DNA of 64,000 bases from Dehalococcoides mccartyi (GTDB lineage: Bacteria; Chloroflexota; Dehalococcoidia; GIF9; DYGU01): positions 62,001 through 126,000 of the forward strand of contig DYGU01000001.1 in NCBI GenBank assembly GCA_020724525.1, written 5' to 3'. The position numbers and the translations under genes were made by a program. The notes beneath the pieces were generated by a model. That model did no database searches. It was not told where the DNA came from and saw nothing but the letters and a program-made list of their open reading frames with translations. Of this stretch, positions 1 to 64,000 are shown one piece after another; positions within the stretch are counted from its first letter, which is position 1; each line of letters opens with the position of its first letter.

Positions 1-1
1 A

Positions 2-808
2 AAGACAGGGTTTACTGGTATTGTCGGAGACGATGAGCTTGGCAAAATGTTGCTTCAAGATTTTGAAGCAGTTAAGGTGGATACGAGTTCTGTTTATGTT
101 GAAGCTGGAACTAAAACTGGCTCTGTCCTCTGTCTTAGTGACCAAGTGGGCAGGAGAGCACTTTATGTCTCCCCGGGCGCTAATGACCAGCTTAAACAAA
201 ATCAAGTAAACTTAGACTACCTGAACCAGTCAAAATTAATCCACCTTTCCTCGTTCGTAGGTGAGGAGCAGTTTAAACTCCAGGTCAATACAGTAAGAGA
301 AAAGTCCACCTCCGTGAAAGTTAGCTTAGCCCCGGGAATGCTTTATGCCAGTAAAGGCTTGGATGCTTTAACCCCATTATTGGAGAGAACCCATATTTTG
401 TTTCTGAACCGTCAGGAGATAGAGATACTGACGGGCAAAGGTCATAAGGCAGGGGTGGAAGAGTGCCTTAAGCGAGGTTGCCAGATTGTTGTCGTCACCT
501 TCGGCAAAGGATTACCTTTAGGACCGGATAAGACTATCACCAGTTACATTTTTGATGGTAGGCAGGAATACCAGATTGAGTGTAAAGCTGAAAGTCTAAA
601 GTCGCCTTTGGAAACCACCGGTGCTGGTGATGCCTTTGCTGCTGGTTTTCTTTTTGGTTTCTTAAGGGGAAAAGAGCTAAGAGAATGTGGGGTGATAGGA
701 GATTTAGTAGCTCGCTTCACTATTAGCCAGCCCGGGGCTCGCCCCGGTTTACCCCATCTCAAACAGCTTTCGGAAAAGTATTTTCAATGGCAGAAACAAA
801 AATTGTAG
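2..808 (+). CDS. PfkB/ribokinase-family carbohydrate kinase, 5'-truncated by window edge
   Basis: Frame 2 is open from the window start (KTGFTGIVGDDELGKMLLQDF...); C-terminal ETTGAGDAFAAGFLFG is the PfkB signature 2 (anion hole/catalytic Asp). Confidence 0.9.
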   Translation, partial: KTGFTGIVGDDELGKMLLQDFEAVKVDTSSVYVEAGTKTGSVLCLSDQVGRRALYVSPGANDQLKQNQVNLDYLNQSKLIHLSSFVGEEQFKLQVNTVREKSTSVKVSLAPGMLYASKGLDALTPLLERTHILFLNRQEIEILTGKGHKAGVEECLKRGCQIVVVTFGKGLPLGPDKTITSYIFDGRQEYQIECKAESLKSPLETTGAGDAFAAGFLFGFLRGKELRECGVIGDLVARFTISQPGARPGLPHLKQLSEKYFQWQKQKL

Positions 809-1006
809 CTACCTAATGCTACCATCATCCCTGTTCAGGTAACTTTACACCATCTGACCGGATATTCACTTCACAAGCCTCCCCTTCGGGGTATGTGAGA
901 GATGCATTCCAACCTTTATAGATATTCGTATGGCGTTTCTTGCCTATGACGTTTCCCTATAGATTGACACAGGTTAAATATATCGGTATATTAGCCTTAA
1001 AAGCCA

Positions 1007-4000
1007 ATGAACTTCGCTAAATTTAAACCTCAATTTCAGCAATACCTCAACTGTATTGAAGAAGCCAAACTGAGAAAGTCTCACCATGACCAGCTTAGAA
1101 GCATCTTTATCGGCTTCCTAAGCCAAACCTTCGGTGTTAATTACGAGGAGTTCGAGCTGGAGAAAGGTGTCAAGGCAGCTAAAGTCAGAGGACTTATAGA
1201 TGCTCTCTTTCAGGATATTGTCTTCGAATTTAAACGGGACATAGACGCCGAGAGAGACAAAGGCAAGGCGGAGCTGACAGACTATCTCAAGTCTTTGAAA
1301 GACGGAACCTACTTCGGTGTTCTCACCGACGGCTTGCTTTTTGAAGTCTACATCCTGAAAGAAAATAACCTGGAGATGATAGACAGCGTCTCTCTGAAAG
1401 CTCCCATATCTCCCGAAGAAGCTTTCTCTTGGTTTGACCGTTTTCTCTTCTCGACTAGGGAGCTTATTCCTTCCTCACAGGATATGGTGAATAAGTTTGG
1501 AGCTAAAAGTCCTGTCTTCCTTTCATCCTCTCAAAAGTTGTGGCATATGTTTAGCCAGTCTAAAGATAACCCTTCAGTAAAAGTTAAATTTGAGGAATGG
1601 GACAAGCTTCTTTCCAAAGTCTATGGCAGTAGTGTTGCCAGCGATGAACTCTTCCTTCGCCATACATATCTCTCTATTCTGGTCAAGCTCATAGCCTACC
1701 TTGCTCTTTTTAAAGAAAGACCAAAGGAAACAGATGAGCTCCTTTCTATATTAGACGGCGAAGCCTTCCGCCGAAGGGGCTTTCAGAATTTGGCTGAAAG
1801 CGATTTTTTTACTTGGGTCATGTCTCCTCCTTTACTAACTGATACCTACAGTCTTCTTAAAGGGCTGGCTCAGCATCTCTCTGTCTACGATTTATCCAAA
1901 ATAAATGAGGATTTACTTAAAGAACTTTATCAGCAGCTTGTCGACCCTGAAACTCGCCACGACCTCGGTGAGTTCTATACCCCAGATTGGTTAGCTGAAC
2001 TGACCTTAAGGCAAGCTCGCTGGAGTAAAGGTAAAAGCCTTCTTGACCCTGCCTGTGGTTCAGGAACATTCTTATTTATTGCTATCCATCTTCTCCGTGA
2101 ACAAGGACTAAGTGGCACTGATTTGGTAGAAAAGGCAAGGGAAGACATTGTCGGCGTTGATGTCCACCCATTAGCTGTAACCATTGCCAAGATAAACTAC
2201 CTTTTAGCCTTAATGCCAGGGCTGACAGACTATAAAGAGAGTCTTATCATCCCCATATATATGGCTGACTCTTTGGTAATGAGGGAAAAGCTCTCTTTTG
2301 GAGAGGAGTCTTTCTCGGTTATAGTGACTGGCGGAGAAAAATTTGGCATCCCTACTGATATGACGCAGAATCCCAACACTTTGGATAAAGTCATTGACGA
2401 GATGAGATTTTATGCTGGCAAGCCTACCGGAGAAGCAATAGCTGGTTTCCAAGCCTATCTCAAAAGGCAGGGCTACGACAAGCAGCTCTGGTTATGGTCG
2501 CAAAATCTGCGACTGATGAGGAAATTAGTCCAGGAGGGCAGGGACACTATCTGGGCATTCATATTAAAGAATTATTACCGGCCTGTCTTCTTCTGCCACA
2601 AGAGCTTCAGTTTAGTAGCTGGAAATCCCCCTTGGCTCGCTTACAGGTATATTCGTGACCCAGATTACCAGAGTCGGGTGAAAAAGCTGACAATAGACTA
2701 CCATCTACTCACCTCCAAAGATGTCAAACTCTTCACCCACATGGACACTTCAACCCTCTTTTTCGCCTTCAGCCTCTTTATGTATGCCCAAAATGGAGAG
2801 ACTATTGCCTTTGTCATGCCCCGGAGTGTTATCACCGGCGCTAAGCATCATGCCAGTTTCAGAGACGTTATTACCGGCAAAACTGTTACCTTCTGGGAGC
2901 CTAAACTGCGTAAACTGATAGACTTGGAAAAGGTCGTTGTTCCAGAAACCCCGACCAAGGGGGTGTTCAATGTCCCTGCCTGTGTCCTTATTGCTCGCAA
3001 GGGTCAAAAAGAAGACCACCCCATCCAGAGGCTGGACCTAAAGGGCACTTTACCCAAGAAAAACCTTAGCTGGCAAGAAGCCCAGAAAGATTTAACCATT
3101 CAACGCTTTCGCATCAGCCCTGAAACTCTGCTTCCACCCGCTGGCAAAGAGAGCCCTTATTTTAAGCATTTCAAGGAAGGGGCTACTATTGTTCCCCGCT
3201 GCTTCTGGTTTGTCCAGCCAGTAGCCAGAAAGGGTTTAGGAGTAATTGACCGCACCAAGCCTTATTTAGAGACCCACCCTGATGTGGAAAGAGATGCTAA
3301 AGGGCCGTGGAAAGGTATTCAAATACCAGGCGAGGTAGAGACAGGTTTTCTATATGCTACCCTTCTTGGTAAGCATCTCCTACCCTTTGGCTATACTAAG
3401 CTTGACCTGGTAGTCTTACCGGTTGAGATTTCCCAAATGGGCATGCGGATGCTGGATAGCCAGACTGCTTTGCGTGCTGGCTACTCTGGGCTTCACAGTT
3501 GGCTCAGTCAGGTGGAAAAGATCTGGGAAGCACGGAAAAAGAAAGGTAGCCCCATGAGTCCCTACTCAAGACTTGATTATAGGCGATTGCTAATGTCTCA
3601 GTGCCCCGCCGGATACCACAATGTACTTTATGGTAGCGCTGGAACTCATATTGCTTCCTGTATTATCGATACAACTGCTGGCAGGTTAAAAACTGAAACC
3701 TTCCCTACCCATGGCTTCTTTGTTGAAGCAAAGACTTTCTTCTATCAGACGAAGGAGCTAAAAGAAGCTCACTATCTCTGTGCTGTGCTCAATTCCGATT
3801 ATGTTGATAAAGCCATAAAGCCCTACCAGACTAAGGGAGCCTGGGGTGAAAGAGATATACAGCGGCGTCCTTTTGAAGCAGTGTCTATCCCTAAGTTTGA
3901 TGCTCAGGATAAAAGACACCTCAGGCTGGCGGAGCTCTCGCAAGAGTGTCATAAAAAAGTAGCTAAGTTGTCGCTCCAGGGCAAATCCATCGGTTTTCTG

Positions 4001-4078
4001 CGCAATAAAGTAAGAGAATACCTGAGACCAGAACGGAACGAGATAGATAAACTTGTAAAGACTATTCTTTCCCAATAG
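1007..4078 (+). CDS. Type IIG-like restriction-modification enzyme / N6-adenine DNA methyltransferase
   Basis: Motif I LLDPACGSGTFLFIA and motif IV VAGNPPWLAYRY; N-terminal GLIDALFQDIVFEFKRD fits a PD-(D/E)XK nuclease core; 1023 aa. Confidence 0.85.
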   Translation: MNFAKFKPQFQQYLNCIEEAKLRKSHHDQLRSIFIGFLSQTFGVNYEEFELEKGVKAAKVRGLIDALFQDIVFEFKRDIDAERDKGKAELTDYLKSLKDGTYFGVLTDGLLFEVYILKENNLEMIDSVSLKAPISPEEAFSWFDRFLFSTRELIPSSQDMVNKFGAKSPVFLSSSQKLWHMFSQSKDNPSVKVKFEEWDKLLSKVYGSSVASDELFLRHTYLSILVKLIAYLALFKERPKETDELLSILDGEAFRRRGFQNLAESDFFTWVMSPPLLTDTYSLLKGLAQHLSVYDLSKINEDLLKELYQQLVDPETRHDLGEFYTPDWLAELTLRQARWSKGKSLLDPACGSGTFLFIAIHLLREQGLSGTDLVEKAREDIVGVDVHPLAVTIAKINYLLALMPGLTDYKESLIIPIYMADSLVMREKLSFGEESFSVIVTGGEKFGIPTDMTQNPNTLDKVIDEMRFYAGKPTGEAIAGFQAYLKRQGYDKQLWLWSQNLRLMRKLVQEGRDTIWAFILKNYYRPVFFCHKSFSLVAGNPPWLAYRYIRDPDYQSRVKKLTIDYHLLTSKDVKLFTHMDTSTLFFAFSLFMYAQNGETIAFVMPRSVITGAKHHASFRDVITGKTVTFWEPKLRKLIDLEKVVVPETPTKGVFNVPACVLIARKGQKEDHPIQRLDLKGTLPKKNLSWQEAQKDLTIQRFRISPETLLPPAGKESPYFKHFKEGATIVPRCFWFVQPVARKGLGVIDRTKPYLETHPDVERDAKGPWKGIQIPGEVETGFLYATLLGKHLLPFGYTKLDLVVLPVEISQMGMRMLDSQTALRAGYSGLHSWLSQVEKIWEARKKKGSPMSPYSRLDYRRLLMSQCPAGYHNVLYGSAGTHIASCIIDTTAGRLKTETFPTHGFFVEAKTFFYQTKELKEAHYLCAVLNSDYVDKAIKPYQTKGAWGERDIQRRPFEAVSIPKFDAQDKRHLRLAELSQECHKKVAKLSLQGKSIGFLRNKVREYLRPERNEIDKLVKTILSQ

Positions 4079-4079
4079 A

Positions 4080-4690
4080 TTGGATGGATTTAAAGCCATG
4101 ACTGAAGAAGAATTTCGCAAATACCAAATAGCCGAATACCAGAAAACTTTAGAAGAAAAGGTTGAGAGGTGGAAACAACTTCAACCTACTCTTTATGACA
4201 AGCCCATGCCCGAATTAATGTTCACGTACAGCAGTAAAGCAGACCAAATGTTTATAAATGGGCACTTTATTGGAGTAATTCTGCTTTGCGCTGCCGTTGT
4301 CGAGCTATGTCTCGCCGACCAATTAATGTCAAAACCAAAATGTCTAACGAAGAGGTAGAGCGCTTTAGTCTGGAACAAATGACTATTTTAGCCCACAGCT
4401 TGGAAATTATTAGCGAGCAAGAGAAAGCAAAAATTGATGATCTTAGAAGGCTACGCAATGCTCTTATTCACGCCAACGCTGGAAAAATCTCCCAAATGAT
4501 AAGGCGTCGGTATGAAGGGCTCGGCAGCAAAGATTTTGATGAGGCCACCAAGACAACACTTTACCTCGCTTCCATTCCTGTAAGGCAAGGCATCAGCAGT
4601 GATTCTCTAAAATATTTGCTCTTTGTCACAGATTTAACTGTCAAGTTTTACGGCGAAGAGGTGTCAGAAGTTGAAAAAGTGGATGGTTAA
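4080..4690 (+). pseudogene. Hypothetical protein linked to the RM gene, split by one frameshift
   Basis: ORFs 4080-4358 and 4286-4690 overlap in different frames; the products join sensibly near 4330-4350 (...LADQLMSK / TKMSNEEVERFSLEQM...). Confidence 0.6.
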
Positions 4691-4701
4691 AGCGAAGGCG
4701 T

Positions 4702-4968
4702 GTGAAGCCCATAATCTTTTCTAAACATGCTCTGGAGCAAATGCCTGACCGTGGTGCCAATACTGAAGAGGTTGAAGCCGCTATCCGCACCGGAGAACCA
4801 GTCCCGGCTAAAGGCAAACGATTAGCCTTTCGCAAAAACTTTCCCTTTCACAAGGAATGGAAAGGGCGCTACTACCAAGTGAAACAGGTTATGCCTATTG
4901 TAACTGAGGAATCTGATAAAATAATAGTAGTTACAGTATATGCGTTTTACTTTGGAGGAGTAGAATAA
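4702..4968 (+). CDS. DUF4258-like small protein
   Basis: MKPIIFSKHALEQMPDRGANTEEVEAAIRTGEPV... resembles DUF4258 (FSxHAxxxMxxRGI). Confidence 0.65.
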   Translation: MKPIIFSKHALEQMPDRGANTEEVEAAIRTGEPVPAKGKRLAFRKNFPFHKEWKGRYYQVKQVMPIVTEESDKIIVVTVYAFYFGGVE

Positions 4969-5183
4969 TGAAGATAAGTTATGACCCAGAAGTTGATGCC
5001 CTTTATATCTCCTTCAAACCAGGACCGACGGAAGTCACTACCATTCGGCTGACCGAGGATGTGGCTATTGACCTCGGTCCCAAAGAAGAGATAGTGGGCA
5101 TTGAGGTTCTGGATGCTTCTGAACACTTGAGTTTGGAACGGCTGAAACCCAAGGTTGTATTAGAAAACCTTGAGCCAGCTTGA
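4968..5183 (+). CDS. DUF2283-like small protein
   Basis: MKISYDPEVDALYISFKPGPTEVTTIRLTEDVAIDLGPKEEIVGIEVLDAS is typical of DUF2283; the ATG overlaps the preceding stop by 1 nt. Confidence 0.8.
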   Translation: MKISYDPEVDALYISFKPGPTEVTTIRLTEDVAIDLGPKEEIVGIEVLDASEHLSLERLKPKVVLENLEPA

Positions 5184-5272
5184 ATGTAACATTCGGTTAG
5201 CAAATCCCTCAAGCAGCTAAGTGCTGCACCTTTTAGCAACTTGTTTAATCTGGAAAGAGGTTACTTGAGCTC

Positions 5273-5878
5273 TTACTTTTTAGCCGGTCCACTAAGGATT
5301 TCGTCTATAAGTCCGTATTCTATGGCTTGCTCAGCACTGAGGTAAAAATCACGGTCAGTATCACGAGCGATCTTGTCGACTGGCTGACCGGTGTGCCTGG
5401 CTAAGATGTTTCGTATCTTTTCCTGCATGCGTAAAATTTCTCTGGCAGCAATTTCTATGTCGGCGGCTTGCCCCTGAGCACCTCCCACTGCTTGATGAAG
5501 ATGAATAGTAGCGTTAGGCAAGGCATACCGCTTACCCTTAGTCCCGGCACAAAGGAGAAGAGTCCCCATACTGGCAGCCAGCCCAACACAAATAGTGGAA
5601 ACATCAGGGCGAATTAGCTGTATCGTATCGTAAATAGCCAGCCCAGCACTAATAATGCCGCCGGGACAATGGATATACAGGTTTATATCTTTCTCCGGGT
5701 CTTCTCGCTCTAAATATAGGAGTTGAGCGATGATAAGATTAGCTATTTGGTCATTTATGGGCGTACCCAAAAAAACAATCCGTTCTTTCAATAACAGGGA
5801 ATAAATATCAAAGGCTCGTTCCCCCCTAGTAGTGCTTTCAATAACCATAGGAATTATGTTTTGCCATTGCCTGTTCAT
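5273..5878 (-). CDS. clpP: ATP-dependent Clp protease proteolytic subunit
   Basis: [31 protein letters not shown] with catalytic Ser and His contexts; 201 aa. Confidence 0.97.
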
Positions 5879-5908
5879 TTTTTAACCCCCTTTCACCAGA
5901 CTCTTCTG

Positions 5909-7109
5909 TTAAGCTGCTCCTCTGGCTATCTGGACTAATCGCTCTATAGTTTTCCGGGTAAGCAAGAACTGCCCGATAGACTGACGACCTCTGGGAGAGT
6001 TAAGAATTTTTCTTATCCCTCCCTTTGGATTATCACCACTCTTGGTCAGTCTATCTATTTCATTATCTACTTCCGAGGCACTAATTTCAATATTCTCCGT
6101 CTCGGCGATTTTGTTCAAGACTAAAGTTTGAACAAGGCGCTTTTTAGCCACAGGCTCTAATTCCTTCCGGTGTTCTTCAAGACTTTTGTTAATACTCTTC
6201 AGGTAAGCCTCCAATCCCTTCACACCTTCCTTAAAATGACCTGCCTCCTCGCTCAGGAGTTGCTCAATCTCTCTTTCAACCAGGACAGATGGGTAGTCTA
6301 CTTCGCAGACCTGAACGGTGGCATCAATTACCTTCTGTTCAAATTGATAACGGCTGATTTCTTCTTTTTTAGCTTGCAACTGGTTTTTTACATATTCTCT
6401 CAATGAGATTATGTTATCAAAGCCAATACGCTGAGCAAATTTGTCATTAAGCTCAGGCAATTCCCTTTCTTTAATTTCAGTAATGCTCACTTTAAAGGAG
6501 AATTCTTTCCCGGCAAGGGCTTTGGTTTCATAAGTGTCAGAATAAGCTAAAGAGAAAGTGTTCTCCCCTCCCTTTCTCACGCCGATTAGTTTTTCAGCAA
6601 ATCCCGGGACGGGTAAGGGTGAGTCTTTGACTACCTCAAATAGACTATCCTTGCGTTTTAGAAATAACTTCCCCCCATCACTACCTTCGATGTCTATGGT
6701 TATTAAGTCACCATACTGAACCGGGCGCTCAACAGGCACCCAGGTTCCTTGCTGGTGACGAATCTGTTCAATAGCAGTGGCGAAGGGGGGCTACAGCTTC
6801 CACAGTTACCGGTTCAATTTGGATTATTCTTACCTTGGGTTTCTCAATAGCTTTAAGTCCTCGGGATTCGAGAGTTTGGCTCAAAGCCTTAGGAATAAAA
6901 TGTCCTAAAGCCTCTGTTAAAAAGGTTTCTTTACCCACATACTGTTCTAAAAGGGCTCGGGGTATTTTCCCTTTCCGAAATCCGGGGATGGATACCCGAT
7001 TGGCTAAGCAATGGTAAGCTTCCTCCATAGAGCTGTCTAAATCAGAAGCCTCCATTTCAAGTTGAAGCACCGCCTGGCTATTTTCTATTTTTTCGGTTAG
7101 CACTTTCAT
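5909..7109 (-). pseudogene. tig: Trigger factor, split by an apparent +1 frameshift at a C6 tract (G6 on + strand)
   Basis: ORFs 6768-7109 (N-terminal ribosome-binding domain, SIPGFRKGKIPRALLEQYVG) and 5909-6739 (PPIase and C-terminal domains) become one frame if one base is removed near 6782-6790. Confidence 0.85.
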
Positions 7110-7206
7110 GGTCTATAAGTATTATACCATTTCGGTGAATTTCTATAGAAACCCTTATAAAGAGAGCGTTTAGCAACATAACCCGTCATTGTGAGCCGAA
7201 GGAATA

Positions 7207-7270
7207 CCCCACAAAATTATAGATTTTGTGGGGACCCCGGGTTCCCAGCCGAATCTGCGATTCGGCTGGG
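7207..7270. repeat. Twin perfect hairpins, each 11-bp stem and 5-nt loop
   Basis: CCCCACAAAAT-TATAG-ATTTTGTGGGG (7207-7233) and CCCAGCCGAAT-CTGCG-ATTCGGCTGGG (7244-7270). Confidence 0.9.
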
Positions 7271-7300
7271 TGTAGAAGGCGTGGCAATCTCAAGAGATTG

Positions 7301-8243
7301 CTAAACGGTCTCACGAATCGGAAACCTCCTCTTTGTCCTAAAATATTCTGTATATCCCTTGACCGACATAAGCATCAAATTTCGAAGAATACGCTCATAG
7401 AAAGTTGAGTCTTTTCTTATAACTGGCTCAGCTTCAGCGTGGATAAAGCTTTGAAGTCGTTCCAAAACTTCATCCGGGTAAACTTCCATAGTTTTATAAA
7501 TAGTTTCAGCCCACTCTTTTAGCTTATCGCCGGCGGATTTCAAGTAATAGGTAGCTTTTCGGGTGGTACCAAAATGAGAAAAGTAGAGAATCTCAGAAGA
7601 TAGGCGCCCTACCTTTTCCAAGGATTGGATATTTAATTCTAAATTAAAACCTGGTGGGGGAGTATTGGGCAATACCATTTCTAACTCCGGGAAATACAGT
7701 CCGGCAACCTCCCCGGTGAAAAGTCCTTTATTTCTCTCCCCATAAACACATAAATGATGAGGGGCATGTCCGGGAGTATGGATAATCCTCAATTTTTGTT
7801 TTTCCCTCAAGTGGTATCACCTGATTGTCTTCAGCCGGCTGGACTTTTTCTGGAGCCAGGGGTATTACTGAGCCATACCGTTTCATAACTGCTTCACCCT
7901 GTATTTCTGCTGTACTATTCACTAACTTGCTTGGGTCTATTAAATGCCGGTTACTTCTGGGATGGACTAATACTTTTACTTGAGGCATTTCTTCAACCAA
8001 TATCCCAGCACCACCAGCATGGTCTAAGTGAATATGAGTAGTAATAATATAGGAAATGTCTCCAGGATTAACTCCTATCTGTCGTATGCCCTCGAGAATA
8101 GTGGCGGCTCTGGCTGGAGACCCGGCATCTATTAGAGCTTTGGTCTCTTCGTTAATGAGATAGACTGAGGTCAGTTTAGGTAAAAAAGCAGCCTCGACAT
8201 CTATAAGGTAAATATTTTCGGCAACCTCGCTAACTTCAGGCAT
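7301..8243 (-). pseudogene. MBL-fold metallo-hydrolase, split by an apparent frameshift
   Basis: ORF 7728-8243 carries THIHLDHAGG; ORF 7301-7810 continues with HTPGHAPHHLCVYGERNKGLFTGE. Removing one A in an A-run (T-run on +) near 7803-7808 fuses them. Confidence 0.8.
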
Positions 8244-8247
8244 ATAC

Positions 8248-10050
8248 TTAACTTTCTAATTCTGGCTTTAGCTGAAGATAGAGTTCGTCTAATTGTTCCT
8301 TAGACACAGATGACGGGGCATTAACCATAAGGTCCGTGGCGCTTTGATTCTTAGGAAAGGCAATTACCTCCCGGATACTATCTTCCCCCGCCAATAGCAT
8401 TACCAGGCGGTCCATACCCGGAGCAATACCCCCGTGAGGTGGTACCCCGTACTCAAAAGCGTCTAAAAGGTGCCCAAAACGCTCTTCGATCTCCCTCTTA
8501 TTATAGCCAAGGAGATGAAATATCTTTTCCTGAAGCTCCCGATTATGAACTCTAATACTACCACTGGAAAGTTCACAGCCGTTACAGACAATATCGTAAT
8601 GTCGTGCCCTTACTTTTTCCGGTGCTGCATCCAATAGGGGAATATCCTCCTCACGCGGGGCAGTAAACGGATGGTGCATAGGTCCCCAGTGTCCTAATTC
8701 TTTGTTCCACTCCAAAAGGGGATAGTCGACAATAAAAACAAAAGCCAGCAAATTAGGGTCTACGAGATTGAGGTGTTTCCCCATTTCCCGGCGCAACTCA
8801 TCAAGAACTTTATTAACGATTTTAGGCTGGTCGGCGACAATCAGGAGTAAGTCGTCGGGCTTGGCTTCAAATTTGGTGACTATCCCCTGAACTTCTGCTG
8901 CCGTTAAGTATTTGGCAACCACTGTTTTAGTTTTATCTATCGTTGCCTGTCCCGGATTACTAACCTCGGTAGCTACGGGCATGGCAACCAAGCCTTTAGC
9001 TCCAAAACTCTTGGCTAATTGGGTCAACTCCTCAAGTTGATGCCGGGGATAACTGGCGCAAGCCGGGACACATATTCCTTTAATTTTTCCCCCTTCCTGA
9101 AGGGTTGTCCGGAAAACAGCAAAATCTGAGTTAGTCATAATGCTGGATATATCTTTTATTTCTAAACCAAAGCGAATATCTGGCTTATCTGTTCCATAGC
9201 GTTCCATTGTCTCAATATAGGAAAGCCGGGGAAAAGGTTTCAAGACCCGTTTTTCTGGTGTAACTGTTTCTACTAAGGAAGTAAAGAGTTCTTCAAGAAG
9301 GTTTAATATATCCTCTTCATCAACAAAACTCATTTCCAGATCCAGTTGAGTAAATTCTGGTTGCCGGTCGGCCCTTAGGTCTTCGTCCCGAAAGCAGCGG
9401 GCTATCTGGTAGTACTTCTCAAACCCGGCAACCATCAATAGCTGTTTAAGCTGCTGGGGAGATTGGGGCAAAGCGTAGAATTTACCCGGGTGGATCCGGC
9501 TGGGTACCAGATAATCTCGAGCTCCCTCAGGGGTACTTTTAATTAAAATCGGTGTTTCAATTTCCACAAAACCTTTACTGTCCAGAAAATTGCGGATGAA
9601 CTTTATTACTTTGTGGCGAAGCAAAAGGTTGTTTTTCAGCCGCTCCCGTCTCAAATAAAGATACCGATACTTAAGACGGATATTATCTTCCACATCCACA
9701 TCTTCATTGATATAAAAAGGTGGGGTCTTGGCTGTGTTCAGAATTTCAGCTTCTTTAGCCACTATCTCAATTTCCCCGGTAGGCAATTTAGGGTTTTCCG
9801 TCCCCGGGGGGCGTCGACTGACGTCACCAGTAACCTGAATTACATACTCGTTACGAAACCCGTCAGCAATTTCATGAGCAACGGGCGAGGTTTCAGGATT
9901 GAAGACCACCTGGACGATTCCTTCTTTGTTCCGTAAGTCAATAAACACCAATCCCCCGTGGTCACGACGACGGTGTACCCAACCGGCTAAAGTTACCTCC
10001 TGACCAATATGGTCTTTTCTTAATTCACCGCAACTATGAGTCTTAAGCAA
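8248..10050 (-). CDS. aspS: Aspartyl-tRNA synthetase
   Basis: Full-length AspRS: GWVHRRRDHGGLVFIDLRNKEGIVQVVFNPE, FRDEDLRADRQPEFTQLDLEMSF, GGIAPGMDRLVMLLAG. Confidence 0.98.
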   Translation of the reverse strand: MLKTHSCGELRKDHIGQEVTLAGWVHRRRDHGGLVFIDLRNKEGIVQVVFNPETSPVAHEIADGFRNEYVIQVTGDVSRRPPGTENPKLPTGEIEIVAKEAEILNTAKTPPFYINEDVDVEDNIRLKYRYLYLRRERLKNNLLLRHKVIKFIRNFLDSKGFVEIETPILIKSTPEGARDYLVPSRIHPGKFYALPQSPQQLKQLLMVAGFEKYYQIARCFRDEDLRADRQPEFTQLDLEMSFVDEEDILNLLEELFTSLVETVTPEKRVLKPFPRLSYIETMERYGTDKPDIRFGLEIKDISSIMTNSDFAVFRTTLQEGGKIKGICVPACASYPRHQLEELTQLAKSFGAKGLVAMPVATEVSNPGQATIDKTKTVVAKYLTAAEVQGIVTKFEAKPDDLLLIVADQPKIVNKVLDELRREMGKHLNLVDPNLLAFVFIVDYPLLEWNKELGHWGPMHHPFTAPREEDIPLLDAAPEKVRARHYDIVCNGCELSSGSIRVHNRELQEKIFHLLGYNKREIEERFGHLLDAFEYGVPPHGGIAPGMDRLVMLLAGEDSIREVIAFPKNQSATDLMVNAPSSVSKEQLDELYLQLKPELES

Positions 10051-10229
10051 GATACCCCTTGATGTGAATTAGCCCAATTTAACCTGAACTGGTTTAACTG
10101 TGCGATTATAGCTTATGACAGGTCTTAATTCAATTTCACCCTCTGCAAGACTGTTCACTAATGTAGGCTTGACACAATACTAATTGGACAGTAATCTCGT
10201 GGAAAACAATCAACAGAAGGAAGTAAAGT

Positions 10230-10998
10230 ATGTTGAAAACCAGAATTACCGAGATGCTGGGCATAAAGTACCCTATCATCCAGGGAGGAATGCTATGGAT
10301 AGCTCGAGCCGAATTAGCTGCTGCCGTATCTAATGCCAGCGGGTTAGGAATAATCACCTCGGCAAACTTTGTTGATGGTAAAGAACTGAGAGAAGAGATA
10401 AGAAAAACGAAAAGCCTTACTGACAAGCCCTTTGGGGTGAACATAAGCCTTTTCCCCAGTATCAGACCTTTGCCAAATGATGAATTCATTGATGTTGTTA
10501 TTGAAGAGGGAGTCAAAGCTGACAGTTAACGCTGTAAAAGTGCCCGTTATCGCCGCTGGAGGCATTGGTGATGCCCGGGGCTTTGTGGCTGCTTTAGCCT
10601 TAGGGGCTGAAGGTGTTATTATGGGGACTCGTTTTATGGCAACTTTGGAATGCCCGGCACATCCCAAATTTAAGGAATGGTTGCTACAAGCTAAAGAAAC
10701 CGACACCGTTCTTGTGGAGCGCTCTATACGGAATACAGCTCGAGCCCTGAGGAATAAGGCTGCCGAAAAGGTACTGGAAATGGAAGCCCGCGGGGCTACT
10801 CTGGAAGAGCTATTAACGGTCATCTCTGGAGAAAATTACAAAAGGGTATTTCTTAACGGCGAGCTGGATGCTGGCATAGCCAGTTGCGGTCAGGTAGTCG
10901 GCTTAATCTATGACCTGCCTACGGTCAAAGAAGTTATTGACACCATTATCACCGAAGCCAGGGCTATTACACAAAGATTTTTATCTTCTTTTAGGTGA
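10230..10998 (+). pseudogene. Nitronate monooxygenase / enoyl-ACP reductase II-like protein with internal deletion
   Basis: N-terminal TRITEMLGIKYPIIQGGMLWIA (10230-10529) and C-terminal VPVIAAGGIGDARGFVAALALGAEGVIMGTRF (10477-10998) lie in different frames; the central part of the barrel is absent. Confidence 0.75.
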
Positions 10999-11020
10999 AA
11001 CCAAACCTACTGATAAGAGA

Positions 11021-11455
11021 ATGTTTATCAACAAGCCACCAGCCTTGAAGAAAACGCGCAAAAGCTGGCGGGAGAAACTGGCAGATGACAAAGGCTTACC
11101 AAAAGTTGAAAAAATCACCGATAAGATGAGTAAAAGATGGGGGACAGGGACTGTTGTTATTCCAGCACCAAAAGAAGTGGACGAAATTATGAAGACTGTC
11201 CCTGAAGGCAAACTTATCACCATAAACGAAATCCGCATCATACTGGCTAAAAAGCACGGTGCTACCATCGGCTGTCCCATAACTACCGGAATTTTCGCCT
11301 TGATTACGGCTCAGGCTGCTGACGAGGCTGCCAGAGAGGGAGAGAAAGATGTTACTCCCTACTGGCGCACACTAAAATCTGACGGAGAACTCAATGAAAA
11401 ATATCCGGGAGGCGCTGAAGCCCAAGCAGTCCGTTTAAGAGAGACATACTATTGA
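11021..11455 (+). CDS. MGMT/alkyltransferase-like DNA-binding fold protein
   Basis: VPEGKLITINEIRIILAKKHGATIGCPITTGIFA...YWRTLKSDGELNEKYPGGAEAQAVRLRETYY resembles the MGMT C-terminal domain. Confidence 0.55.
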   Translation: MFINKPPALKKTRKSWREKLADDKGLPKVEKITDKMSKRWGTGTVVIPAPKEVDEIMKTVPEGKLITINEIRIILAKKHGATIGCPITTGIFALITAQAADEAAREGEKDVTPYWRTLKSDGELNEKYPGGAEAQAVRLRETYY

Positions 11456-11526
11456 GCCGGGGAAGGGTAAAAAGTCGCCAAAGTTGAAGGATTTTGAAAA
11501 GTCTCTACTAAAGCTGTAAGTTTGAG

Positions 11527-13237
<1,711 letters not shown>

Positions 13238-13295
13238 GATATTGTCAAAATTATTCTAATATTTATTTATCACCAGGCAATTTTTTGGTGGCAGT

Positions 13296-14234
13296 TTATT
13301 GGTATCTCGGTTCTGGATAGGGACGGCTCAGGATTTCGAGGAGGACAGCACCCTCCGCTCCCAGTAACCTTAGCTGAATAAAGCTACGTAATTCCTTAAA
13401 GTCCATTCCAAAAAGGAAACTCCATAAAGAAATAGGTTCGGGTTTATAATATTTTATTTTGGGTTTTTCAATACCAGCTAATTTAGCTGCGGTGTCTATA
13501 GCTGTCTGGAGTCCTCCCAGCTCATCAATAAGCCCCAATTCCTTAGCTTGAGCACCAGTATAAAGTTCCCCTGTAGCTAATTCCCTTACTTTCCTTTCCT
13601 CTAAATTTCTACCTTCAGCTACCACTTGAATAAACTGGTCATAATACTGGTCGGTCATTTCCTGCATTATTTCTTTTTCTTCCGGAGTAAGTTCCCTTAA
13701 CCCAAAATACATATCCTTATGTTTACCACCGGTGAAAGTTTCTACTTTTATACCGAGCTTATCGAAGAGACCTTTTACATTCGGTATTTGGGCAATAACA
13801 CCTATGCTCCCGGTCAAAGTGCCCGGCAGAGCCACAATTTTGTCAGCCTTTGCTGAGATAAAATAACCCCCTGAAGTCGCCACACCTCCCATACTGACCA
13901 CAACCGGCTTTTTTATTCGTTCTATCTCGGCGACAATTTCCTGACACGCAGCGACACTACCACCTGGGCTTTCTACCCGAAGAACAACGGCTTTAACCCC
14001 TACATCCTTGTCAGCTCGCCTTAATTGCTCACGGACTTTCTCCGGAGTAACCGCCGGACCAAATAAAAAACCAGTTTCCCCAGACTGAATAGGACCAACT
14101 AAAGAAATTACGGCAACTTTACTTCCCCCGGCGGCACAACCCAAGGCAGAGGTCATTAATAAAACAAGCAAGACAACTAAACCAGCTACACCTATCTTGT
14201 TCACAGTGCACCTCCTATTGATTGATGTGAACAT
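13296..14234 (-). CDS. sppA: Signal peptide peptidase SppA
   Basis: N-terminal signal/lipobox-like LLMTSALGC; LRVESPGGSVAACQEI and GGVATSGGYFISAKADKIVALPGTLTGSIGVI. Confidence 0.92.
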   Translation of the reverse strand: MFTSINRRCTVNKIGVAGLVVLLVLLMTSALGCAAGGSKVAVISLVGPIQSGETGFLFGPAVTPEKVREQLRRADKDVGVKAVVLRVESPGGSVAACQEIVAEIERIKKPVVVSMGGVATSGGYFISAKADKIVALPGTLTGSIGVIAQIPNVKGLFDKLGIKVETFTGGKHKDMYFGLRELTPEEKEIMQEMTDQYYDQFIQVVAEGRNLEERKVRELATGELYTGAQAKELGLIDELGGLQTAIDTAAKLAGIEKPKIKYYKPEPISLWSFLFGMDFKELRSFIQLRLLGAEGAVLLEILSRPYPEPRYQ

Positions 14235-14270
14235 TATGTTAACGCACTTTCCTACCCGGGTTCAGGACCA

Positions 14271-14693
14271 TTATGTTGTTCGGCGTTGATGGTCAAGATA
14301 ACCCTGCAAGATAAAAGCCGCCGCCATTGCATCCCGGTGGGCTTTTCGCCTTTTACTTTTGACGCCAGCCTCTACAAGCAAACGCTCCGCAGCACTACTG
14401 GACAACCTTTCATCCCAGGTCTCTACTGGGATATCAACCTCTTGAGAAAACCGTTTCAAAAAAGCCTGGACTTTCTCCACTTCTCTACCAATCTCTCCTC
14501 TTAAGGTGCGAGGTAAGCCGACTATTATTCGCTCTACTTGATACTGGTGGACCAATTCTTTGACTGTCTCCATCACCTCCTCTTCGCCTTTTCGGAAGAT
14601 AACTGTTAGGGGAAAAGCCAGTGTTTGCTCAGGGTCACTAATGGCTACTCCTACCCGCTTCTCCCCTAGGTCTAATCCCAAAATGCGCACCAA
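14271..14693 (-). CDS. ruvX: YqgF/RuvX putative Holliday junction resolvase
   Basis: RILGLDLGEKRVGVAISDPEQTLAFPL, IIVGLPRTLRGE, WDERLSSSAAERLL, HRDAMAAAFILQGYL. Confidence 0.93.
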   Translation of the reverse strand: MVRILGLDLGEKRVGVAISDPEQTLAFPLTVIFRKGEEEVMETVKELVHQYQVERIIVGLPRTLRGEIGREVEKVQAFLKRFSQEVDIPVETWDERLSSSAAERLLVEAGVKSKRRKAHRDAMAAAFILQGYLDHQRRTT

Positions 14694-15017
14694 ATCCCTC
14701 CTCTATAGCTATCTGGAATCAAATTATAGCATACTTTTAAAAGGTAGCGACATTAGCTTTAATAGACGCTACTCTAAATGGCTTACAAGAACCTCCAGGG
14801 CACAATCCTCCCGAAATCGGTCAAATATGAAACAGAAGTGGAATTAGCGGATGAGAGAGTAATCAGCAGAAGGCTTGCCTTAAAGGCAAATTCCATTACT
14901 CGGGGTTGGAGAAGGCCGCAGCTATAAGATTTAAAAACTTATTTATTGAACCTTAAGGATTACAACAATCGCGACACTAAGGAAGAAGGGGGACGGGCAA
15001 GACTCGCGAGTCAACTC

Positions 15018-15476
15018 TTAGCTTAGGCTATTGAGCGCCACAAGGTAAGAGAGTCTTCTGCCAAGTGGCCTAATTAAACTTTTTTCATCTGCTGTTATAA
15101 AGCTCCAGCCAAGGTGCTCTGCCAATTGAAGATAAACGGCATCATAGAAAGTGCACAAATATCTATTTGCTAAGCGAAAGGCTTCTTCTAAAACGGCCGG
15201 CCTTTCCTCTATTAGGGGTAGTGGCAACTGCTGGAAGCGCCGAATGGCTTCCAAGGCATTAAGCTCGTTTATCCGGCCTTTTATGACAGCTCTTCTGATA
15301 GCTGCAGGGACCTCATAAAGTGCCAGGCGTGGAGCTACAATAGCCACTTCCCCCTCTGCAAACCGTTGAAAAAGTGTATCAGCCTTGTCCGTCCAGGGTT
15401 CGTCACGCAAATAGAGTTTAGTTATGACATTCGAATCCACTACAAAAGGGCCGTTCTTACTCTTCTGATCCATCAC
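15018..15476 (-). CDS. PIN-domain (VapC-like) ribonuclease toxin
   Basis: FVVDSNVITKLYLRDEPWTDKADTLF...ALYEVPAAIRRAV...YLCTFYDAVYLQLAEHLGWSFITADEKSL. Confidence 0.85.
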   Translation of the reverse strand: MMDQKSKNGPFVVDSNVITKLYLRDEPWTDKADTLFQRFAEGEVAIVAPRLALYEVPAAIRRAVIKGRINELNALEAIRRFQQLPLPLIEERPAVLEEAFRLANRYLCTFYDAVYLQLAEHLGWSFITADEKSLIRPLGRRLSYLVALNSLS

Positions 15477-15804
15477 GAAGCTGCCGGATTAAAACCTGTG
15501 TCGTAAGAGGTCTAATATCAAGCTTTGCACGAATTTCATGTGCTGATTTAATTGCTTCTCGGCGAGCAGCGAGCTCATCAGCGCTTGGTTTAGGTAGATG
15601 ACCAGCCCTTAAATCTTCAAAACTTACCTCCGGGTGACCGGCCCATCTAACTAGCCAGCTATCGGCTGCTAAAGGTAACTCTATTGTGGCAATCTCAAAT
15701 TGAACCCTACCTTGGTTATCTTCAAACCGCCCATATAGAGGTATATATACTCCCATGCGATTTTCTACCATCTCAGTAAGTGCCGGTGAAGTGACAAACA
15801 TCAT
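15457..15804 (-). CDS. Small hypothetical protein, putative antitoxin for the adjacent PIN toxin
   Basis: Overlaps PIN ORF by 20 nt and upstream ORF by 4 nt; family not recognised. Confidence 0.6.
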   Translation of the reverse strand: MMFVTSPALTEMVENRMGVYIPLYGRFEDNQGRVQFEIATIELPLAADSWLVRWAGHPEVSFEDLRAGHLPKPSADELAARREAIKSAHEIRAKLDIRPLTTQVLIRQLRDGSEE

Positions 15805-16475
15805 CTGAGCACCTCCACTATAATAGCTTCCACCTTTTGGCTGGTTCCTATAGCAAAGTCATAGGCTCGTTTTACGAAATCTCGAATGTCTTTCTCAGAA
15901 TAATCAAGTCCTTCTGTTCTTAGGTAATAATCAATATCTAAAAAGGTTGAAACTTGAGGTAGTTCAGATGGCGGCGAAAATAGGAGGCTTTGAAGCGAAA
16001 CCAGTTCCGCAGGGCGGAATGAAATGTTTACTCCACACCCTTCATGTTCTGACCTAAGGGAAAGCCCAACATCAACCGAGCTTTGGACCAAAGCGTTCTC
16101 TTTAAACAAGCGATCCTTATACCTCAAAACAAGCTCTTCAAAACTAATGTTTGCAGGCTTTATCCAAAAGCTTCTTGCTCCCAACCGAATTAAAGGTGGC
16201 AGAGGGATAAGCTCGTTTATCCTACGGAAAACTTGCATCACAATATCAATACAATAGCCCGGATTTGGCACATATTCCATATCTACAACACTTCTTTCTG
16301 GGTCCACTATCAGCCGCATTTTCTTTTCCTTTACACCCAGCCCAAATCCAGGTATGATTACTGGTGCCCTCTCCACTTCCTCTCCTGTAAGTGTAGCATA
16401 AAGTTGATCATAGACTGTGAATAACCTATGTAAACCTTTATACCGTAACTCCACAAAGAATTTTATGATCTCCAC
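15801..16475 (-). CDS. Hypothetical protein, possibly TIGR04255-like
   Basis: 224 aa uninterrupted ORF at the head of the overlapping operon; family resemblance is weak. Confidence 0.6.
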   Translation of the reverse strand: MEIIKFFVELRYKGLHRLFTVYDQLYATLTGEEVERAPVIIPGFGLGVKEKKMRLIVDPERSVVDMEYVPNPGYCIDIVMQVFRRINELIPLPPLIRLGARSFWIKPANISFEELVLRYKDRLFKENALVQSSVDVGLSLRSEHEGCGVNISFRPAELVSLQSLLFSPPSELPQVSTFLDIDYYLRTEGLDYSEKDIRDFVKRAYDFAIGTSQKVEAIIVEVLR

Positions 16476-16653
16476 TTTTTCACCACCGTTTGTGCTCTTA
16501 TCCTACATTATAAAACCCTGTCAATCAAGCGATTTTTGTCAACAAAGCGTCACCTACCACGTTATTTGTCGGGGGTCTATCAACTAATTCCCCCAGGGTG
16601 ATTGCCACTTATCCCCCCCCACCCCAGGACCCTGGATATAAATTTATTAAACC

Positions 16654-17090
16654 TTAAGAGTGTTTCATTAACCATCTGTTCTCACCAATTATTTGGCACT
16701 CGTATCTCAGTTTGCTAAGCGAGACAAGCTCTTTGATTTTAGACTTTAGCCCCTCCAGCTTTTCTATATCAAACTCCGGTTTCTGAGTACTTGGGTTAAG
16801 GCACTGTTCGCGAGCCGTATAGATTCTCCTTAGTTCTTCCACTTCCCTAAACCAGTACACTCTATCGATTTCGGGGATCTCATTTCCGATGAAGAAGTCA
16901 ACAACCCTGTCCTCAACACCGTGATTAGTCAGTTGTGTTACGAAGAACTTTCTTAGCGAATGCGCACTTAGAATGCCATATTTGCCACTTCCGTTGAAGC
17001 CTACTTAGTTGCCACAGTTTGAAGCATTTTATTGAATTTTTGGTGGCTTAATGCCTTCGTTCCTCTCTTTGTTCTGAGAATAAGAACAGC
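16654..17090 (-). pseudogene. Tyrosine recombinase C-terminal remnant
   Basis: Across frames: LRTKRGTKALSHQKFNKMLQTVATK + VGFNGSGKYGILSAHSLRKFFVTQLTNHGVEDRVVDFFIGNEIPEIDRVYWFREVEELRRIY; HSLRKFF and the RVYW tyrosine are recombinase motifs. Confidence 0.75.
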
Positions 17091-17590
17091 TTGCACAATC
17101 TGCTCAGCAGGTCTATCCGCCTTCCAGTCACGGGTCATGTTGTCCCAGGTAATCACTGAGTAGCCTAAGTTTTGAGCAGTCCGCATTAGCCAAGGTGTAC
17201 GAAAGCCATAAGGAGGGCGAAAGAGCTTTACCTCAAACCCGGTATACTCGTAAATTGTCTGGCGGGTCAACTCAAGCTCCTGAGCAATTGTCTTGCCTAA
17301 CCTCAGGCATAGTGACTTGCGGTGATAGTAGGAATGATTTCCCAATAGATGTCCTTCAGCCATTATGCGTAGACAGACTTCAGGATAGTGACGAACATTT
17401 TGTCCAATCAGAAAGAAGGTGGCTTTTACTCCATATTGTCCTAATATATTGAGAACCTGGGAAGTATATGGTTCGTTCGGTCCATCATCAAAGGTTAACG
17501 CTATTTGATGGTGGTCGCGTTTACCATTAGACCACACCTTATCATAGAGCTACGAGCGGGGGTTCACACCATGGAAAGTGAGGAAAGCAC
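17085..17590 (-). pseudogene. NodB-type polysaccharide deacetylase, interrupted at both ends
   Basis: QIALTFDDGPNEPYTSQVLNILGQYGVKATFFLIG...GHLLGNHSYYHR...FRPPYG; in-frame TAG between NPRS and LYDKVW (17550-17552); C-terminus replaced by recombinase sequence. Confidence 0.8.
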
Positions 17591-18113
17591 CTAAGGTGGT
17601 AGTTACAGCAGCATAAAGCCACCTTATTAGAAAATTGAAGACTTTGCGAAAAAGCTGGTCCAGAATGATGTTGATGAAATTACCTATATAAGAGGTAATC
17701 TTAGCAATTCTGCCAGCGTCGAAGTAAGCATAAGGTCCGCTTACCACCACAGTCTCTGGCTCCCGGACAAAGCGCGACACAATAGCTGAAAGCCAACAAG
17801 TTGGCGCCTGGGTATCGGCATCGATAAAGGCAATAATCTCCCCTGTGGCTGCTTCGGCACCCTTTTGCCGAGCACAGGCAGGACTTCTCTTATTTTCGTA
17901 GACAAGCTTAGCCCCCCAGCTTAGAGCTACCCTTGCCGTTTTGTCCTCGCTGGCATTATCAGCCGCAATGACCTCATACTCTCCAGGGTAGTCCTGCCTT
18001 CTTATCGATTGTAAACAAAGGGGTAGATATTCTTCCTCATTGTAAGCCGGTATGACTACAGAGACAGAGGGAAGCTCTTTAGAATTAACCATTTGTGCTC
18101 GCATTACCTCCAT
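17550..18113 (-). pseudogene. GT2-family glycosyltransferase, C-terminally truncated
   Basis: PSVSVVIPAYNEEEYLPLCLQSIRRQDYPGEYEVIAADNASEDKT...IAFIDADTQAP; the C-terminal third looks replaced by the deacetylase N-terminal membrane segment. Confidence 0.75.
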
Positions 18114-18212
18114 CTGAGACTTAGCACCTGGGGAAAGACAGCCTAATCATATCCTCCTGGCAAAGCCTGCCTGTAATGCACCGGCGCATATGTGCACCTT
18201 TCATCGCACTGT

Positions 18213-20834
18213 TCAGGCGAGTCTTTTTATTAGCTCTTTGACCAGCTTAAGGGCTTCGTCGAGCTTGTCTTTGTCTTTGCCTCCAGCTTGGGCTAAATGG
18301 GCTTTGCCACCACCACTGCCACCGGTAATCTGGGCTACCTGTTTTATTAGCTCACCGGCATGGTAACCCCGAGCAACAAGGTCCTGGGTCACCATAGCTA
18401 TGAAATAGGGACGGTTGTTATATACTGTCCCTAGAACTATAATGGCACTTTTCAGCCGTTCCCGGAGGGCATCGCCCATTTCTCTTAAAGTGGGTATGGT
18501 GAGGGGCGGGACTCTGGTAGCAACCACAGTTATCCCATTGTATTTTTCGGATTGCTCAATCAACAAATCAACAATCCTTGAGGACAATTCCTTCTCCAGT
18601 TGCAAAGACCGCTTGCGTTCAGCGGCTAATTCAGCTTTAACTGTCTTCACTTTGGTCTCAACTTCATCAAGGGGGCTGTCCAGCTCACGGGCAACAACCT
18701 CTAAAGTAGATAGTTGATTCTGCAGGAAAGACTCTGCACCCAGCCCGGTAACGGCTTCAATACGGCGTAAGCCGGTGCCAATACTGCCCTCACTGATGAT
18801 AAGAAAAAGACCAATCTCCCCTGTTGCCATAACATGAGTCCCACCACAAAGTTCAGAACTTATAGAGGGCTGCCCGATTTCTATTACCTGGACTGTCTCC
18901 CCATATTTTTCGGTAAATAGAGCGATGGCACCTTCGGCAATAGCCTGGGTGTAAGTAGTAAACTTGCTTTTAACAGGGAGGTTGTGGCGGATTTTTTCGT
19001 TTACAAACTGCTGAATTGATAGGAGCTGGTCTTTAGTAACCGGTGCCAGCTGAGAATAGTCAAATCTGAATCTGTCAGGAGCTACTAAAGATCCTTTCTG
19101 ATAGATATGACTGCCCAGAACCTGGCGCAAGGCAGCCTGAAGAAGATGAGTAGCTGTGTGATTGCGGGCAATGTCCTGCCGACGGTCTACATCTACCTGA
19201 GCCAGAACTTTATCACCAACTGAAATTTGTCCTGTTACTACCTTGCCAATATGAACGTAGTTGCCGATGGTATTGGTTACTACCACTTCACCTCGGGAGC
19301 TGATTATTTCCCCGGTATCACCAACTTGCCCTCCCATCTCAGCATAGAAAGGTGTCTTATCCAGCAATATTTCAACTTCCAGCCCCTCAGAAGCAGAAGT
19401 TGCTTCTTGATTATCTGCCCTTAGACCGGTAATAACCGCCTGAGTGCTGGTTGTTTCATAGCCGACAAAGGTTTGGGTTTTTTGTACAGTGACTTTCTCT
19501 GTCAAACTAATTGTTTCAGTAAGAGTAACAACAAATTTCTGAGCTGCCCGGGCTCTTTGTCGTTGGCGCTCCATTTCAACTTCAAAGCCTTCTATATCAA
19601 CAGATAAGCCTCGCTCCCTGGCAATCTCTAAGGTCAGTTCATGGGGGAAACCGTAGGTATCGTAAAGGGTAAAGACGTTCTCTCCGGGAAGGTAGTGTTT
19701 TCCCTGACTCAGAGCCTGGTCAATAAATTTGTCTAATAAGTTAAGCCCCGTGTCTAAAGTATCGGCGAATTTGGCTTCTTCAGTTGTAATAACTTCACCA
19801 ATAAAGCGACGGTTGTCCATTAGTTCGGGGTAGATATGTCCCATCTGGTTAATAACAAGGTTAGTGATTTCAGTAAGGAAAGGTTTGTCTAACCCCAACC
19901 TTCTACCAAAAAGGGAAGCACGACGCAATACCCGGCGAAAGACATAGCCTCGTCCTTCATTGGAGGGCAAGATGCCATCAGCAATAAGAAAAGCAATGCC
20001 CCGGCTGTGCTCACCAATAATCCGAATCGCCCGGTCGGTAGTCTCATCAACACCATATTTCCTCTTTGTCTTGTCGGCAATAAGGCTGATCAGGGACAGG
20101 AAGAGGTCAGTATCATACACGGAAGACTTGCCTTGCACGACAGCAGCAGTCCGTTCCAGCCCCATACCAGTGTCAATGTTTGGTTTGGGTAGAAAAGTTC
20201 GTTGTCCGTCGCGGTCCTGGTTATACTGGATAAAGACTAAATTCCAGATTTCGGAGAAGCGAGCGCAGTTACAATTAGGCTGGCAATCTGGTCTGCCGCA
20301 GCCAATCTCTTCGCCAAAATCATAATGCATTTCGCTGCACGGTCCACAAGGTCCTGAATCCCCCGCTGGTCCCCAGAAATTGTCTTCTTCACCAAACCTC
20401 AGTATCTTACTTTCGGGAACCCCTACCTGACGCCAGTAATCAGAGGCTTCGTCATCATCAAGATAAACCGTTGCCCATAACCTTTGGGGTAAGAGTTTTA
20501 AGTATTGGGTAACAAATTCCCATGCCCAGGTGATAGCTTCCTTTTTAAAGTAATCCCCAACACTGAAGTTGCCCAGCATTTCAAAAAAGGTAAGGTGTTT
20601 AGAGTCGCCAATAGAATCAATATCCGTAGTCCGGAAACACTTCTGACAGGAGGTCAAGCGAGGGGCGGGAGGCGTTGTTAGTCCTAAAAAATAGGGCTTT
20701 ATCTGAACCATACCAGCAGTGGTCAAAAGCAAAGTAGGGTCGCCATGGGGAACTAAAGAGGAGGTGGGGATCCTTTTATGTCCTTTATCCTCAAAAAAGC
20801 GTAAAAAACTTTCTCGAATTTCGTCACTGGTCAT
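18213..20834 (-). CDS. alaS: Alanyl-tRNA synthetase
   Basis: MTSDEIRESFLRFFEDKGHKRIPTSSLVPHGDPTLLLTTAGMVQIKPYFLG; HTATHLLQAALRQVLG; SSELCGGTHV; GGSGGGKAHLAQAGG. Confidence 0.98.
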   Translation of the reverse strand: MTSDEIRESFLRFFEDKGHKRIPTSSLVPHGDPTLLLTTAGMVQIKPYFLGLTTPPAPRLTSCQKCFRTTDIDSIGDSKHLTFFEMLGNFSVGDYFKKEAITWAWEFVTQYLKLLPQRLWATVYLDDDEASDYWRQVGVPESKILRFGEEDNFWGPAGDSGPCGPCSEMHYDFGEEIGCGRPDCQPNCNCARFSEIWNLVFIQYNQDRDGQRTFLPKPNIDTGMGLERTAAVVQGKSSVYDTDLFLSLISLIADKTKRKYGVDETTDRAIRIIGEHSRGIAFLIADGILPSNEGRGYVFRRVLRRASLFGRRLGLDKPFLTEITNLVINQMGHIYPELMDNRRFIGEVITTEEAKFADTLDTGLNLLDKFIDQALSQGKHYLPGENVFTLYDTYGFPHELTLEIARERGLSVDIEGFEVEMERQRQRARAAQKFVVTLTETISLTEKVTVQKTQTFVGYETTSTQAVITGLRADNQEATSASEGLEVEILLDKTPFYAEMGGQVGDTGEIISSRGEVVVTNTIGNYVHIGKVVTGQISVGDKVLAQVDVDRRQDIARNHTATHLLQAALRQVLGSHIYQKGSLVAPDRFRFDYSQLAPVTKDQLLSIQQFVNEKIRHNLPVKSKFTTYTQAIAEGAIALFTEKYGETVQVIEIGQPSISSELCGGTHVMATGEIGLFLIISEGSIGTGLRRIEAVTGLGAESFLQNQLSTLEVVARELDSPLDEVETKVKTVKAELAAERKRSLQLEKELSSRIVDLLIEQSEKYNGITVVATRVPPLTIPTLREMGDALRERLKSAIIVLGTVYNNRPYFIAMVTQDLVARGYHAGELIKQVAQITGGSGGGKAHLAQAGGKDKDKLDEALKLVKELIKRLA

Positions 20835-20899
20835 GGGTAATAATCCGCTCTGCGATTTTAGTCGGTGCTGTTTTAGCTGTCAATTAATTACCCAATGAG

Positions 20900-20994
20900 A
20901 GTGTTTATCAACGATTTATTTGCAATGTAGGGCGACCCTTCAGGGTCGCTTTTCTGTGGCGAGGCTAAAGTCTCGCACTACATTAGTAAACACT
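20900..20994. repeat. Palindromic intergenic repeat with nested inverted repeats, MITE-like
   Basis: AGTGTTTA (20900-20907) / TAAACACT (20987-20994); ATGTAG (20925-20930) / CTACAT (20978-20983); inner GCGACCC-TTCA-GGGTCGC. Confidence 0.7.
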
Positions 20995-21001
20995 TTAGCT
21001 G

Positions 21002-23131
21002 TCAACTAACTACCCAATCAAGCTTAAGAGAAGTGTTTTCTCCCGGTGGTAGCTTGAGAGGCAAAAGAAAGACAAGGCAGCTTGCCTGGTAGAGTCTTTC
21101 AATTCCAGCTTCGGAGTTAGAAATAGTTTCCACAGGAAAGCGCCACAGCTTAACCTCTGGAGCAATATCCACTTCTATTTCTATATCCAACCCTTGATTA
21201 CCCAGAATTAGATGGTCTATAGCTGATAATTCACCCCAGGAATCAAGGTGTGAGTCATCCAGAGTAACCCCCGATATTTTGTAGTAAGCTACCTCGCTAT
21301 GTCCACCCCCCAAAAGATTTATGTTCCATTCACAACCAAAGATAGTCTGGACCGGGCAGTGGCTGGAGTTTTTGATTTTATAGCTTATGGAAAGCCTTTC
21401 TTTCCCGGACTCTAATTGAATTTTCTTGGTGATTTCCAAAGGTAACCTTTCCCCGCCAACTTGTAGACTGCCACTCCGGCTTGAACTAACTGTTAGCCTT
21501 TTCCCTCGCCCCTCCAAAGAAACTCTATACGGCTGGCTGACGAAGTCCCCCAGCTCGGTATAAGAATTATTGGCAAAATCCATCAGACCAACATCGGGGC
21601 TTAAGAAATGGTCAAGAAGACTGGAGCGAGGATAGCTGTCATATACCAGCAAAGGCGATAACCCGGCGTCTTTCACCTTTATCTGGTCATGGATGCTGCT
21701 GATAGTTTTAGACAAGGAAGCATCCTTTCCAGCCGAAATTCTCTCGGTCAGCACTTTGTGGTAAGCTTCCGGTCGTCGGGCTAAAGTAGCTAATAAATTA
21801 TAATCATGACGGCGCAAGTCCCATTCAAAAATAGACCCGCCCTCTTTAGGACTGAGATAAAGGGAAAAAGCATCGCTGTTAATAAGCACCTCTTCATAAC
21901 CATCACCGTCAAAGTCGACCTGTTCCCACCTAATCCCGGTCCGGCATAGTGCTATGTCGGCTTTGTTCTCGGCTCGGATAAGATGTTTATAGGTAGTTGC
22001 CCTGAGGTCAGCCAGATAAACTCCACCAAAAACACCATGCCAGTAAGGTTCATTACATTGGGCTTGCCACAGCTCTTGCAAGCCACAATTATCCGGGCTC
22101 TCTTGACGAGCCTTGTATACCTTCTTGTGGACTGAAAGCATCTTTTTATGCATCCGGTTTGCCTCAGGGTATTTGACTAAAAAATGGCGCCAGAAACCAC
22201 CACGCATAAACTGAGTTATATCCCTGCGACCTTCAGCCTCTAATTGATGCTTAAGATTAGTCAGCTCCCAGGATTTTTGGGCTGGCAAAGCCCATTCCAA
22301 CATCTCATCATAAGCAGCACACGGCAGGTAAATCCTGCCTATAGGCCGAATTTTCCGGACAAAATCGCCCAATTTAATGGTATGGAGCCAGTCCCGATTA
22401 TCCTCCAAGGTTGAAAAAAAGTTGTCTACCCAGCCTTCCTTCCAGCAATGACTATAAGTGCCGGGCCAACTCCCAAATTTTTCACCGTCGTCGCCTAATA
22501 CAGCAATTTTTGTTTCCCGCTCAGAGGCTTGCTCTTTGAAGAAATTTATAACCTCGTCCACCCGATGCCAGGGGATAGAATAGCGGAGATACTTGCTGAT
22601 GAGGAATATTTTTACTGGATAGCCCTCGTCCTCGGTAATGTAATAACCGAAGAAATCTTTATCTTCCAGCCCCACCCCCTCGAAATGAGTATCATCAACC
22701 AATGTCCAGTCTATTCCAGCTTGAGCCAATATCTTGGTTAAGGAAGGCTCCCAAACTCGCTCGGTCAACCATAGCCCCGTTGGATTACAACCAAACCAGT
22801 TGTGAATAAGAGAGCTCATTTTAGAGATTTGCCCCAGTTTATCGGCATCAGGGATAGCTGGTAGGATAGGCTCATAATAGCCACCACTTATGAGCTCTAC
22901 TTGTCCCCTTTGGACAAGGTTAGCTAATCGGTGAAGAAACTCGGGATGTTTTTGCTGCAACCAGTCTATGAGACAACCACTGTAATGGAAAGAAAACTTA
23001 AGAGCTGGGTATCTCTCAACAACCTCAAGCATGGGCAAATAAGCTTGCCTGTAAGCTTCCTCAAAAACCCAGGGGAAATTACCTACCGGCTGATGGTTAT
23101 GGATAACTATACCAAAATATATTTGTCTCAT
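21002..23131 (-). CDS. GH57 4-alpha-glucanotransferase/alpha-amylase-like enzyme
   Basis: GIVIHNHQPVGNFPWVFEEAYRQAY (motif 1), GLWLTERVWEP (motif 3 Glu), AVLGDDGEKFGSWPGTY (motif 4 Asp), long beta-rich C-terminal region. Confidence 0.9.
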   Translation of the reverse strand: MRQIYFGIVIHNHQPVGNFPWVFEEAYRQAYLPMLEVVERYPALKFSFHYSGCLIDWLQQKHPEFLHRLANLVQRGQVELISGGYYEPILPAIPDADKLGQISKMSSLIHNWFGCNPTGLWLTERVWEPSLTKILAQAGIDWTLVDDTHFEGVGLEDKDFFGYYITEDEGYPVKIFLISKYLRYSIPWHRVDEVINFFKEQASERETKIAVLGDDGEKFGSWPGTYSHCWKEGWVDNFFSTLEDNRDWLHTIKLGDFVRKIRPIGRIYLPCAAYDEMLEWALPAQKSWELTNLKHQLEAEGRRDITQFMRGGFWRHFLVKYPEANRMHKKMLSVHKKVYKARQESPDNCGLQELWQAQCNEPYWHGVFGGVYLADLRATTYKHLIRAENKADIALCRTGIRWEQVDFDGDGYEEVLINSDAFSLYLSPKEGGSIFEWDLRRHDYNLLATLARRPEAYHKVLTERISAGKDASLSKTISSIHDQIKVKDAGLSPLLVYDSYPRSSLLDHFLSPDVGLMDFANNSYTELGDFVSQPYRVSLEGRGKRLTVSSSRSGSLQVGGERLPLEITKKIQLESGKERLSISYKIKNSSHCPVQTIFGCEWNINLLGGGHSEVAYYKISGVTLDDSHLDSWGELSAIDHLILGNQGLDIEIEVDIAPEVKLWRFPVETISNSEAGIERLYQASCLVFLLPLKLPPGENTSLKLDWVVS

Positions 23132-23167
23132 TCTGTTTTATGCTTAGCCTTTTAAATTTCTGGACTT

Positions 23168-25078
23168 TTACCCTAATTCCGGCTTCTTTAACTTCTGTAA
23201 TTCTTCTTCAGTTAGAGTGCTTTCCAGTATTGCTGGAAATTTCGGTGGATAAAGCCTATACAGATACTCGTACATAGTAGTGAGGATGGTATCTACATCT
23301 CCAGCTTTAACCCAGGTGCGTTGTATATGGTCAATGGAGATGAAAACAGCTCGACAATAATTGCGGAAACTGCTAAGTAATCGCTTCAATTCTGTAATAA
23401 ACTTGCCACCAGTGGCGAACTGTAACCGCTCGTTGTGGTGTTGTGCCCTGAGGATGAATTTGGTTGCTTCGTGCCTCCAGCGGTAGGCTGAGTCCAACTC
23501 CTGGAAAGCCTCGGTATATTCCCATCCCGTCTTTAAGGATAACTTAACCAGGGCTTCTGTTAGATAGCTGCACCGGGTATCAATGATAATTTCAAGTATG
23601 CGTTCCAGCCCCCGAAAACAGGAACTATCTATGGATGAGAAATTCTTCCGGGCGAAGTCCAAGGTGGCTTTTTCTTCTATCCGGTTAAGAAGAAGGTCAG
23701 CCAGACAATAACCGTGAAGAAAAGGTCTCTTCTGCAAGCCTTCATTGGGAAACCATCCCCAATTGCAGGCACGCTTGATAATACGCGAATGAAGAACAAG
23801 CTGGGCAGGAGCAGGAAATTTGCCAAAGTCATACTCAGCTTCATTCAACTGTTGAGCTGTCAGGGGTATCTCCTGGGAAAAACCGAACGTGGCAAGAAGG
23901 GAATTAACCAACTGGACGATATAGCGTCCCGGTTCCCAAAAAATGAAAGGCGACCTTCGGAAAATTTGTTTCGTTGTGTCTACGCCTCTGAACTCGCCGG
24001 CTTCTAATGGCGGGTAGTGTCCATCATAGCGTAGCACTAACCGAATTTCAGGAGCCCAAGAAACCTGATGGAAGCGAACCTGCTTTAACCTGTCAAGATT
24101 AGGTAATACCTCTCCTTCCAGATACTGGTCTGGAGTGACGAAATTTACTTTGATGTTGTTTTCCTTCTTTAGAGTACTCGTCCAGGCACCTTGCATAATA
24201 TCAAGGGCGACATCACCAAAGTCCATCAACTCTAAGTCCTGAATATAAAGGACAAGCCCTTTATCAGGAGACTCCTTCAAAGCCCGATGGAGGACTGCCT
24301 GATATTCAGCTATAGCTATCTCCTTGCTAATAGGGAATTTAACGAATTGCCGCTGCTGGTATTCCTCAGGTAATACCCAATAGCGCCCAAGGATATAACC
24401 CTGGTTCTTTACACCTTCTGTCTTCCACCTAGTGATGGGGTGCCATATGTATTGAGAAACTGGAAAATGGCGGGGTAGAGCAATAAGGTCATGGGAAATT
24501 AGAAACGGTTCATAGTTTTCATTCAAATTTCCATTAACTTCATAATAAGCCTTTTTCTTGTCAAAGTTAGGAAAAATAACCCAACTAATGTCACTACTCT
24601 TAATGGCACCAAGCTTGCGGGAGTCCAGGGAGCCTTCTGTAGAGAAAAGTCCGGGGTGTTTTGGTTTGGGGATGCTCAATACATCATGGATGAATTCTTT
24701 ATTGAGGCGTATCTCATCTTCAATTTCGGTCTCAGTCAGTAATGAAATATGAGTATGATGGGCATATCCATAAACAGGATAGAAAAATCTCTCTTGGTAA
24801 GCTTTCTTAATTTCAGCCAAAGTTTCGGGCATGAGATTAGCTATCTGAATTAGTAGCTCATTGGTAATCTCCAGTGCCACGGGAATCTTCATGCCCCGAG
24901 CAAAATTTACCAGTTCCAAGTAAATATCACGCCCTTCAGCACTCCGTTTAATAAGCCAGTTCTCATCATATAGAGCCTGTTTCAAATCTATATCAGCCAC
25001 ATTTTTCATTAGCCTTTGAGTAAGTTCCCAAATAGGCTCATGGGCATGGAAAGCTAAAATGACATATACTTCCTTCAC
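23168..25078 (-). CDS. Divergent GH57-like protein (636 aa)
   Basis: VILAFHAHEPIWELTQRL (motif 1-like HxHxP), GLFSTEGSLDSRKL, VLYIQDLELMDFGD; placed inside the GH57 cluster. Confidence 0.65.
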   Translation of the reverse strand: MKEVYVILAFHAHEPIWELTQRLMKNVADIDLKQALYDENWLIKRSAEGRDIYLELVNFARGMKIPVALEITNELLIQIANLMPETLAEIKKAYQERFFYPVYGYAHHTHISLLTETEIEDEIRLNKEFIHDVLSIPKPKHPGLFSTEGSLDSRKLGAIKSSDISWVIFPNFDKKKAYYEVNGNLNENYEPFLISHDLIALPRHFPVSQYIWHPITRWKTEGVKNQGYILGRYWVLPEEYQQRQFVKFPISKEIAIAEYQAVLHRALKESPDKGLVLYIQDLELMDFGDVALDIMQGAWTSTLKKENNIKVNFVTPDQYLEGEVLPNLDRLKQVRFHQVSWAPEIRLVLRYDGHYPPLEAGEFRGVDTTKQIFRRSPFIFWEPGRYIVQLVNSLLATFGFSQEIPLTAQQLNEAEYDFGKFPAPAQLVLHSRIIKRACNWGWFPNEGLQKRPFLHGYCLADLLLNRIEEKATLDFARKNFSSIDSSCFRGLERILEIIIDTRCSYLTEALVKLSLKTGWEYTEAFQELDSAYRWRHEATKFILRAQHHNERLQFATGGKFITELKRLLSSFRNYCRAVFISIDHIQRTWVKAGDVDTILTTMYEYLYRLYPPKFPAILESTLTEEELQKLKKPELG

Positions 25079-25093
25079 TCAGATTCCTTAATG

Positions 25094-26320
25094 CTATCCA
25101 AAAGTCAGCTCGGAAGCCACTTCTTTGTGCTCCTCAAGATATTGCCGTTTTAGTGCTTCAGCTTTGCCTGTCCCCTGCCACCGCTTGGCTGTTTCTACTA
25201 TGGAGTCAAAAAGGGACTTTGCCGCTTCTAATCCTTTGGGGGACAGGTTCTTTCGAACCTTCTGAATGGCATCATAAAGCCTTTGAGCACCGGCTTCAAT
25301 CATCCCAGTATCCCACCAGGGACGGCAACTTGCCCACCAGTACTGACAGCTATGAAGTCCCTCATCGAGAAGATGCCTGGCTTCGGCATAGTCTTCAGAA
25401 TTTTGCGGCACCTGCCGGATAAGTTCTACGGCTAAGTTGGTCAGACGCCACTGGAGCCGGTGAATCTCGTGGCCGGGATATGACCATTGGGGGTAAGGTA
25501 TGCCCCGAGCCATTTCATCCTCCCAGGTGCTCCATGAAGACGGCAATGGGGATACTTTTTCTAAACAATGGAAAAGCTGTAGTAGTTCTGAGACAGTGCA
25601 AGTCTGGGGTTTTCCGATAGTAAAGACTCCCTCAAGAAGTTTTTCTTGCCCCGACCGATGATGTCCGTAAATTTCTCCGTCAGTGCCAGTTAGTAAATAA
25701 CAGTACCTATCCAATTTATTTTCCAGAGCTTTAAGGAAAAGGTTAGCGTTGGGATACTTACCATAGGTGAGTCCGGCGCTGAAGGGACGCTCTTTGAAAA
25801 AAACACTAAAATTGTCTAACCCGTCAATTTGGTAGATAATATCGTCCCTTATTACTCCAATCTTGCCTTGAAAAGCAATCTCGTCTATTACAATCCAGGA
25901 AAAACCAAGCTCATCAGCTACCTTGGCTATGTCAAAACTATAACCCATTTCAGGGGGGAAAAATCCCCGGGGGTTATAAATTTCACCAAAATAGTACCTA
26001 TTTACTTTCGTGTTTAATTCTATCTGCCGTATAACCTCAGCCTCAGGGACAAGGGGCAAAATGGGGTGATACATGGCACTACCGGTAAACTCAATTTGTC
26101 CCTTTTCCGCCAATTTACCCAACCCGCCTATAACATCCTCATACCCATAACGGGCAAGGTGTTCGGTCAGGACAGCACTTATGTTCAAGGTAATCTTGCC
26201 TTTTGGGTTGTTTTCCAGTATTGATACGAGTTTTCTATAGCACTCCTCGGACACTTTACGCACAATCTCTTCCGTTTGTGTTGGTGGCTGATAAATATGT
26301 AGAAAATTAGCCCAGTGCAT
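25094..26320 (-). CDS. GH57-family protein (paralogue A)
   Basis: NFLHIYQPPTQTEEIVRKVSEECYRKLV, GFFPPEMGYSFDIAKVADELGF, GTDGEIYGHHR. Confidence 0.88.
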   Translation of the reverse strand: MHWANFLHIYQPPTQTEEIVRKVSEECYRKLVSILENNPKGKITLNISAVLTEHLARYGYEDVIGGLGKLAEKGQIEFTGSAMYHPILPLVPEAEVIRQIELNTKVNRYYFGEIYNPRGFFPPEMGYSFDIAKVADELGFSWIVIDEIAFQGKIGVIRDDIIYQIDGLDNFSVFFKERPFSAGLTYGKYPNANLFLKALENKLDRYCYLLTGTDGEIYGHHRSGQEKLLEGVFTIGKPQTCTVSELLQLFHCLEKVSPLPSSWSTWEDEMARGIPYPQWSYPGHEIHRLQWRLTNLAVELIRQVPQNSEDYAEARHLLDEGLHSCQYWWASCRPWWDTGMIEAGAQRLYDAIQKVRKNLSPKGLEAAKSLFDSIVETAKRWQGTGKAEALKRQYLEEHKEVASELTFG

Positions 26321-26360
26321 TCCTGTTCCCTTTTTGGTCGAATATAACTAAACCGAAAAT

Positions 26361-27638
26361 TTAGAGATAAATTACGTCACCGTGGTAATCAAGGGATAGA
26401 AAAAGAAGCAAATAATCTCTGAGCTGACGGGTGATTAAGAAGTTTTGCTTGACATGCTGCCGACCATTCTCACCAAGCCATTTAGCATATTCGGCGTTCG
26501 TTAAAAGTTGTCTGAGAGCGTAAACTGCCCCATCAATGCTGTAACATAAAAGTCCGGTGAATCTATGTTTTGTCTGCAATGGTATCCCACCTACTGCAGA
26601 CGCTACTACAGGCTTCCTCTTCCATAGAGCTTCACTTACAGTGAGGGCAAAGCCTTCCTTTAGGGACTTCTGCATAATTACTGTTGCTGCTCTCTGGAGA
26701 GCATTAATTTCAATGTCGCTCCCTGGGGGTATTAAAAGAATATGGATATCTGGATTCCCTGCCGCTCGTTCCTTTACCTCGTTAAGTACCGTTTCCGATT
26801 CCGGGTCATCACTGGCAGTGCCTCCGGCTAAGACTAACTGGCAATCTATGTTCTTCTTCACCTTCTCAAAAGCATCTATTGTCCCGAGGGGGTCTTTGAG
26901 GTAATCAAAGCGGGAAATCTGGACAATCATAGGTTTATCCCGGTTCAAACCGTATTTACTTAAAACTGAATCAATTATTTCTTGGGGTAACTCTTTGTTT
27001 TTATCACTCAGAGGGTCTATTGCTGGTGGGATTAAGAACTGGCGGATAGGAAGCTCTTGGGCAAAATTGGGGGATGAGAAGACTACAGCATCATAGTCAA
27101 GGACAAAACTTTGAAGGGAGTTCCATACTTTCTGGTTGGGGTTTGAAATATCAATGTGACATCTCCATACCCATTTTCTGCCAATCTCTTTCTTTTTGGT
27201 TACCAAGGCTACCGGTTGGGGGTCGTGAACAAAAAATATGTCTCCGTAAAACTTTAGTTCATTGAGATTACGCTGGCTTGTCTCCAAGAACAGAGAAAGG
27301 TCCTGGGGTGATACCTTCTCATCTTTGCCATGAAGAGCGTTGTGGAACTTCTTAGTAACTTCAAAGAACTCATTACTACCTTGGATAACATTCCATCGGG
27401 CGTCAACACCCAGTTGGTTCAATAAAGGCACTAAATGAGATAGTATTTCAGCTACTCCTCCGCCGAAATAGGTGGAGTTTATAGCCTGAATGACCTTCCC
27501 GGAGAGCCGGTCACCAAGCATCCTTAACTCTTCAATATAGCTTCTGCCAACAATGGGCTCATAATCCTGGATCTTGCTTTTAGACTGCTGGTAAGTTTCT
27601 TCTTCCACGATTCTTTTCTGCTTAAATATTCTTTTCAA
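26361..27638 (-). CDS. TreT-like trehalose synthase, GT4-family glycosyltransferase
   Basis: INSTYFGGGVAEILSHLVPLLNQLGVDARWNVIQGSNEFFEVTKKFHNALHG; FDYLKDPLGTIDAFEKVK; KEGFALTVSEALWKRKPVVASAVGGIPLQ. Confidence 0.88.
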   Translation of the reverse strand: MKRIFKQKRIVEEETYQQSKSKIQDYEPIVGRSYIEELRMLGDRLSGKVIQAINSTYFGGGVAEILSHLVPLLNQLGVDARWNVIQGSNEFFEVTKKFHNALHGKDEKVSPQDLSLFLETSQRNLNELKFYGDIFFVHDPQPVALVTKKKEIGRKWVWRCHIDISNPNQKVWNSLQSFVLDYDAVVFSSPNFAQELPIRQFLIPPAIDPLSDKNKELPQEIIDSVLSKYGLNRDKPMIVQISRFDYLKDPLGTIDAFEKVKKNIDCQLVLAGGTASDDPESETVLNEVKERAAGNPDIHILLIPPGSDIEINALQRAATVIMQKSLKEGFALTVSEALWKRKPVVASAVGGIPLQTKHRFTGLLCYSIDGAVYALRQLLTNAEYAKWLGENGRQHVKQNFLITRQLRDYLLLFLSLDYHGDVIYL

Positions 27639-29001
27639 TGAGCTTGATTATGGCGGCTCTAAGACTCTCTAAAGTGTAAATATAAGGGTCAAGGTGAGCT
27701 ATTTTATCACCTAATTCTTTTTTCTCCAGGCAATCTTCAACCCAGATAGAGAAGTCATTGGTGCCTTTTGGTACTCTCAGCCTGGCTTCAAAAATGTGGA
27801 AATAAATAGAACCAGTGGTAATTTTCTTTATTACCTCCACAAACTCTCTCAGGTCATACGCAACATAGGGGGTGGGTAGTATGACACTTATTGACCGGAT
27901 AAAGTGAAATTCCCGTCCTTCTGGAGCTGTCTGCCAGTCACGGCTTCTTGCCAAGTAGTCTTCAATAACATCTACAAGCCGCATTTTCAAAGTTCCAATG
28001 GTGGGGAAATCAAAGGTATCTATAGCAGCTAATCTTTCTCCTAAAATTTCGTTACCTAAGGCATCGCTTACCCACAGGGCAAAATCATTAGCCGGTTCTG
28101 GGGTAAGATAGTGATGCTCCTCTAAAAAATGGTGAGTATGGTAATAAACCACCGAGTCAGGGACTTCTCTCAGTATATTGACCATCTCGCGCAAATTTCT
28201 TGCCTTAAGCCCGGTTAGCTCCTTTAGATGAAGACGGGTGTAGAAGCGGAAGGGGTAGGTAGCCTTTTTCACCGGGCGCCCATAATTAACGACCGTGGTC
28301 CGAGCCAAAGTGTTGTTGGGGATAAGAACAAAATTACCTTCCAGGGTCTTAATTTGAGTATTTCTCCAGGTGATATCAGTTACATAACCTGCTTCACCCG
28401 GCTCTACTTTTATAAAATCACCCACCTTAATTTGCTCACCCCAGGCTATTTGAACTCCGGAAATGAAATTAGGGATGGCATCTCTTAAGGCTAAACCAGC
28501 TATGAAGAGGGCGGCAGCTAAGACGAGAATGATGGGAGTAGTGGGTACACCCCAGATATCAAGCAGTATCAATACACCCACAATGATGATGGTAACTCGG
28601 GCAATATTTACTGCTAATGTGGTCGGGGGCTGAGGAGCTTTTATTTTAGTCAAACAAAGCTTGAGCAATTTTTCGCTTAAGCTAATAGTTACCCATACTA
28701 ATGACAAGACTAGGAGGCTGCCTATTACCTTACCAGCTATAATTTTGCTTCCCGACGGCAATACCGAGACTTGAATAGCTATATAAATACCTAATAAAAG
28801 GAACCAGTGTAAGAAAGAGCGCTGTGTCGCCTCGACAACTAACTGACCCCCTTCCCATCTTGTCTTTGCCAGCCACTGGCTGAAAGCGTCATAGGCAACT
28901 TTTCTCAGCCGCAGACCAGCAACAAAAGAACCAAGAAGGATTAATACTGGAGTAGCCACCAGAAGCCAATTATCAATTAACCACTGAGACCATTGAATCA
29001 T
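27622..29001 (-). CDS. MscS-family mechanosensitive channel with two C-terminal DUF5752-like repeats
   Basis: GLALRDAIPNFISGVQIAWGEQIKVGDFIKVEPGEAGYVTDITWRNTQIKTLEGNFVLIPNNTLARTTVVNYG is MscS core; NDFALWVSDALGNEILGERLAAID and NDFSIWVEDCLEKKELGDKIAHLD are tandem repeats. Confidence 0.9.
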   Translation of the reverse strand: MIQWSQWLIDNWLLVATPVLILLGSFVAGLRLRKVAYDAFSQWLAKTRWEGGQLVVEATQRSFLHWFLLLGIYIAIQVSVLPSGSKIIAGKVIGSLLVLSLVWVTISLSEKLLKLCLTKIKAPQPPTTLAVNIARVTIIIVGVLILLDIWGVPTTPIILVLAAALFIAGLALRDAIPNFISGVQIAWGEQIKVGDFIKVEPGEAGYVTDITWRNTQIKTLEGNFVLIPNNTLARTTVVNYGRPVKKATYPFRFYTRLHLKELTGLKARNLREMVNILREVPDSVVYYHTHHFLEEHHYLTPEPANDFALWVSDALGNEILGERLAAIDTFDFPTIGTLKMRLVDVIEDYLARSRDWQTAPEGREFHFIRSISVILPTPYVAYDLREFVEVIKKITTGSIYFHIFEARLRVPKGTNDFSIWVEDCLEKKELGDKIAHLDPYIYTLESLRAAIIKLIEKNI

Positions 29002-29149
29002 TTAGTTGTGTCCTCAGTTAATTTAGGATACCCTTCAAAAGTTGCCCTTTCAGTAGCTCTAAAGTTCATCAGATAACTACAGTACAAATTTATTTAGTGG
29101 CATTTTACCAGAGCTGTGCCTAACAAATCATATTAGTCGTCTTTCCAGT

Positions 29150-30451
29150 CTATTCGCTCACCAGCCTATCGGTGATTTTATTACTCAGGTCCCGGGCAGC
29201 TACCAGTTTATAATAATACTGTCTCTTGAGCTGGGGACTACAACCACTTACGAAAATAGCCTTATAGGCATTAAGCAAAACTTCCCGGTGTAAATTTAAA
29301 CCACGGTTAACCATATTGACATCCCACATAGGTCTCTTGCTCGCCCACCAGAACTGACAGCTATGGAGAGCTGGGTCAAGAAGTCCCCGAGCGATGCTGG
29401 CAAAGTGACGACTGGTAGGGTTATCAGCTACTTCAACCGCTTTAAGAGCTAACTCCAGAGTAATGTCAAGATGTTCCCACTGCATTTGATGGATAGTATT
29501 ATCTTTGTCTTTCCATAGGGGGTAGTAATTTCGGGCTTTGATATCGTCAATAGTAGTGCTCCAGGAAGAAGGCCGGGGTTCAATTGAGCTTCCTTTGGGA
29601 AAGAGGTCCAGTAACTGGCTTATACTAACTATCTCAATAAGTTTAATTTCACCATTTTTCTGGAATTCAAAGAGTTTCTTATGCTGCTCGGCTAAAGGTT
29701 TCTGGCGTCGCATAGTGCCCTTTTTTACTTCAACTGGCTCCAAAGTCTCATAGACTTCAGCCAAAAATAGTTTCTCCCAGTGCTGAATATGATGACCGAA
29801 GGTCTCGGCATCCATAGCCGTAATGACATATATATTCCCCTCACCTTTATATAGCTGCTTTAAATGGTCAATGAAACCCCTGCCATTAACATCTTTAAAG
29901 CTTATTTTATTGCTTAGAATATCGTCTCTAAAGAAAACAGCTAACTTCTCTGCATCAGAGCTGATTTCATGAATAACATTCATGGTCCAGGCTACTGGAC
30001 AGGCAACCCCACTGAGAATAATCCACTCGTGGCGGGATTCAATAACCGGTTCTACAACATCCCGGGAATAGCATAACTCGGGGGGGAAGAATCCTTTGGG
30101 GGCATAGACGTCACCGAGAAAATATCGGTTGGTAAGATGATTCCGCCTTATCTGCCTTTCTATTTCTTCCTTAGGAATCAAAGGGAGAATGGGGTGATAT
30201 TTGGCTGAACCGGTAAACTCTATCTTTCCTTTTTCGGCTAAGTCTCCTAATTTGGTGATTATATCGGAGTGCCCGCATTCCCACAGCATTTCAGTAAGCA
30301 CGCCGGAGATATTGACCGTGGCTCGGGCATGAGGATATTCTTTTAGAACTTCTAATAAGGGACGATAAGCTTCGTTGCTTACTCTCATCAGTATGCTTCG
30401 AGTTTGCGTCGGTGGCTGATAGAAATGAAACAGGGGTGCCCAGTAAATCAT
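29150..30451 (-). CDS. GH57-family protein (paralogue B)
   Basis: PLFHFYQPPTQTRSILMRVSNEAYRPLL, GFFPPELCYSRDVVEPV, AMDAETFGHHIQHWE; clearly paralogous to the 25094-26320 ORF. Confidence 0.88.
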   Translation of the reverse strand: MIYWAPLFHFYQPPTQTRSILMRVSNEAYRPLLEVLKEYPHARATVNISGVLTEMLWECGHSDIITKLGDLAEKGKIEFTGSAKYHPILPLIPKEEIERQIRRNHLTNRYFLGDVYAPKGFFPPELCYSRDVVEPVIESRHEWIILSGVACPVAWTMNVIHEISSDAEKLAVFFRDDILSNKISFKDVNGRGFIDHLKQLYKGEGNIYVITAMDAETFGHHIQHWEKLFLAEVYETLEPVEVKKGTMRRQKPLAEQHKKLFEFQKNGEIKLIEIVSISQLLDLFPKGSSIEPRPSSWSTTIDDIKARNYYPLWKDKDNTIHQMQWEHLDITLELALKAVEVADNPTSRHFASIARGLLDPALHSCQFWWASKRPMWDVNMVNRGLNLHREVLLNAYKAIFVSGCSPQLKRQYYYKLVAARDLSNKITDRLVSE

Positions 30452-31428
30452 CAGCCACCTCCCTGAAACACAAAAAGTGCCGCACCTATTATAGCTGAAT
30501 TACCACCCAACTTGGCTCTAATAATCCGGACAGTCCGGGCTGGTAGGAAGAAGGCTCTCTCTTTTACCACCTTTTGGGCTGGGGCAAAGAGCAAACTCCC
30601 CATTTGAGCCATACCCCCACCAATAACAATCCGCTCCGGGTTAAAAATATTGACCAAATTTACCAGGCCAATACCTAAATAATAAGCAGCTTTAGCTATA
30701 ACATCGCAAGCCAAAGTATCTCCCTGACGAGCTGCTTGTGCCACTGTCTGAGCGGTGATATTCTCCATCTTCCCTTCAGTCAGTGTCAGCAGGGAACTTC
30801 TTTCCCCCTGACTAAGGCGTCGGACTGTTTCTTTAGCTACTGCTGTTCCTGAGGCTAAAGTCTCCCAGCAGCCAATATTGCCACAACTACATTTTTCACC
30901 ATTAACATCTATGGTCATATGACCTATTTCCCCGGCACTACCGTCAACTCCTTGATACAGCTCACCATTAACTATAATACCACCACCAATCCCGGTGCTT
31001 ACAGTTAGATAAATTAAGTTATCTACACCCTTACCAGCTCCCAGATGATATTCACCTAAGGCAGCAGCACTGGCATCGTTAATGAGATAAGTTTCCACGC
31101 CAAGCTTCTCAGCGACAATATCTCGTAAAGGGACATCGCACCAACCAGGCAGATGGGGGGAAGCCGTCACCAAGCCTCGTTTTGTATCCAGGGCTCCAGC
31201 GGCAGCTATAGCTAACCCTTTTAGCTCTGAAGTTTGTAATTTGGACTGTTGTAGAGCTTGGTGGGCACCAGAAAACAGCCGGTTAATAACTGCCTTTGGT
31301 CCTTCGTGAGCTAAAGATAAGCAATACGTTTGCGATATTACCTTACCCTGAGGCGAGACAACAGCGGCAGCAATTTTGGTGCCACCTAAATCTACAGCTA
31401 ATACGGGTTTATGGTTACCTCTGGACAC
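30451..31428 (-). CDS. ROK-family glucokinase-like sugar kinase
   Basis: LAVDLGGTKIAAAVV, STGIGGGIIVNGELYQGVDGSAGEIGHMTID, CSCGNIGCWETLASG. Confidence 0.93.
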   Translation of the reverse strand: MSRGNHKPVLAVDLGGTKIAAAVVSPQGKVISQTYCLSLAHEGPKAVINRLFSGAHQALQQSKLQTSELKGLAIAAAGALDTKRGLVTASPHLPGWCDVPLRDIVAEKLGVETYLINDASAAALGEYHLGAGKGVDNLIYLTVSTGIGGGIIVNGELYQGVDGSAGEIGHMTIDVNGEKCSCGNIGCWETLASGTAVAKETVRRLSQGERSSLLTLTEGKMENITAQTVAQAARQGDTLACDVIAKAAYYLGIGLVNLVNIFNPERIVIGGGMAQMGSLLFAPAQKVVKERAFFLPARTVRIIRAKLGGNSAIIGAALFVFQGGG

Positions 31429-32851
31429 GTTTCTTTATTTCTAGGCTTTTCTGATAGACATCTTCATACTTTTTAGCCGAGGCTTGCCAGGAGAAATCAA
31501 GCTCCATCACTCGCTGTATCGCTTGACGCCAAGCCACTTTTTGGTTTCTAAAAGCATTTACCGCCTGGGTGACGGCAGTTATTAAAGCCCCTGGAGTATA
31601 ATCTTTGAAGACGAAACCATTACCTTGTTTCAAGTCAGGAGTGAATTCTGGAACAGTATCAACCAGCCCTCCGGTGTGGCGGACTATGGATAAAGCTCCA
31701 TAGCGCATGGCAATAAGCTGCCCCAAACCACAAGGCTCAAAGCGGGATGGCATAAGAAACATATCGCAACCAGCATAAATGAGATGAGCCAGAGGATTAT
31801 CAAAAGCTACGAACAGAGCTACTTGCTGGGGATATCGAGAGGCTATTTGTCTCAGCATAGTCTCGTAGTATTCCCTGCCCCTGCCTAAGATAACCAGTTG
31901 AGCTTTAGTTTCTTTCAGGATGGGGTCAATAGCCTTTTCCAAGATGTCAAAACCTTTCTGCTCGTCAAGGCGCTGTACCATGCCGATTAAGGAAATTTCG
32001 GCATTCTGAGGTAAATTCGCTCGTTGTTGAAGGGCTAATTTATTAATAATCCGCTTTTCTATGGTCAAGGAATCATAATTGGCCGGTAGGTAAGGGTCAG
32101 TGGCAGGGTTGTATTCTTCATAGTCAACACCGTTGACTATACCCCGGAGGTCTTTCTGACGGTAACGCAAAAGAGAGTCAAGCCCCTCCCCATATTCAGG
32201 GGTAACAATTTCCTTAGAATAAGTCTCACTAACCGTGGTTACCAAGTCAGCCCAGAGGATCCCCTGGCTCATAAAATTAAGGGGTGGTTTGGGGGCTTGA
32301 GTCGGGTAATCTTGCCAGTATTTTTTAAGACCTGAGGCGGTTAGAAAAGTCTCATCAAAAGCACCCTGATAGGCTAAATTGTGAATAGTAAACAGGCAAA
32401 CATAAGGATGTCCCGCCTCCTTTTGCCACAAAGGTATCAGAGCTGTGTGCCAGTCATGACAGTGGACAATTTCTGGCTGCCAATCAAGCTGGGGTAATAT
32501 CTCAAAGACGGTTCTGGAGAAAAAAAAGAACCGCTCCAGGTCTTTTTTGCCATATATTTCTTTGTCGCCGAAATAGGTATCGTTTTCCACCATGTATACC
32601 GGGACTTTATTTCTTACTGTGGTCATCTTCAGATCAGCTGACTCCTCCTTTGACATCATATTTATTTTAAAACCGTTCCTGACTAAGGCTACTGAATACG
32701 GACTAAGGTCAATGCTGCCATATTTAGGAACAATCAGCCGGACATCGTGCCCAAGGTTAGTTAAGGCTTTGGGCAAGGAGCCGATAACATCGGCTAAACC
32801 ACCTACTTTAGCCAGAGGAGTAACCTCAGAAGCTACAAAGAGGACTTCCAT
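31415..32851 (-). CDS. glgA: Glycogen synthase
   Basis: [63 protein letters not shown]-type GT5 motif. Confidence 0.95.
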   Translation of the reverse strand: [478 protein letters not shown]

Positions 32852-34539
32852 CGTGTAATATGTTGTTCTCTATTCTTGAAAAAGCGATAGTCTATACTTG
32901 GGAAAATCTTATTTCGCTCCCATAATTGTTGACACAAATCTTGAGATGCTTTGTCGGCATGTCCTGATTCAGCAATACTGACTAATTGATAAAAATTGTC
33001 CACATGAGCCTGAAAGCGTGCCACGGCATACTCCTTAGCCTGCCCGGTGCTTATTAGAAAAGGCCAGTCACTGGACTGCATCAGGAGCAACTCCCGAGCC
33101 GCTTGATTCAGGATTTCTTTTAATACTCCCCTGGCATTGGGATATCGGGCAACAATTTCTTCCATTTTTAACTCAGCCGAGTGAACAACTGGCAGCATCC
33201 ATCCATTGTCCACATTTTGCCAGGTAAAATGACCACCACCCAACCCCCAAGAACCTTCAGGCAGAGCCAGAACTTCCTCGGGTGGGTGCTGCTCAATGAA
33301 TTCACTGGCGGTAGTCAACTCTATCAGCTCGCTCTGGCTCAAGTGCTGAAGGACCTGTTTCAGCCAGTCTATCCCCTCAAACCACCAGTGACCAAAGAGT
33401 TCAGTATCATAGCAAGAAGCTATAATGCCAAATTTATCACTCTCCTGATAGAAATTAACCAGTGACTCTTCGACTAAGTGAGCAAAATGAGCGCCATGCT
33501 CCTTGACTCGCTGGGCTGCCCAGTAGGGGTCATAATATTCTTTCCGGGCTAAATCCACCTTCTCCCCGGTGGCTTTCCAGTAATGGAGCCCGGACCTGCC
33601 GTCTTTCTTATGGAATTCCCGGTAATTATAATCACCGGGATAGCCCCATTGTGCTGACCAGACTTGCATACCAGTACGATTATTTCTGCCGATAACGGCT
33701 ACCTCAGGTGAGCTCACCCAATAAGGAAGAAAAGTAGTCCTAGCAGCAGGCTTCTCATATCCAGCCAAAGGCACAACATAGCGACGGGGTATATCAGCAT
33801 AAGGACCAATGACTTCTTCTCTGGCTTTCCCCACCGGCTGTCCCCCCTCCACGGTATGGGTTTCAGCCAAAAAACAACAAATGCCCAGCTGGGACAAGAA
33901 AGACTCAAAACCAGGTTTGATATAAGTTTTACCTTCAGCACCAGTATAGAAAGCTGGGCGGTAGCCACATTCAGGAAGCCAGGCAGATTTTGGGAATATG
34001 CCAAAAAGGGACCGATAACTTTCACACCCTACCTTTAATTGAGCGTAAATAGAAAAGTCCCGTTCTAAAAGGGGTAAATAGGCATGAGTGGCGGCACTGG
34101 TGGCTATCTCGATATAGCCTTCGTCCTGGAGCTTTTTGAAAGCTGAGACTATATTCTTATTGAATTTTTCGGTAAAAACAGTAAGCAGATGTTGATACCT
34201 CTGGAGATAAAAACGAGCCAGATAAAGGAGGTGTCCTTCCCCAGCTTTTTCAAAACGCTCCACATCACCTTGAGCCCGATGCACTTTTTCTTCTATGAAC
34301 GCTTTCAGGTGGTCAATTACCAGAGGGTCAGCTAATTGCTCAACCAGCACCGGGGTAAGACTCAAGGTTAACTTGAAGGGATATCCTGCCTGTTTCAGGT
34401 CATAAAGGGCATCGAGAAGTGGCAAATAAGTTCCCAGGGCAGCTTCATGAAGCCATTCCTCACCATGGGGCCATCTTCCGGCATTGCGACAGTAAGGGAG
34501 ATGACTATGCAGGACAAAGGTAAAAGCTCCTATCTTCAT
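32833..34539 (-). CDS. GH57 1,4-alpha-glucan branching enzyme (DUF1957-type)
   Basis: FVLHSHLPYCRNAGRWPHGEEWLHEAALGTYLPLLDALYDL; SAWLPECGYRPAF; CYDTELFGHWWFEGIDWL. Confidence 0.9.
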   Translation of the reverse strand: MKIGAFTFVLHSHLPYCRNAGRWPHGEEWLHEAALGTYLPLLDALYDLKQAGYPFKLTLSLTPVLVEQLADPLVIDHLKAFIEEKVHRAQGDVERFEKAGEGHLLYLARFYLQRYQHLLTVFTEKFNKNIVSAFKKLQDEGYIEIATSAATHAYLPLLERDFSIYAQLKVGCESYRSLFGIFPKSAWLPECGYRPAFYTGAEGKTYIKPGFESFLSQLGICCFLAETHTVEGGQPVGKAREEVIGPYADIPRRYVVPLAGYEKPAARTTFLPYWVSSPEVAVIGRNNRTGMQVWSAQWGYPGDYNYREFHKKDGRSGLHYWKATGEKVDLARKEYYDPYWAAQRVKEHGAHFAHLVEESLVNFYQESDKFGIIASCYDTELFGHWWFEGIDWLKQVLQHLSQSELIELTTASEFIEQHPPEEVLALPEGSWGLGGGHFTWQNVDNGWMLPVVHSAELKMEEIVARYPNARGVLKEILNQAARELLLMQSSDWPFLISTGQAKEYAVARFQAHVDNFYQLVSIAESGHADKASQDLCQQLWERNKIFPSIDYRFFKNREQHITRWKSSL

Positions 34540-34545
34540 GATTTT

Positions 34546-35826
34546 TTAGATTTGGTGGCGTTTTGATACCTTTAGAGCTATGCTGCTCCCGCTGGGAATA
34601 GTGGTCGTAGTAAAGTCATTTCTGTCCACCCAATAACCAATCTTACAATTGCGCCCGATTTTCACCCCATTGGGTATTTTGACTCCCTTCCCCACTAAAG
34701 TAATACCACTGTTCAAACACTCTGGTTCTTCTTGATTGGGTGTCATATCATCACCATAACCAATATGGCAACCGCCACCAACCCAGACTTGCTTGTCAAT
34801 TATGCACCGGTCAACAATAGTACCTTTGCCTATAGTAGTATCATTGAAGATAATAGAATCTTTGACTTGGGCACCCTCTTCAACAAATACACCCGGGAAA
34901 ATGACCGAGTTTCTTACCTCTCCGTTAATGATAGCCCCGTTAACTACCAAACTTCTGAACACCTGCGCTTTTGGTCCAAACTTTGCCGGGGGCATATTCT
35001 GAAAGACAGTCCTAACCTCCGTTTCCGGGTTATAAAGATTCAAATCAGGCAAATCAACAATTAAGTCCATATTGGCTTGCCAGTAAGAGTCAATGGTGCC
35101 TACATCCCGCCAGTATCCTCGGAATCTATAGCCGTAGACCTTATGGGTATTAATTATTTGCGGCAGGATATCTTGCCCAAAGTCATGACCACCTTTGCGT
35201 TCGGCATTCTCCTCTAAGACTTCAATGAGAACACTTTTGTTAAAGACATATATCCCCATAGAGCCTAAATTACTCTTGGCTTCCTTCGGTTTTTCATCAA
35301 AGGCAACAACTTTTTCATTGTGGTCAAGGGTAATAATACCAAACCGGGGGGCTTCAGATAATGGTACTTCCACCACGCCTACAGTAACATCTGCCCGCCG
35401 ATTGCGGTGGGACTCTATCATATGGTCATAGCGCATGGTATAAATATGGTCACCAGCTAAAATAAGAACCTCGTCTACCCTCTGCTCTTCCACAAAATAG
35501 AGGTTTTGATAGGCAGCATCGGCAGTCCCTTTATACCAGTTGCGGCCACTGCGGCTGAGAAAGGGTTGAAGTATCACAATTCCACCACTGGTCCTATCCA
35601 GATCCCAGGGTCTACCAATACCAATATGTTGAGCTAAAGAGCGAGGGTTGAATTGAGTCAGTACAGCTACCTGGTGAATTCCTGAATTGCTGCAGTTACT
35701 CAAGGTAAAATCAATGATACGGTATTTACCGCCAAAGGGTACGGCTGGCTTGGCTCTCTCTGCTGCCAGGATACTAAGCCTTTCGCTGGCACCACCAGCT
35801 AAAATTAAAGCTAATACTCTCTCCAT
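34546..35826 (-). CDS. glgC: Glucose-1-phosphate adenylyltransferase
   Basis: ALILAGGASERLSILAAERAKPAVPFGGKYRIIDFTLSNCSNSGI; WYKGTADAAYQN; C-terminal left-handed beta-helix. Confidence 0.95.
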   Translation of the reverse strand: MERVLALILAGGASERLSILAAERAKPAVPFGGKYRIIDFTLSNCSNSGIHQVAVLTQFNPRSLAQHIGIGRPWDLDRTSGGIVILQPFLSRSGRNWYKGTADAAYQNLYFVEEQRVDEVLILAGDHIYTMRYDHMIESHRNRRADVTVGVVEVPLSEAPRFGIITLDHNEKVVAFDEKPKEAKSNLGSMGIYVFNKSVLIEVLEENAERKGGHDFGQDILPQIINTHKVYGYRFRGYWRDVGTIDSYWQANMDLIVDLPDLNLYNPETEVRTVFQNMPPAKFGPKAQVFRSLVVNGAIINGEVRNSVIFPGVFVEEGAQVKDSIIFNDTTIGKGTIVDRCIIDKQVWVGGGCHIGYGDDMTPNQEEPECLNSGITLVGKGVKIPNGVKIGRNCKIGYWVDRNDFTTTTIPSGSSIALKVSKRHQI

Positions 35827-35934
35827 ATTACCGCCCCAGTGTTGCTCACTACATTTTCACCCAAGTTGCTGTATCTTGTCAAATCAGACTTTCTGGGCAC
35901 AAAATCTGCAATTTTTAATGGGCATTCTAAAGCC

Positions 35935-35977
35935 TCGCCCTACAAGCAAAATGTGTAGGGCGACCCTTTAGGGTCGC
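35935..35977. repeat. Intergenic palindromic repeat related to the 20.9 kb copy
   Basis: TCGCCCTACA (35935-35944) / TGTAGGGCGA (35954-35963), then GCGACCC-TTTA-GGGTCGC (35960-35977) followed by TTTTCT. Confidence 0.75.
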
Positions 35978-36031
35978 TTTTCTCTGAAGAAATGTCCTTT
36001 GGCAAGTTAACTTTCAGCGATTTTTTAATCA

Positions 36032-37051
36032 CTAACGCCGAGACTTTTGAAACTGGCATAGTTCCGCAATTAAAAGGTCAAGGGCTAAGTCTCCACTATA
36101 TTTTCCTGTCTTAATAGCAAAGTCAGTTTCCAGGAGTTTATGATACGCCTCTCTCAAACGGGACAAACTATATGCTTTAGCCTGGCTTAATATCTTGTCC
36201 AGACCGTAGTCGGAGGTCAGCCCTAATTTGTCACGGACTTGAGGACGAGGTAGCTCTTGAGCCAATTCTTTAGCCCGAACTATAAGGCGAAGCTGGCGAG
36301 TAATCATGACCAAGAGGTAAGAAGCTGACATCCCCCTTCTTATTAGCTGCTGAAGTACCCGGTGAGCTACCTGGGCTTCACTGTTTAAGACAGCATCAGT
36401 TAAGTCAAAGACATCTATTTCCCGAGCCTGACTGACAACCTGCTTGACTACATCTTCCGTAATCGGATGGTTAGAAGTGTAAAGGAGAAGCTTTTCAATC
36501 TCCCTGTCCATAACCCACAAATCGCTACCGATTAGTTCCACCAGCAAACTAATTGCTCCCGCAGATATAGTGCCACCACCTTCCGTCACCCGTTTTTGTA
36601 TCCAATCACGCAAATCTTTACCCCTAAGGGATTGGAAGCGAATTACCTTAGCCGTTGAGGCTAATGCCTGGAGTAAGGGATTGTTTTTACTTAACTTACC
36701 ATCAATCAATATAACTACAGAAGTGTCTGACATTTGCTGGCTATAATTGCTGAAGGCTTGCCACTCAGCTATTTCTCTGGCTTTTAGTTCTGGAGCAGCC
36801 TGGCGGCTCCGACTTTTTGCTTTAGGTTGGGGCTCAAAACGCTTAAGGAGACCTTCAACTATGATTAAGCGCCTAGGAGATAGGAAGGGAACAGTATCAC
36901 ATAAATTTTTCAGTTGCCTAAAGGTTAATTGTTGACCATCAAGAATAGTGATATTAGCTGCTAACAGTTCTGGGTCACCTAGACTTTGTTTAATTTCTTT
37001 TAGATTCTGATGGAGGGAAAAATCGTCCTCGCCATAAAGTATATATAGCAA
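36032..37051 (-). CDS. holA: DNA polymerase III delta subunit
   Basis: LYILYGEDDFSLHQNLKEIKQSLG...CDTVPFLSPRRLIIVEGL...ELIGSDLWVMDREIEKLLLY. Confidence 0.9.
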   Translation of the reverse strand: MLYILYGEDDFSLHQNLKEIKQSLGDPELLAANITILDGQQLTFRQLKNLCDTVPFLSPRRLIIVEGLLKRFEPQPKAKSRSRQAAPELKAREIAEWQAFSNYSQQMSDTSVVILIDGKLSKNNPLLQALASTAKVIRFQSLRGKDLRDWIQKRVTEGGGTISAGAISLLVELIGSDLWVMDREIEKLLLYTSNHPITEDVVKQVVSQAREIDVFDLTDAVLNSEAQVAHRVLQQLIRRGMSASYLLVMITRQLRLIVRAKELAQELPRPQVRDKLGLTSDYGLDKILSQAKAYSLSRLREAYHKLLETDFAIKTGKYSGDLALDLLIAELCQFQKSRR

Positions 37052-37161
37052 TGCTACTTCTCCCAGCTAATTTTACCACAAGCGGTGCTCTGTTTGATGG
37101 GAAGTTGCTAAGGGTTAGCCGATAAAGGGCAAATATGGTAAGATAATCCTAAGGAGCTGAT

Positions 37162-38259
37162 GTGGAAGTCGGGATTATCGGTCTACCTAAAAGCGGTAAG
37201 ACAACTATTTTTAATGCTTTGACCAAAGCCAAAGGTACTGCTACCCATCCAACCACAGCTTTGACACCTCACTTTGGCGTTGCCAAAGTGCCAGACTACA
37301 GATTACAGATGCTGGAGAAAACTTTTCATCCCAAAAAAGTAACCCCAGCTGAAGTAAAATACATTGATATTGCCGGTGTCCCCAAAGACTTTGGCAAAGG
37401 GGAAGGAATAAGGGGGCAGTTCCTTGCTTATTTGATGAATGCCGATGCCCTGCTTCAGGTAGTTCGAGCTTTTGAAGACGCCGAAATACCTCATATTGAA
37501 GGTGCTATAGACCCGAAGCGAGACATTGCTATCCTCGATTTAGAGCTGGCTTTCTCGGATTTGGCTATTATAGAGAACCGGCTGCAACGACTGGAAGCAT
37601 CACTAAAGAGGGCGAAATCACCAGAGAGGGAGCTGTTAGTAAAAGAAAAAGCCTTGCTGGAAAGATTAAAGTTGGGTTTAGAAAAAGAAACACCTATCCG
37701 TCAGCAAAGTTTGAGTGAAGCCGAGATAAAAAGCTTATCCAATTACCGATTTCTTACGGCTAAACCCATGCTCACCGTCCTTAATATTGGTGAAAACCAG
37801 CTACTACAAGCTTCTTTCCTTGAAGCTGAGATATATTCCCTTTATCCACCCCCACAACCTAAAATTGTATCTCTCTGTGGTAAGTTAGAGATGGAACTGG
37901 CACAGCTTGGTGATGCCGAGGCTGAAGAATTTCGCAAAGCTTTAGGGGTAGCCGAACCAGCTCCCGACCGAATTATCGGATTTTGTTACCAGCTCCTGGA
38001 GCTCATCACCTTCTTTACCGTTGTCTCTGATGAACTGAAAGCCTGGACTATTCTCAAAGCTACCCCAGCTTTAAAAGCCGCTGGCAAAATCCACTCCGAC
38101 ATAGAACGAGGCTTTATCCGAGCTGAGGTGATTAGCTTTCAAGACTTAGAAAAATGCGGCAGTTTAGCTGAAGCCCGAAAACGAGGATTACTCCGACTTG
38201 AAGGTAAAAACTATATCGTTCAAGATGGTGATATCATAACCTTCCTGTTTAATGTATAG
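37162..38259 (+). CDS. ychF: YchF/OLA1-type GTPase
   Basis: EVGIIGLPKSGKTTIFNALTKAKG; C-terminal DUF933/TGS region GFIRAEVISFQDLEKCGSLAEARKRGLLRLEGKNYIVQDGDIITFLFNV; GTG start. Confidence 0.93.
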   Translation: MEVGIIGLPKSGKTTIFNALTKAKGTATHPTTALTPHFGVAKVPDYRLQMLEKTFHPKKVTPAEVKYIDIAGVPKDFGKGEGIRGQFLAYLMNADALLQVVRAFEDAEIPHIEGAIDPKRDIAILDLELAFSDLAIIENRLQRLEASLKRAKSPERELLVKEKALLERLKLGLEKETPIRQQSLSEAEIKSLSNYRFLTAKPMLTVLNIGENQLLQASFLEAEIYSLYPPPQPKIVSLCGKLEMELAQLGDAEAEEFRKALGVAEPAPDRIIGFCYQLLELITFFTVVSDELKAWTILKATPALKAAGKIHSDIERGFIRAEVISFQDLEKCGSLAEARKRGLLRLEGKNYIVQDGDIITFLFNV

Positions 38260-38825
38260 CGGGATTCCACTAAAATGCCGTGAGTGTGGTCAATATGGAT
38301 AATAATAGCCATTTATACTGTCTTGCACAGTCTCATTCTTATTTTGGTGAAGAAGCGAGTAAGGAGAAGGTAGTATATGGGTTAAAAGCTGCCCGGCTTG
38401 ATACCGAAGTCAAAAGGGAGCTCCAAAACAAAATAGGTGCTACTTTTATTTCCTTTGGGGAAAGTAAGATCGTCTCTTTATAAGGCGTATGATAAGCGCT
38501 AACTCGCAGAAAACGAACAATCCGATAGACCTTGACCCGCTGGCAATTTTCATTAATAGGCAAATCTGCCTTACCGCAGTTGACCTCGATGCCTTAATAT
38601 AAACAGCGTAGCTGATGATAAAGATTTCACTTATTTGTGTAATGTCCTGGGCGCTTTATATCGGATATTGGGGGAAATCGACACCGAAGCCTTTAAGTCA
38701 GATGCTTACTTAAACCTTGAGGAGTTAAAGAGGAAACCGAAAGGATATGGTGAAGCTTTCAAGTGACTTAAACTCTATTTGTAAAACTATTCACTACCTA
38801 TGTGGAGAAAAACGAAGAATAAAAA

Positions 38826-40407
38826 GAGGCTGTTTAAAAATGGGTGATTAATCTTGTCCTAGAGTCTTTTGGAGGTTTTCAGATTTAGCAAAATCGTTTT
38901 AACTGAAGTTTTACATCGTCAAACTTCTCTTTTTGAGGATTTTAGCACCTTAACAACAGCATAGTCAGCTTCTTCAGACAATAATATCCCTGAGGCTTTA
39001 TAATTAGCCATCTTTTTAAGGCTCTTTAAGCTCTAACTGGACATGGTATAGGCTGAGGTCTGGTAAGCCTCTCCATTATCATGGTTCCAATGCGTTTTAT
39101 CACCTGGGTAGATAGAGCCAGATAGACATGAATCTTCACCTTGGTTAGTCCCCTTACTCTGGGGTTTGCCAGATGGTGGCTACCTTTCTCCTTGGAGTAA
39201 GCTCTCTCCACACTGGTGCGGGCATTGTATTTTTCCTGCCATATGTTGCTGCCTCTGGGAATTGGGCCTATTAGCCGGTAATCCCGGTCAGGATGTAGGT
39301 AAAATGTCCGCCCATAGGAAAATAAGGAACAACTAGAGCGAAACAGGCATTGGCATCTACCTAAAGCGGCTGGACAGCGGAACTTGAGGCGACCACGCTT
39401 TTTATCCCTGTCCCAATAAACTACCTTAAAACCGGCAAAGCAAGTGTAGCTACCATCTTCTGAGAGGTAAAGAGAACCCTGAGTGATGGCATCAATCTTG
39501 TTCCTGGGGTTTAGGGTGATAATAGGGGAAGCACCTATATCCTCAATAGTAAAGCGGTAGGTTTCATAGGCATCATAAGCAGAGTCCATAGAGGCTGAAT
39601 TTATCTTGATTTCAGGATGTCTCTCCTTAGCCCCTTTGAGCAAAAGCTTAGCCTGAGGCGAGTCGGCTTCACCACCTGGGGTTACTTTAACATCCAGTGG
39701 CAGCTGGGATTTAGCATCGACAATAAGATGCGCCTTGTAGCCAAAGAAGATATATTCCTTGCTCTTATACCTCCAGCTGGCATCAGGATCCGAGTAATCA
39801 CGAGGGCAGTGGCATTTCCCCGGACGTCGGCAAGTCTTCTTGCCGAATTTACTTGAATAAGCCCAGAGATGAGTGGAATCTATAGCAGTATCACCGCCGA
39901 TGATTACTTTTACAGCTATAGCCTGGGCAATTAACCGATGGAGAATCTCGTAGAAGATGTCATCGCCGAGGCGGTCACGGAAGTTGGTAAAGGTGCCATT
40001 GGAAGGAGCCTTGAGGAAGTTGAAGCCACAAAGGAGACAGAGCCTGCCATTATAGCGTAGCGCCGAAGCCAGCTTACGGTCAGAACTAACCTCACCCAGG
40101 TAGATTAAAAGCTGAGCCTTATATAAAGAAATGAGGTCGTAACCTTCGGCCCCTTGGGGCAAATATTTACCCTTAACCAGGGGATGGATAAAGGACCAGT
40201 CGATATTATCGAATAGGATCATTTGACTTGAGCTTAAGAGAAGCCTCATAGGTGGCGAAGGTGAGCTGATTAGCTGTTTTCATAGGGTTAACCTCCATTG
40301 CTATTTGGTTAATTTTACAGTGTAGCTGGGGGTGAAGAAACAAAAAGGAGGCTGAAAAGACCTAAATTTGAAGCTAAAAACAGGGCTTTTCAAAACTAAA
40401 CAGCCTC
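38826..40407 (-). mobile_element. Insertion sequence with 11-bp terminal inverted repeats
   Basis: GAGGCTGTTTA at 38826-38836 and its reverse complement TAAACAGCCTC at 40397-40407 bracket the transposase ORF. Confidence 0.85.
39026..40249 (-). CDS. DDE transposase (DUF772 + DDE_Tnp_1 type; IS1182/IS4-like)
   Basis: YKAQLLIYLGEVSSDRKLASALRYNGRLCLLCGF...VIIGGDTAIDSTHLWAYSSKFGKK...YFFGYKAHL-like core...MDSAYDAYETYRFTIEDIGASPIITLNPRNK...RTSVERAYSKEKG. Confidence 0.93.
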   Translation of the reverse strand: MRLLLSSSQMILFDNIDWSFIHPLVKGKYLPQGAEGYDLISLYKAQLLIYLGEVSSDRKLASALRYNGRLCLLCGFNFLKAPSNGTFTNFRDRLGDDIFYEILHRLIAQAIAVKVIIGGDTAIDSTHLWAYSSKFGKKTCRRPGKCHCPRDYSDPDASWRYKSKEYIFFGYKAHLIVDAKSQLPLDVKVTPGGEADSPQAKLLLKGAKERHPEIKINSASMDSAYDAYETYRFTIEDIGASPIITLNPRNKIDAITQGSLYLSEDGSYTCFAGFKVVYWDRDKKRGRLKFRCPAALGRCQCLFRSSCSLFSYGRTFYLHPDRDYRLIGPIPRGSNIWQEKYNARTSVERAYSKEKGSHHLANPRVRGLTKVKIHVYLALSTQVIKRIGTMIMERLTRPQPIPCPVRA

Positions 40408-40429
40408 AACTAAGATAGAAGGTGAAGCC

Positions 40430-40735
40430 ATGTACGTCGTCTGTGTCACTGTTTTTGTCAAACCCGAAAAGGTGAAAGAATTCATTGAAGCAACTCTGGA
40501 GAATGCCACAAAGACTCGACAGGAACCCAATAATGTTAGATTTGATGTCCTTCAGGCAGAAGAAGATCCGAACCGCTTCTTCTTATATGAAGTTTACAAA
40601 AATCCTGAGGGGTTCAAGATTCACCAACAAACTAAACATTATCTGAAATGGAGAGAGACAATAGCTGACTGGATGGCCCAGCCCAGACAAGGGGTAAGGC
40701 ACAATAGTATCTTTCCAGAAGATTCAGATTGGTAG
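40430..40735 (+). CDS. Antibiotic biosynthesis monooxygenase (ABM/LsrG-like) family protein
   Basis: YVVCVTVFVKPEKVKEFIEATLENATKTRQEPNNVRFDVLQAEEDPNRFFLYEVYKNPEGFKIHQQTKHYLKWRETI. Confidence 0.9.
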   Translation: MYVVCVTVFVKPEKVKEFIEATLENATKTRQEPNNVRFDVLQAEEDPNRFFLYEVYKNPEGFKIHQQTKHYLKWRETIADWMAQPRQGVRHNSIFPEDSDW

Positions 40736-40745
40736 GAGGTGCTCA

Positions 40746-41927
40746 ATGAACTTTGAGTTTACCACGCCAAATAGAATTATTTTTGGTCGGGGACACTTTG
40801 CCGAAATCGGAAATATTGCTCAAAATTTTGGCAAAAAAGCCTTGCTTGTCACTGGCCGTCAGGCTTTGAAGACCTCTGGCAAAATTGAGATGCTAAAAGA
40901 GATCTTAGCCAAAAATGGAATAGAATTTTCTCATTTTATTGTTTCAGCCGAACCAGAGATAAAGACAGTTGAGCTGGCAGCCACAAAAGCCAGGGAGGAA
41001 AATTGTGATTTAGTTATTGGAATCGGAGGTGGTAGTGTTCTTGATTTAGCCAAAGCAGTAGCCGGACTTCTAACTAATGAAGGTGAGCTCCTTGATTATC
41101 TGGAAGTTATTGGTAGAGGTCAACTTCTTAGAAAACCAGCCGCTTCTTTCATCGCCGTGCCAACTACTGCCGGCACCGGCTCTGAGGTGACCAATAATGC
41201 TGTCATCAAGGATCCGGCTAGTCAGCGAAAGGCAAGTTTTCGGAGTCCCCATTTATTACCCAGAGTAGCTTTGATTGATCCAGAATTGACCTATTCTCTC
41301 CCACCAGCCATTACTGCCCAGACAGGATTGGATGGCTTGATCCACCTGATTGAAGCCTATACCTCTAAAAGATCTCAGCCATTAACCGATCTTCTTTGCC
41401 GAGACGGCATTTCTCGAATTGCTCGTTCTTTAAGCAGAGCCTATAAAAATGGCAATGATCAAGAGGCTCGGGAAGATATGGCTCTCGCCAGTCTTGAAGG
41501 GGGATTGGCTTTGAGTAATTCTGGTTTAGGAGCTGTCCATGGCTTTGCCGCCGTCCTGGGAGGCTCCTATCCTATTCCTCATGGTCTTGCCTGTGCCTCT
41601 CTTTTACCTTATGTTTTGGAAGCCAATGTTCAGGCCCTTCGGGCTGAGCGAGCGACTAATCCAATTTTCCACCGATATGAGGAGATAGCCGAATGGCTTT
41701 TGGGAAAACCTCTCAAAACAGGAGATGAAACTATCGAAGCCGGTCTGAGATTCATCCGAGAACTGACAAACCTTTTCCAAATTCCCTTACTTGCTCACTT
41801 TGGAGTAAAGCCAAATGACCTTCCAGAAATCGCCAGGAAGGCAGCCCAGGCTAGTAGCATGAAGGCAAATCCAATCACCTTCTTCCAAGAAGAACTAGTG
41901 AGTATTCTTCAAAAGGCATTAGGTTGA
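40746..41927 (+). CDS. Iron-containing alcohol dehydrogenase
   Basis: NRIIFGRGHFAEIG; IGIGGGSVLDLAKAVAGL; PTTAGTGSEVTNNAVI; GAVHGFAAVLGGSYPIPHGLACA. Confidence 0.95.
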   Translation: MNFEFTTPNRIIFGRGHFAEIGNIAQNFGKKALLVTGRQALKTSGKIEMLKEILAKNGIEFSHFIVSAEPEIKTVELAATKAREENCDLVIGIGGGSVLDLAKAVAGLLTNEGELLDYLEVIGRGQLLRKPAASFIAVPTTAGTGSEVTNNAVIKDPASQRKASFRSPHLLPRVALIDPELTYSLPPAITAQTGLDGLIHLIEAYTSKRSQPLTDLLCRDGISRIARSLSRAYKNGNDQEAREDMALASLEGGLALSNSGLGAVHGFAAVLGGSYPIPHGLACASLLPYVLEANVQALRAERATNPIFHRYEEIAEWLLGKPLKTGDETIEAGLRFIRELTNLFQIPLLAHFGVKPNDLPEIARKAAQASSMKANPITFFQEELVSILQKALG

Positions 41928-41929
41928 AA

Positions 41930-41962
41930 AAAAGTCTTCCTTGATTTGGGGAAGGCTTTTTA
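41930..41962 (+). terminator. Putative rho-independent terminator of the alcohol dehydrogenase
   Basis: GTCTTCC-ttgatttgg-GGAAGGC followed by TTTTT shortly after the stop codon. Confidence 0.6.
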
Positions 41963-42080
41963 AATTTAGCTTAAAATTTAAGAAAATCGGTGTTCTTTAT
42001 GCTGTTTGACCATATAAAAGAGGCAGCATTTAGAAGTTACCTCTTTAGTCTCTCCAGACGTAATTAAAGCTAAAAATCGC

Positions 42081-42162
42081 TGGGGAAGAGGGGACTCGAA
42101 CCCCTACGCCTTGCGACACATGAGCCTAAGTCATGCCCGTCTGCCAGTTCCGGCACTCCCCC
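42081..42162 (-). tRNA. tRNA-Leu (anticodon TAG)
   Basis: Reverse strand GGGGGAG...CATGA-CTTAGGC-TCATG...AGGGG-TTCGAGT-CCCCT-CTTCCCC-A; long variable arm. Confidence 0.92.
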
Positions 42163-42314
42163 GAGAGGTAATTTATTCTATACCTTAAGGACTTTTGGAG
42201 CAACTTTTTGGTTAGCTCACAAAACTCTGTTGACAAATAGTAAGTTGATTAGGATAATTATCCTATAACTGGTCTAAAATTAGGTCCGCAAAGCAGGTAA
42301 TAACAGATAAAGAG

Positions 42315-42564
42315 GTGCCAAGAGAGCTGAAAAGGATGGATTACTCAGAAGCTGAAATTCCGGTTTTTTTCCTGGAAGAAGGTAACAAGGTCATTGCCTA
42401 TTCTCCAGCTTTAGACCTTTCAAGCTGTGGGAAAGACCGCCTGGAAGCTAAAAAGAAAATTGGTGAAGCCATATATATTCTTAGAAGAGCTCGTTGAGAT
42501 GGGAACTGTGGGTGTGGTATTGGAGGAATTGGGCTGGCATAAAACTACCGACAAGCAAGTATAG
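42315..42564 (+). pseudogene. HicB-like antitoxin with one frameshift
   Basis: IPVFFLEEGNKVIAYSPALDLSSCGKDRLEAKKKIGEAIYI joins, after adding one base near 42478-42484, FLEELVEMGTVGVVLEELGWHK. Confidence 0.65.
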
Positions 42565-42646
42565 CTCCCACCGGGCTTTAAGGGATATATCCAAGAACGA
42601 GTAAGAATCCCACACGTTAACCCAAATCTGAGGAGCCAAAGCAAGA

Positions 42647-42848
42647 TTGCCCCGACTGACGCCCATCCACTGGCAGAAGTTTGAGCGCTTTCTGCTCCAG
42701 GCTGGCTGTGTGTTTGTTAGACAACAAGGTGACCATCACATCTATAGGCGAGAAGGACTAAAACGCCCTATAGTGATCCCTATGGAACACGAATCTCCCT
42801 CTCTTCGTCATCAGGAATAACCTAAGGATATTAGGAATTAGCCTCTGA
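42647..42848 (+). pseudogene. HicA-like toxin with one frameshift near the 3' end
   Basis: TTG start after AGGAG: LPRLTPIHWQKFERFLLQAGCVFVRQQGDHHIYRREGLKRPIVIP, then in another frame LFVIRNNLRILGISL. Confidence 0.7.
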
Positions 42849-43665
42849 CGAAGTTATTAAAGAGCCAGTAGCATAGAATATTTGCAGTTTAGCCATATTT
42901 AGAGCTTCTTCAAGGTTCGGATATATTTTATCTACTCCAGCTACAATCATGAGCCTTGGTTGCATTGCCACCTTTACTATATTCCCTTCATTGTGAACGA
43001 GGACAATAGCCCCCTCTTCCGAAGTTACCGCGTTAGCTCCGGTTATACCAATGCCAGCCTCAGTGATGTAAGCCGATACTTCCTCCCTGATCAATTCTGT
43101 TAATCTCTCCGAAACTGGCTCGACTTTTTGGTTAAAGTGTTTAGACAGAGTCCAGGCAATATCATAGCGGGTAAGATGGCTTGCCGGACCTGTGGAATGG
43201 GATGGTCTATCCTGGCAAAGCTGAATTATTCTGTCCCCGATATCTGTCTCTATTACTTGAATCCCCTCAGCTTCAAGAGCTTCAACTAACTTAATTTCCT
43301 TGGTGACATTAGACTTAGACTTGACTACTAATTTCTCACCTTTTGTCTCAGAGATAATAAAGGAAATGGCCTCTTCCCCGGTCTTTGCCAGAAATACCTT
43401 TACCCCGTTCTGGGAGAGGCTCTGCAAAGCTTGATTCAAAAAACCGTCCACTGCCGACACACTTTTCTCTGGTCTCCCTCAGCCTCCTTTTCCGTTCCTC
43501 AATATCCAATATTTTACCCACATTGGCTTGCTGCCTTATTCTGACCAGCTTGAAAGCATTTCTCATAGCCTTGACCTGGCTTGCCTTATTTAAACTACTA
43601 CAAGGATTATTTGGGGGCATTATACCAGCTCCCATAGGCAATTTAACTTCACTCCCTACTAACAT
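42831..43665 (-). pseudogene. LUD-domain (lactate utilisation-type) protein, frameshifted and C-terminally truncated
   Basis: ORFs 43348-43665 and 42831-43460 join near 43450-43460; VKSKSNVTKEIKLVEALEAEGIQVIETDIGDRIIQL and ITGANAVTSEEGAIVLVHNEGN are LUD motifs; no ferredoxin-like domain follows. Confidence 0.75.
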
Positions 43666-43773
43666 AACTTTAAGGCTACCTCAATCTCAAGTCAAGCACT
43701 TGCCTCGTTCTTTACTATGAATTATACTTGCGAACAGCCGAGAAAACTTGGCGAAACAAAAAGGCAGGTTAGG

Positions 43774-44162
43774 ATGCCAGAGAGAAGCAAGAACTGGATA
43801 AAGCAGGCTGAAAGAGACTTAGAAACGGCTGAGGAATTAATAAAAGACGGCTCCTTTGAATGGTCTTGTTTTGTAGCACAGCAAGCTGCAGGAAAAGCGG
43901 TAAAGGCCGTTTTCCAGAAATTGAATGCTATTGCCTGGGACACTCGATATTTGACCTCTTGAGAATTCTGTCACAGAAGGTAACAGTGGGCGAAGGGTTT
44001 TTAGATTGTGGTAGAAACCTGGATAAATATTATATTCCTACCAGGTATCCCAATAGCTTCGAGTCAGGATGTCCATATGAATACTTCACCAGGAGGGAAG
44101 CCGAGGATGCAGTCATTTATAGTAGAAGAATTATTGAATTCAGCAAGGGTATTCTGGCTTGA
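43774..44162 (+). pseudogene. HEPN-domain protein with one frameshift
   Basis: MPERSKNWIKQAERDLETAEELIKDGSFEWSCFVAQQAAGKAVKAVFQKLNAIAW joins GHSIFDLLRILSQKV...YFTRREAEDAVIYSRRIIEFSKGIL if one G is added near 43937-43940. Confidence 0.8.
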
Positions 44163-44496
44163 CCAAGAAATTCTAATTGAAGAAATCAATAAGGCGGCAC
44201 GGAAGTTAGGCGAAGAAGACAGTAATATACTAAAGATTATTTTATTTGGCTCTTTAGCCGAGAGAAGAGGCACCCCTGGAAGCGATACCGATATTCTAAT
44301 CATACTTAAGACGGATGATAAGGTTTTTATAAACAGGATCCCTGAGTGGCGTGAAAAATTCCACTTAAATTTTCAGGTCGAGGTTTTCCCCTACACCGAG
44401 AGGGAACTGGATACCCCCCTTGTCTTAGAAGCGTTGAAGAAAGGAATCGTTTTATTTGAAAGAAAGAGCGAACCTTTCGAGGGTTGGCTCTACTAG
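44110..44496 (+). CDS. MNT-type minimal nucleotidyltransferase (partner of HEPN); start uncertain
   Basis: ILFGSLAERRGTPGSDTDILIIL contains the GSxxxxRGxxxSDxD nucleotidyltransferase motif; listed ORF opens at 44008. Confidence 0.8.
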   Translation, partial: QSFIVEELLNSARVFWLDQEILIEEINKAARKLGEEDSNILKIILFGSLAERRGTPGSDTDILIILKTDDKVFINRIPEWREKFHLNFQVEVFPYTERELDTPLVLEALKKGIVLFERKSEPFEGWLY

Positions 44497-44512
44497 TAAA
44501 TACCAGCACTGA

Positions 44513-44779
44513 CTAAGATTGGTCTTTGCGCACCTGCCTCGTCTTTTCCGATTCGGAGACAACTAACTGGGCTAAATACTTGATGGCCTCAGCCATCTCT
44601 TTTCTTGTTTCGTCTTGTCCTTTTTCTATTCTCTCAAGGATGGCAAGAGTGTCCTGATGTGACTGCTTTATCAAGGAAGTAGTATCCTCGTGCGCTTGCT
44701 TCATCCAGCGACCATTTCTCCATGTCAGATAAGTAAGTACACCGGCAAGTATTGTTACCGCAATTGCGAATAATTCCAT
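44513..44779 (-). CDS. Small membrane protein with coiled-coil segment
   Basis: MELFAIAVTILAGVLTYLTWRNGRWMKQAHEDTTSLIKQSHQDTLAILERIEKGQDETRKEMAEAIKYLAQLV. Confidence 0.65.
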   Translation of the reverse strand: MELFAIAVTILAGVLTYLTWRNGRWMKQAHEDTTSLIKQSHQDTLAILERIEKGQDETRKEMAEAIKYLAQLVVSESEKTRQVRKDQS

Positions 44780-45473
44780 TTCAACCTCTTATTTTTTCCA
44801 TTCCGCATCTTTTTAAATCTGCTACCTCCAGTTTAGGAAACTAAATAGGGACTGTCAAGGCAGTTGCTTTTGTCACTTTCAATTACTTTTGTTCTTGCAC
44901 TGTTTTTGGCTGATCCACCTAATCCAATACTCGGACTAAACGATATTGTCTTCCCTCGCAAAGCTTACTTTGCCAGGCTAAAGGGAGAAAAATCTGCCAG
45001 TGAAGAAGCTGAAGGAGAGGTAAAAGAGCGTCTTACTTTAATCAACCGTCAGGGATTTTGGCAACTGGTGACCGATGCCCTCAAACACAATGCTTCAGGA
45101 AAAACCGTCCTGCTTAGATGTGCTGCTTCTGCAAGTATGAACTGGGATATCCAGGTATTTGAACCAGTCATAGTGCCGATAAATTAAAAAGCTGGCTTTT
45201 GACCGACCATCGGATTTTGTTTTTACTCGGGCAAAACTAATTAGAAGTTCATTGATTTTCCGGCGATCCTTCCTGGCGATTCAGCATCTTTCCAAAATTC
45301 CAACTCTTTTTCATTATGCGCCACTAGCCAGCAGACTAAAGCTACCTCAAAGTCAGTCCAGCTACTTCTAAAATCATTAAGGCTCTCAATATTTCCTTTA
45401 TTCCATTGAGTTTTACCTCTCTGGATAGGCAAGTAGAATATCCCTTGTACTTTAATATCTTTTTAGCCATGAT

Positions 45474-45839
45474 TTAACTTCCTTTGTATATTGGACAGTT
45501 ATCTCTATTACATGAACCGGTTATCTTATTCCTTGTTTCTTCTGGGACCTCCTCGAGATATAATCTGTCTGCTCCACCTTTATTCTCAAGATGTTTACAG
45601 TATAAAGTCCAGGCTGGTGGATTTAACAAACCTGTAAGATGGAAATCAACCTGGAAAGCTTCCAGATATTGGCAATCTCTCAAGAAATTCCAGAAGTCAA
45701 TTTCCTTAATCGTCTGCTCTAGTTTGTCTTTTATCCCCTGAAGAATTGAAGGAAGATGTTTTAAACATTCCCTCGCTTCATTTAATCGAAGTTTAAGTGT
45801 AATCTCCTTTCCTTCGGGTAATTTCTCTATAGCAACCAT
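45474..45839 (-). CDS. Hypothetical protein with C-terminal Cys motif
   Basis: 121 aa; ends ITGSCNRDNCPIYKGS; 11 nt downstream of the retropepsin-like ORF. Confidence 0.55.
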   Translation of the reverse strand: MVAIEKLPEGKEITLKLRLNEARECLKHLPSILQGIKDKLEQTIKEIDFWNFLRDCQYLEAFQVDFHLTGLLNPPAWTLYCKHLENKGGADRLYLEEVPEETRNKITGSCNRDNCPIYKGS

Positions 45840-45850
45840 TCTTGACTCCT

Positions 45851-46255
45851 CTAAAGGATAAAACTTCCTCGATAAACCATCTCACCTCTCTTAAAGTCAA
45901 GTTCAAGCCCCCAGGTTTCCATAGTTGGTGAGCCAATTATCAATTCCGGTAAGCCCACTTCTTTACCTTCAAGCTCAACCTTCTTCGCTATATCCTTTGA
46001 AAGGTATATTCTCTCTGAAATCATATACTTGTCTATCGTCATCTCAGAATCGACATAGCTATCAATCACGATTTTTTGTCCATTTGCCAGAGCACCTTCC
46101 CAGAGCTTGACTAGTGGCTTGGTTGGAACTTTGCCAAAGAGCTCTTTAAGTTTAACATGCCCTATAATAATAAAACTGGAGCCAGAATCAAACAATGTCT
46201 TAACTTCACAAGTCTTTCCCTCAATTGTTACTTTTATATTCTTCCAGATTTGCAT
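45851..46255 (-). CDS. Retropepsin-like aspartyl protease
   Basis: VKTLFDSGSSFIIIGHVKLKELFG (D-S-G active-site motif) and LPELIIGSPTMETWGLELDFKRGEMVYRG. Confidence 0.7.
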   Translation of the reverse strand: MQIWKNIKVTIEGKTCEVKTLFDSGSSFIIIGHVKLKELFGKVPTKPLVKLWEGALANGQKIVIDSYVDSEMTIDKYMISERIYLSKDIAKKVELEGKEVGLPELIIGSPTMETWGLELDFKRGEMVYRGSFIL

Positions 46256-46429
46256 TTCAACTCCTTTGTTACATTATTCGGTTTTCACAAACTTCTATTC
46301 TGACAATACCCGTTTTTCGAAGTTTGGTCAAGAACTCAAACGCAGACTTAGACCTCGGCGAGGTCAGCGGCAAACCAGCGCTTTCATAGCTTTTTGGGCT
46401 TCCCCTCCCACTGAGGCAAAAAGAAGATA

Positions 46430-46981
46430 TTACTCGGACAGGCTCCTAGATATTTCCACATTGGTAAGGCTCATCCTGTCCATGGGTGAGAACTTCCTAG
46501 GCTGGATGGTAACATGAGCTGAAGCTAAGGTTACATACCGCCTGACCATTTCCAGAGTGGTGTGTCCCAGAATTTGCTCGAGAGAGAAGACATCCCCGCC
46601 ATTAATCAGGTAGTTCGTAGCGAAGGTGTGACGGCAGAGCTGGGGGTGAAGGCGTTTAACCCACATCTGGAGCAAATCTAAAACTTCACCAGCAATGGAA
46701 ATGCCTTCGTAATCGGTTTCAATTTTAATGCCCGGTAATAATTTGTTGAGGACGATTTCCCAGTCCCCCTGCTTTACTGGTGGTAACAGGAGGTTCCATC
46801 GCTCAAAGACTCTACCTCTGAAAGAACGGTAATTTAGGAGTTCGGCAGATGTGAGTTTCAAGGATTTTTGATTGCCCGATGCCACGATGTAAAAAGGAGG
46901 CTCAGATTCATGACGCTCAATGGTAACTCCGCAATCTCGAATTGCTTCAAAAAAGGTCTTGTCATGGGAATCATTTGTCAC
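46430..46981 (-). pseudogene. Chimeric ORF: unknown N-terminal domain joined to a tyrosine-recombinase C-terminus
   Basis: C-terminal VKRLHPQLCRHTFATNYLINGGDVFSLEQILGHTTLEMVRRYVTLASAHV is recombinase; the N-terminal ~115 aa are not, and the first catalytic Arg region is absent. Confidence 0.65.
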
Positions 46982-47375
46982 CTCCTATTAAGTCGCTAAG
47001 TCCCCGTAGATTCCAAGGTTGTCTATTAGGCTTATGTTTGGAGGGTTTTCGTCGGTTGCCTTCAATCGGAAGAAGAAAGTGTTCCTCGTTTGCCTCTAAG
47101 ATTTGGGCAATCGATTTCAGTCCTTCACTCACCTCGTCCAATTTGGAACTGATTTCTTCCAACGAGTGAGCAATTCGTTCTAATGAATCCTCAATCCCCG
47201 CCGTCTCCATAGCATTCGCTATATAGGGGAGGGCTTGCAAAGCTTTGATAATGAGCTCAGCCCAAACTTCAGGTGGTGGTGAACCTTCCGCAAAGCTATT
47301 CCACCATGCCCATAGCTCTTCCGACGGGGTAAGCGGTTCAGGTTCACTTTCTGAGTCTATATCTCGCCCAATCAC
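46971..47375 (-). CDS. Hypothetical protein with coiled-coil segment
   Basis: 134 aa; IEDSLERIAHSLEEISSKLDEVSEGLKSIAQIL heptad-like region; overlaps the next ORF by 11 nt. Confidence 0.5.
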   Translation of the reverse strand: MIGRDIDSESEPEPLTPSEELWAWWNSFAEGSPPPEVWAELIIKALQALPYIANAMETAGIEDSLERIAHSLEEISSKLDEVSEGLKSIAQILEANEEHFLLPIEGNRRKPSKHKPNRQPWNLRGLSDLIGGDK

Positions 47376-47889
47376 TGCTCCCCCATCTCTATCCTGTGCT
47401 TCAGGTCTGCCTTCAGGATTTCAAGACTCCTAACTACATCCTTCAGCTTCGAACTTGGTATGCGAATTAAGAGAAGATAAGCGTTGGGGGTAACTTCCAA
47501 TTGCCGGACATAGCCGTCAGTCCTCAAGTCGTCCCTTCTATAGCCTCTTTGTCCCTAAACTTTATTCTTGCCCCAAATCTATACGATGTTTAATGTCCTG
47601 GCGTATGATGTCTATGGTTCTCAGCAAAGCTTTCAAACTAACTCCAGGGCGACGCAGGAGAGCACCACTAGCGTTCGGGAAAATCTCCAAGTTGCCGATA
47701 AATCCTTCCCGACGTAACTCATCCAGGATGTAAGCTACTCCAGTTTTCCCTACTTTGATAAAGTTTTTTTGACATTGTTATCTTCCTTTCCTATAATTAA
47801 TAAAAAGTAAGAGCACACTAATATTGTCTTTCCTTTAGTAAAGGTTTGCCATTATTTTTTACAACATTTTGAACATTAAGGAGAAAAAG

Positions 47890-48392
47890 ATGCGTAAGTG
47901 CCCAAGGTGTGGCTTGAAGCTGTTTTACGAGCCAAATATCTTTTGTCCCGATTGCAAGGAAAAGGTTTCTAAAGAGCTCGAAAAGGTAGAAAAACCTACC
48001 CTGACGGCGAAAGAGATAGGTGATAAGATAGGATATTGTGCCAGGCATCTAACGCGTTTGGCGCCAGAAGGGTTGCTGGAGAAATATGGTATTCCCGAGC
48101 CTATCAAACGAGAGGGGAAGTATCTGTGGCTAAAAAGGAAGTTCAGGACTTTCTCAATGGTAAAGTGAAAACTCCAGCCCTATCTAAACAGCTTCAGGCA
48201 CTTTCGGAAGCGCAAGCCAAGAAACTCGAGGCCTTGGTTGAGCTTCATGGTGGCATACATATTGACCCAGCGACGGGTCAATATAAGATTGGGCGACTTG
48301 AGGAAATAATAACTCGCATATATAGCAAAGAGAGTAACGAAACCAAGTCGACGCTTGAGGTCATCCCTTGGTACTATGTTGAAGATGCATAA
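47890..48392 (+). pseudogene. Zinc-ribbon + helix-turn-helix protein, apparently frameshifted
   Basis: MRKCPRCGLKLFYEPNIFCPDCKEKV (CxxC...CxxC), LTAKEIGDKIGYCARHLTRLAPEGLLEKYGIPEPIKREGKYLWLK, continuing in another frame as KKEVQDFLNGKVKTPALSKQLQAL; junction at an A-run near 48130. Confidence 0.6.
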
Positions 48393-48673
48393 TGAGAAAA
48401 GAAAAGATTGACCGAAAGTTGGCAAAAGAAGCAGAAAAAATTAAAAGAACGATTGAGAAAGTAGAAAGACTGAAGGTAGAGCTTGAGAAAAGGGGTATCC
48501 AGGTAGAAAACCCCATAAATCTTAACACGCTTTACCTAACTACTGCCATTACAGATTCCATAAAAGACACAAGAAATCTGCTTCTGGCTATCCTTTTGCC
48601 TATACTAATTCTCATACTTGGGACTATTGTTGGATTTGGTATCGCAATCCTAATACAGTTACCTGGAGCTTAA
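48392..48673 (+). CDS. Small coiled-coil protein with C-terminal transmembrane segment
   Basis: KIDRKLAKEAEKIKRTIEKVERLKVELEKRGI...LLLAILLPILILILGTIVGFGIAILIQL. Confidence 0.6.
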   Translation: MRKEKIDRKLAKEAEKIKRTIEKVERLKVELEKRGIQVENPINLNTLYLTTAITDSIKDTRNLLLAILLPILILILGTIVGFGIAILIQLPGA

Positions 48674-48702
48674 ACCTTCAGCCTATCAGCAACCCCAAAC
48701 TT

Positions 48703-49600
48703 CTAATGCTGTGCTCTTACATCAGAATCAGCCAGATTGGAATAGTGTCTGGTCATCTGAAGTGAGCTGTGCCCTAACTTCTTTTGCAGGCTAAACGGGT
48801 CGCCACCATTCCTCAAATAGATGACCGAGCTTGTGTGCCTTAGTTTATGGGGATAACATCTGTTAAGTCCCGCCTTGGCACCATAGTGTCCGACAATTTT
48901 CTCTATACGCTCGGCAGTAAGCGGTCGTCCATCCTGTGTCAGCCAAAAGTAATCATTAGCTAAAGGCTGAGGACAATGCTTCAGTTCATACTTTAGCAGT
49001 GCTTTGGCTACTTTTTGACCGAAGGGGATATAGCGCTCCTTGCTGCCTTTGCCCATGACCCTTAGATAGCCATTCTCAAAGTCAACATCGCCAGCTTTAA
49101 GTCCCGCAAGCTCAGAAAGCCTTACTGCTGTATCAATTAGCGTGAGCATAAGAGCATAATTTCTAAAAACCAATATTATTCTTCTTATCCGGCTGAGACA
49201 ATAACTTTTCTACCTCCTTCTCTGAAAACGTGGGCACGACCTTTTTGCGAGCTTTGGGCATCTTGACTTTTTCCATTGGATTAGATTCAATTAGCTCGTC
49301 ACGATAAAGGTAGCTAAAGAAGGTCTTTATTCCCCCACAATATGTTCGGATGGATTGAGCTGAGAGCTTAGCTTGCTGAGGCTTATTGAAGGGATGGTTA
49401 GAAAATTTATGTGTATCCTGAAGGGCAATAATAAAGCGCCTTAAATCGCCAGCAGTGATGTTTGTGATTTCCTGATTGTTGCCAAGAAACTTGCTAAAGT
49501 GGCTAACGCTCTGAGCAACATGCCTAATGCTCTTAGGGGATTTTCCCTCAGCCTTAGCATAAATACGATAAGCTGCCAGAGCATCAGGAAGAGTTGTCAA
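48703..49600 (-). pseudogene. Tyrosine recombinase/integrase split by a frameshift
   Basis: N-terminal SAM-like domain (49163-49600) and catalytic domain (48703-49173, AVRLSELAGLKAGDVDF, YPHKLRHTSSV, KKLGHSSLQMTRHYSNL); removing one T from a T5 run restores IGFRNYALML. Confidence 0.85.
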
Positions 49601-49704
49601 CTCAAACTCCTTAGCCTGACAGCTTAAGTCATTATTCGCCGACGGTCTACAACTTTTTGCTACATTTCGTGCATGAAAATCAGCTGCTCTGCTTAGCTTT
49701 GAAC

Positions 49705-49777
49705 TGAGCCGCAGAGGACTCGAACCTCTAACCGGCTGATTAAGAGTCAGCTGCTCTGCCTGTTGAGCTAGCGGCCC
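49705..49777 (-). tRNA. tRNA-Lys (anticodon CTT)
   Basis: Reverse strand GGGCCGCTAGCTCAACAGGCAGAGCAGCTGACTCTTAATCAGCCGGTTAGAGGTTCGAGTCCTCTGCGGCTCA folds as a cloverleaf. Confidence 0.94.
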
Positions 49778-49874
49778 TGCGAGTTATGGTAACAGTCTGT
49801 AGTGCTGAAGTCAATTAGCACCCCAACAAGAAGAAACAGGCTCTTTACGGACAGAACATTATTAGTGAGTAAAG

Positions 49875-50129
49875 TCAGGCAGGGATTTCTTTCAACTCAA
49901 AGCGATAGTTTTCGATAACCGGGTTTGCCAAAAGTTTGTGACACATCTCCTGGACCTGGGAGTGGGCTTTTTTAGGGTCATTTTCGTCTATCCGGATTTC
50001 CATATATTTACCAGCACGGACACCAGTAACAGTACTAAAACCCAGATTGTGTAAGGCGCCTTTGATAGTTAAGCCCTGAGGGTCATTAACTGTGGGCTTG
50101 AGAGTTATGTAGACTTTAGCCAGATACAA
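49875..50129 (-). CDS. purS: Phosphoribosylformylglycinamidine synthase PurS subunit
   Basis: AKVYITLKPTVNDPQGLTIKGALHNLGFSTVTGVRAGKYMEIRID. Confidence 0.95.
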   Translation of the reverse strand: MYLAKVYITLKPTVNDPQGLTIKGALHNLGFSTVTGVRAGKYMEIRIDENDPKKAHSQVQEMCHKLLANPVIENYRFELKEIPA

Positions 50130-51021
50130 GCTTTAGCTCCTTGCCGGTGAGACGACGGTAGGCTTCCTGGTATCTCTCAGATGTCTCTTTGACTATCTCC
50201 GGTGGCAGCTCTGGTGCCGGGGGCTCTTTATTCCAGCCCGAAGCTGTAAGCCAGTCCCGAACTGGTTGTTTATCAAAACTGGGCTGAGACTGCCCCACAG
50301 TATATTGGCTGGCATCCCAGAAGCGACTTGAGTCTGGAGTTAAAAGCTCGTCAATGAGAATAAGCTGGTTATCAACAGTGCCAAATTCAAACTTGGTATC
50401 GGCAATGATAATTCCCCGCTTCTGAGCGTAACTCCGGGCATAGTTATAAATGGTTAGACTCGCCTGCTCAAGCCTCTGAGCTAAAGTCTTGCCCACCAAT
50501 TCTTCCAGGTCTCTTTTAGTCAAAGGCTGGTCATGCCCCGTCTCAGCTTTAGTAGTTGGGGCAAAAAGAGGCATGGGCAATTCCTCACTTTCCTTTAGTC
50601 CTTTGGGCACAGACCTTCCCGAGATAGTGCCCTTTTCTTTGTATTCTGCCCAGGCTGAGCCGGAGAGATAGCCGCGGACAACGCACTCAACAGGGATGCG
50701 CTGGGCTTTTTTGACAATCATAGAGCGACCCAAAATGTAATCAGGAACGGCATCGGGAGAAAGACATTGGGAAAGGCCACTCACTTCATTAACTACCTTT
50801 ATTAGATGGTTGGGTATCAGGTGAGAAGTTTTCTCAAACCAGAAGGCGGAAATTTGGTTGAGCACCAGTCCCTTAGTAGGTATAGCACAGGGGAGGACTA
50901 CATCAAAAGCCGAGATACGGTCTGTAGCCACTATGAGTAACTTGTCACCAAGGTCATAAGTATCCCGGACTTTGCCCCGGCAAAACAAAGGTAAAGGTAA
51001 ATCAGTCCCAAACAAAACCAT
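50116..51021 (-). CDS. purC: SAICAR synthetase
   Basis: FCRGKVRDTYDLGDKLLIVATDRISAFDVVLPCAIPTKG; start set at MVLFGTDLP because the longer ORF enters purB. Confidence 0.95.
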   Translation of the reverse strand: MVLFGTDLPLPLFCRGKVRDTYDLGDKLLIVATDRISAFDVVLPCAIPTKGLVLNQISAFWFEKTSHLIPNHLIKVVNEVSGLSQCLSPDAVPDYILGRSMIVKKAQRIPVECVVRGYLSGSAWAEYKEKGTISGRSVPKGLKESEELPMPLFAPTTKAETGHDQPLTKRDLEELVGKTLAQRLEQASLTIYNYARSYAQKRGIIIADTKFEFGTVDNQLILIDELLTPDSSRFWDASQYTVGQSQPSFDKQPVRDWLTASGWNKEPPAPELPPEIVKETSERYQEAYRRLTGKELKLVSG

Positions 51022-51034
51022 CCTGGGACCTCCC

Positions 51035-52372
51035 TTATACTGCCCTTGGAGCCAGCTCGCCAGTCTCCCCTTTCTCCCTTTCTTTAAGCCCCAATCGGGC
51101 AAAAATTTTGTCGACATATTTCGAGTAGTAGCCATAGTCAAATAGAGATTCTAACTCTTTCGGTGACAAATTAAGCGTTATCTCTGGGTCAGCTTTAAGC
51201 AGGTTAAGCAAGCCAATCTTTTCCTGCCAGGCTTTCATGGAGTTTCGCTGGACTATTTGGTAAGCCTTCTGCCGGTCTACCCCTTTCTCTATCAAAGCCA
51301 ACATGACTCTTTGAGAAAAGACCAATCCTTGAGTAATATCAAGGTTACAGCGCATATTATCCGGGTAGACCTGAAGTCCCTTCATTACTGAGGTAAACAA
51401 ATTAAGAATGTAATCTAAAACGAGGCAAGAATCAGGGAAAATAATTCGTTCCGTGGAGGAATGGCTGATATCCCGCTCGTGCCATAAAGCGATGTTTTCC
51501 AGAGAAGTCAGGGCATAACCCCGGACAAGCCGAGCCAGCCCACAAATACGCTCGCACAGTTCCGGATTTCGCTTATGGGGCATGGCTGAAGAACCAGTCT
51601 GTCCAGCTTCAAACGGTTCTTCTACTTCGCTGATCTCAGTGCGTTGCAGACTTCTGATTTCAGTAGCGAACTTTTCCAAGGAACTGGCAATAATGGCTAA
51701 GGTAGTAATAAATTGGGCATGGTGGTCACGCTGGATTATCTGACTGGAGATAGAGGCTGGAGCGAGCTCTAATTTGGCGCAAACCCTTTCCTCAATCTCA
51801 GGAGGAACTGTGGCATAAGTACCCACGACCCCTGATAGTTTACCAACAGCAACAGCTTTTTTGGCTTCAGCCTGTCTCTGGGCATTACGCTTCATTTCCT
51901 CCACCCACAAAGCCATCTTAAGACCAAAAGTAGTCGGTTCAGCATGGACACCATGAGTCCGCCCCATCATAATAGTATATTTATGCTTTACTGCTTGCTC
52001 TTCCAGGACCGCAATAAGTTTATCTATGTCTTCGGCTAAAAGGTCAGCAGCTTCCACCAACTGGAGACTTAGAGCCGTATCCATAATATCGGAAGAAGTA
52101 AGTCCAAGGTGGATAAAACGGGACTCATCGCCGAGGCTTTCAGAAACAGAACGGAGGAAAGCTGTCATATCATGATGGGTAACTTTGAGGTGTTCAGTAA
52201 TGCGCTCCAGGTCATAGCAAGCTGTCCTGATTCTGGTAAGGGCTTCTTCAGGTATGGCACCAAGTTCTGCCCAGGCTTCGCAAGCAGCCATCTCTATCTG
52301 GAGCCATTTGTCAAATTTGTTCTTTTCCGACCATATCTTTTTCATCTGGGGTCGGGAATAGCGTTCAATCAA
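51035..52372 (-). CDS. purB: Adenylosuccinate lyase
   Basis: MIERYSRPQMKKIWSEKNKFDKWLQIE; TSSDIMDTALSLQL; GRTHGVHAEPTTFG; GSSAMPHKRNPELCERI. Confidence 0.97.
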   Translation of the reverse strand: MIERYSRPQMKKIWSEKNKFDKWLQIEMAACEAWAELGAIPEEALTRIRTACYDLERITEHLKVTHHDMTAFLRSVSESLGDESRFIHLGLTSSDIMDTALSLQLVEAADLLAEDIDKLIAVLEEQAVKHKYTIMMGRTHGVHAEPTTFGLKMALWVEEMKRNAQRQAEAKKAVAVGKLSGVVGTYATVPPEIEERVCAKLELAPASISSQIIQRDHHAQFITTLAIIASSLEKFATEIRSLQRTEISEVEEPFEAGQTGSSAMPHKRNPELCERICGLARLVRGYALTSLENIALWHERDISHSSTERIIFPDSCLVLDYILNLFTSVMKGLQVYPDNMRCNLDITQGLVFSQRVMLALIEKGVDRQKAYQIVQRNSMKAWQEKIGLLNLLKADPEITLNLSPKELESLFDYGYYSKYVDKIFARLGLKEREKGETGELAPRAV

Positions 52373-52386
52373 TAACGTCTCCTTTC

Positions 52387-52845
52387 TTAACCTTCAGCTA
52401 AACTGCGACGATATTTTTGATAAGCTTCCTTTATATTACTGTATTTCAAAGACAAAATCTGGGCAGCAAGAAGAGCGGCATTTTTGACTCCCGAAGTGCC
52501 AATGCCAACACAGGCTACAGATATACCAGCTGGCATCTGGACAATAGAATAAAGCGAATCAACACCTTTAAGCTCACTAGTAGGTAAGGGTATGCCAATA
52601 ACTGGTAACGTCGTCCAACTGGCTAAGACTCCGGGTAAATGAGCCGCACTACCGGCACCAGCAATAATAATCTCTATGCCCCGGTCTTCAGCTTTTAGGG
52701 CATACTCTCTCACCTTTTCTGGATTTCTATGGGCTGACATAATAGAGACTTCATACTCGATACCAAGTTGCCTAAGCAAATCTAACGCTGGCTGCATTAG
52801 AGGCTCATCTGTTTTGCTACCCATAATAATACTAACAATGGGCAT
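52387..52845 (-). CDS. purE: N5-carboxyaminoimidazole ribonucleotide mutase
   Basis: VSIIMGSKTDEPLMQPALDLL; SAHRNPEKVREYA; IIAGAGSAAHLPGVLAS. Confidence 0.96.
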   Translation of the reverse strand: MPIVSIIMGSKTDEPLMQPALDLLRQLGIEYEVSIMSAHRNPEKVREYALKAEDRGIEIIIAGAGSAAHLPGVLASWTTLPVIGIPLPTSELKGVDSLYSIVQMPAGISVACVGIGTSGVKNAALLAAQILSLKYSNIKEAYQKYRRSLAEG

Positions 52846-54111
52846 TTAGTTTACCTCCCGGGCGGCAATATCCCTGCGGTAATGGCAACCCTCAAAGTGG
52901 ATTCGTGTTAGGTTATTATAAACTTTAGCCCGGGCTTCAGCCATAGTTTTACCTGTGGCTGTTACCGTAAGCACCCTGCCACCATCAGTATACGCTCTTC
53001 CGTCCTCGCCCAGTTTGGTGCCAGCATGGAAGACAAGGGCATCCTTGTCTAATTTATCCAATCCCTCGATAGGGTATCCGGTGCTATAACTTCCGGGATA
53101 ACCAGCTGATGCCATTACTACGCCAACACAAGCATCATCACTCCATTCTATATTAATTTCTTCAAGCTCATTGCTAACTACCGCTAATAAAATGTCTACC
53201 AGGTCAGTCTTTAAGCGAGGCAGAATGGCTTGCGTCTCTGGGTCACCAAACCGGGCATTAAACTCAAGCACCTTTGGTCCCTCAGAGGTAAGCATCAACC
53301 CGGCATAGAGTACCCCCTTATAGGGTATACTTTCCTCAGCCATGGCTTTAACTGCCGGTATCAAGATAGTTTCAGTAACCTTCTGAGTCAAGGTAGTATC
53401 AAAAAAGCCCGGGGGGCTGTAACTTCCCATACCACCAGTATTGGGACCACGGTCACTGTCAAAAACCCTTTTATAATCGCAAGCTGGGACAAGGGGTATA
53501 ACAGTATCTCCATCCGTAAAAGCCAGAAGGCTAACTTCCATACCTTCAAGGCATTCTTCAATGACTACTTTGTCACCGGCCGAGCCAAAGACTTTCGCCT
53601 CCATAATATCAGAAAGGGCTTTTAGGGCATCTTCTTTAAAGTTAGCCACGGTTACACCCTTACCAGCAGCCAGACCATCAGCTTTAACGACTATAGGAGA
53701 GTCATGCAGTTCAAGGTACTGGCGGGCTTCAAGGTAAGAGTCAAAAATAATACCATCAGGACAGGGGATTTTATATTTTTGCATTAACTTTTTGGCAAAG
53801 ACCTTGCTTGACTCTATTTGAGTCGCCATCTTAGTCGGACCAAAAATAGGAATATCCAGTTTCTGAAAATAGTCGACAATGCCTGAAGCCAAAGGGGCTT
53901 CAGGACCGACTACAACCAAATCAACCTGTTTTTCTATGGCAGCTCTGCCAATATTTTCTATATCGGTGGGACGCAGGTTTAGATTATGAGCAATAAAGGC
54001 TGTCCCGGCATTACCAGGAACAGTGTAAACTTCCATTACTTTCAGGCTATGGCAAATTTTCCAGACTAAGGCATGCTCCCGAGCCCCACTGCCAATGACC
54101 ATCACCTTCAT
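52846..54111 (-). CDS. purD: Phosphoribosylamine-glycine ligase
   Basis: KVMVIGSGAREHALVWKI; VVGPEAPLASGIVDYF; VVKADGLAAGKGVTVA; EFNARFGDPETQAILPRLK. Confidence 0.97.
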   Translation of the reverse strand: MKVMVIGSGAREHALVWKICHSLKVMEVYTVPGNAGTAFIAHNLNLRPTDIENIGRAAIEKQVDLVVVGPEAPLASGIVDYFQKLDIPIFGPTKMATQIESSKVFAKKLMQKYKIPCPDGIIFDSYLEARQYLELHDSPIVVKADGLAAGKGVTVANFKEDALKALSDIMEAKVFGSAGDKVVIEECLEGMEVSLLAFTDGDTVIPLVPACDYKRVFDSDRGPNTGGMGSYSPPGFFDTTLTQKVTETILIPAVKAMAEESIPYKGVLYAGLMLTSEGPKVLEFNARFGDPETQAILPRLKTDLVDILLAVVSNELEEINIEWSDDACVGVVMASAGYPGSYSTGYPIEGLDKLDKDALVFHAGTKLGEDGRAYTDGGRVLTVTATGKTMAEARAKVYNNLTRIHFEGCHYRRDIAAREVN

Positions 54112-54183
54112 TTCTTCTTTTTCCTTTTATGTTTACCCCTTGTTCTTTTTACTCCTTTCAATTTTGGTCTGTGCGCCATAGCG

Positions 54184-55845
54184 CTATTCCCATTCTATAG
54201 TCGCCGGTGGCTTGCTGGTAATATCATAAACTACCCTGTTGACACCGGGAACCTCGTTAACAATCCGATTAGAAATACGAGTCAGTAGGTCATAAGGGAG
54301 GTGTGCCCAATCAGCAGTCATAGCATCTTCACTGGTTACAGCCCGGATAGCCACCAGATACCCGTAAGTTCGATAATCTCCCATCACCCCAACACTTTTA
54401 ACATCTGTTAAAACAGCGAAACTCTGCCACAGTTGCCGATACAACTTGGCTTTTTTAATTTCGTTCATCACAATCCAGTCAGCAGCCCGAAGTATCTCAA
54501 GGCGTTGCTTAGTTACCTCACCAATAATACGAATAGCCAGACCCGGTCCCGGAAAAGGTTGTCGCCATATCATGTCTTCAGGTAACCCTAAAGCTAACCC
54601 TACCTCCCGGACTTCATCCTTAAACAGATTACGCAGGGGTTCAATCAAGGTCAAAGACATCCGAGCTGGCAAGCCACCTACATTATGGTGAGTCTTAATT
54701 TTGGCAGAAACCTTGGTCTGGGCAGCCGTGCTCTCAATAACATCAGGATAAAGAGTACCCTGAGCTAATAAGTCAACCTTGCCTAACTTACTTGCTTCCT
54801 CCTCAAAGACCCTGATAAATTCTTCACCGATACGATGGCGCTTTTCTTCGGGGTCAACTACCCCCCGTAACTGCTCGAGAAATCTTTCCGAGGCATCAAC
54901 ATAGACGACATTCATGTGAAGATTACGCTGGAAGGTGTTAAGAACTCGTTCTGATTCTTCCCGGCGTAATAGACCGTTATTAACAAAAATGCAAGTTAAC
55001 TGGTCGTTAATAGCCCGATGGATGAGGGTAGCCACCACTGCAGAATCGACACCACCGGAAAGAGCACAAATGACCTTACCTTCCCCTACTTGTTGCTTAA
55101 TCCTATCTATACTTTCGGCGATAAAGTTACTCGGAGTCCAGTTACCTTTACAACCACAAATTTCATAGAGAAAGTTCTGAAGTATCATCTTGCCATGAGG
55201 GGTATGAACCACTTCAGGGTGAAATTGCAGACCGAAGATGTTATTGTCATTACCCATAACGGAAATGGGGGAGTTATCGGTATAAGCTAAAGCCCTGAAG
55301 CCCGGGGGCAGTTTCATGATCTGGTCTCCGTGGCTCATCCACACAGGTAACGAGGGAGGAAGGTTAGCAAAAAGAGGAGTATCGGTAGCACTCAGGTGTA
55401 GAATGGCGTGCCCATATTCATGCTTAGACCCTGAAGCCACCTGTCCACCTAACTGATGGGTAAGTACTTGCATTCCATAGCAGATACCCAGAACTGGCAA
55501 GCGACTTTCATAAACATAAGATGGAGCTAAAGGTACCCCTGGGTCATAGACACTCGCCGGTCCACCGGAGAGAATAAATCCTTTAGGATTTAAGGAAGCT
55601 ATCTTTTGCCAGGGAGTATCGTGAGGAACAAGTTCGCAGTAAACACGACACTCTCGAACCCGACGGGCGATTAGCATACTATATTGAGAGCCGAAGTCAA
55701 TAACAACTACAGTTTCTCGCTCCGGGGTAGGTCTTAGTCCCTCTTCGGCAATGGCTGCTTCGCCATGGAGTTCCTTGGCGATTTCTAAATAGGCAGAAAC
55801 TTCAATATCATCACTTGTAGCAACACGGTGGCTCTCGTCTCCCAT
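54184..55845 (-). CDS. guaA: GMP synthase (glutamine-hydrolysing)
   Basis: [55 protein letters not shown]; terminal [12 protein letters not shown]. Confidence 0.97.
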
Positions 55846-55891
55846 TACCCCTCCTTAAATATACTACCAAGATTATCATTGTGGTATACTT

Positions 55892-56539
55892 GTGTCAATA
55901 AAAATGAGGCAAGAAATTCTATTAACCTTGACTGAACAAATCCGGAAAGGGATCCAAATCTTAAAAGCAGGAGGCACGGTTGCTTATCCTACCGACACAG
56001 TCTATGGTTTAGGGGCTGATGCCTTTAATAAGAGAGCTGTCGAGAAAATTTACGAAATAAAAGGGCGCCCTCGGCAATCTGCCTTCCCTTTACTACTTGC
56101 CAATAGTAATCAAGTAGCCGATGTAGCCAGTTCGGTATCAGAAATTGCCTGGCTGCTGATGAGCCACTTTTGGCCCGGGGGGTTGACCCTTGTGTTGCCG
56201 AAAGGGATAAACCTGCCTGACTACCTTAGTTATGGAGATGCCACAGTAGCAGTCAGAATTCCTAATCACCCGGTCCCCTTAGCTCTCATTAAAGGGTTGG
56301 GCTCACCGTTAATTGGTACCAGCGCTAATATTAGTGGTCAGCCCAGTGCCTTAACCGCCAAGGAAGTGAAGATTCAGCTGGGTGGAAGGATAAGCCTTAC
56401 TATTGATGGCGGTAGATGCCCAGGTGGAGTCGAGTCCACTATAATTGATGTTACTAGAAAAACGCCCAAAATCCAGCGACAGGGTCTAATACCCAGGGAA
56501 GAAATAGAAAGGGTATTAGGGATAAATTTAGGGGAATAG
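55892..56539 (+). CDS. L-threonylcarbamoyladenylate synthase (Sua5/YwlC/TsaC)
   Basis: LKAGGTVAYPTDTVYGLGADAFNKRAVEKIYEIKGRPRQSAFPLLL; GSPLIGTSANISGQPS; GGVESTIID. Confidence 0.94.
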   Translation: MSIKMRQEILLTLTEQIRKGIQILKAGGTVAYPTDTVYGLGADAFNKRAVEKIYEIKGRPRQSAFPLLLANSNQVADVASSVSEIAWLLMSHFWPGGLTLVLPKGINLPDYLSYGDATVAVRIPNHPVPLALIKGLGSPLIGTSANISGQPSALTAKEVKIQLGGRISLTIDGGRCPGGVESTIIDVTRKTPKIQRQGLIPREEIERVLGINLGE

Positions 56540-56542
56540 GCT

Positions 56543-56998
56543 ATCAAGATAGCTCTTGGCTGCGACCATCGTGGCTTTGAATTAAAGCAAAGGATAGTTC
56601 CTTTCCTTGCCGAAACTGGCTACGAATTTGAAGATTTTGGCTGTTACGACTCGTCCCCGGTGGACTACCCTGATATTACAGAAAAAGTCTGTAAGGAGAT
56701 ATTATCAGGGAAGTTCCAGAGAGGGATTCTGGTATGCAGTACTGGTATTGGGATGAGCATAGCTGCCAACAAGCTAAGAGGCATCAGGGCTGCCTTATGT
56801 TCTGACATCTTCAGCGCTATCCGGTCGCGGCGACATAACGACGCTAATGTTCTGGTTCTCGGGGGTGACATTATTGGACAAGGAATAGCTTTAGAAATAG
56901 TTAAGACCTTCCTTACCACCGAATTTGAAGGTGGTCGACACCTGCGCCGCCTCCAGAAAGTGCATCAATTAGAAACAAACTTACTTGACACTCAGTAG
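56543..56998 (+). CDS. rpiB: Ribose-5-phosphate isomerase B/LacAB-type isomerase; apparent ATC start
   Basis: Frame reads IKIALGCDHRGFELKQRIVPFLAETGYEFEDFGCYDSSPVDYPDITEKVC...LVCSTGIGMSIAANKLRGIRAALCSD; ATC sits where ATG is expected. Confidence 0.88.
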   Translation: MKIALGCDHRGFELKQRIVPFLAETGYEFEDFGCYDSSPVDYPDITEKVCKEILSGKFQRGILVCSTGIGMSIAANKLRGIRAALCSDIFSAIRSRRHNDANVLVLGGDIIGQGIALEIVKTFLTTEFEGGRHLRRLQKVHQLETNLLDTQ

Positions 56999-57040
56999 TG
57001 TCTATGATATGTTTCCTAAACATAAGCTTCTCAGCCTTGC

Positions 57041-57063
57041 CCGTCCCGGAAGGGGCGGTTTTT
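57041..57063 (+). terminator. Intrinsic terminator or attenuator hairpin upstream of ilvD
   Basis: CCGTCCC-GGAA-GGGGCGG (one G-U pair) followed by TTTTT, 24 nt before the ilvD ATG. Confidence 0.7.
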
Positions 57064-57086
57064 AGCTTTGGACAAAGGGTGTGGCC

Positions 57087-58766
57087 ATGAAAAGTGAAGT
57101 TGTTAAACAGGGCATTGAACGAGCACCGCATCGGGCTTTGCTATACGCCTTAGGGATTTCCAAAAAGGACTTAGCCAAACCTTTTATTGGTATAGTTAAT
57201 AGTTTTAGTGAGATTGTTCCCGGACACATTCACCTAAGAGCCATCGCCCAGGCTGTTAAAGAAGGGATCCAAAGCCAGGGTGGTATTGGCTTTGAAGTCA
57301 ATACCATAGCTGTCTGCGATGGTATTGCTATGAACCATCCCGGAATGAAATACAGTCTCCCCTGTCGAGAACTTATTGCTGATTCAGTGGAAGTTATAGC
57401 CGAAGCTCACGCCTTTGATGGACTGGTCTTTATACCTAACTGCGACAAGATAGTCCCGGGAATGCTTATGGCAGCGGTAAGGCTCAACATTCCAGCTATT
57501 TTCATAAGTGGTGGTCCGATGCTGGCTGGGCAATGGCGGTCCGGTGATAGCAACAAATTTGTCGATCTTAGCTCTGTATTTATGGCTGTAGGCAAGGTGG
57601 CTAAAGGGGAAATGACCGAATCTGAACTGGAGGAACTGGAAAGAATTGCCTGCCCCGGCTGTGGTAGCTGCGCTGGTATGTTCACGGCTAACACTATGAA
57701 TTGCTTGACAGAAGCTCTGGGAATGGCTTTGCCTGGCAACGGGACTATACCGGCAGTAGAAGCACGGCGCACAAACCTGGCTTATGAGACTGGGCAGCAA
57801 ATTGTGGAGATTTTAAAACAAAACATTCGTCCTCGTGATATTATTACTAACAACTCCCTATATAATGCTTTCGCTGTGGACATGGCTTTAGGCGGCAGCA
57901 CTAACTCGGTACTTCATCTTATGGCAATAGCTTATGAGACAGGGATTGAGTTTCCCTTATCTTTAGTGAATGAAATCAGCTCCCGCATCCCACATATCTG
58001 CAAAATTAGCCCGGCAAGCGATTATCATGTAGAAGATTTAGACCGGGCTGGGGGTATACCAGCAGTAGTGAAAGAACTGGCACCACTTTTGAAGCTCAAG
58101 GCTAAAACAGTTCTCGGTAAGCCCCTGGCTCAAATTATAGACAAAGCTTTGGTTAAGAATTCAGAAGTAATTCGGCCAGTATCTAAACCTTACTCAGCTA
58201 CCGGAGGCATTACTATTCTTTTTGGCAACCTGGCACCTGAAGGAGCTGTAGTAAAAAGTGCTGCCGTAGCTCCAGAAATGCTCAAACATGAAGGGCCGGC
58301 GCGTGTTTTTGATGGTGAAGAAGCAGCGACAGCAGCTATAATACAAGGCAAAATTAAGTCTGGAGAAGTAATTATTATTCGCTACGAAGGACCAAAGGGT
58401 GGACCGGGAATGCGTGAAATGTTAACTCCAACTTCGCTTCTCAGTGGTATGGGAATGGATAAAGAAGTAGCTCTGGTAACTGACGGACGTTTCTCTGGAG
58501 CAACTCGAGGAGCCGCTATAGGTCATGTCTCACCAGAAGCTGCCAGTCAAGGTCCCATTGCAGCAGTGCGCAATGGTGACACCATTAAGATTGATATCCT
58601 GGGACACAAGCTTGAAATAGATATAAGCAAGGAAGAAATGGAAAAGCGCCTTTCCCAGTTGCCCAAATTCCAACCGAAAGTCACCAGTCCTTATCTTGGG
58701 CGCTATATGGAAAAAGTAGGCTCAGCCAGCAAAGGGGCAGTATTTATTAGTGCGGAGACAAAATGA
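57087..58766 (+). CDS. ilvD: Dihydroxy-acid dehydratase
   Basis: [81 protein letters not shown]. Confidence 0.97.
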
Positions 58767-60454
58767 CAAAAACTGGTGCTCAGATTTTGTGTGAAAGTCT
58801 GGTTATGGAAGGTACTGAGGTTATCTTCGGCTTCCCTGGCGGAGCCATATTGCCCTTTTATGACGCTCTCCTCCAGTACCCTCAACTTCGACATATCTTA
58901 GTCCGCCACGAACAAGGAGCCGCTCATGCTGCCGATGGCTATGCCCGAGCTACTGGAAAAGTAGGGGTTTGTGTCGCCACTTCAGGTCCAGGGGCAGCTA
59001 ACTTGGTGACCGGCATTGCTAATGCTTGTCTCGACTCCTCACCTATAATTGCCATTACCGGTCAAGTAGCCAGACCCTTCATTGGCAAAGATGCTTTCCA
59101 GGAAGTAGACATCACCGGCATCACAGTTCCGATTACAAAGCATAACTACCTTGTCCTTGAGGCAGCTCAAATGGCAAAAACGGTTAAAGGGGCTTTCTTT
59201 ATTGCGCAAACGGGTAGACCAGGACCAATACTCATTGACATACCCAGGGACGTTCTCCAGGAAAGTGCCGAATTTGTCTACCCGGATAAGGTTGACCTAC
59301 CGGGGTATAAGCTTACCCTTCAGGGACATTCAGCTCAAATTAAGAGAGCTGCTGAGCTTATTAATACTGCCCGCAATCCGGTTATTATTGCTGGCAGGGG
59401 AGTCATCATTTCCAAAGCCTATACTGAGCTCAAGGAGTTAGCCGAGAAAGCCCAAATACCGGTGATCACAACCCTCTTAGGTATCAGTTGTTTTCCCGAA
59501 ACCCATGTTCTCAGTCTCGGGATGTTGGGAATGCATGGTATGGCTTATGCCAATATGGCGGTGACTAATGCTGACCTGGTCATTGCCATTGGAATGAGAT
59601 TTGATGACCGGGCAACCGGAAAGGTTAGTGCTTTTGCACCGCAGGCTCGCATCATACAGATTGATATCGACCCAGCGGAAATAGGCAAAAACGTCCGAGT
59701 AGATGTGCCTATTGTTGGTGATGTCAAAAATGTTATCTCCGCTCTCAACAAGCAAATTACTCCTGGTGAGCATATAGACTGGCTTCGCCAGATAGAACAG
59801 TGGCGGCAGGAACATCCGTCAACAGAAATAAGAGATTGTGATGAACTTTTGCCTCAGTATGTTGTTCGCCAGATTTGGGAAGTTACTAAAGGTGATGCCA
59901 CTATAGTCACCGGTGTCGGTCAAAACCAGATGTGGTCAGCCCAGCATTTTATTTATACCAAACCAAACAGCTTCATTTCTTCCGGTGGTCTGGGCACCAT
60001 GGGGTTCGAACTACCCGGAGCCATTGGAGTCAAGGTAGGTCGCCCTGAGGAAACAGTATGGTGTATTGCTGGTGATGGCGGCTTTCAAATGACTATCCAG
60101 GAGTTGGCTACAGTAGTCCAGGAAAATGTAGCTATTAAAATAGCTATTATTAATAATGGTTATTTAGGAATGGTAAGACAGTGGCAAGAACTTTTTTACG
60201 GACGGCGCTATGTAGCAACTCCCCTTTTGGGACCGGACTTTGTCAAAATCGCCGAAGCTTATGGGATCGCTGGATTAAGAGTTAAGAATAAAAGGGAAGT
60301 AATCCCGGCAATTGAGAGAGCTATGGAATACTCAGGCCCTTTTCTTATAGACTTCATGGTGGAACCGGAGGAAAATGTCTTTCCTATGGTGCCACCAGGA
60401 GCCACTTTAGCTGAAGTGATAGAGAGACCGAAGCCACAAAAAGTAAACCCTTAA
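58763..60454 (+). CDS. ilvB: Acetolactate synthase large subunit
   Basis: [67 protein letters not shown]; overlaps ilvD by 4 nt. Confidence 0.97.
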
Positions 60455-60573
60455 AGCTCTTTAGTTTAATAGCTCATGCGAGGCGTCCCGAACAAAGTGA
60501 GGGAGCTCCAAGAGATTGCCACGCTTCACTTGTAATGACAGACAAAATTGCTGAAGTTTGGAGGTAGCAGCAA

Positions 60574-61146
60574 ATGACTATGAAACATACTTTGGTAGCT
60601 TTAGTCGAGGACAAGCCTGGTGTCCTAAACCGTGTTGCCAGTCTTTTCCGTCGGCGCAATTTTAATATTGATACTATTGCTGTTGGTCATACCGAGCAGC
60701 CCAATCTATCACGAATGACTATTGTCGTCGAGGGTGATAGCGCTAAGGTGGAACAAGTTAGAAAACAATTAGATAAGGTTATCGAGGTGGTTAAAATCGT
60801 TGACATAACTGATCAGGAGATAGTAGAGCGAGAACTGGCATTAATCAAGGTCAAAGCAACCGCTTCCACGAGGAGTGAGATAATTCAAATTGTGGATATT
60901 TTCCGCGCCAATATAGTGGACGTAGCCAGTGATTCCTTGATAATAGAAGTTACCGGAGATGAGGATAAAATCGATTCCTTATTCAACCTACTTAGGGGTT
61001 TTGGCATAAGGGAGATAGCAAGGACTGGTTGCATTGCTTTAACCCGGGGTAGCACTGGTCCACTAATTGTCGAAGAAGAGCCAAAAGTAATAAAGCAACC
61101 CCGAAGACCATTACCCCCAGAAGCAGAAACCGCACCTGACTGGTAA
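60574..61146 (+). CDS. ilvN: Acetolactate synthase small subunit
   Basis: HTLVALVEDKPGVLNRVASLFRRRNFNIDTIAVGHTEQPNLSRMTIVVEGD (ACT domain). Confidence 0.96.
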   Translation: MTMKHTLVALVEDKPGVLNRVASLFRRRNFNIDTIAVGHTEQPNLSRMTIVVEGDSAKVEQVRKQLDKVIEVVKIVDITDQEIVERELALIKVKATASTRSEIIQIVDIFRANIVDVASDSLIIEVTGDEDKIDSLFNLLRGFGIREIARTGCIALTRGSTGPLIVEEEPKVIKQPRRPLPPEAETAPDW

Positions 61147-61151
61147 TAAAA

Positions 61152-62435
61152 ATGAGTGAGAAGACCATTACAGAGCCTAAAGTCAAAGAACAGAGAAGCT
61201 TTTGGGCAGACAAAGAAGATTTTGCTGGTAATCGTCAGCTCGCTTTATTGAATAATGTCCAGTTTATCTATGAATTGGCATTAGCCCAGCTTGAGTTAGA
61301 TGCTTTAGAAGCTAAATTCGAAATTGACCCTGGACTAAGGCAGTTTAAGCTTGTTGATATTAGTGCCCCAGAGCTTTTGAGAAAGCGTCTTGCTTATTTC
61401 AAAGTCGTTGATGGCCGATATACTGACTACTTCTATATTGCTCAAATGAATAGGACACGTTCTGTTAATCAATATTTAACCCACTGGATTTATCCTTACA
61501 AGGGTAAATTTCATCCCCAAATGATACGCGCTCTTCTGAACATTATTAAATTGAACCAAGGTGAGATTGTCCTTGACCCTTTTATTGGTAGTGGAACAAC
61601 TGCTGTTGAGGCACAACTCTTGGGCATAAATTGTATCGGAGTAGACATTTCTCCTCTTTGTGTTCTCCAAAGCCGCGTGAAAGTCGAATCTATAGAAATT
61701 ATTCAAGAGATAGAGAATTATAAAGATAAGATATTTAATGAAATGAGACCTTCTGTGTTTAATCCCAGGAATTTGACTCTTCAAGAAGCCATTGATTCTA
61801 TTGCTGACGAGAAAGCTAAAAATTTCTATAAGATGGCGGAACTAATAGCTCACAGCGATAAAACCAGAAGAGGAAGGGATTTCTTTAAGTCTTTCGTTAA
61901 CAATGCGGAGCTCATGTTAGCTTCTATTAAAGACTACCGAGACATAGTAACAAAACTTGGTCTAAAAGTTGGGAGAGTAAACATTCAAGATGGGGATGCA
62001 AGGCAGCTATTATTAGAAGATAACAGTATACAAGGCGTTATCACATCACCCCCCTATTCTATTGCTTTAGACTATGTTTCTAACGATGCTCACGCTTTAA
62101 AAGCCCTTGGATATAATCTTGATGAAATGAGAGAGAAGTTTATAGGTGTGAGAGGAAAAGGACTAACAAAAGTAGGTCTATATAACAAGGACATGATACA
62201 GTGTTTTAAAGAAATGTATAGGGTACTTCAGCCGGGCAGGTTTTGTGTTATTGTAATTGGTAATGCCACTCTTTACGGACAGGAGATAAATACTGTTGGA
62301 TTTACTATTGAGCAGTGCCAAAAAGTCGGTTTCCAACTGTTCAAAAATATCGATAAAATCATATTCGGACTCTATAACGTCATTCAAAAAGAAAATATTC
62401 TTATCTTTCAAAAGCCCGCAAAGAGGTTCCCATGA
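61152..62435 (+). CDS. DNA methyltransferase (m4C/m6A, TSPPY-type)
   Basis: KFHPQMIRALLNIIKLNQGEIVLDPFIGSGTTAVEAQLLGINCIGVDISP (motifs X and I) and VITSPPYSIALDYVSND (motif IV). Confidence 0.9.
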   Translation: MSEKTITEPKVKEQRSFWADKEDFAGNRQLALLNNVQFIYELALAQLELDALEAKFEIDPGLRQFKLVDISAPELLRKRLAYFKVVDGRYTDYFYIAQMNRTRSVNQYLTHWIYPYKGKFHPQMIRALLNIIKLNQGEIVLDPFIGSGTTAVEAQLLGINCIGVDISPLCVLQSRVKVESIEIIQEIENYKDKIFNEMRPSVFNPRNLTLQEAIDSIADEKAKNFYKMAELIAHSDKTRRGRDFFKSFVNNAELMLASIKDYRDIVTKLGLKVGRVNIQDGDARQLLLEDNSIQGVITSPPYSIALDYVSNDAHALKALGYNLDEMREKFIGVRGKGLTKVGLYNKDMIQCFKEMYRVLQPGRFCVIVIGNATLYGQEINTVGFTIEQCQKVGFQLFKNIDKIIFGLYNVIQKENILIFQKPAKRFP

Positions 62436-63100
62436 CAAATAAAGAGCAATATATCAAAGGTCTTGAAGTAACTATTCAGAAGTTTTTAGAACCTGTAGGA
62501 GGTATTCCCTTTCCCATAGCAATAAAGGCTTTAACTGGTTTTGAGGTAATCCCCTTCGATAAAGAAAAACGCATCAACAAAGACTTTCTCAAAAAGCTTA
62601 TAAAGGCAGCACAAATTGCCGGCGAACAAGCTTTTGAAGAGGGTATATTCACCGACAGACCTAATGAAGCCGGGAATCGAATAGAACCCTTTGTACTGCA
62701 AGCGCTCAACGAAACCGGATTAAAAGCCACTAAGCCACAAACTATGAGTGGAAAGAGAAAAGCAGCGGGATATCCGGATATTCAGGTAATTAGTGAGGAA
62801 GGACTTGTGAGTTACTTAGACTGCAAAACTTTTAGCACAAGAACAAAGGAACAGTCTTTTAGGACTTTCTATTTCTCCCCTTCAGATGACCCGAAGATTA
62901 CTGCGAATGCGTATCATCTTCTAATGAGTTTCGAGCTTGATATAGCTCTTAGAAACAACGAAACTGCTTTTGTTCCCATTTCTTGGCAAATATATACGCT
63001 TGATAAACTTTTAGTGGAGGTTAAACATGAGTTTAATGCGAGTAATCGAGACTTGTATAAGCCTGAAGCTTTATTAGCACAAGGTCGAATTACAAAATAA
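62432..63100 (+). CDS. Putative Type II restriction endonuclease, PD-(D/E)XK candidate
   Basis: GYPDIQVISEEGLVSYLDCKTFSTRTKEQSFRTFYFSPSDDPKITANAYHLLMSFELD; overlaps the methyltransferase by 4 nt. Confidence 0.75.
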   Translation: MTNKEQYIKGLEVTIQKFLEPVGGIPFPIAIKALTGFEVIPFDKEKRINKDFLKKLIKAAQIAGEQAFEEGIFTDRPNEAGNRIEPFVLQALNETGLKATKPQTMSGKRKAAGYPDIQVISEEGLVSYLDCKTFSTRTKEQSFRTFYFSPSDDPKITANAYHLLMSFELDIALRNNETAFVPISWQIYTLDKLLVEVKHEFNASNRDLYKPEALLAQGRITK

Positions 63101-63114
63101 ATAAGGAGTAAGCA

Positions 63115-64000
63115 ATGGCTAAAATCTATTACGACAAGGATGCTGATTTAGATTTACTCAAGGGGAAGACAATCGGTATTATTGGTTACGGAAGCCAGGG
63201 GCATGCCCAGGCTCAAAATTTAAGAGACAGTGGCTGCCAGGTGATAGTAGCTGCAGTGCCTGGTGGTAAAGGATGGAAAAACGCTCAGAGTGCTGGCTTT
63301 AAAGTGTCCAGTGCCGAAGAAGTAGCTAAAGAAGCAGCTATAATAGTTATGCTGGTGCCGGATAGTCTACATCACGAAGTTTACTACCAGGCAATTAAAA
63401 AGGGAATGTCACCAGGTAAGATGTTGATGTTTGCTCACGGATTTAATATCCATTACGGTCAGGTAATGCCACCCCCTGACATTGATGTCACTATGATTGC
63501 TCCAAAATCTCCAGGGCATATGCTACGACGCCTCTACACTGAAGGATTAGGACCTCCAGCCTTAATCGCCATTCACCAAAATGCTTCAGGTAAGGCGAAA
63601 GAGATTGCCTTAGCCTATGCCAAAGGTCTGGGGTGCACCAGAGCTGGGGTAATAGAAACCACATTTGCTGAGGAAACGGAAACCGACCTTTTTGGGGAAC
63701 AAACAGTCCTTTGCGGAGGAATTTCCGCTTTAGTCAAGGCTGCCTTTGAGACCCTTGTCGAAGCTGGCTACCAGCCTGAAATTGCCTATTTTGAGTGTCT
63801 TCACGAACTAAAGCTCATCGTTGACCTCGTTTATCAGGGTGGTTTAAGTTATATGCGCTACTCGGTAAGTGATACCGCAGAATACGGAGATTATACTCGC
63901 GGACCACGAGTAATTAATGAACTGGTTAGACAAGAAATGAGACAAGTACTCGCCGAAATACAAGACGGCAGTTTTGCCCGAGAATGGATACTGGAAAACC
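63115..64000 (+). CDS. ilvC: Ketol-acid reductoisomerase, truncated by window end
   Basis: [101 protein letters not shown]; open to the end. Confidence 0.97.

What the first reader, a model, noticed from the sequence alone, without database searches (positions are those of the whole stretch)
15018..16475. Overlapping three-gene operon ending in a PIN toxin, with two unrecognised partners
Gene 1 (224 aa) and gene 2 (115 aa) overlap by 4 nt; gene 2 and the PIN gene overlap by 20 nt. Gene 2 is not an obvious VapB (AbrB/RHH/Phd) antitoxin, and gene 1 is not a usual VapBC component. All three frames are intact despite nearby decay. Best candidate here for an undescribed tripartite TA or defence module.
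Basis: partly seen in the sequence, partly recalled or inferred. Interest (0 to 1): 0.6.

Follow-up and report, generated by a model that had tools for sequence, protein, structure and literature searches.

The report
Three-part toxin-antitoxin operon with TBP-like hub
Three overlapping genes encode an RNA-cutting PIN toxin, an antitoxin with a familiar toxin-binding tail on an unfamiliar front half, and a third protein with a TBP-like fold that heads similar three-gene operons with interchangeable toxins in other bacteria, which points to an undescribed kind of three-part toxin-antitoxin system.

Summary
In detail: three intact overlapping minus-strand genes (224, 115 and 152 aa) of a Dehalococcoidia-related Chloroflexota genome. 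Gene 3 is a PIN RNase (Pfam 2.4e-10) with all four catalytic acids. Gene 2 is not wholly unknown. Its residues 72-113 match the toxin-binding tails of antitoxins that sit beside the closest PIN relatives (29.8 bits; best of 200 shuffles 8.9). Elsewhere the same tail is fused to HTH or AbrB/MazE-like domains. Gene 2 residues 1-70 are an orphan. Gene 1 relatives occur in 12 genomes. Of 11 readable loci, 7 are gene 1 / small gene / PIN; the others pair with a retropepsin, a 'TQSCD' protein or a membrane protein. AlphaFold gives gene 1 a duplicated beta-alpha-beta3-alpha (TBP/AdoMetDC-like) fold. The TIGR04255 family gives the same fold, and it heads the same kind of operon with HEPN, TQSCD, zeta and other partners. 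Best reading: a VapBC core under a third component that acts on the antitoxin, working like toxin-antitoxin-chaperone (TAC) modules but not homologous to them. The core and the recurring trio are well supported. The role of gene 1 and any phage-defence function are inferred. I found no paper describing this family.

The parts
15801..16475 (-). gene 1: 224-aa protein, distant relative of TIGR04255, predicted duplicated TBP/AdoMetDC-like (beta-alpha-beta3-alpha)x2 fold; proposed third component
   Evidence: no Pfam/NCBIfam/PADLOC/PHROG match; relatives in 11 other genomes; AF2 pLDDT 87, pTM 0.82; Foldseek TBP prob 0.99
15457..15804 (-). gene 2: 115-aa antitoxin; residues 72-113 a VapB-type toxin-binding tail, residues 1-70 an orphan segment
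   Evidence: tail 29.8/26.3 bits to antitoxins L026/L027, shuffled maximum 8.9; orphan N-terminus
15018..15476 (-). gene 3: 152-aa VapC-like PIN RNase toxin with four conserved acidic residues
   Evidence: Pfam PIN 2.4e-10; PDB PIN structures 2fe1 1.5e-6, 1v8o 5.8e-4; acids conserved in alignment
16657..16995 (-). remnant of the C-terminal end of a tyrosine recombinase upstream of the operon, possibly from the element that brought it
   Evidence: Phage_integr_3 4.2e-4 and Phage_integrase 8e-3, both below Pfam cut-off; no full-length frame

Best explanation
The operon is a three-component toxin-antitoxin module. Gene 3 is a PIN-domain RNase toxin (VapC type). Gene 2 is its antitoxin: its C-terminal tail covers the PIN active site. 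Where ordinary VapB proteins carry a DNA-binding domain, gene 2 has a different N-terminal segment. Gene 1, a TBP-like-fold protein related to TIGR04255, is a dedicated third component that most likely binds that N-terminal segment and keeps the antitoxin stable or competent. If gene 1 is lost, titrated or bound by an invader's product, the antitoxin fails and the PIN RNase is released to stop growth. Shown: the trio, PIN identity, antitoxin tail, recurrence of the trio, exchange of toxin partners, predicted fold. Inferred: binding of gene 1 to gene 2, the order of events, and the trigger.
For: PIN family and catalytic acids. The closest PIN relatives lie directly downstream of 64-aa proteins whose tail matches gene 2 residues 72-113 (29.8 and 26.3 bits; best of 200 shuffles 8.9), and the same tail is fused to an HTH_17 domain (L028) or an AbrB/MazE-like domain (L029) in other antitoxins. 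Gene 1 relatives in 12 genomes keep a mostly tightly packed order gene 1 / small protein / effector; 7 of 11 readable loci end in a PIN gene, one in a retropepsin preceded by a DUF5678 protein, one in a TQSCD protein. The gene 1 and TIGR04255 models share the duplicated fold, score each other above length-matched background (p 3e-4 and 7e-5), and share a partner family (TQSCD). In 40 surveyed TIGR04255 loci, most are followed within a few nt by a variable middle gene and then TQSCD, HEPN or zeta-type genes. One constant component with variable antitoxin/toxin pairs is how TAC modules are built (PMC5105189).
Against: No experiment and no modelled complex shows gene 1 touching gene 2. The N-terminal 70 residues of gene 2 have no detectable relatives, so a shared gene-1-binding segment across middle proteins cannot be shown. 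TBP-like folds often bind nucleic acid, which suits other roles. In the TAC modules tested, the chaperone-dependence segment is at the antitoxin's C-terminus; here it would be N-terminal. Two gene-1 loci (L015, L058) have only a membrane-protein partner. The rank tests use related sequences, so their p-values are optimistic.
Confidence: 0.5

Rival explanations
1. Gene 1 is the operon's own transcription regulator. Since gene 2 lost its DNA-binding domain, the TBP-like gene 1 binds the promoter and gives autoregulation; genes 2 and 3 work as an ordinary VapBC pair.
For: Gene 2 lacks any recognised DNA-binding domain; gene 1 is the first gene and has a TBP-like fold.
Against: In several TIGR04255 operons the middle protein seems by eye to keep an HTH-like segment although the hub is present (PDB searches gave no significant support), so the hub is not simply a substitute. 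No clear operator-like palindrome lies upstream of gene 1.
Confidence: 0.2
2. Gene 1 is a nucleic-acid-binding sensor or targeting subunit that brings the PIN RNase to a particular RNA or RNA-DNA hybrid, as the TBP-like domain does for RNase HIII and as proposed for RNase LS/RnlA-type proteins.
For: TBP-like domains bind RNA-DNA hybrids in RNase HIII and are fused to HEPN RNases of the RNase LS family (PMC3710099). The gene 1/TIGR04255 hub recurs with RNase-type effectors (PIN, HEPN).
Against: Partners also include a retropepsin and a zeta-type kinase, which do not act on nucleic acid. The overall TM-scores to TBP are low (0.3-0.4), so DNA- or RNA-binding geometry is not established.
Confidence: 0.15
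3. An ordinary VapBC pair that happens to lie behind an unrelated gene.
For: Closest PIN relatives work in two-gene units without gene 1 (L026, L027).
Against: The same order recurs in seven distant genomes, mostly with 4-nt overlaps or near-zero gaps, and gene 1 relatives head similar operons with other toxins.
Confidence: 0.1

Closest known systems
VapBC type II toxin-antitoxin systems
   Same: PIN RNase toxin, adjacent upstream antitoxin with a C-terminal toxin-covering tail, overlapping genes
   Different: antitoxin N-terminus is not a recognised DNA-binding domain; a recurring third gene precedes it
Toxin-antitoxin-chaperone (TAC) modules, including CmdTAC (PMC5105189, PMC11618068)
   Same: one constant component grafted onto different toxin-antitoxin families; antitoxin carries an extra variable segment
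   Different: third component is not SecB-like (no SecB match by sequence or fold); gene order puts it first; extra segment is N-terminal
TIGR04255 family (NCBIfam, function unknown)
   Same: similar length, same predicted duplicated fold, same operon layout, shared TQSCD partner
   Different: gene 1 is below detection by the TIGR04255 model and about 20-30 aa shorter
TBP / AdoMetDC fold; TBP-like domains of RNase HIII and RNase LS family
   Same: duplicated beta-alpha-beta-sheet-alpha topology
   Different: about 10% identity, low full-length TM-score, no evidence of DNA or RNA binding

Membership tests
VapBC (type II TA) | PIN-domain toxin with four conserved acidic residues | tested here: met
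   Pfam PIN 2.4e-10; acids in the alignment
VapBC (type II TA) | antitoxin C-terminal tail that binds the toxin | tested here: met
   gene 2 residues 72-113 homologous to tails of solo antitoxins of related PINs; binding itself not shown
VapBC (type II TA) | antitoxin N-terminal DNA-binding domain (AbrB, RHH, HTH, Phd) | tested here: not met
   no Pfam/NCBIfam match; orphan N-terminus
VapBC (type II TA) | toxin is growth-inhibiting RNase neutralised by antitoxin | not testable with these tools
   needs expression assay
TAC (toxin-antitoxin-chaperone) | SecB-like chaperone as third component | tested here: not met
   no Pfam SecB match; no SecB among the top 50 fold matches
TAC (toxin-antitoxin-chaperone) | antitoxin depends on the third component for stability | not testable with these tools
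   needs co-expression assay
TIGR04255 | scores above the NCBIfam cut-off (30 bits) | tested here: not met
   no match for gene 1 or three of its relatives; own genome has no match
TIGR04255 | same fold and distant profile similarity | tested here: met
   same predicted topology and same PDB neighbours; rank tests p 3e-4 and 7e-5; hhalign weak, 7-29% probability
TIGR04255 | shared operon organisation and partner family | tested here: met
   gene 1 relative L014 and TIGR04255 L020 share a TQSCD partner (E 1.6e-35); survey
Known anti-phage defence systems (PADLOC) | match to a listed component | tested here: not met
   genes 1-3 without match

The most novel reading that the evidence does not exclude
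Gene 1 and TIGR04255 proteins form one superfamily of TBP-fold hub proteins of an undescribed polymorphic three-component toxin-antitoxin or abortive-infection system, in which the hub senses an invader or stress and controls interchangeable antitoxin/toxin pairs (PIN, HEPN, zeta, retropepsin, TQSCD).
Probability: 0.4. Interest if true: 0.78.

Novelty: new variant of a known kind. Interest (0 to 1): 0.62.

Why it matters
TIGR04255 proteins are annotated as unknown, although in this survey they turn up in 36 of 400 (9%) of the Chloroflexota-phylum genomes searched and on cyanobacterial, Thermus and Vibrio plasmids. If they and gene 1 are hubs of a polymorphic three-part toxin system, that gives a large orphan family a testable function, adds a non-SecB kind of third component to toxin-antitoxin biology, and points to new toxin families, such as the TQSCD protein.

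Tried and rejected
Direct searches with gene 2 found only itself, and its N-terminal 70 residues gave only chance-level matches in 323 genomes. Gene 1 has no relatives in plasmids, phages or viral contigs. An alignment of all gene 1 relatives was too diverse to seed a collection scan. The SecB/TAC-homolog idea was rejected on sequence and fold. Plain TIGR04255 membership was rejected because no tested member of the gene 1 family reaches the model's cut-off. Promoter and terminator scans gave no more than chance, no strong operator palindrome was found, and no tRNA gene lies nearby. A readable gene2-PIN fusion was prepared but not modelled, because the last structure job went to TIGR04255. HTH-like segments in some middle proteins of TIGR04255 operons were seen by eye; PDB sequence searches did not support them significantly. 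Paper searches for TIGR04255, DUF5678 and combined operon terms found nothing describing the system.

Full report
Observation. They lie between ruvX-like and polysaccharide-deacetylase genes. Directly upstream is a broken tyrosine-recombinase end (16657-16995; Pfam matches below cut-off), so the operon may have arrived with a mobile element. The window is in the same order as two named Dehalococcoidia MAGs: contig lengths of L061 and L062 equal those of genomes G028 and G011.

Gene 3. It matches Pfam PIN at 2.4e-10 and solved PIN structures from Pyrobaculum (2fe1, 1.5e-6; 1v8o, 5.8e-4), and it keeps the four acidic positions of PIN nucleases. That it is an RNase toxin follows from the family and is not shown here.

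Gene 2. No library matches it. But the closest PIN relatives in the class (L026, L027; 38-41% identity) are each preceded by a 64-aa protein in antitoxin position whose C-terminal tail aligns with gene 2 residues 72-113 at 29.8 and 26.3 bits. The best of 200 shuffled copies of gene 2 reached 8.9 bits. In L028 the same tail follows a helix-turn-helix domain (HTH_17, 2.1e-14) and in L029 an AbrB/MazE-like domain (9.7e-5, just below cut-off). [quoted passage not shown] So genes 2 and 3 are a VapBC pair in which the usual DNA-binding half of the antitoxin has been replaced by a 70-residue segment. That segment has no relatives in 323 genomes of the class beyond chance-level matches.

Gene 1 and recurrence of the trio. 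A search of 60 relatives found three remote gene 1 homologs. Profiles then found more: in all, 12 genomes of the phylum carry one, so it is sparse, as mobile systems are. In seven (the window, L005/L061, L006/L062, L011, L012, L013/L060, L057) the second gene downstream is a PIN gene, with a small protein between. L012 is a looser case (184-nt gap and a possibly degraded middle gene), and the gene 1 of L013 is shortened. One locus (L059) is cut off by the contig end after the middle gene. One (L004) has a DUF5678-containing middle protein and a retropepsin-like protease. One (L014) has a 'TQSCD' protein. Two (L015, L058) have only a membrane protein. The middle proteins of the long-PIN trios share a conserved C-terminal block and a variable N-terminal part, the same two-part layout as gene 2.

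What gene 1 is. AlphaFold2 on 11 natural relatives gives pLDDT 87 and pTM 0.82, with two repeats of beta-alpha-beta-beta-beta-alpha. Foldseek's best solved matches are TATA-binding proteins (probability 0.99, E 3.6e-4) and then S-adenosylmethionine decarboxylase, another protein of that fold class. Full-length TM-scores are only 0.3-0.4, so this is a statement about topology, not about DNA binding. The TIGR04255 family is of similar size. A model of one member (pLDDT 79, pTM 0.78) has the same duplicated topology and also finds AdoMetDC and TBP. HMM cross-scores rank each family above length-matched background (p 3e-4 and 7e-5; related sequences, so optimistic), while hhalign is weak (7% local, 29% global). 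Gene 1 is therefore a probable distant relative of TIGR04255, not a member by the model's own cut-off.

TIGR04255 operons. Of 40 TIGR04255 loci, including two plasmid records, most start a tightly packed operon: a variable middle gene, then a TQSCD-family protein (15 loci by HMM or motif), a HEPN-like protein (7), or a recurring pair of unknown proteins (about 8). Some of these loci seeded the HMMs, so their self-matches are by construction. The HEPN-like protein matches PADLOC HEPN_IX at 4.3e-6. A Vibrio record has TIGR04255 / hypothetical / zeta toxin, as annotated. The TQSCD proteins of a gene 1 relative (L014) and of a TIGR04255 locus (L020) are homologous (1.6e-35), which ties the two hub families together. 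Several of these loci sit beside restriction-modification genes: type IIG next to L061, a type I restriction subunit next to L020, type IIG and a PLD/Snf2-like helicase next to L066. This is circumstantial evidence for a defence role.

Mechanism. The simplest reading is a toxin, an antitoxin that neutralises it through its tail, and a constant hub that acts on the antitoxin's extra segment. That is the logic of TAC modules, where a SecB-like chaperone and a variable antitoxin extension have been grafted onto several toxin families (PMC5105189) and where in CmdTAC a phage capsid protein titrates the chaperone and frees the toxin (PMC11618068). Gene 1 is not SecB-like, so this is analogy, not membership. 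The regulator rival and the nucleic-acid-targeting rival (TBP-like domains bind RNA-DNA hybrids in RNase HIII and are fused to HEPN in the RNase LS family; PMC3710099) remain open. A chance neighbourhood is unlikely given the recurrence.

Novelty. No paper in the library names TIGR04255, and the combined searches found no description of this operon type. Each part is of a known kind; the combination, with a TBP-fold hub and interchangeable partners, appears undescribed. The library is incomplete, so a description elsewhere cannot be excluded.

Noticed in passing
window 16657-16995 (-): Remnant of a tyrosine recombinase C-terminus just upstream of the operon; no full-length frame, sub-threshold Pfam matches.
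   Followed up: partly
L014:2332-2940, L020:1631-2164, L088, L090, L096 and others: Family of about 180-280 aa with a TQSCD-like motif, recurrent third gene of TIGR04255 operons; no Pfam family and no solved relative; weak PHROG 4575 match. Possibly an unrecognised toxin.
   Followed up: partly
L021:2220-3120, L077, L083, L086, L087, L098, L100: Recurring pair after TIGR04255: a protein with an NWD.YGA-like motif and a protein with an ILYRR-like motif in most copies; function unknown.
   Followed up: no
L004:444-1393: DUF5678-containing protein paired with a retropepsin-like protease (PADLOC candidate PDC-M52B match 2e-4) behind a gene 1 relative; looks like a protease-type toxin-antitoxin pair.
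   Followed up: partly
L016, L022, L080, L084, L085, L091, L095: TIGR04255 followed by a protein ending in a D(x)WW motif in most copies and a HEPN-like protein.
   Followed up: partly
gene 1 model m024c6925ec9a (window 15801-16475): Best viral structural match is A0A515MGR4 (202 aa, TM 0.56-0.61, E 1.7e-7), unnamed; a viral protein with the same fold could be a counter-player or relative.
   Followed up: no
window 17001-18113: Polysaccharide deacetylase and family-2 glycosyltransferase frames next to the operon look shortened, consistent with local decay.
   Followed up: no
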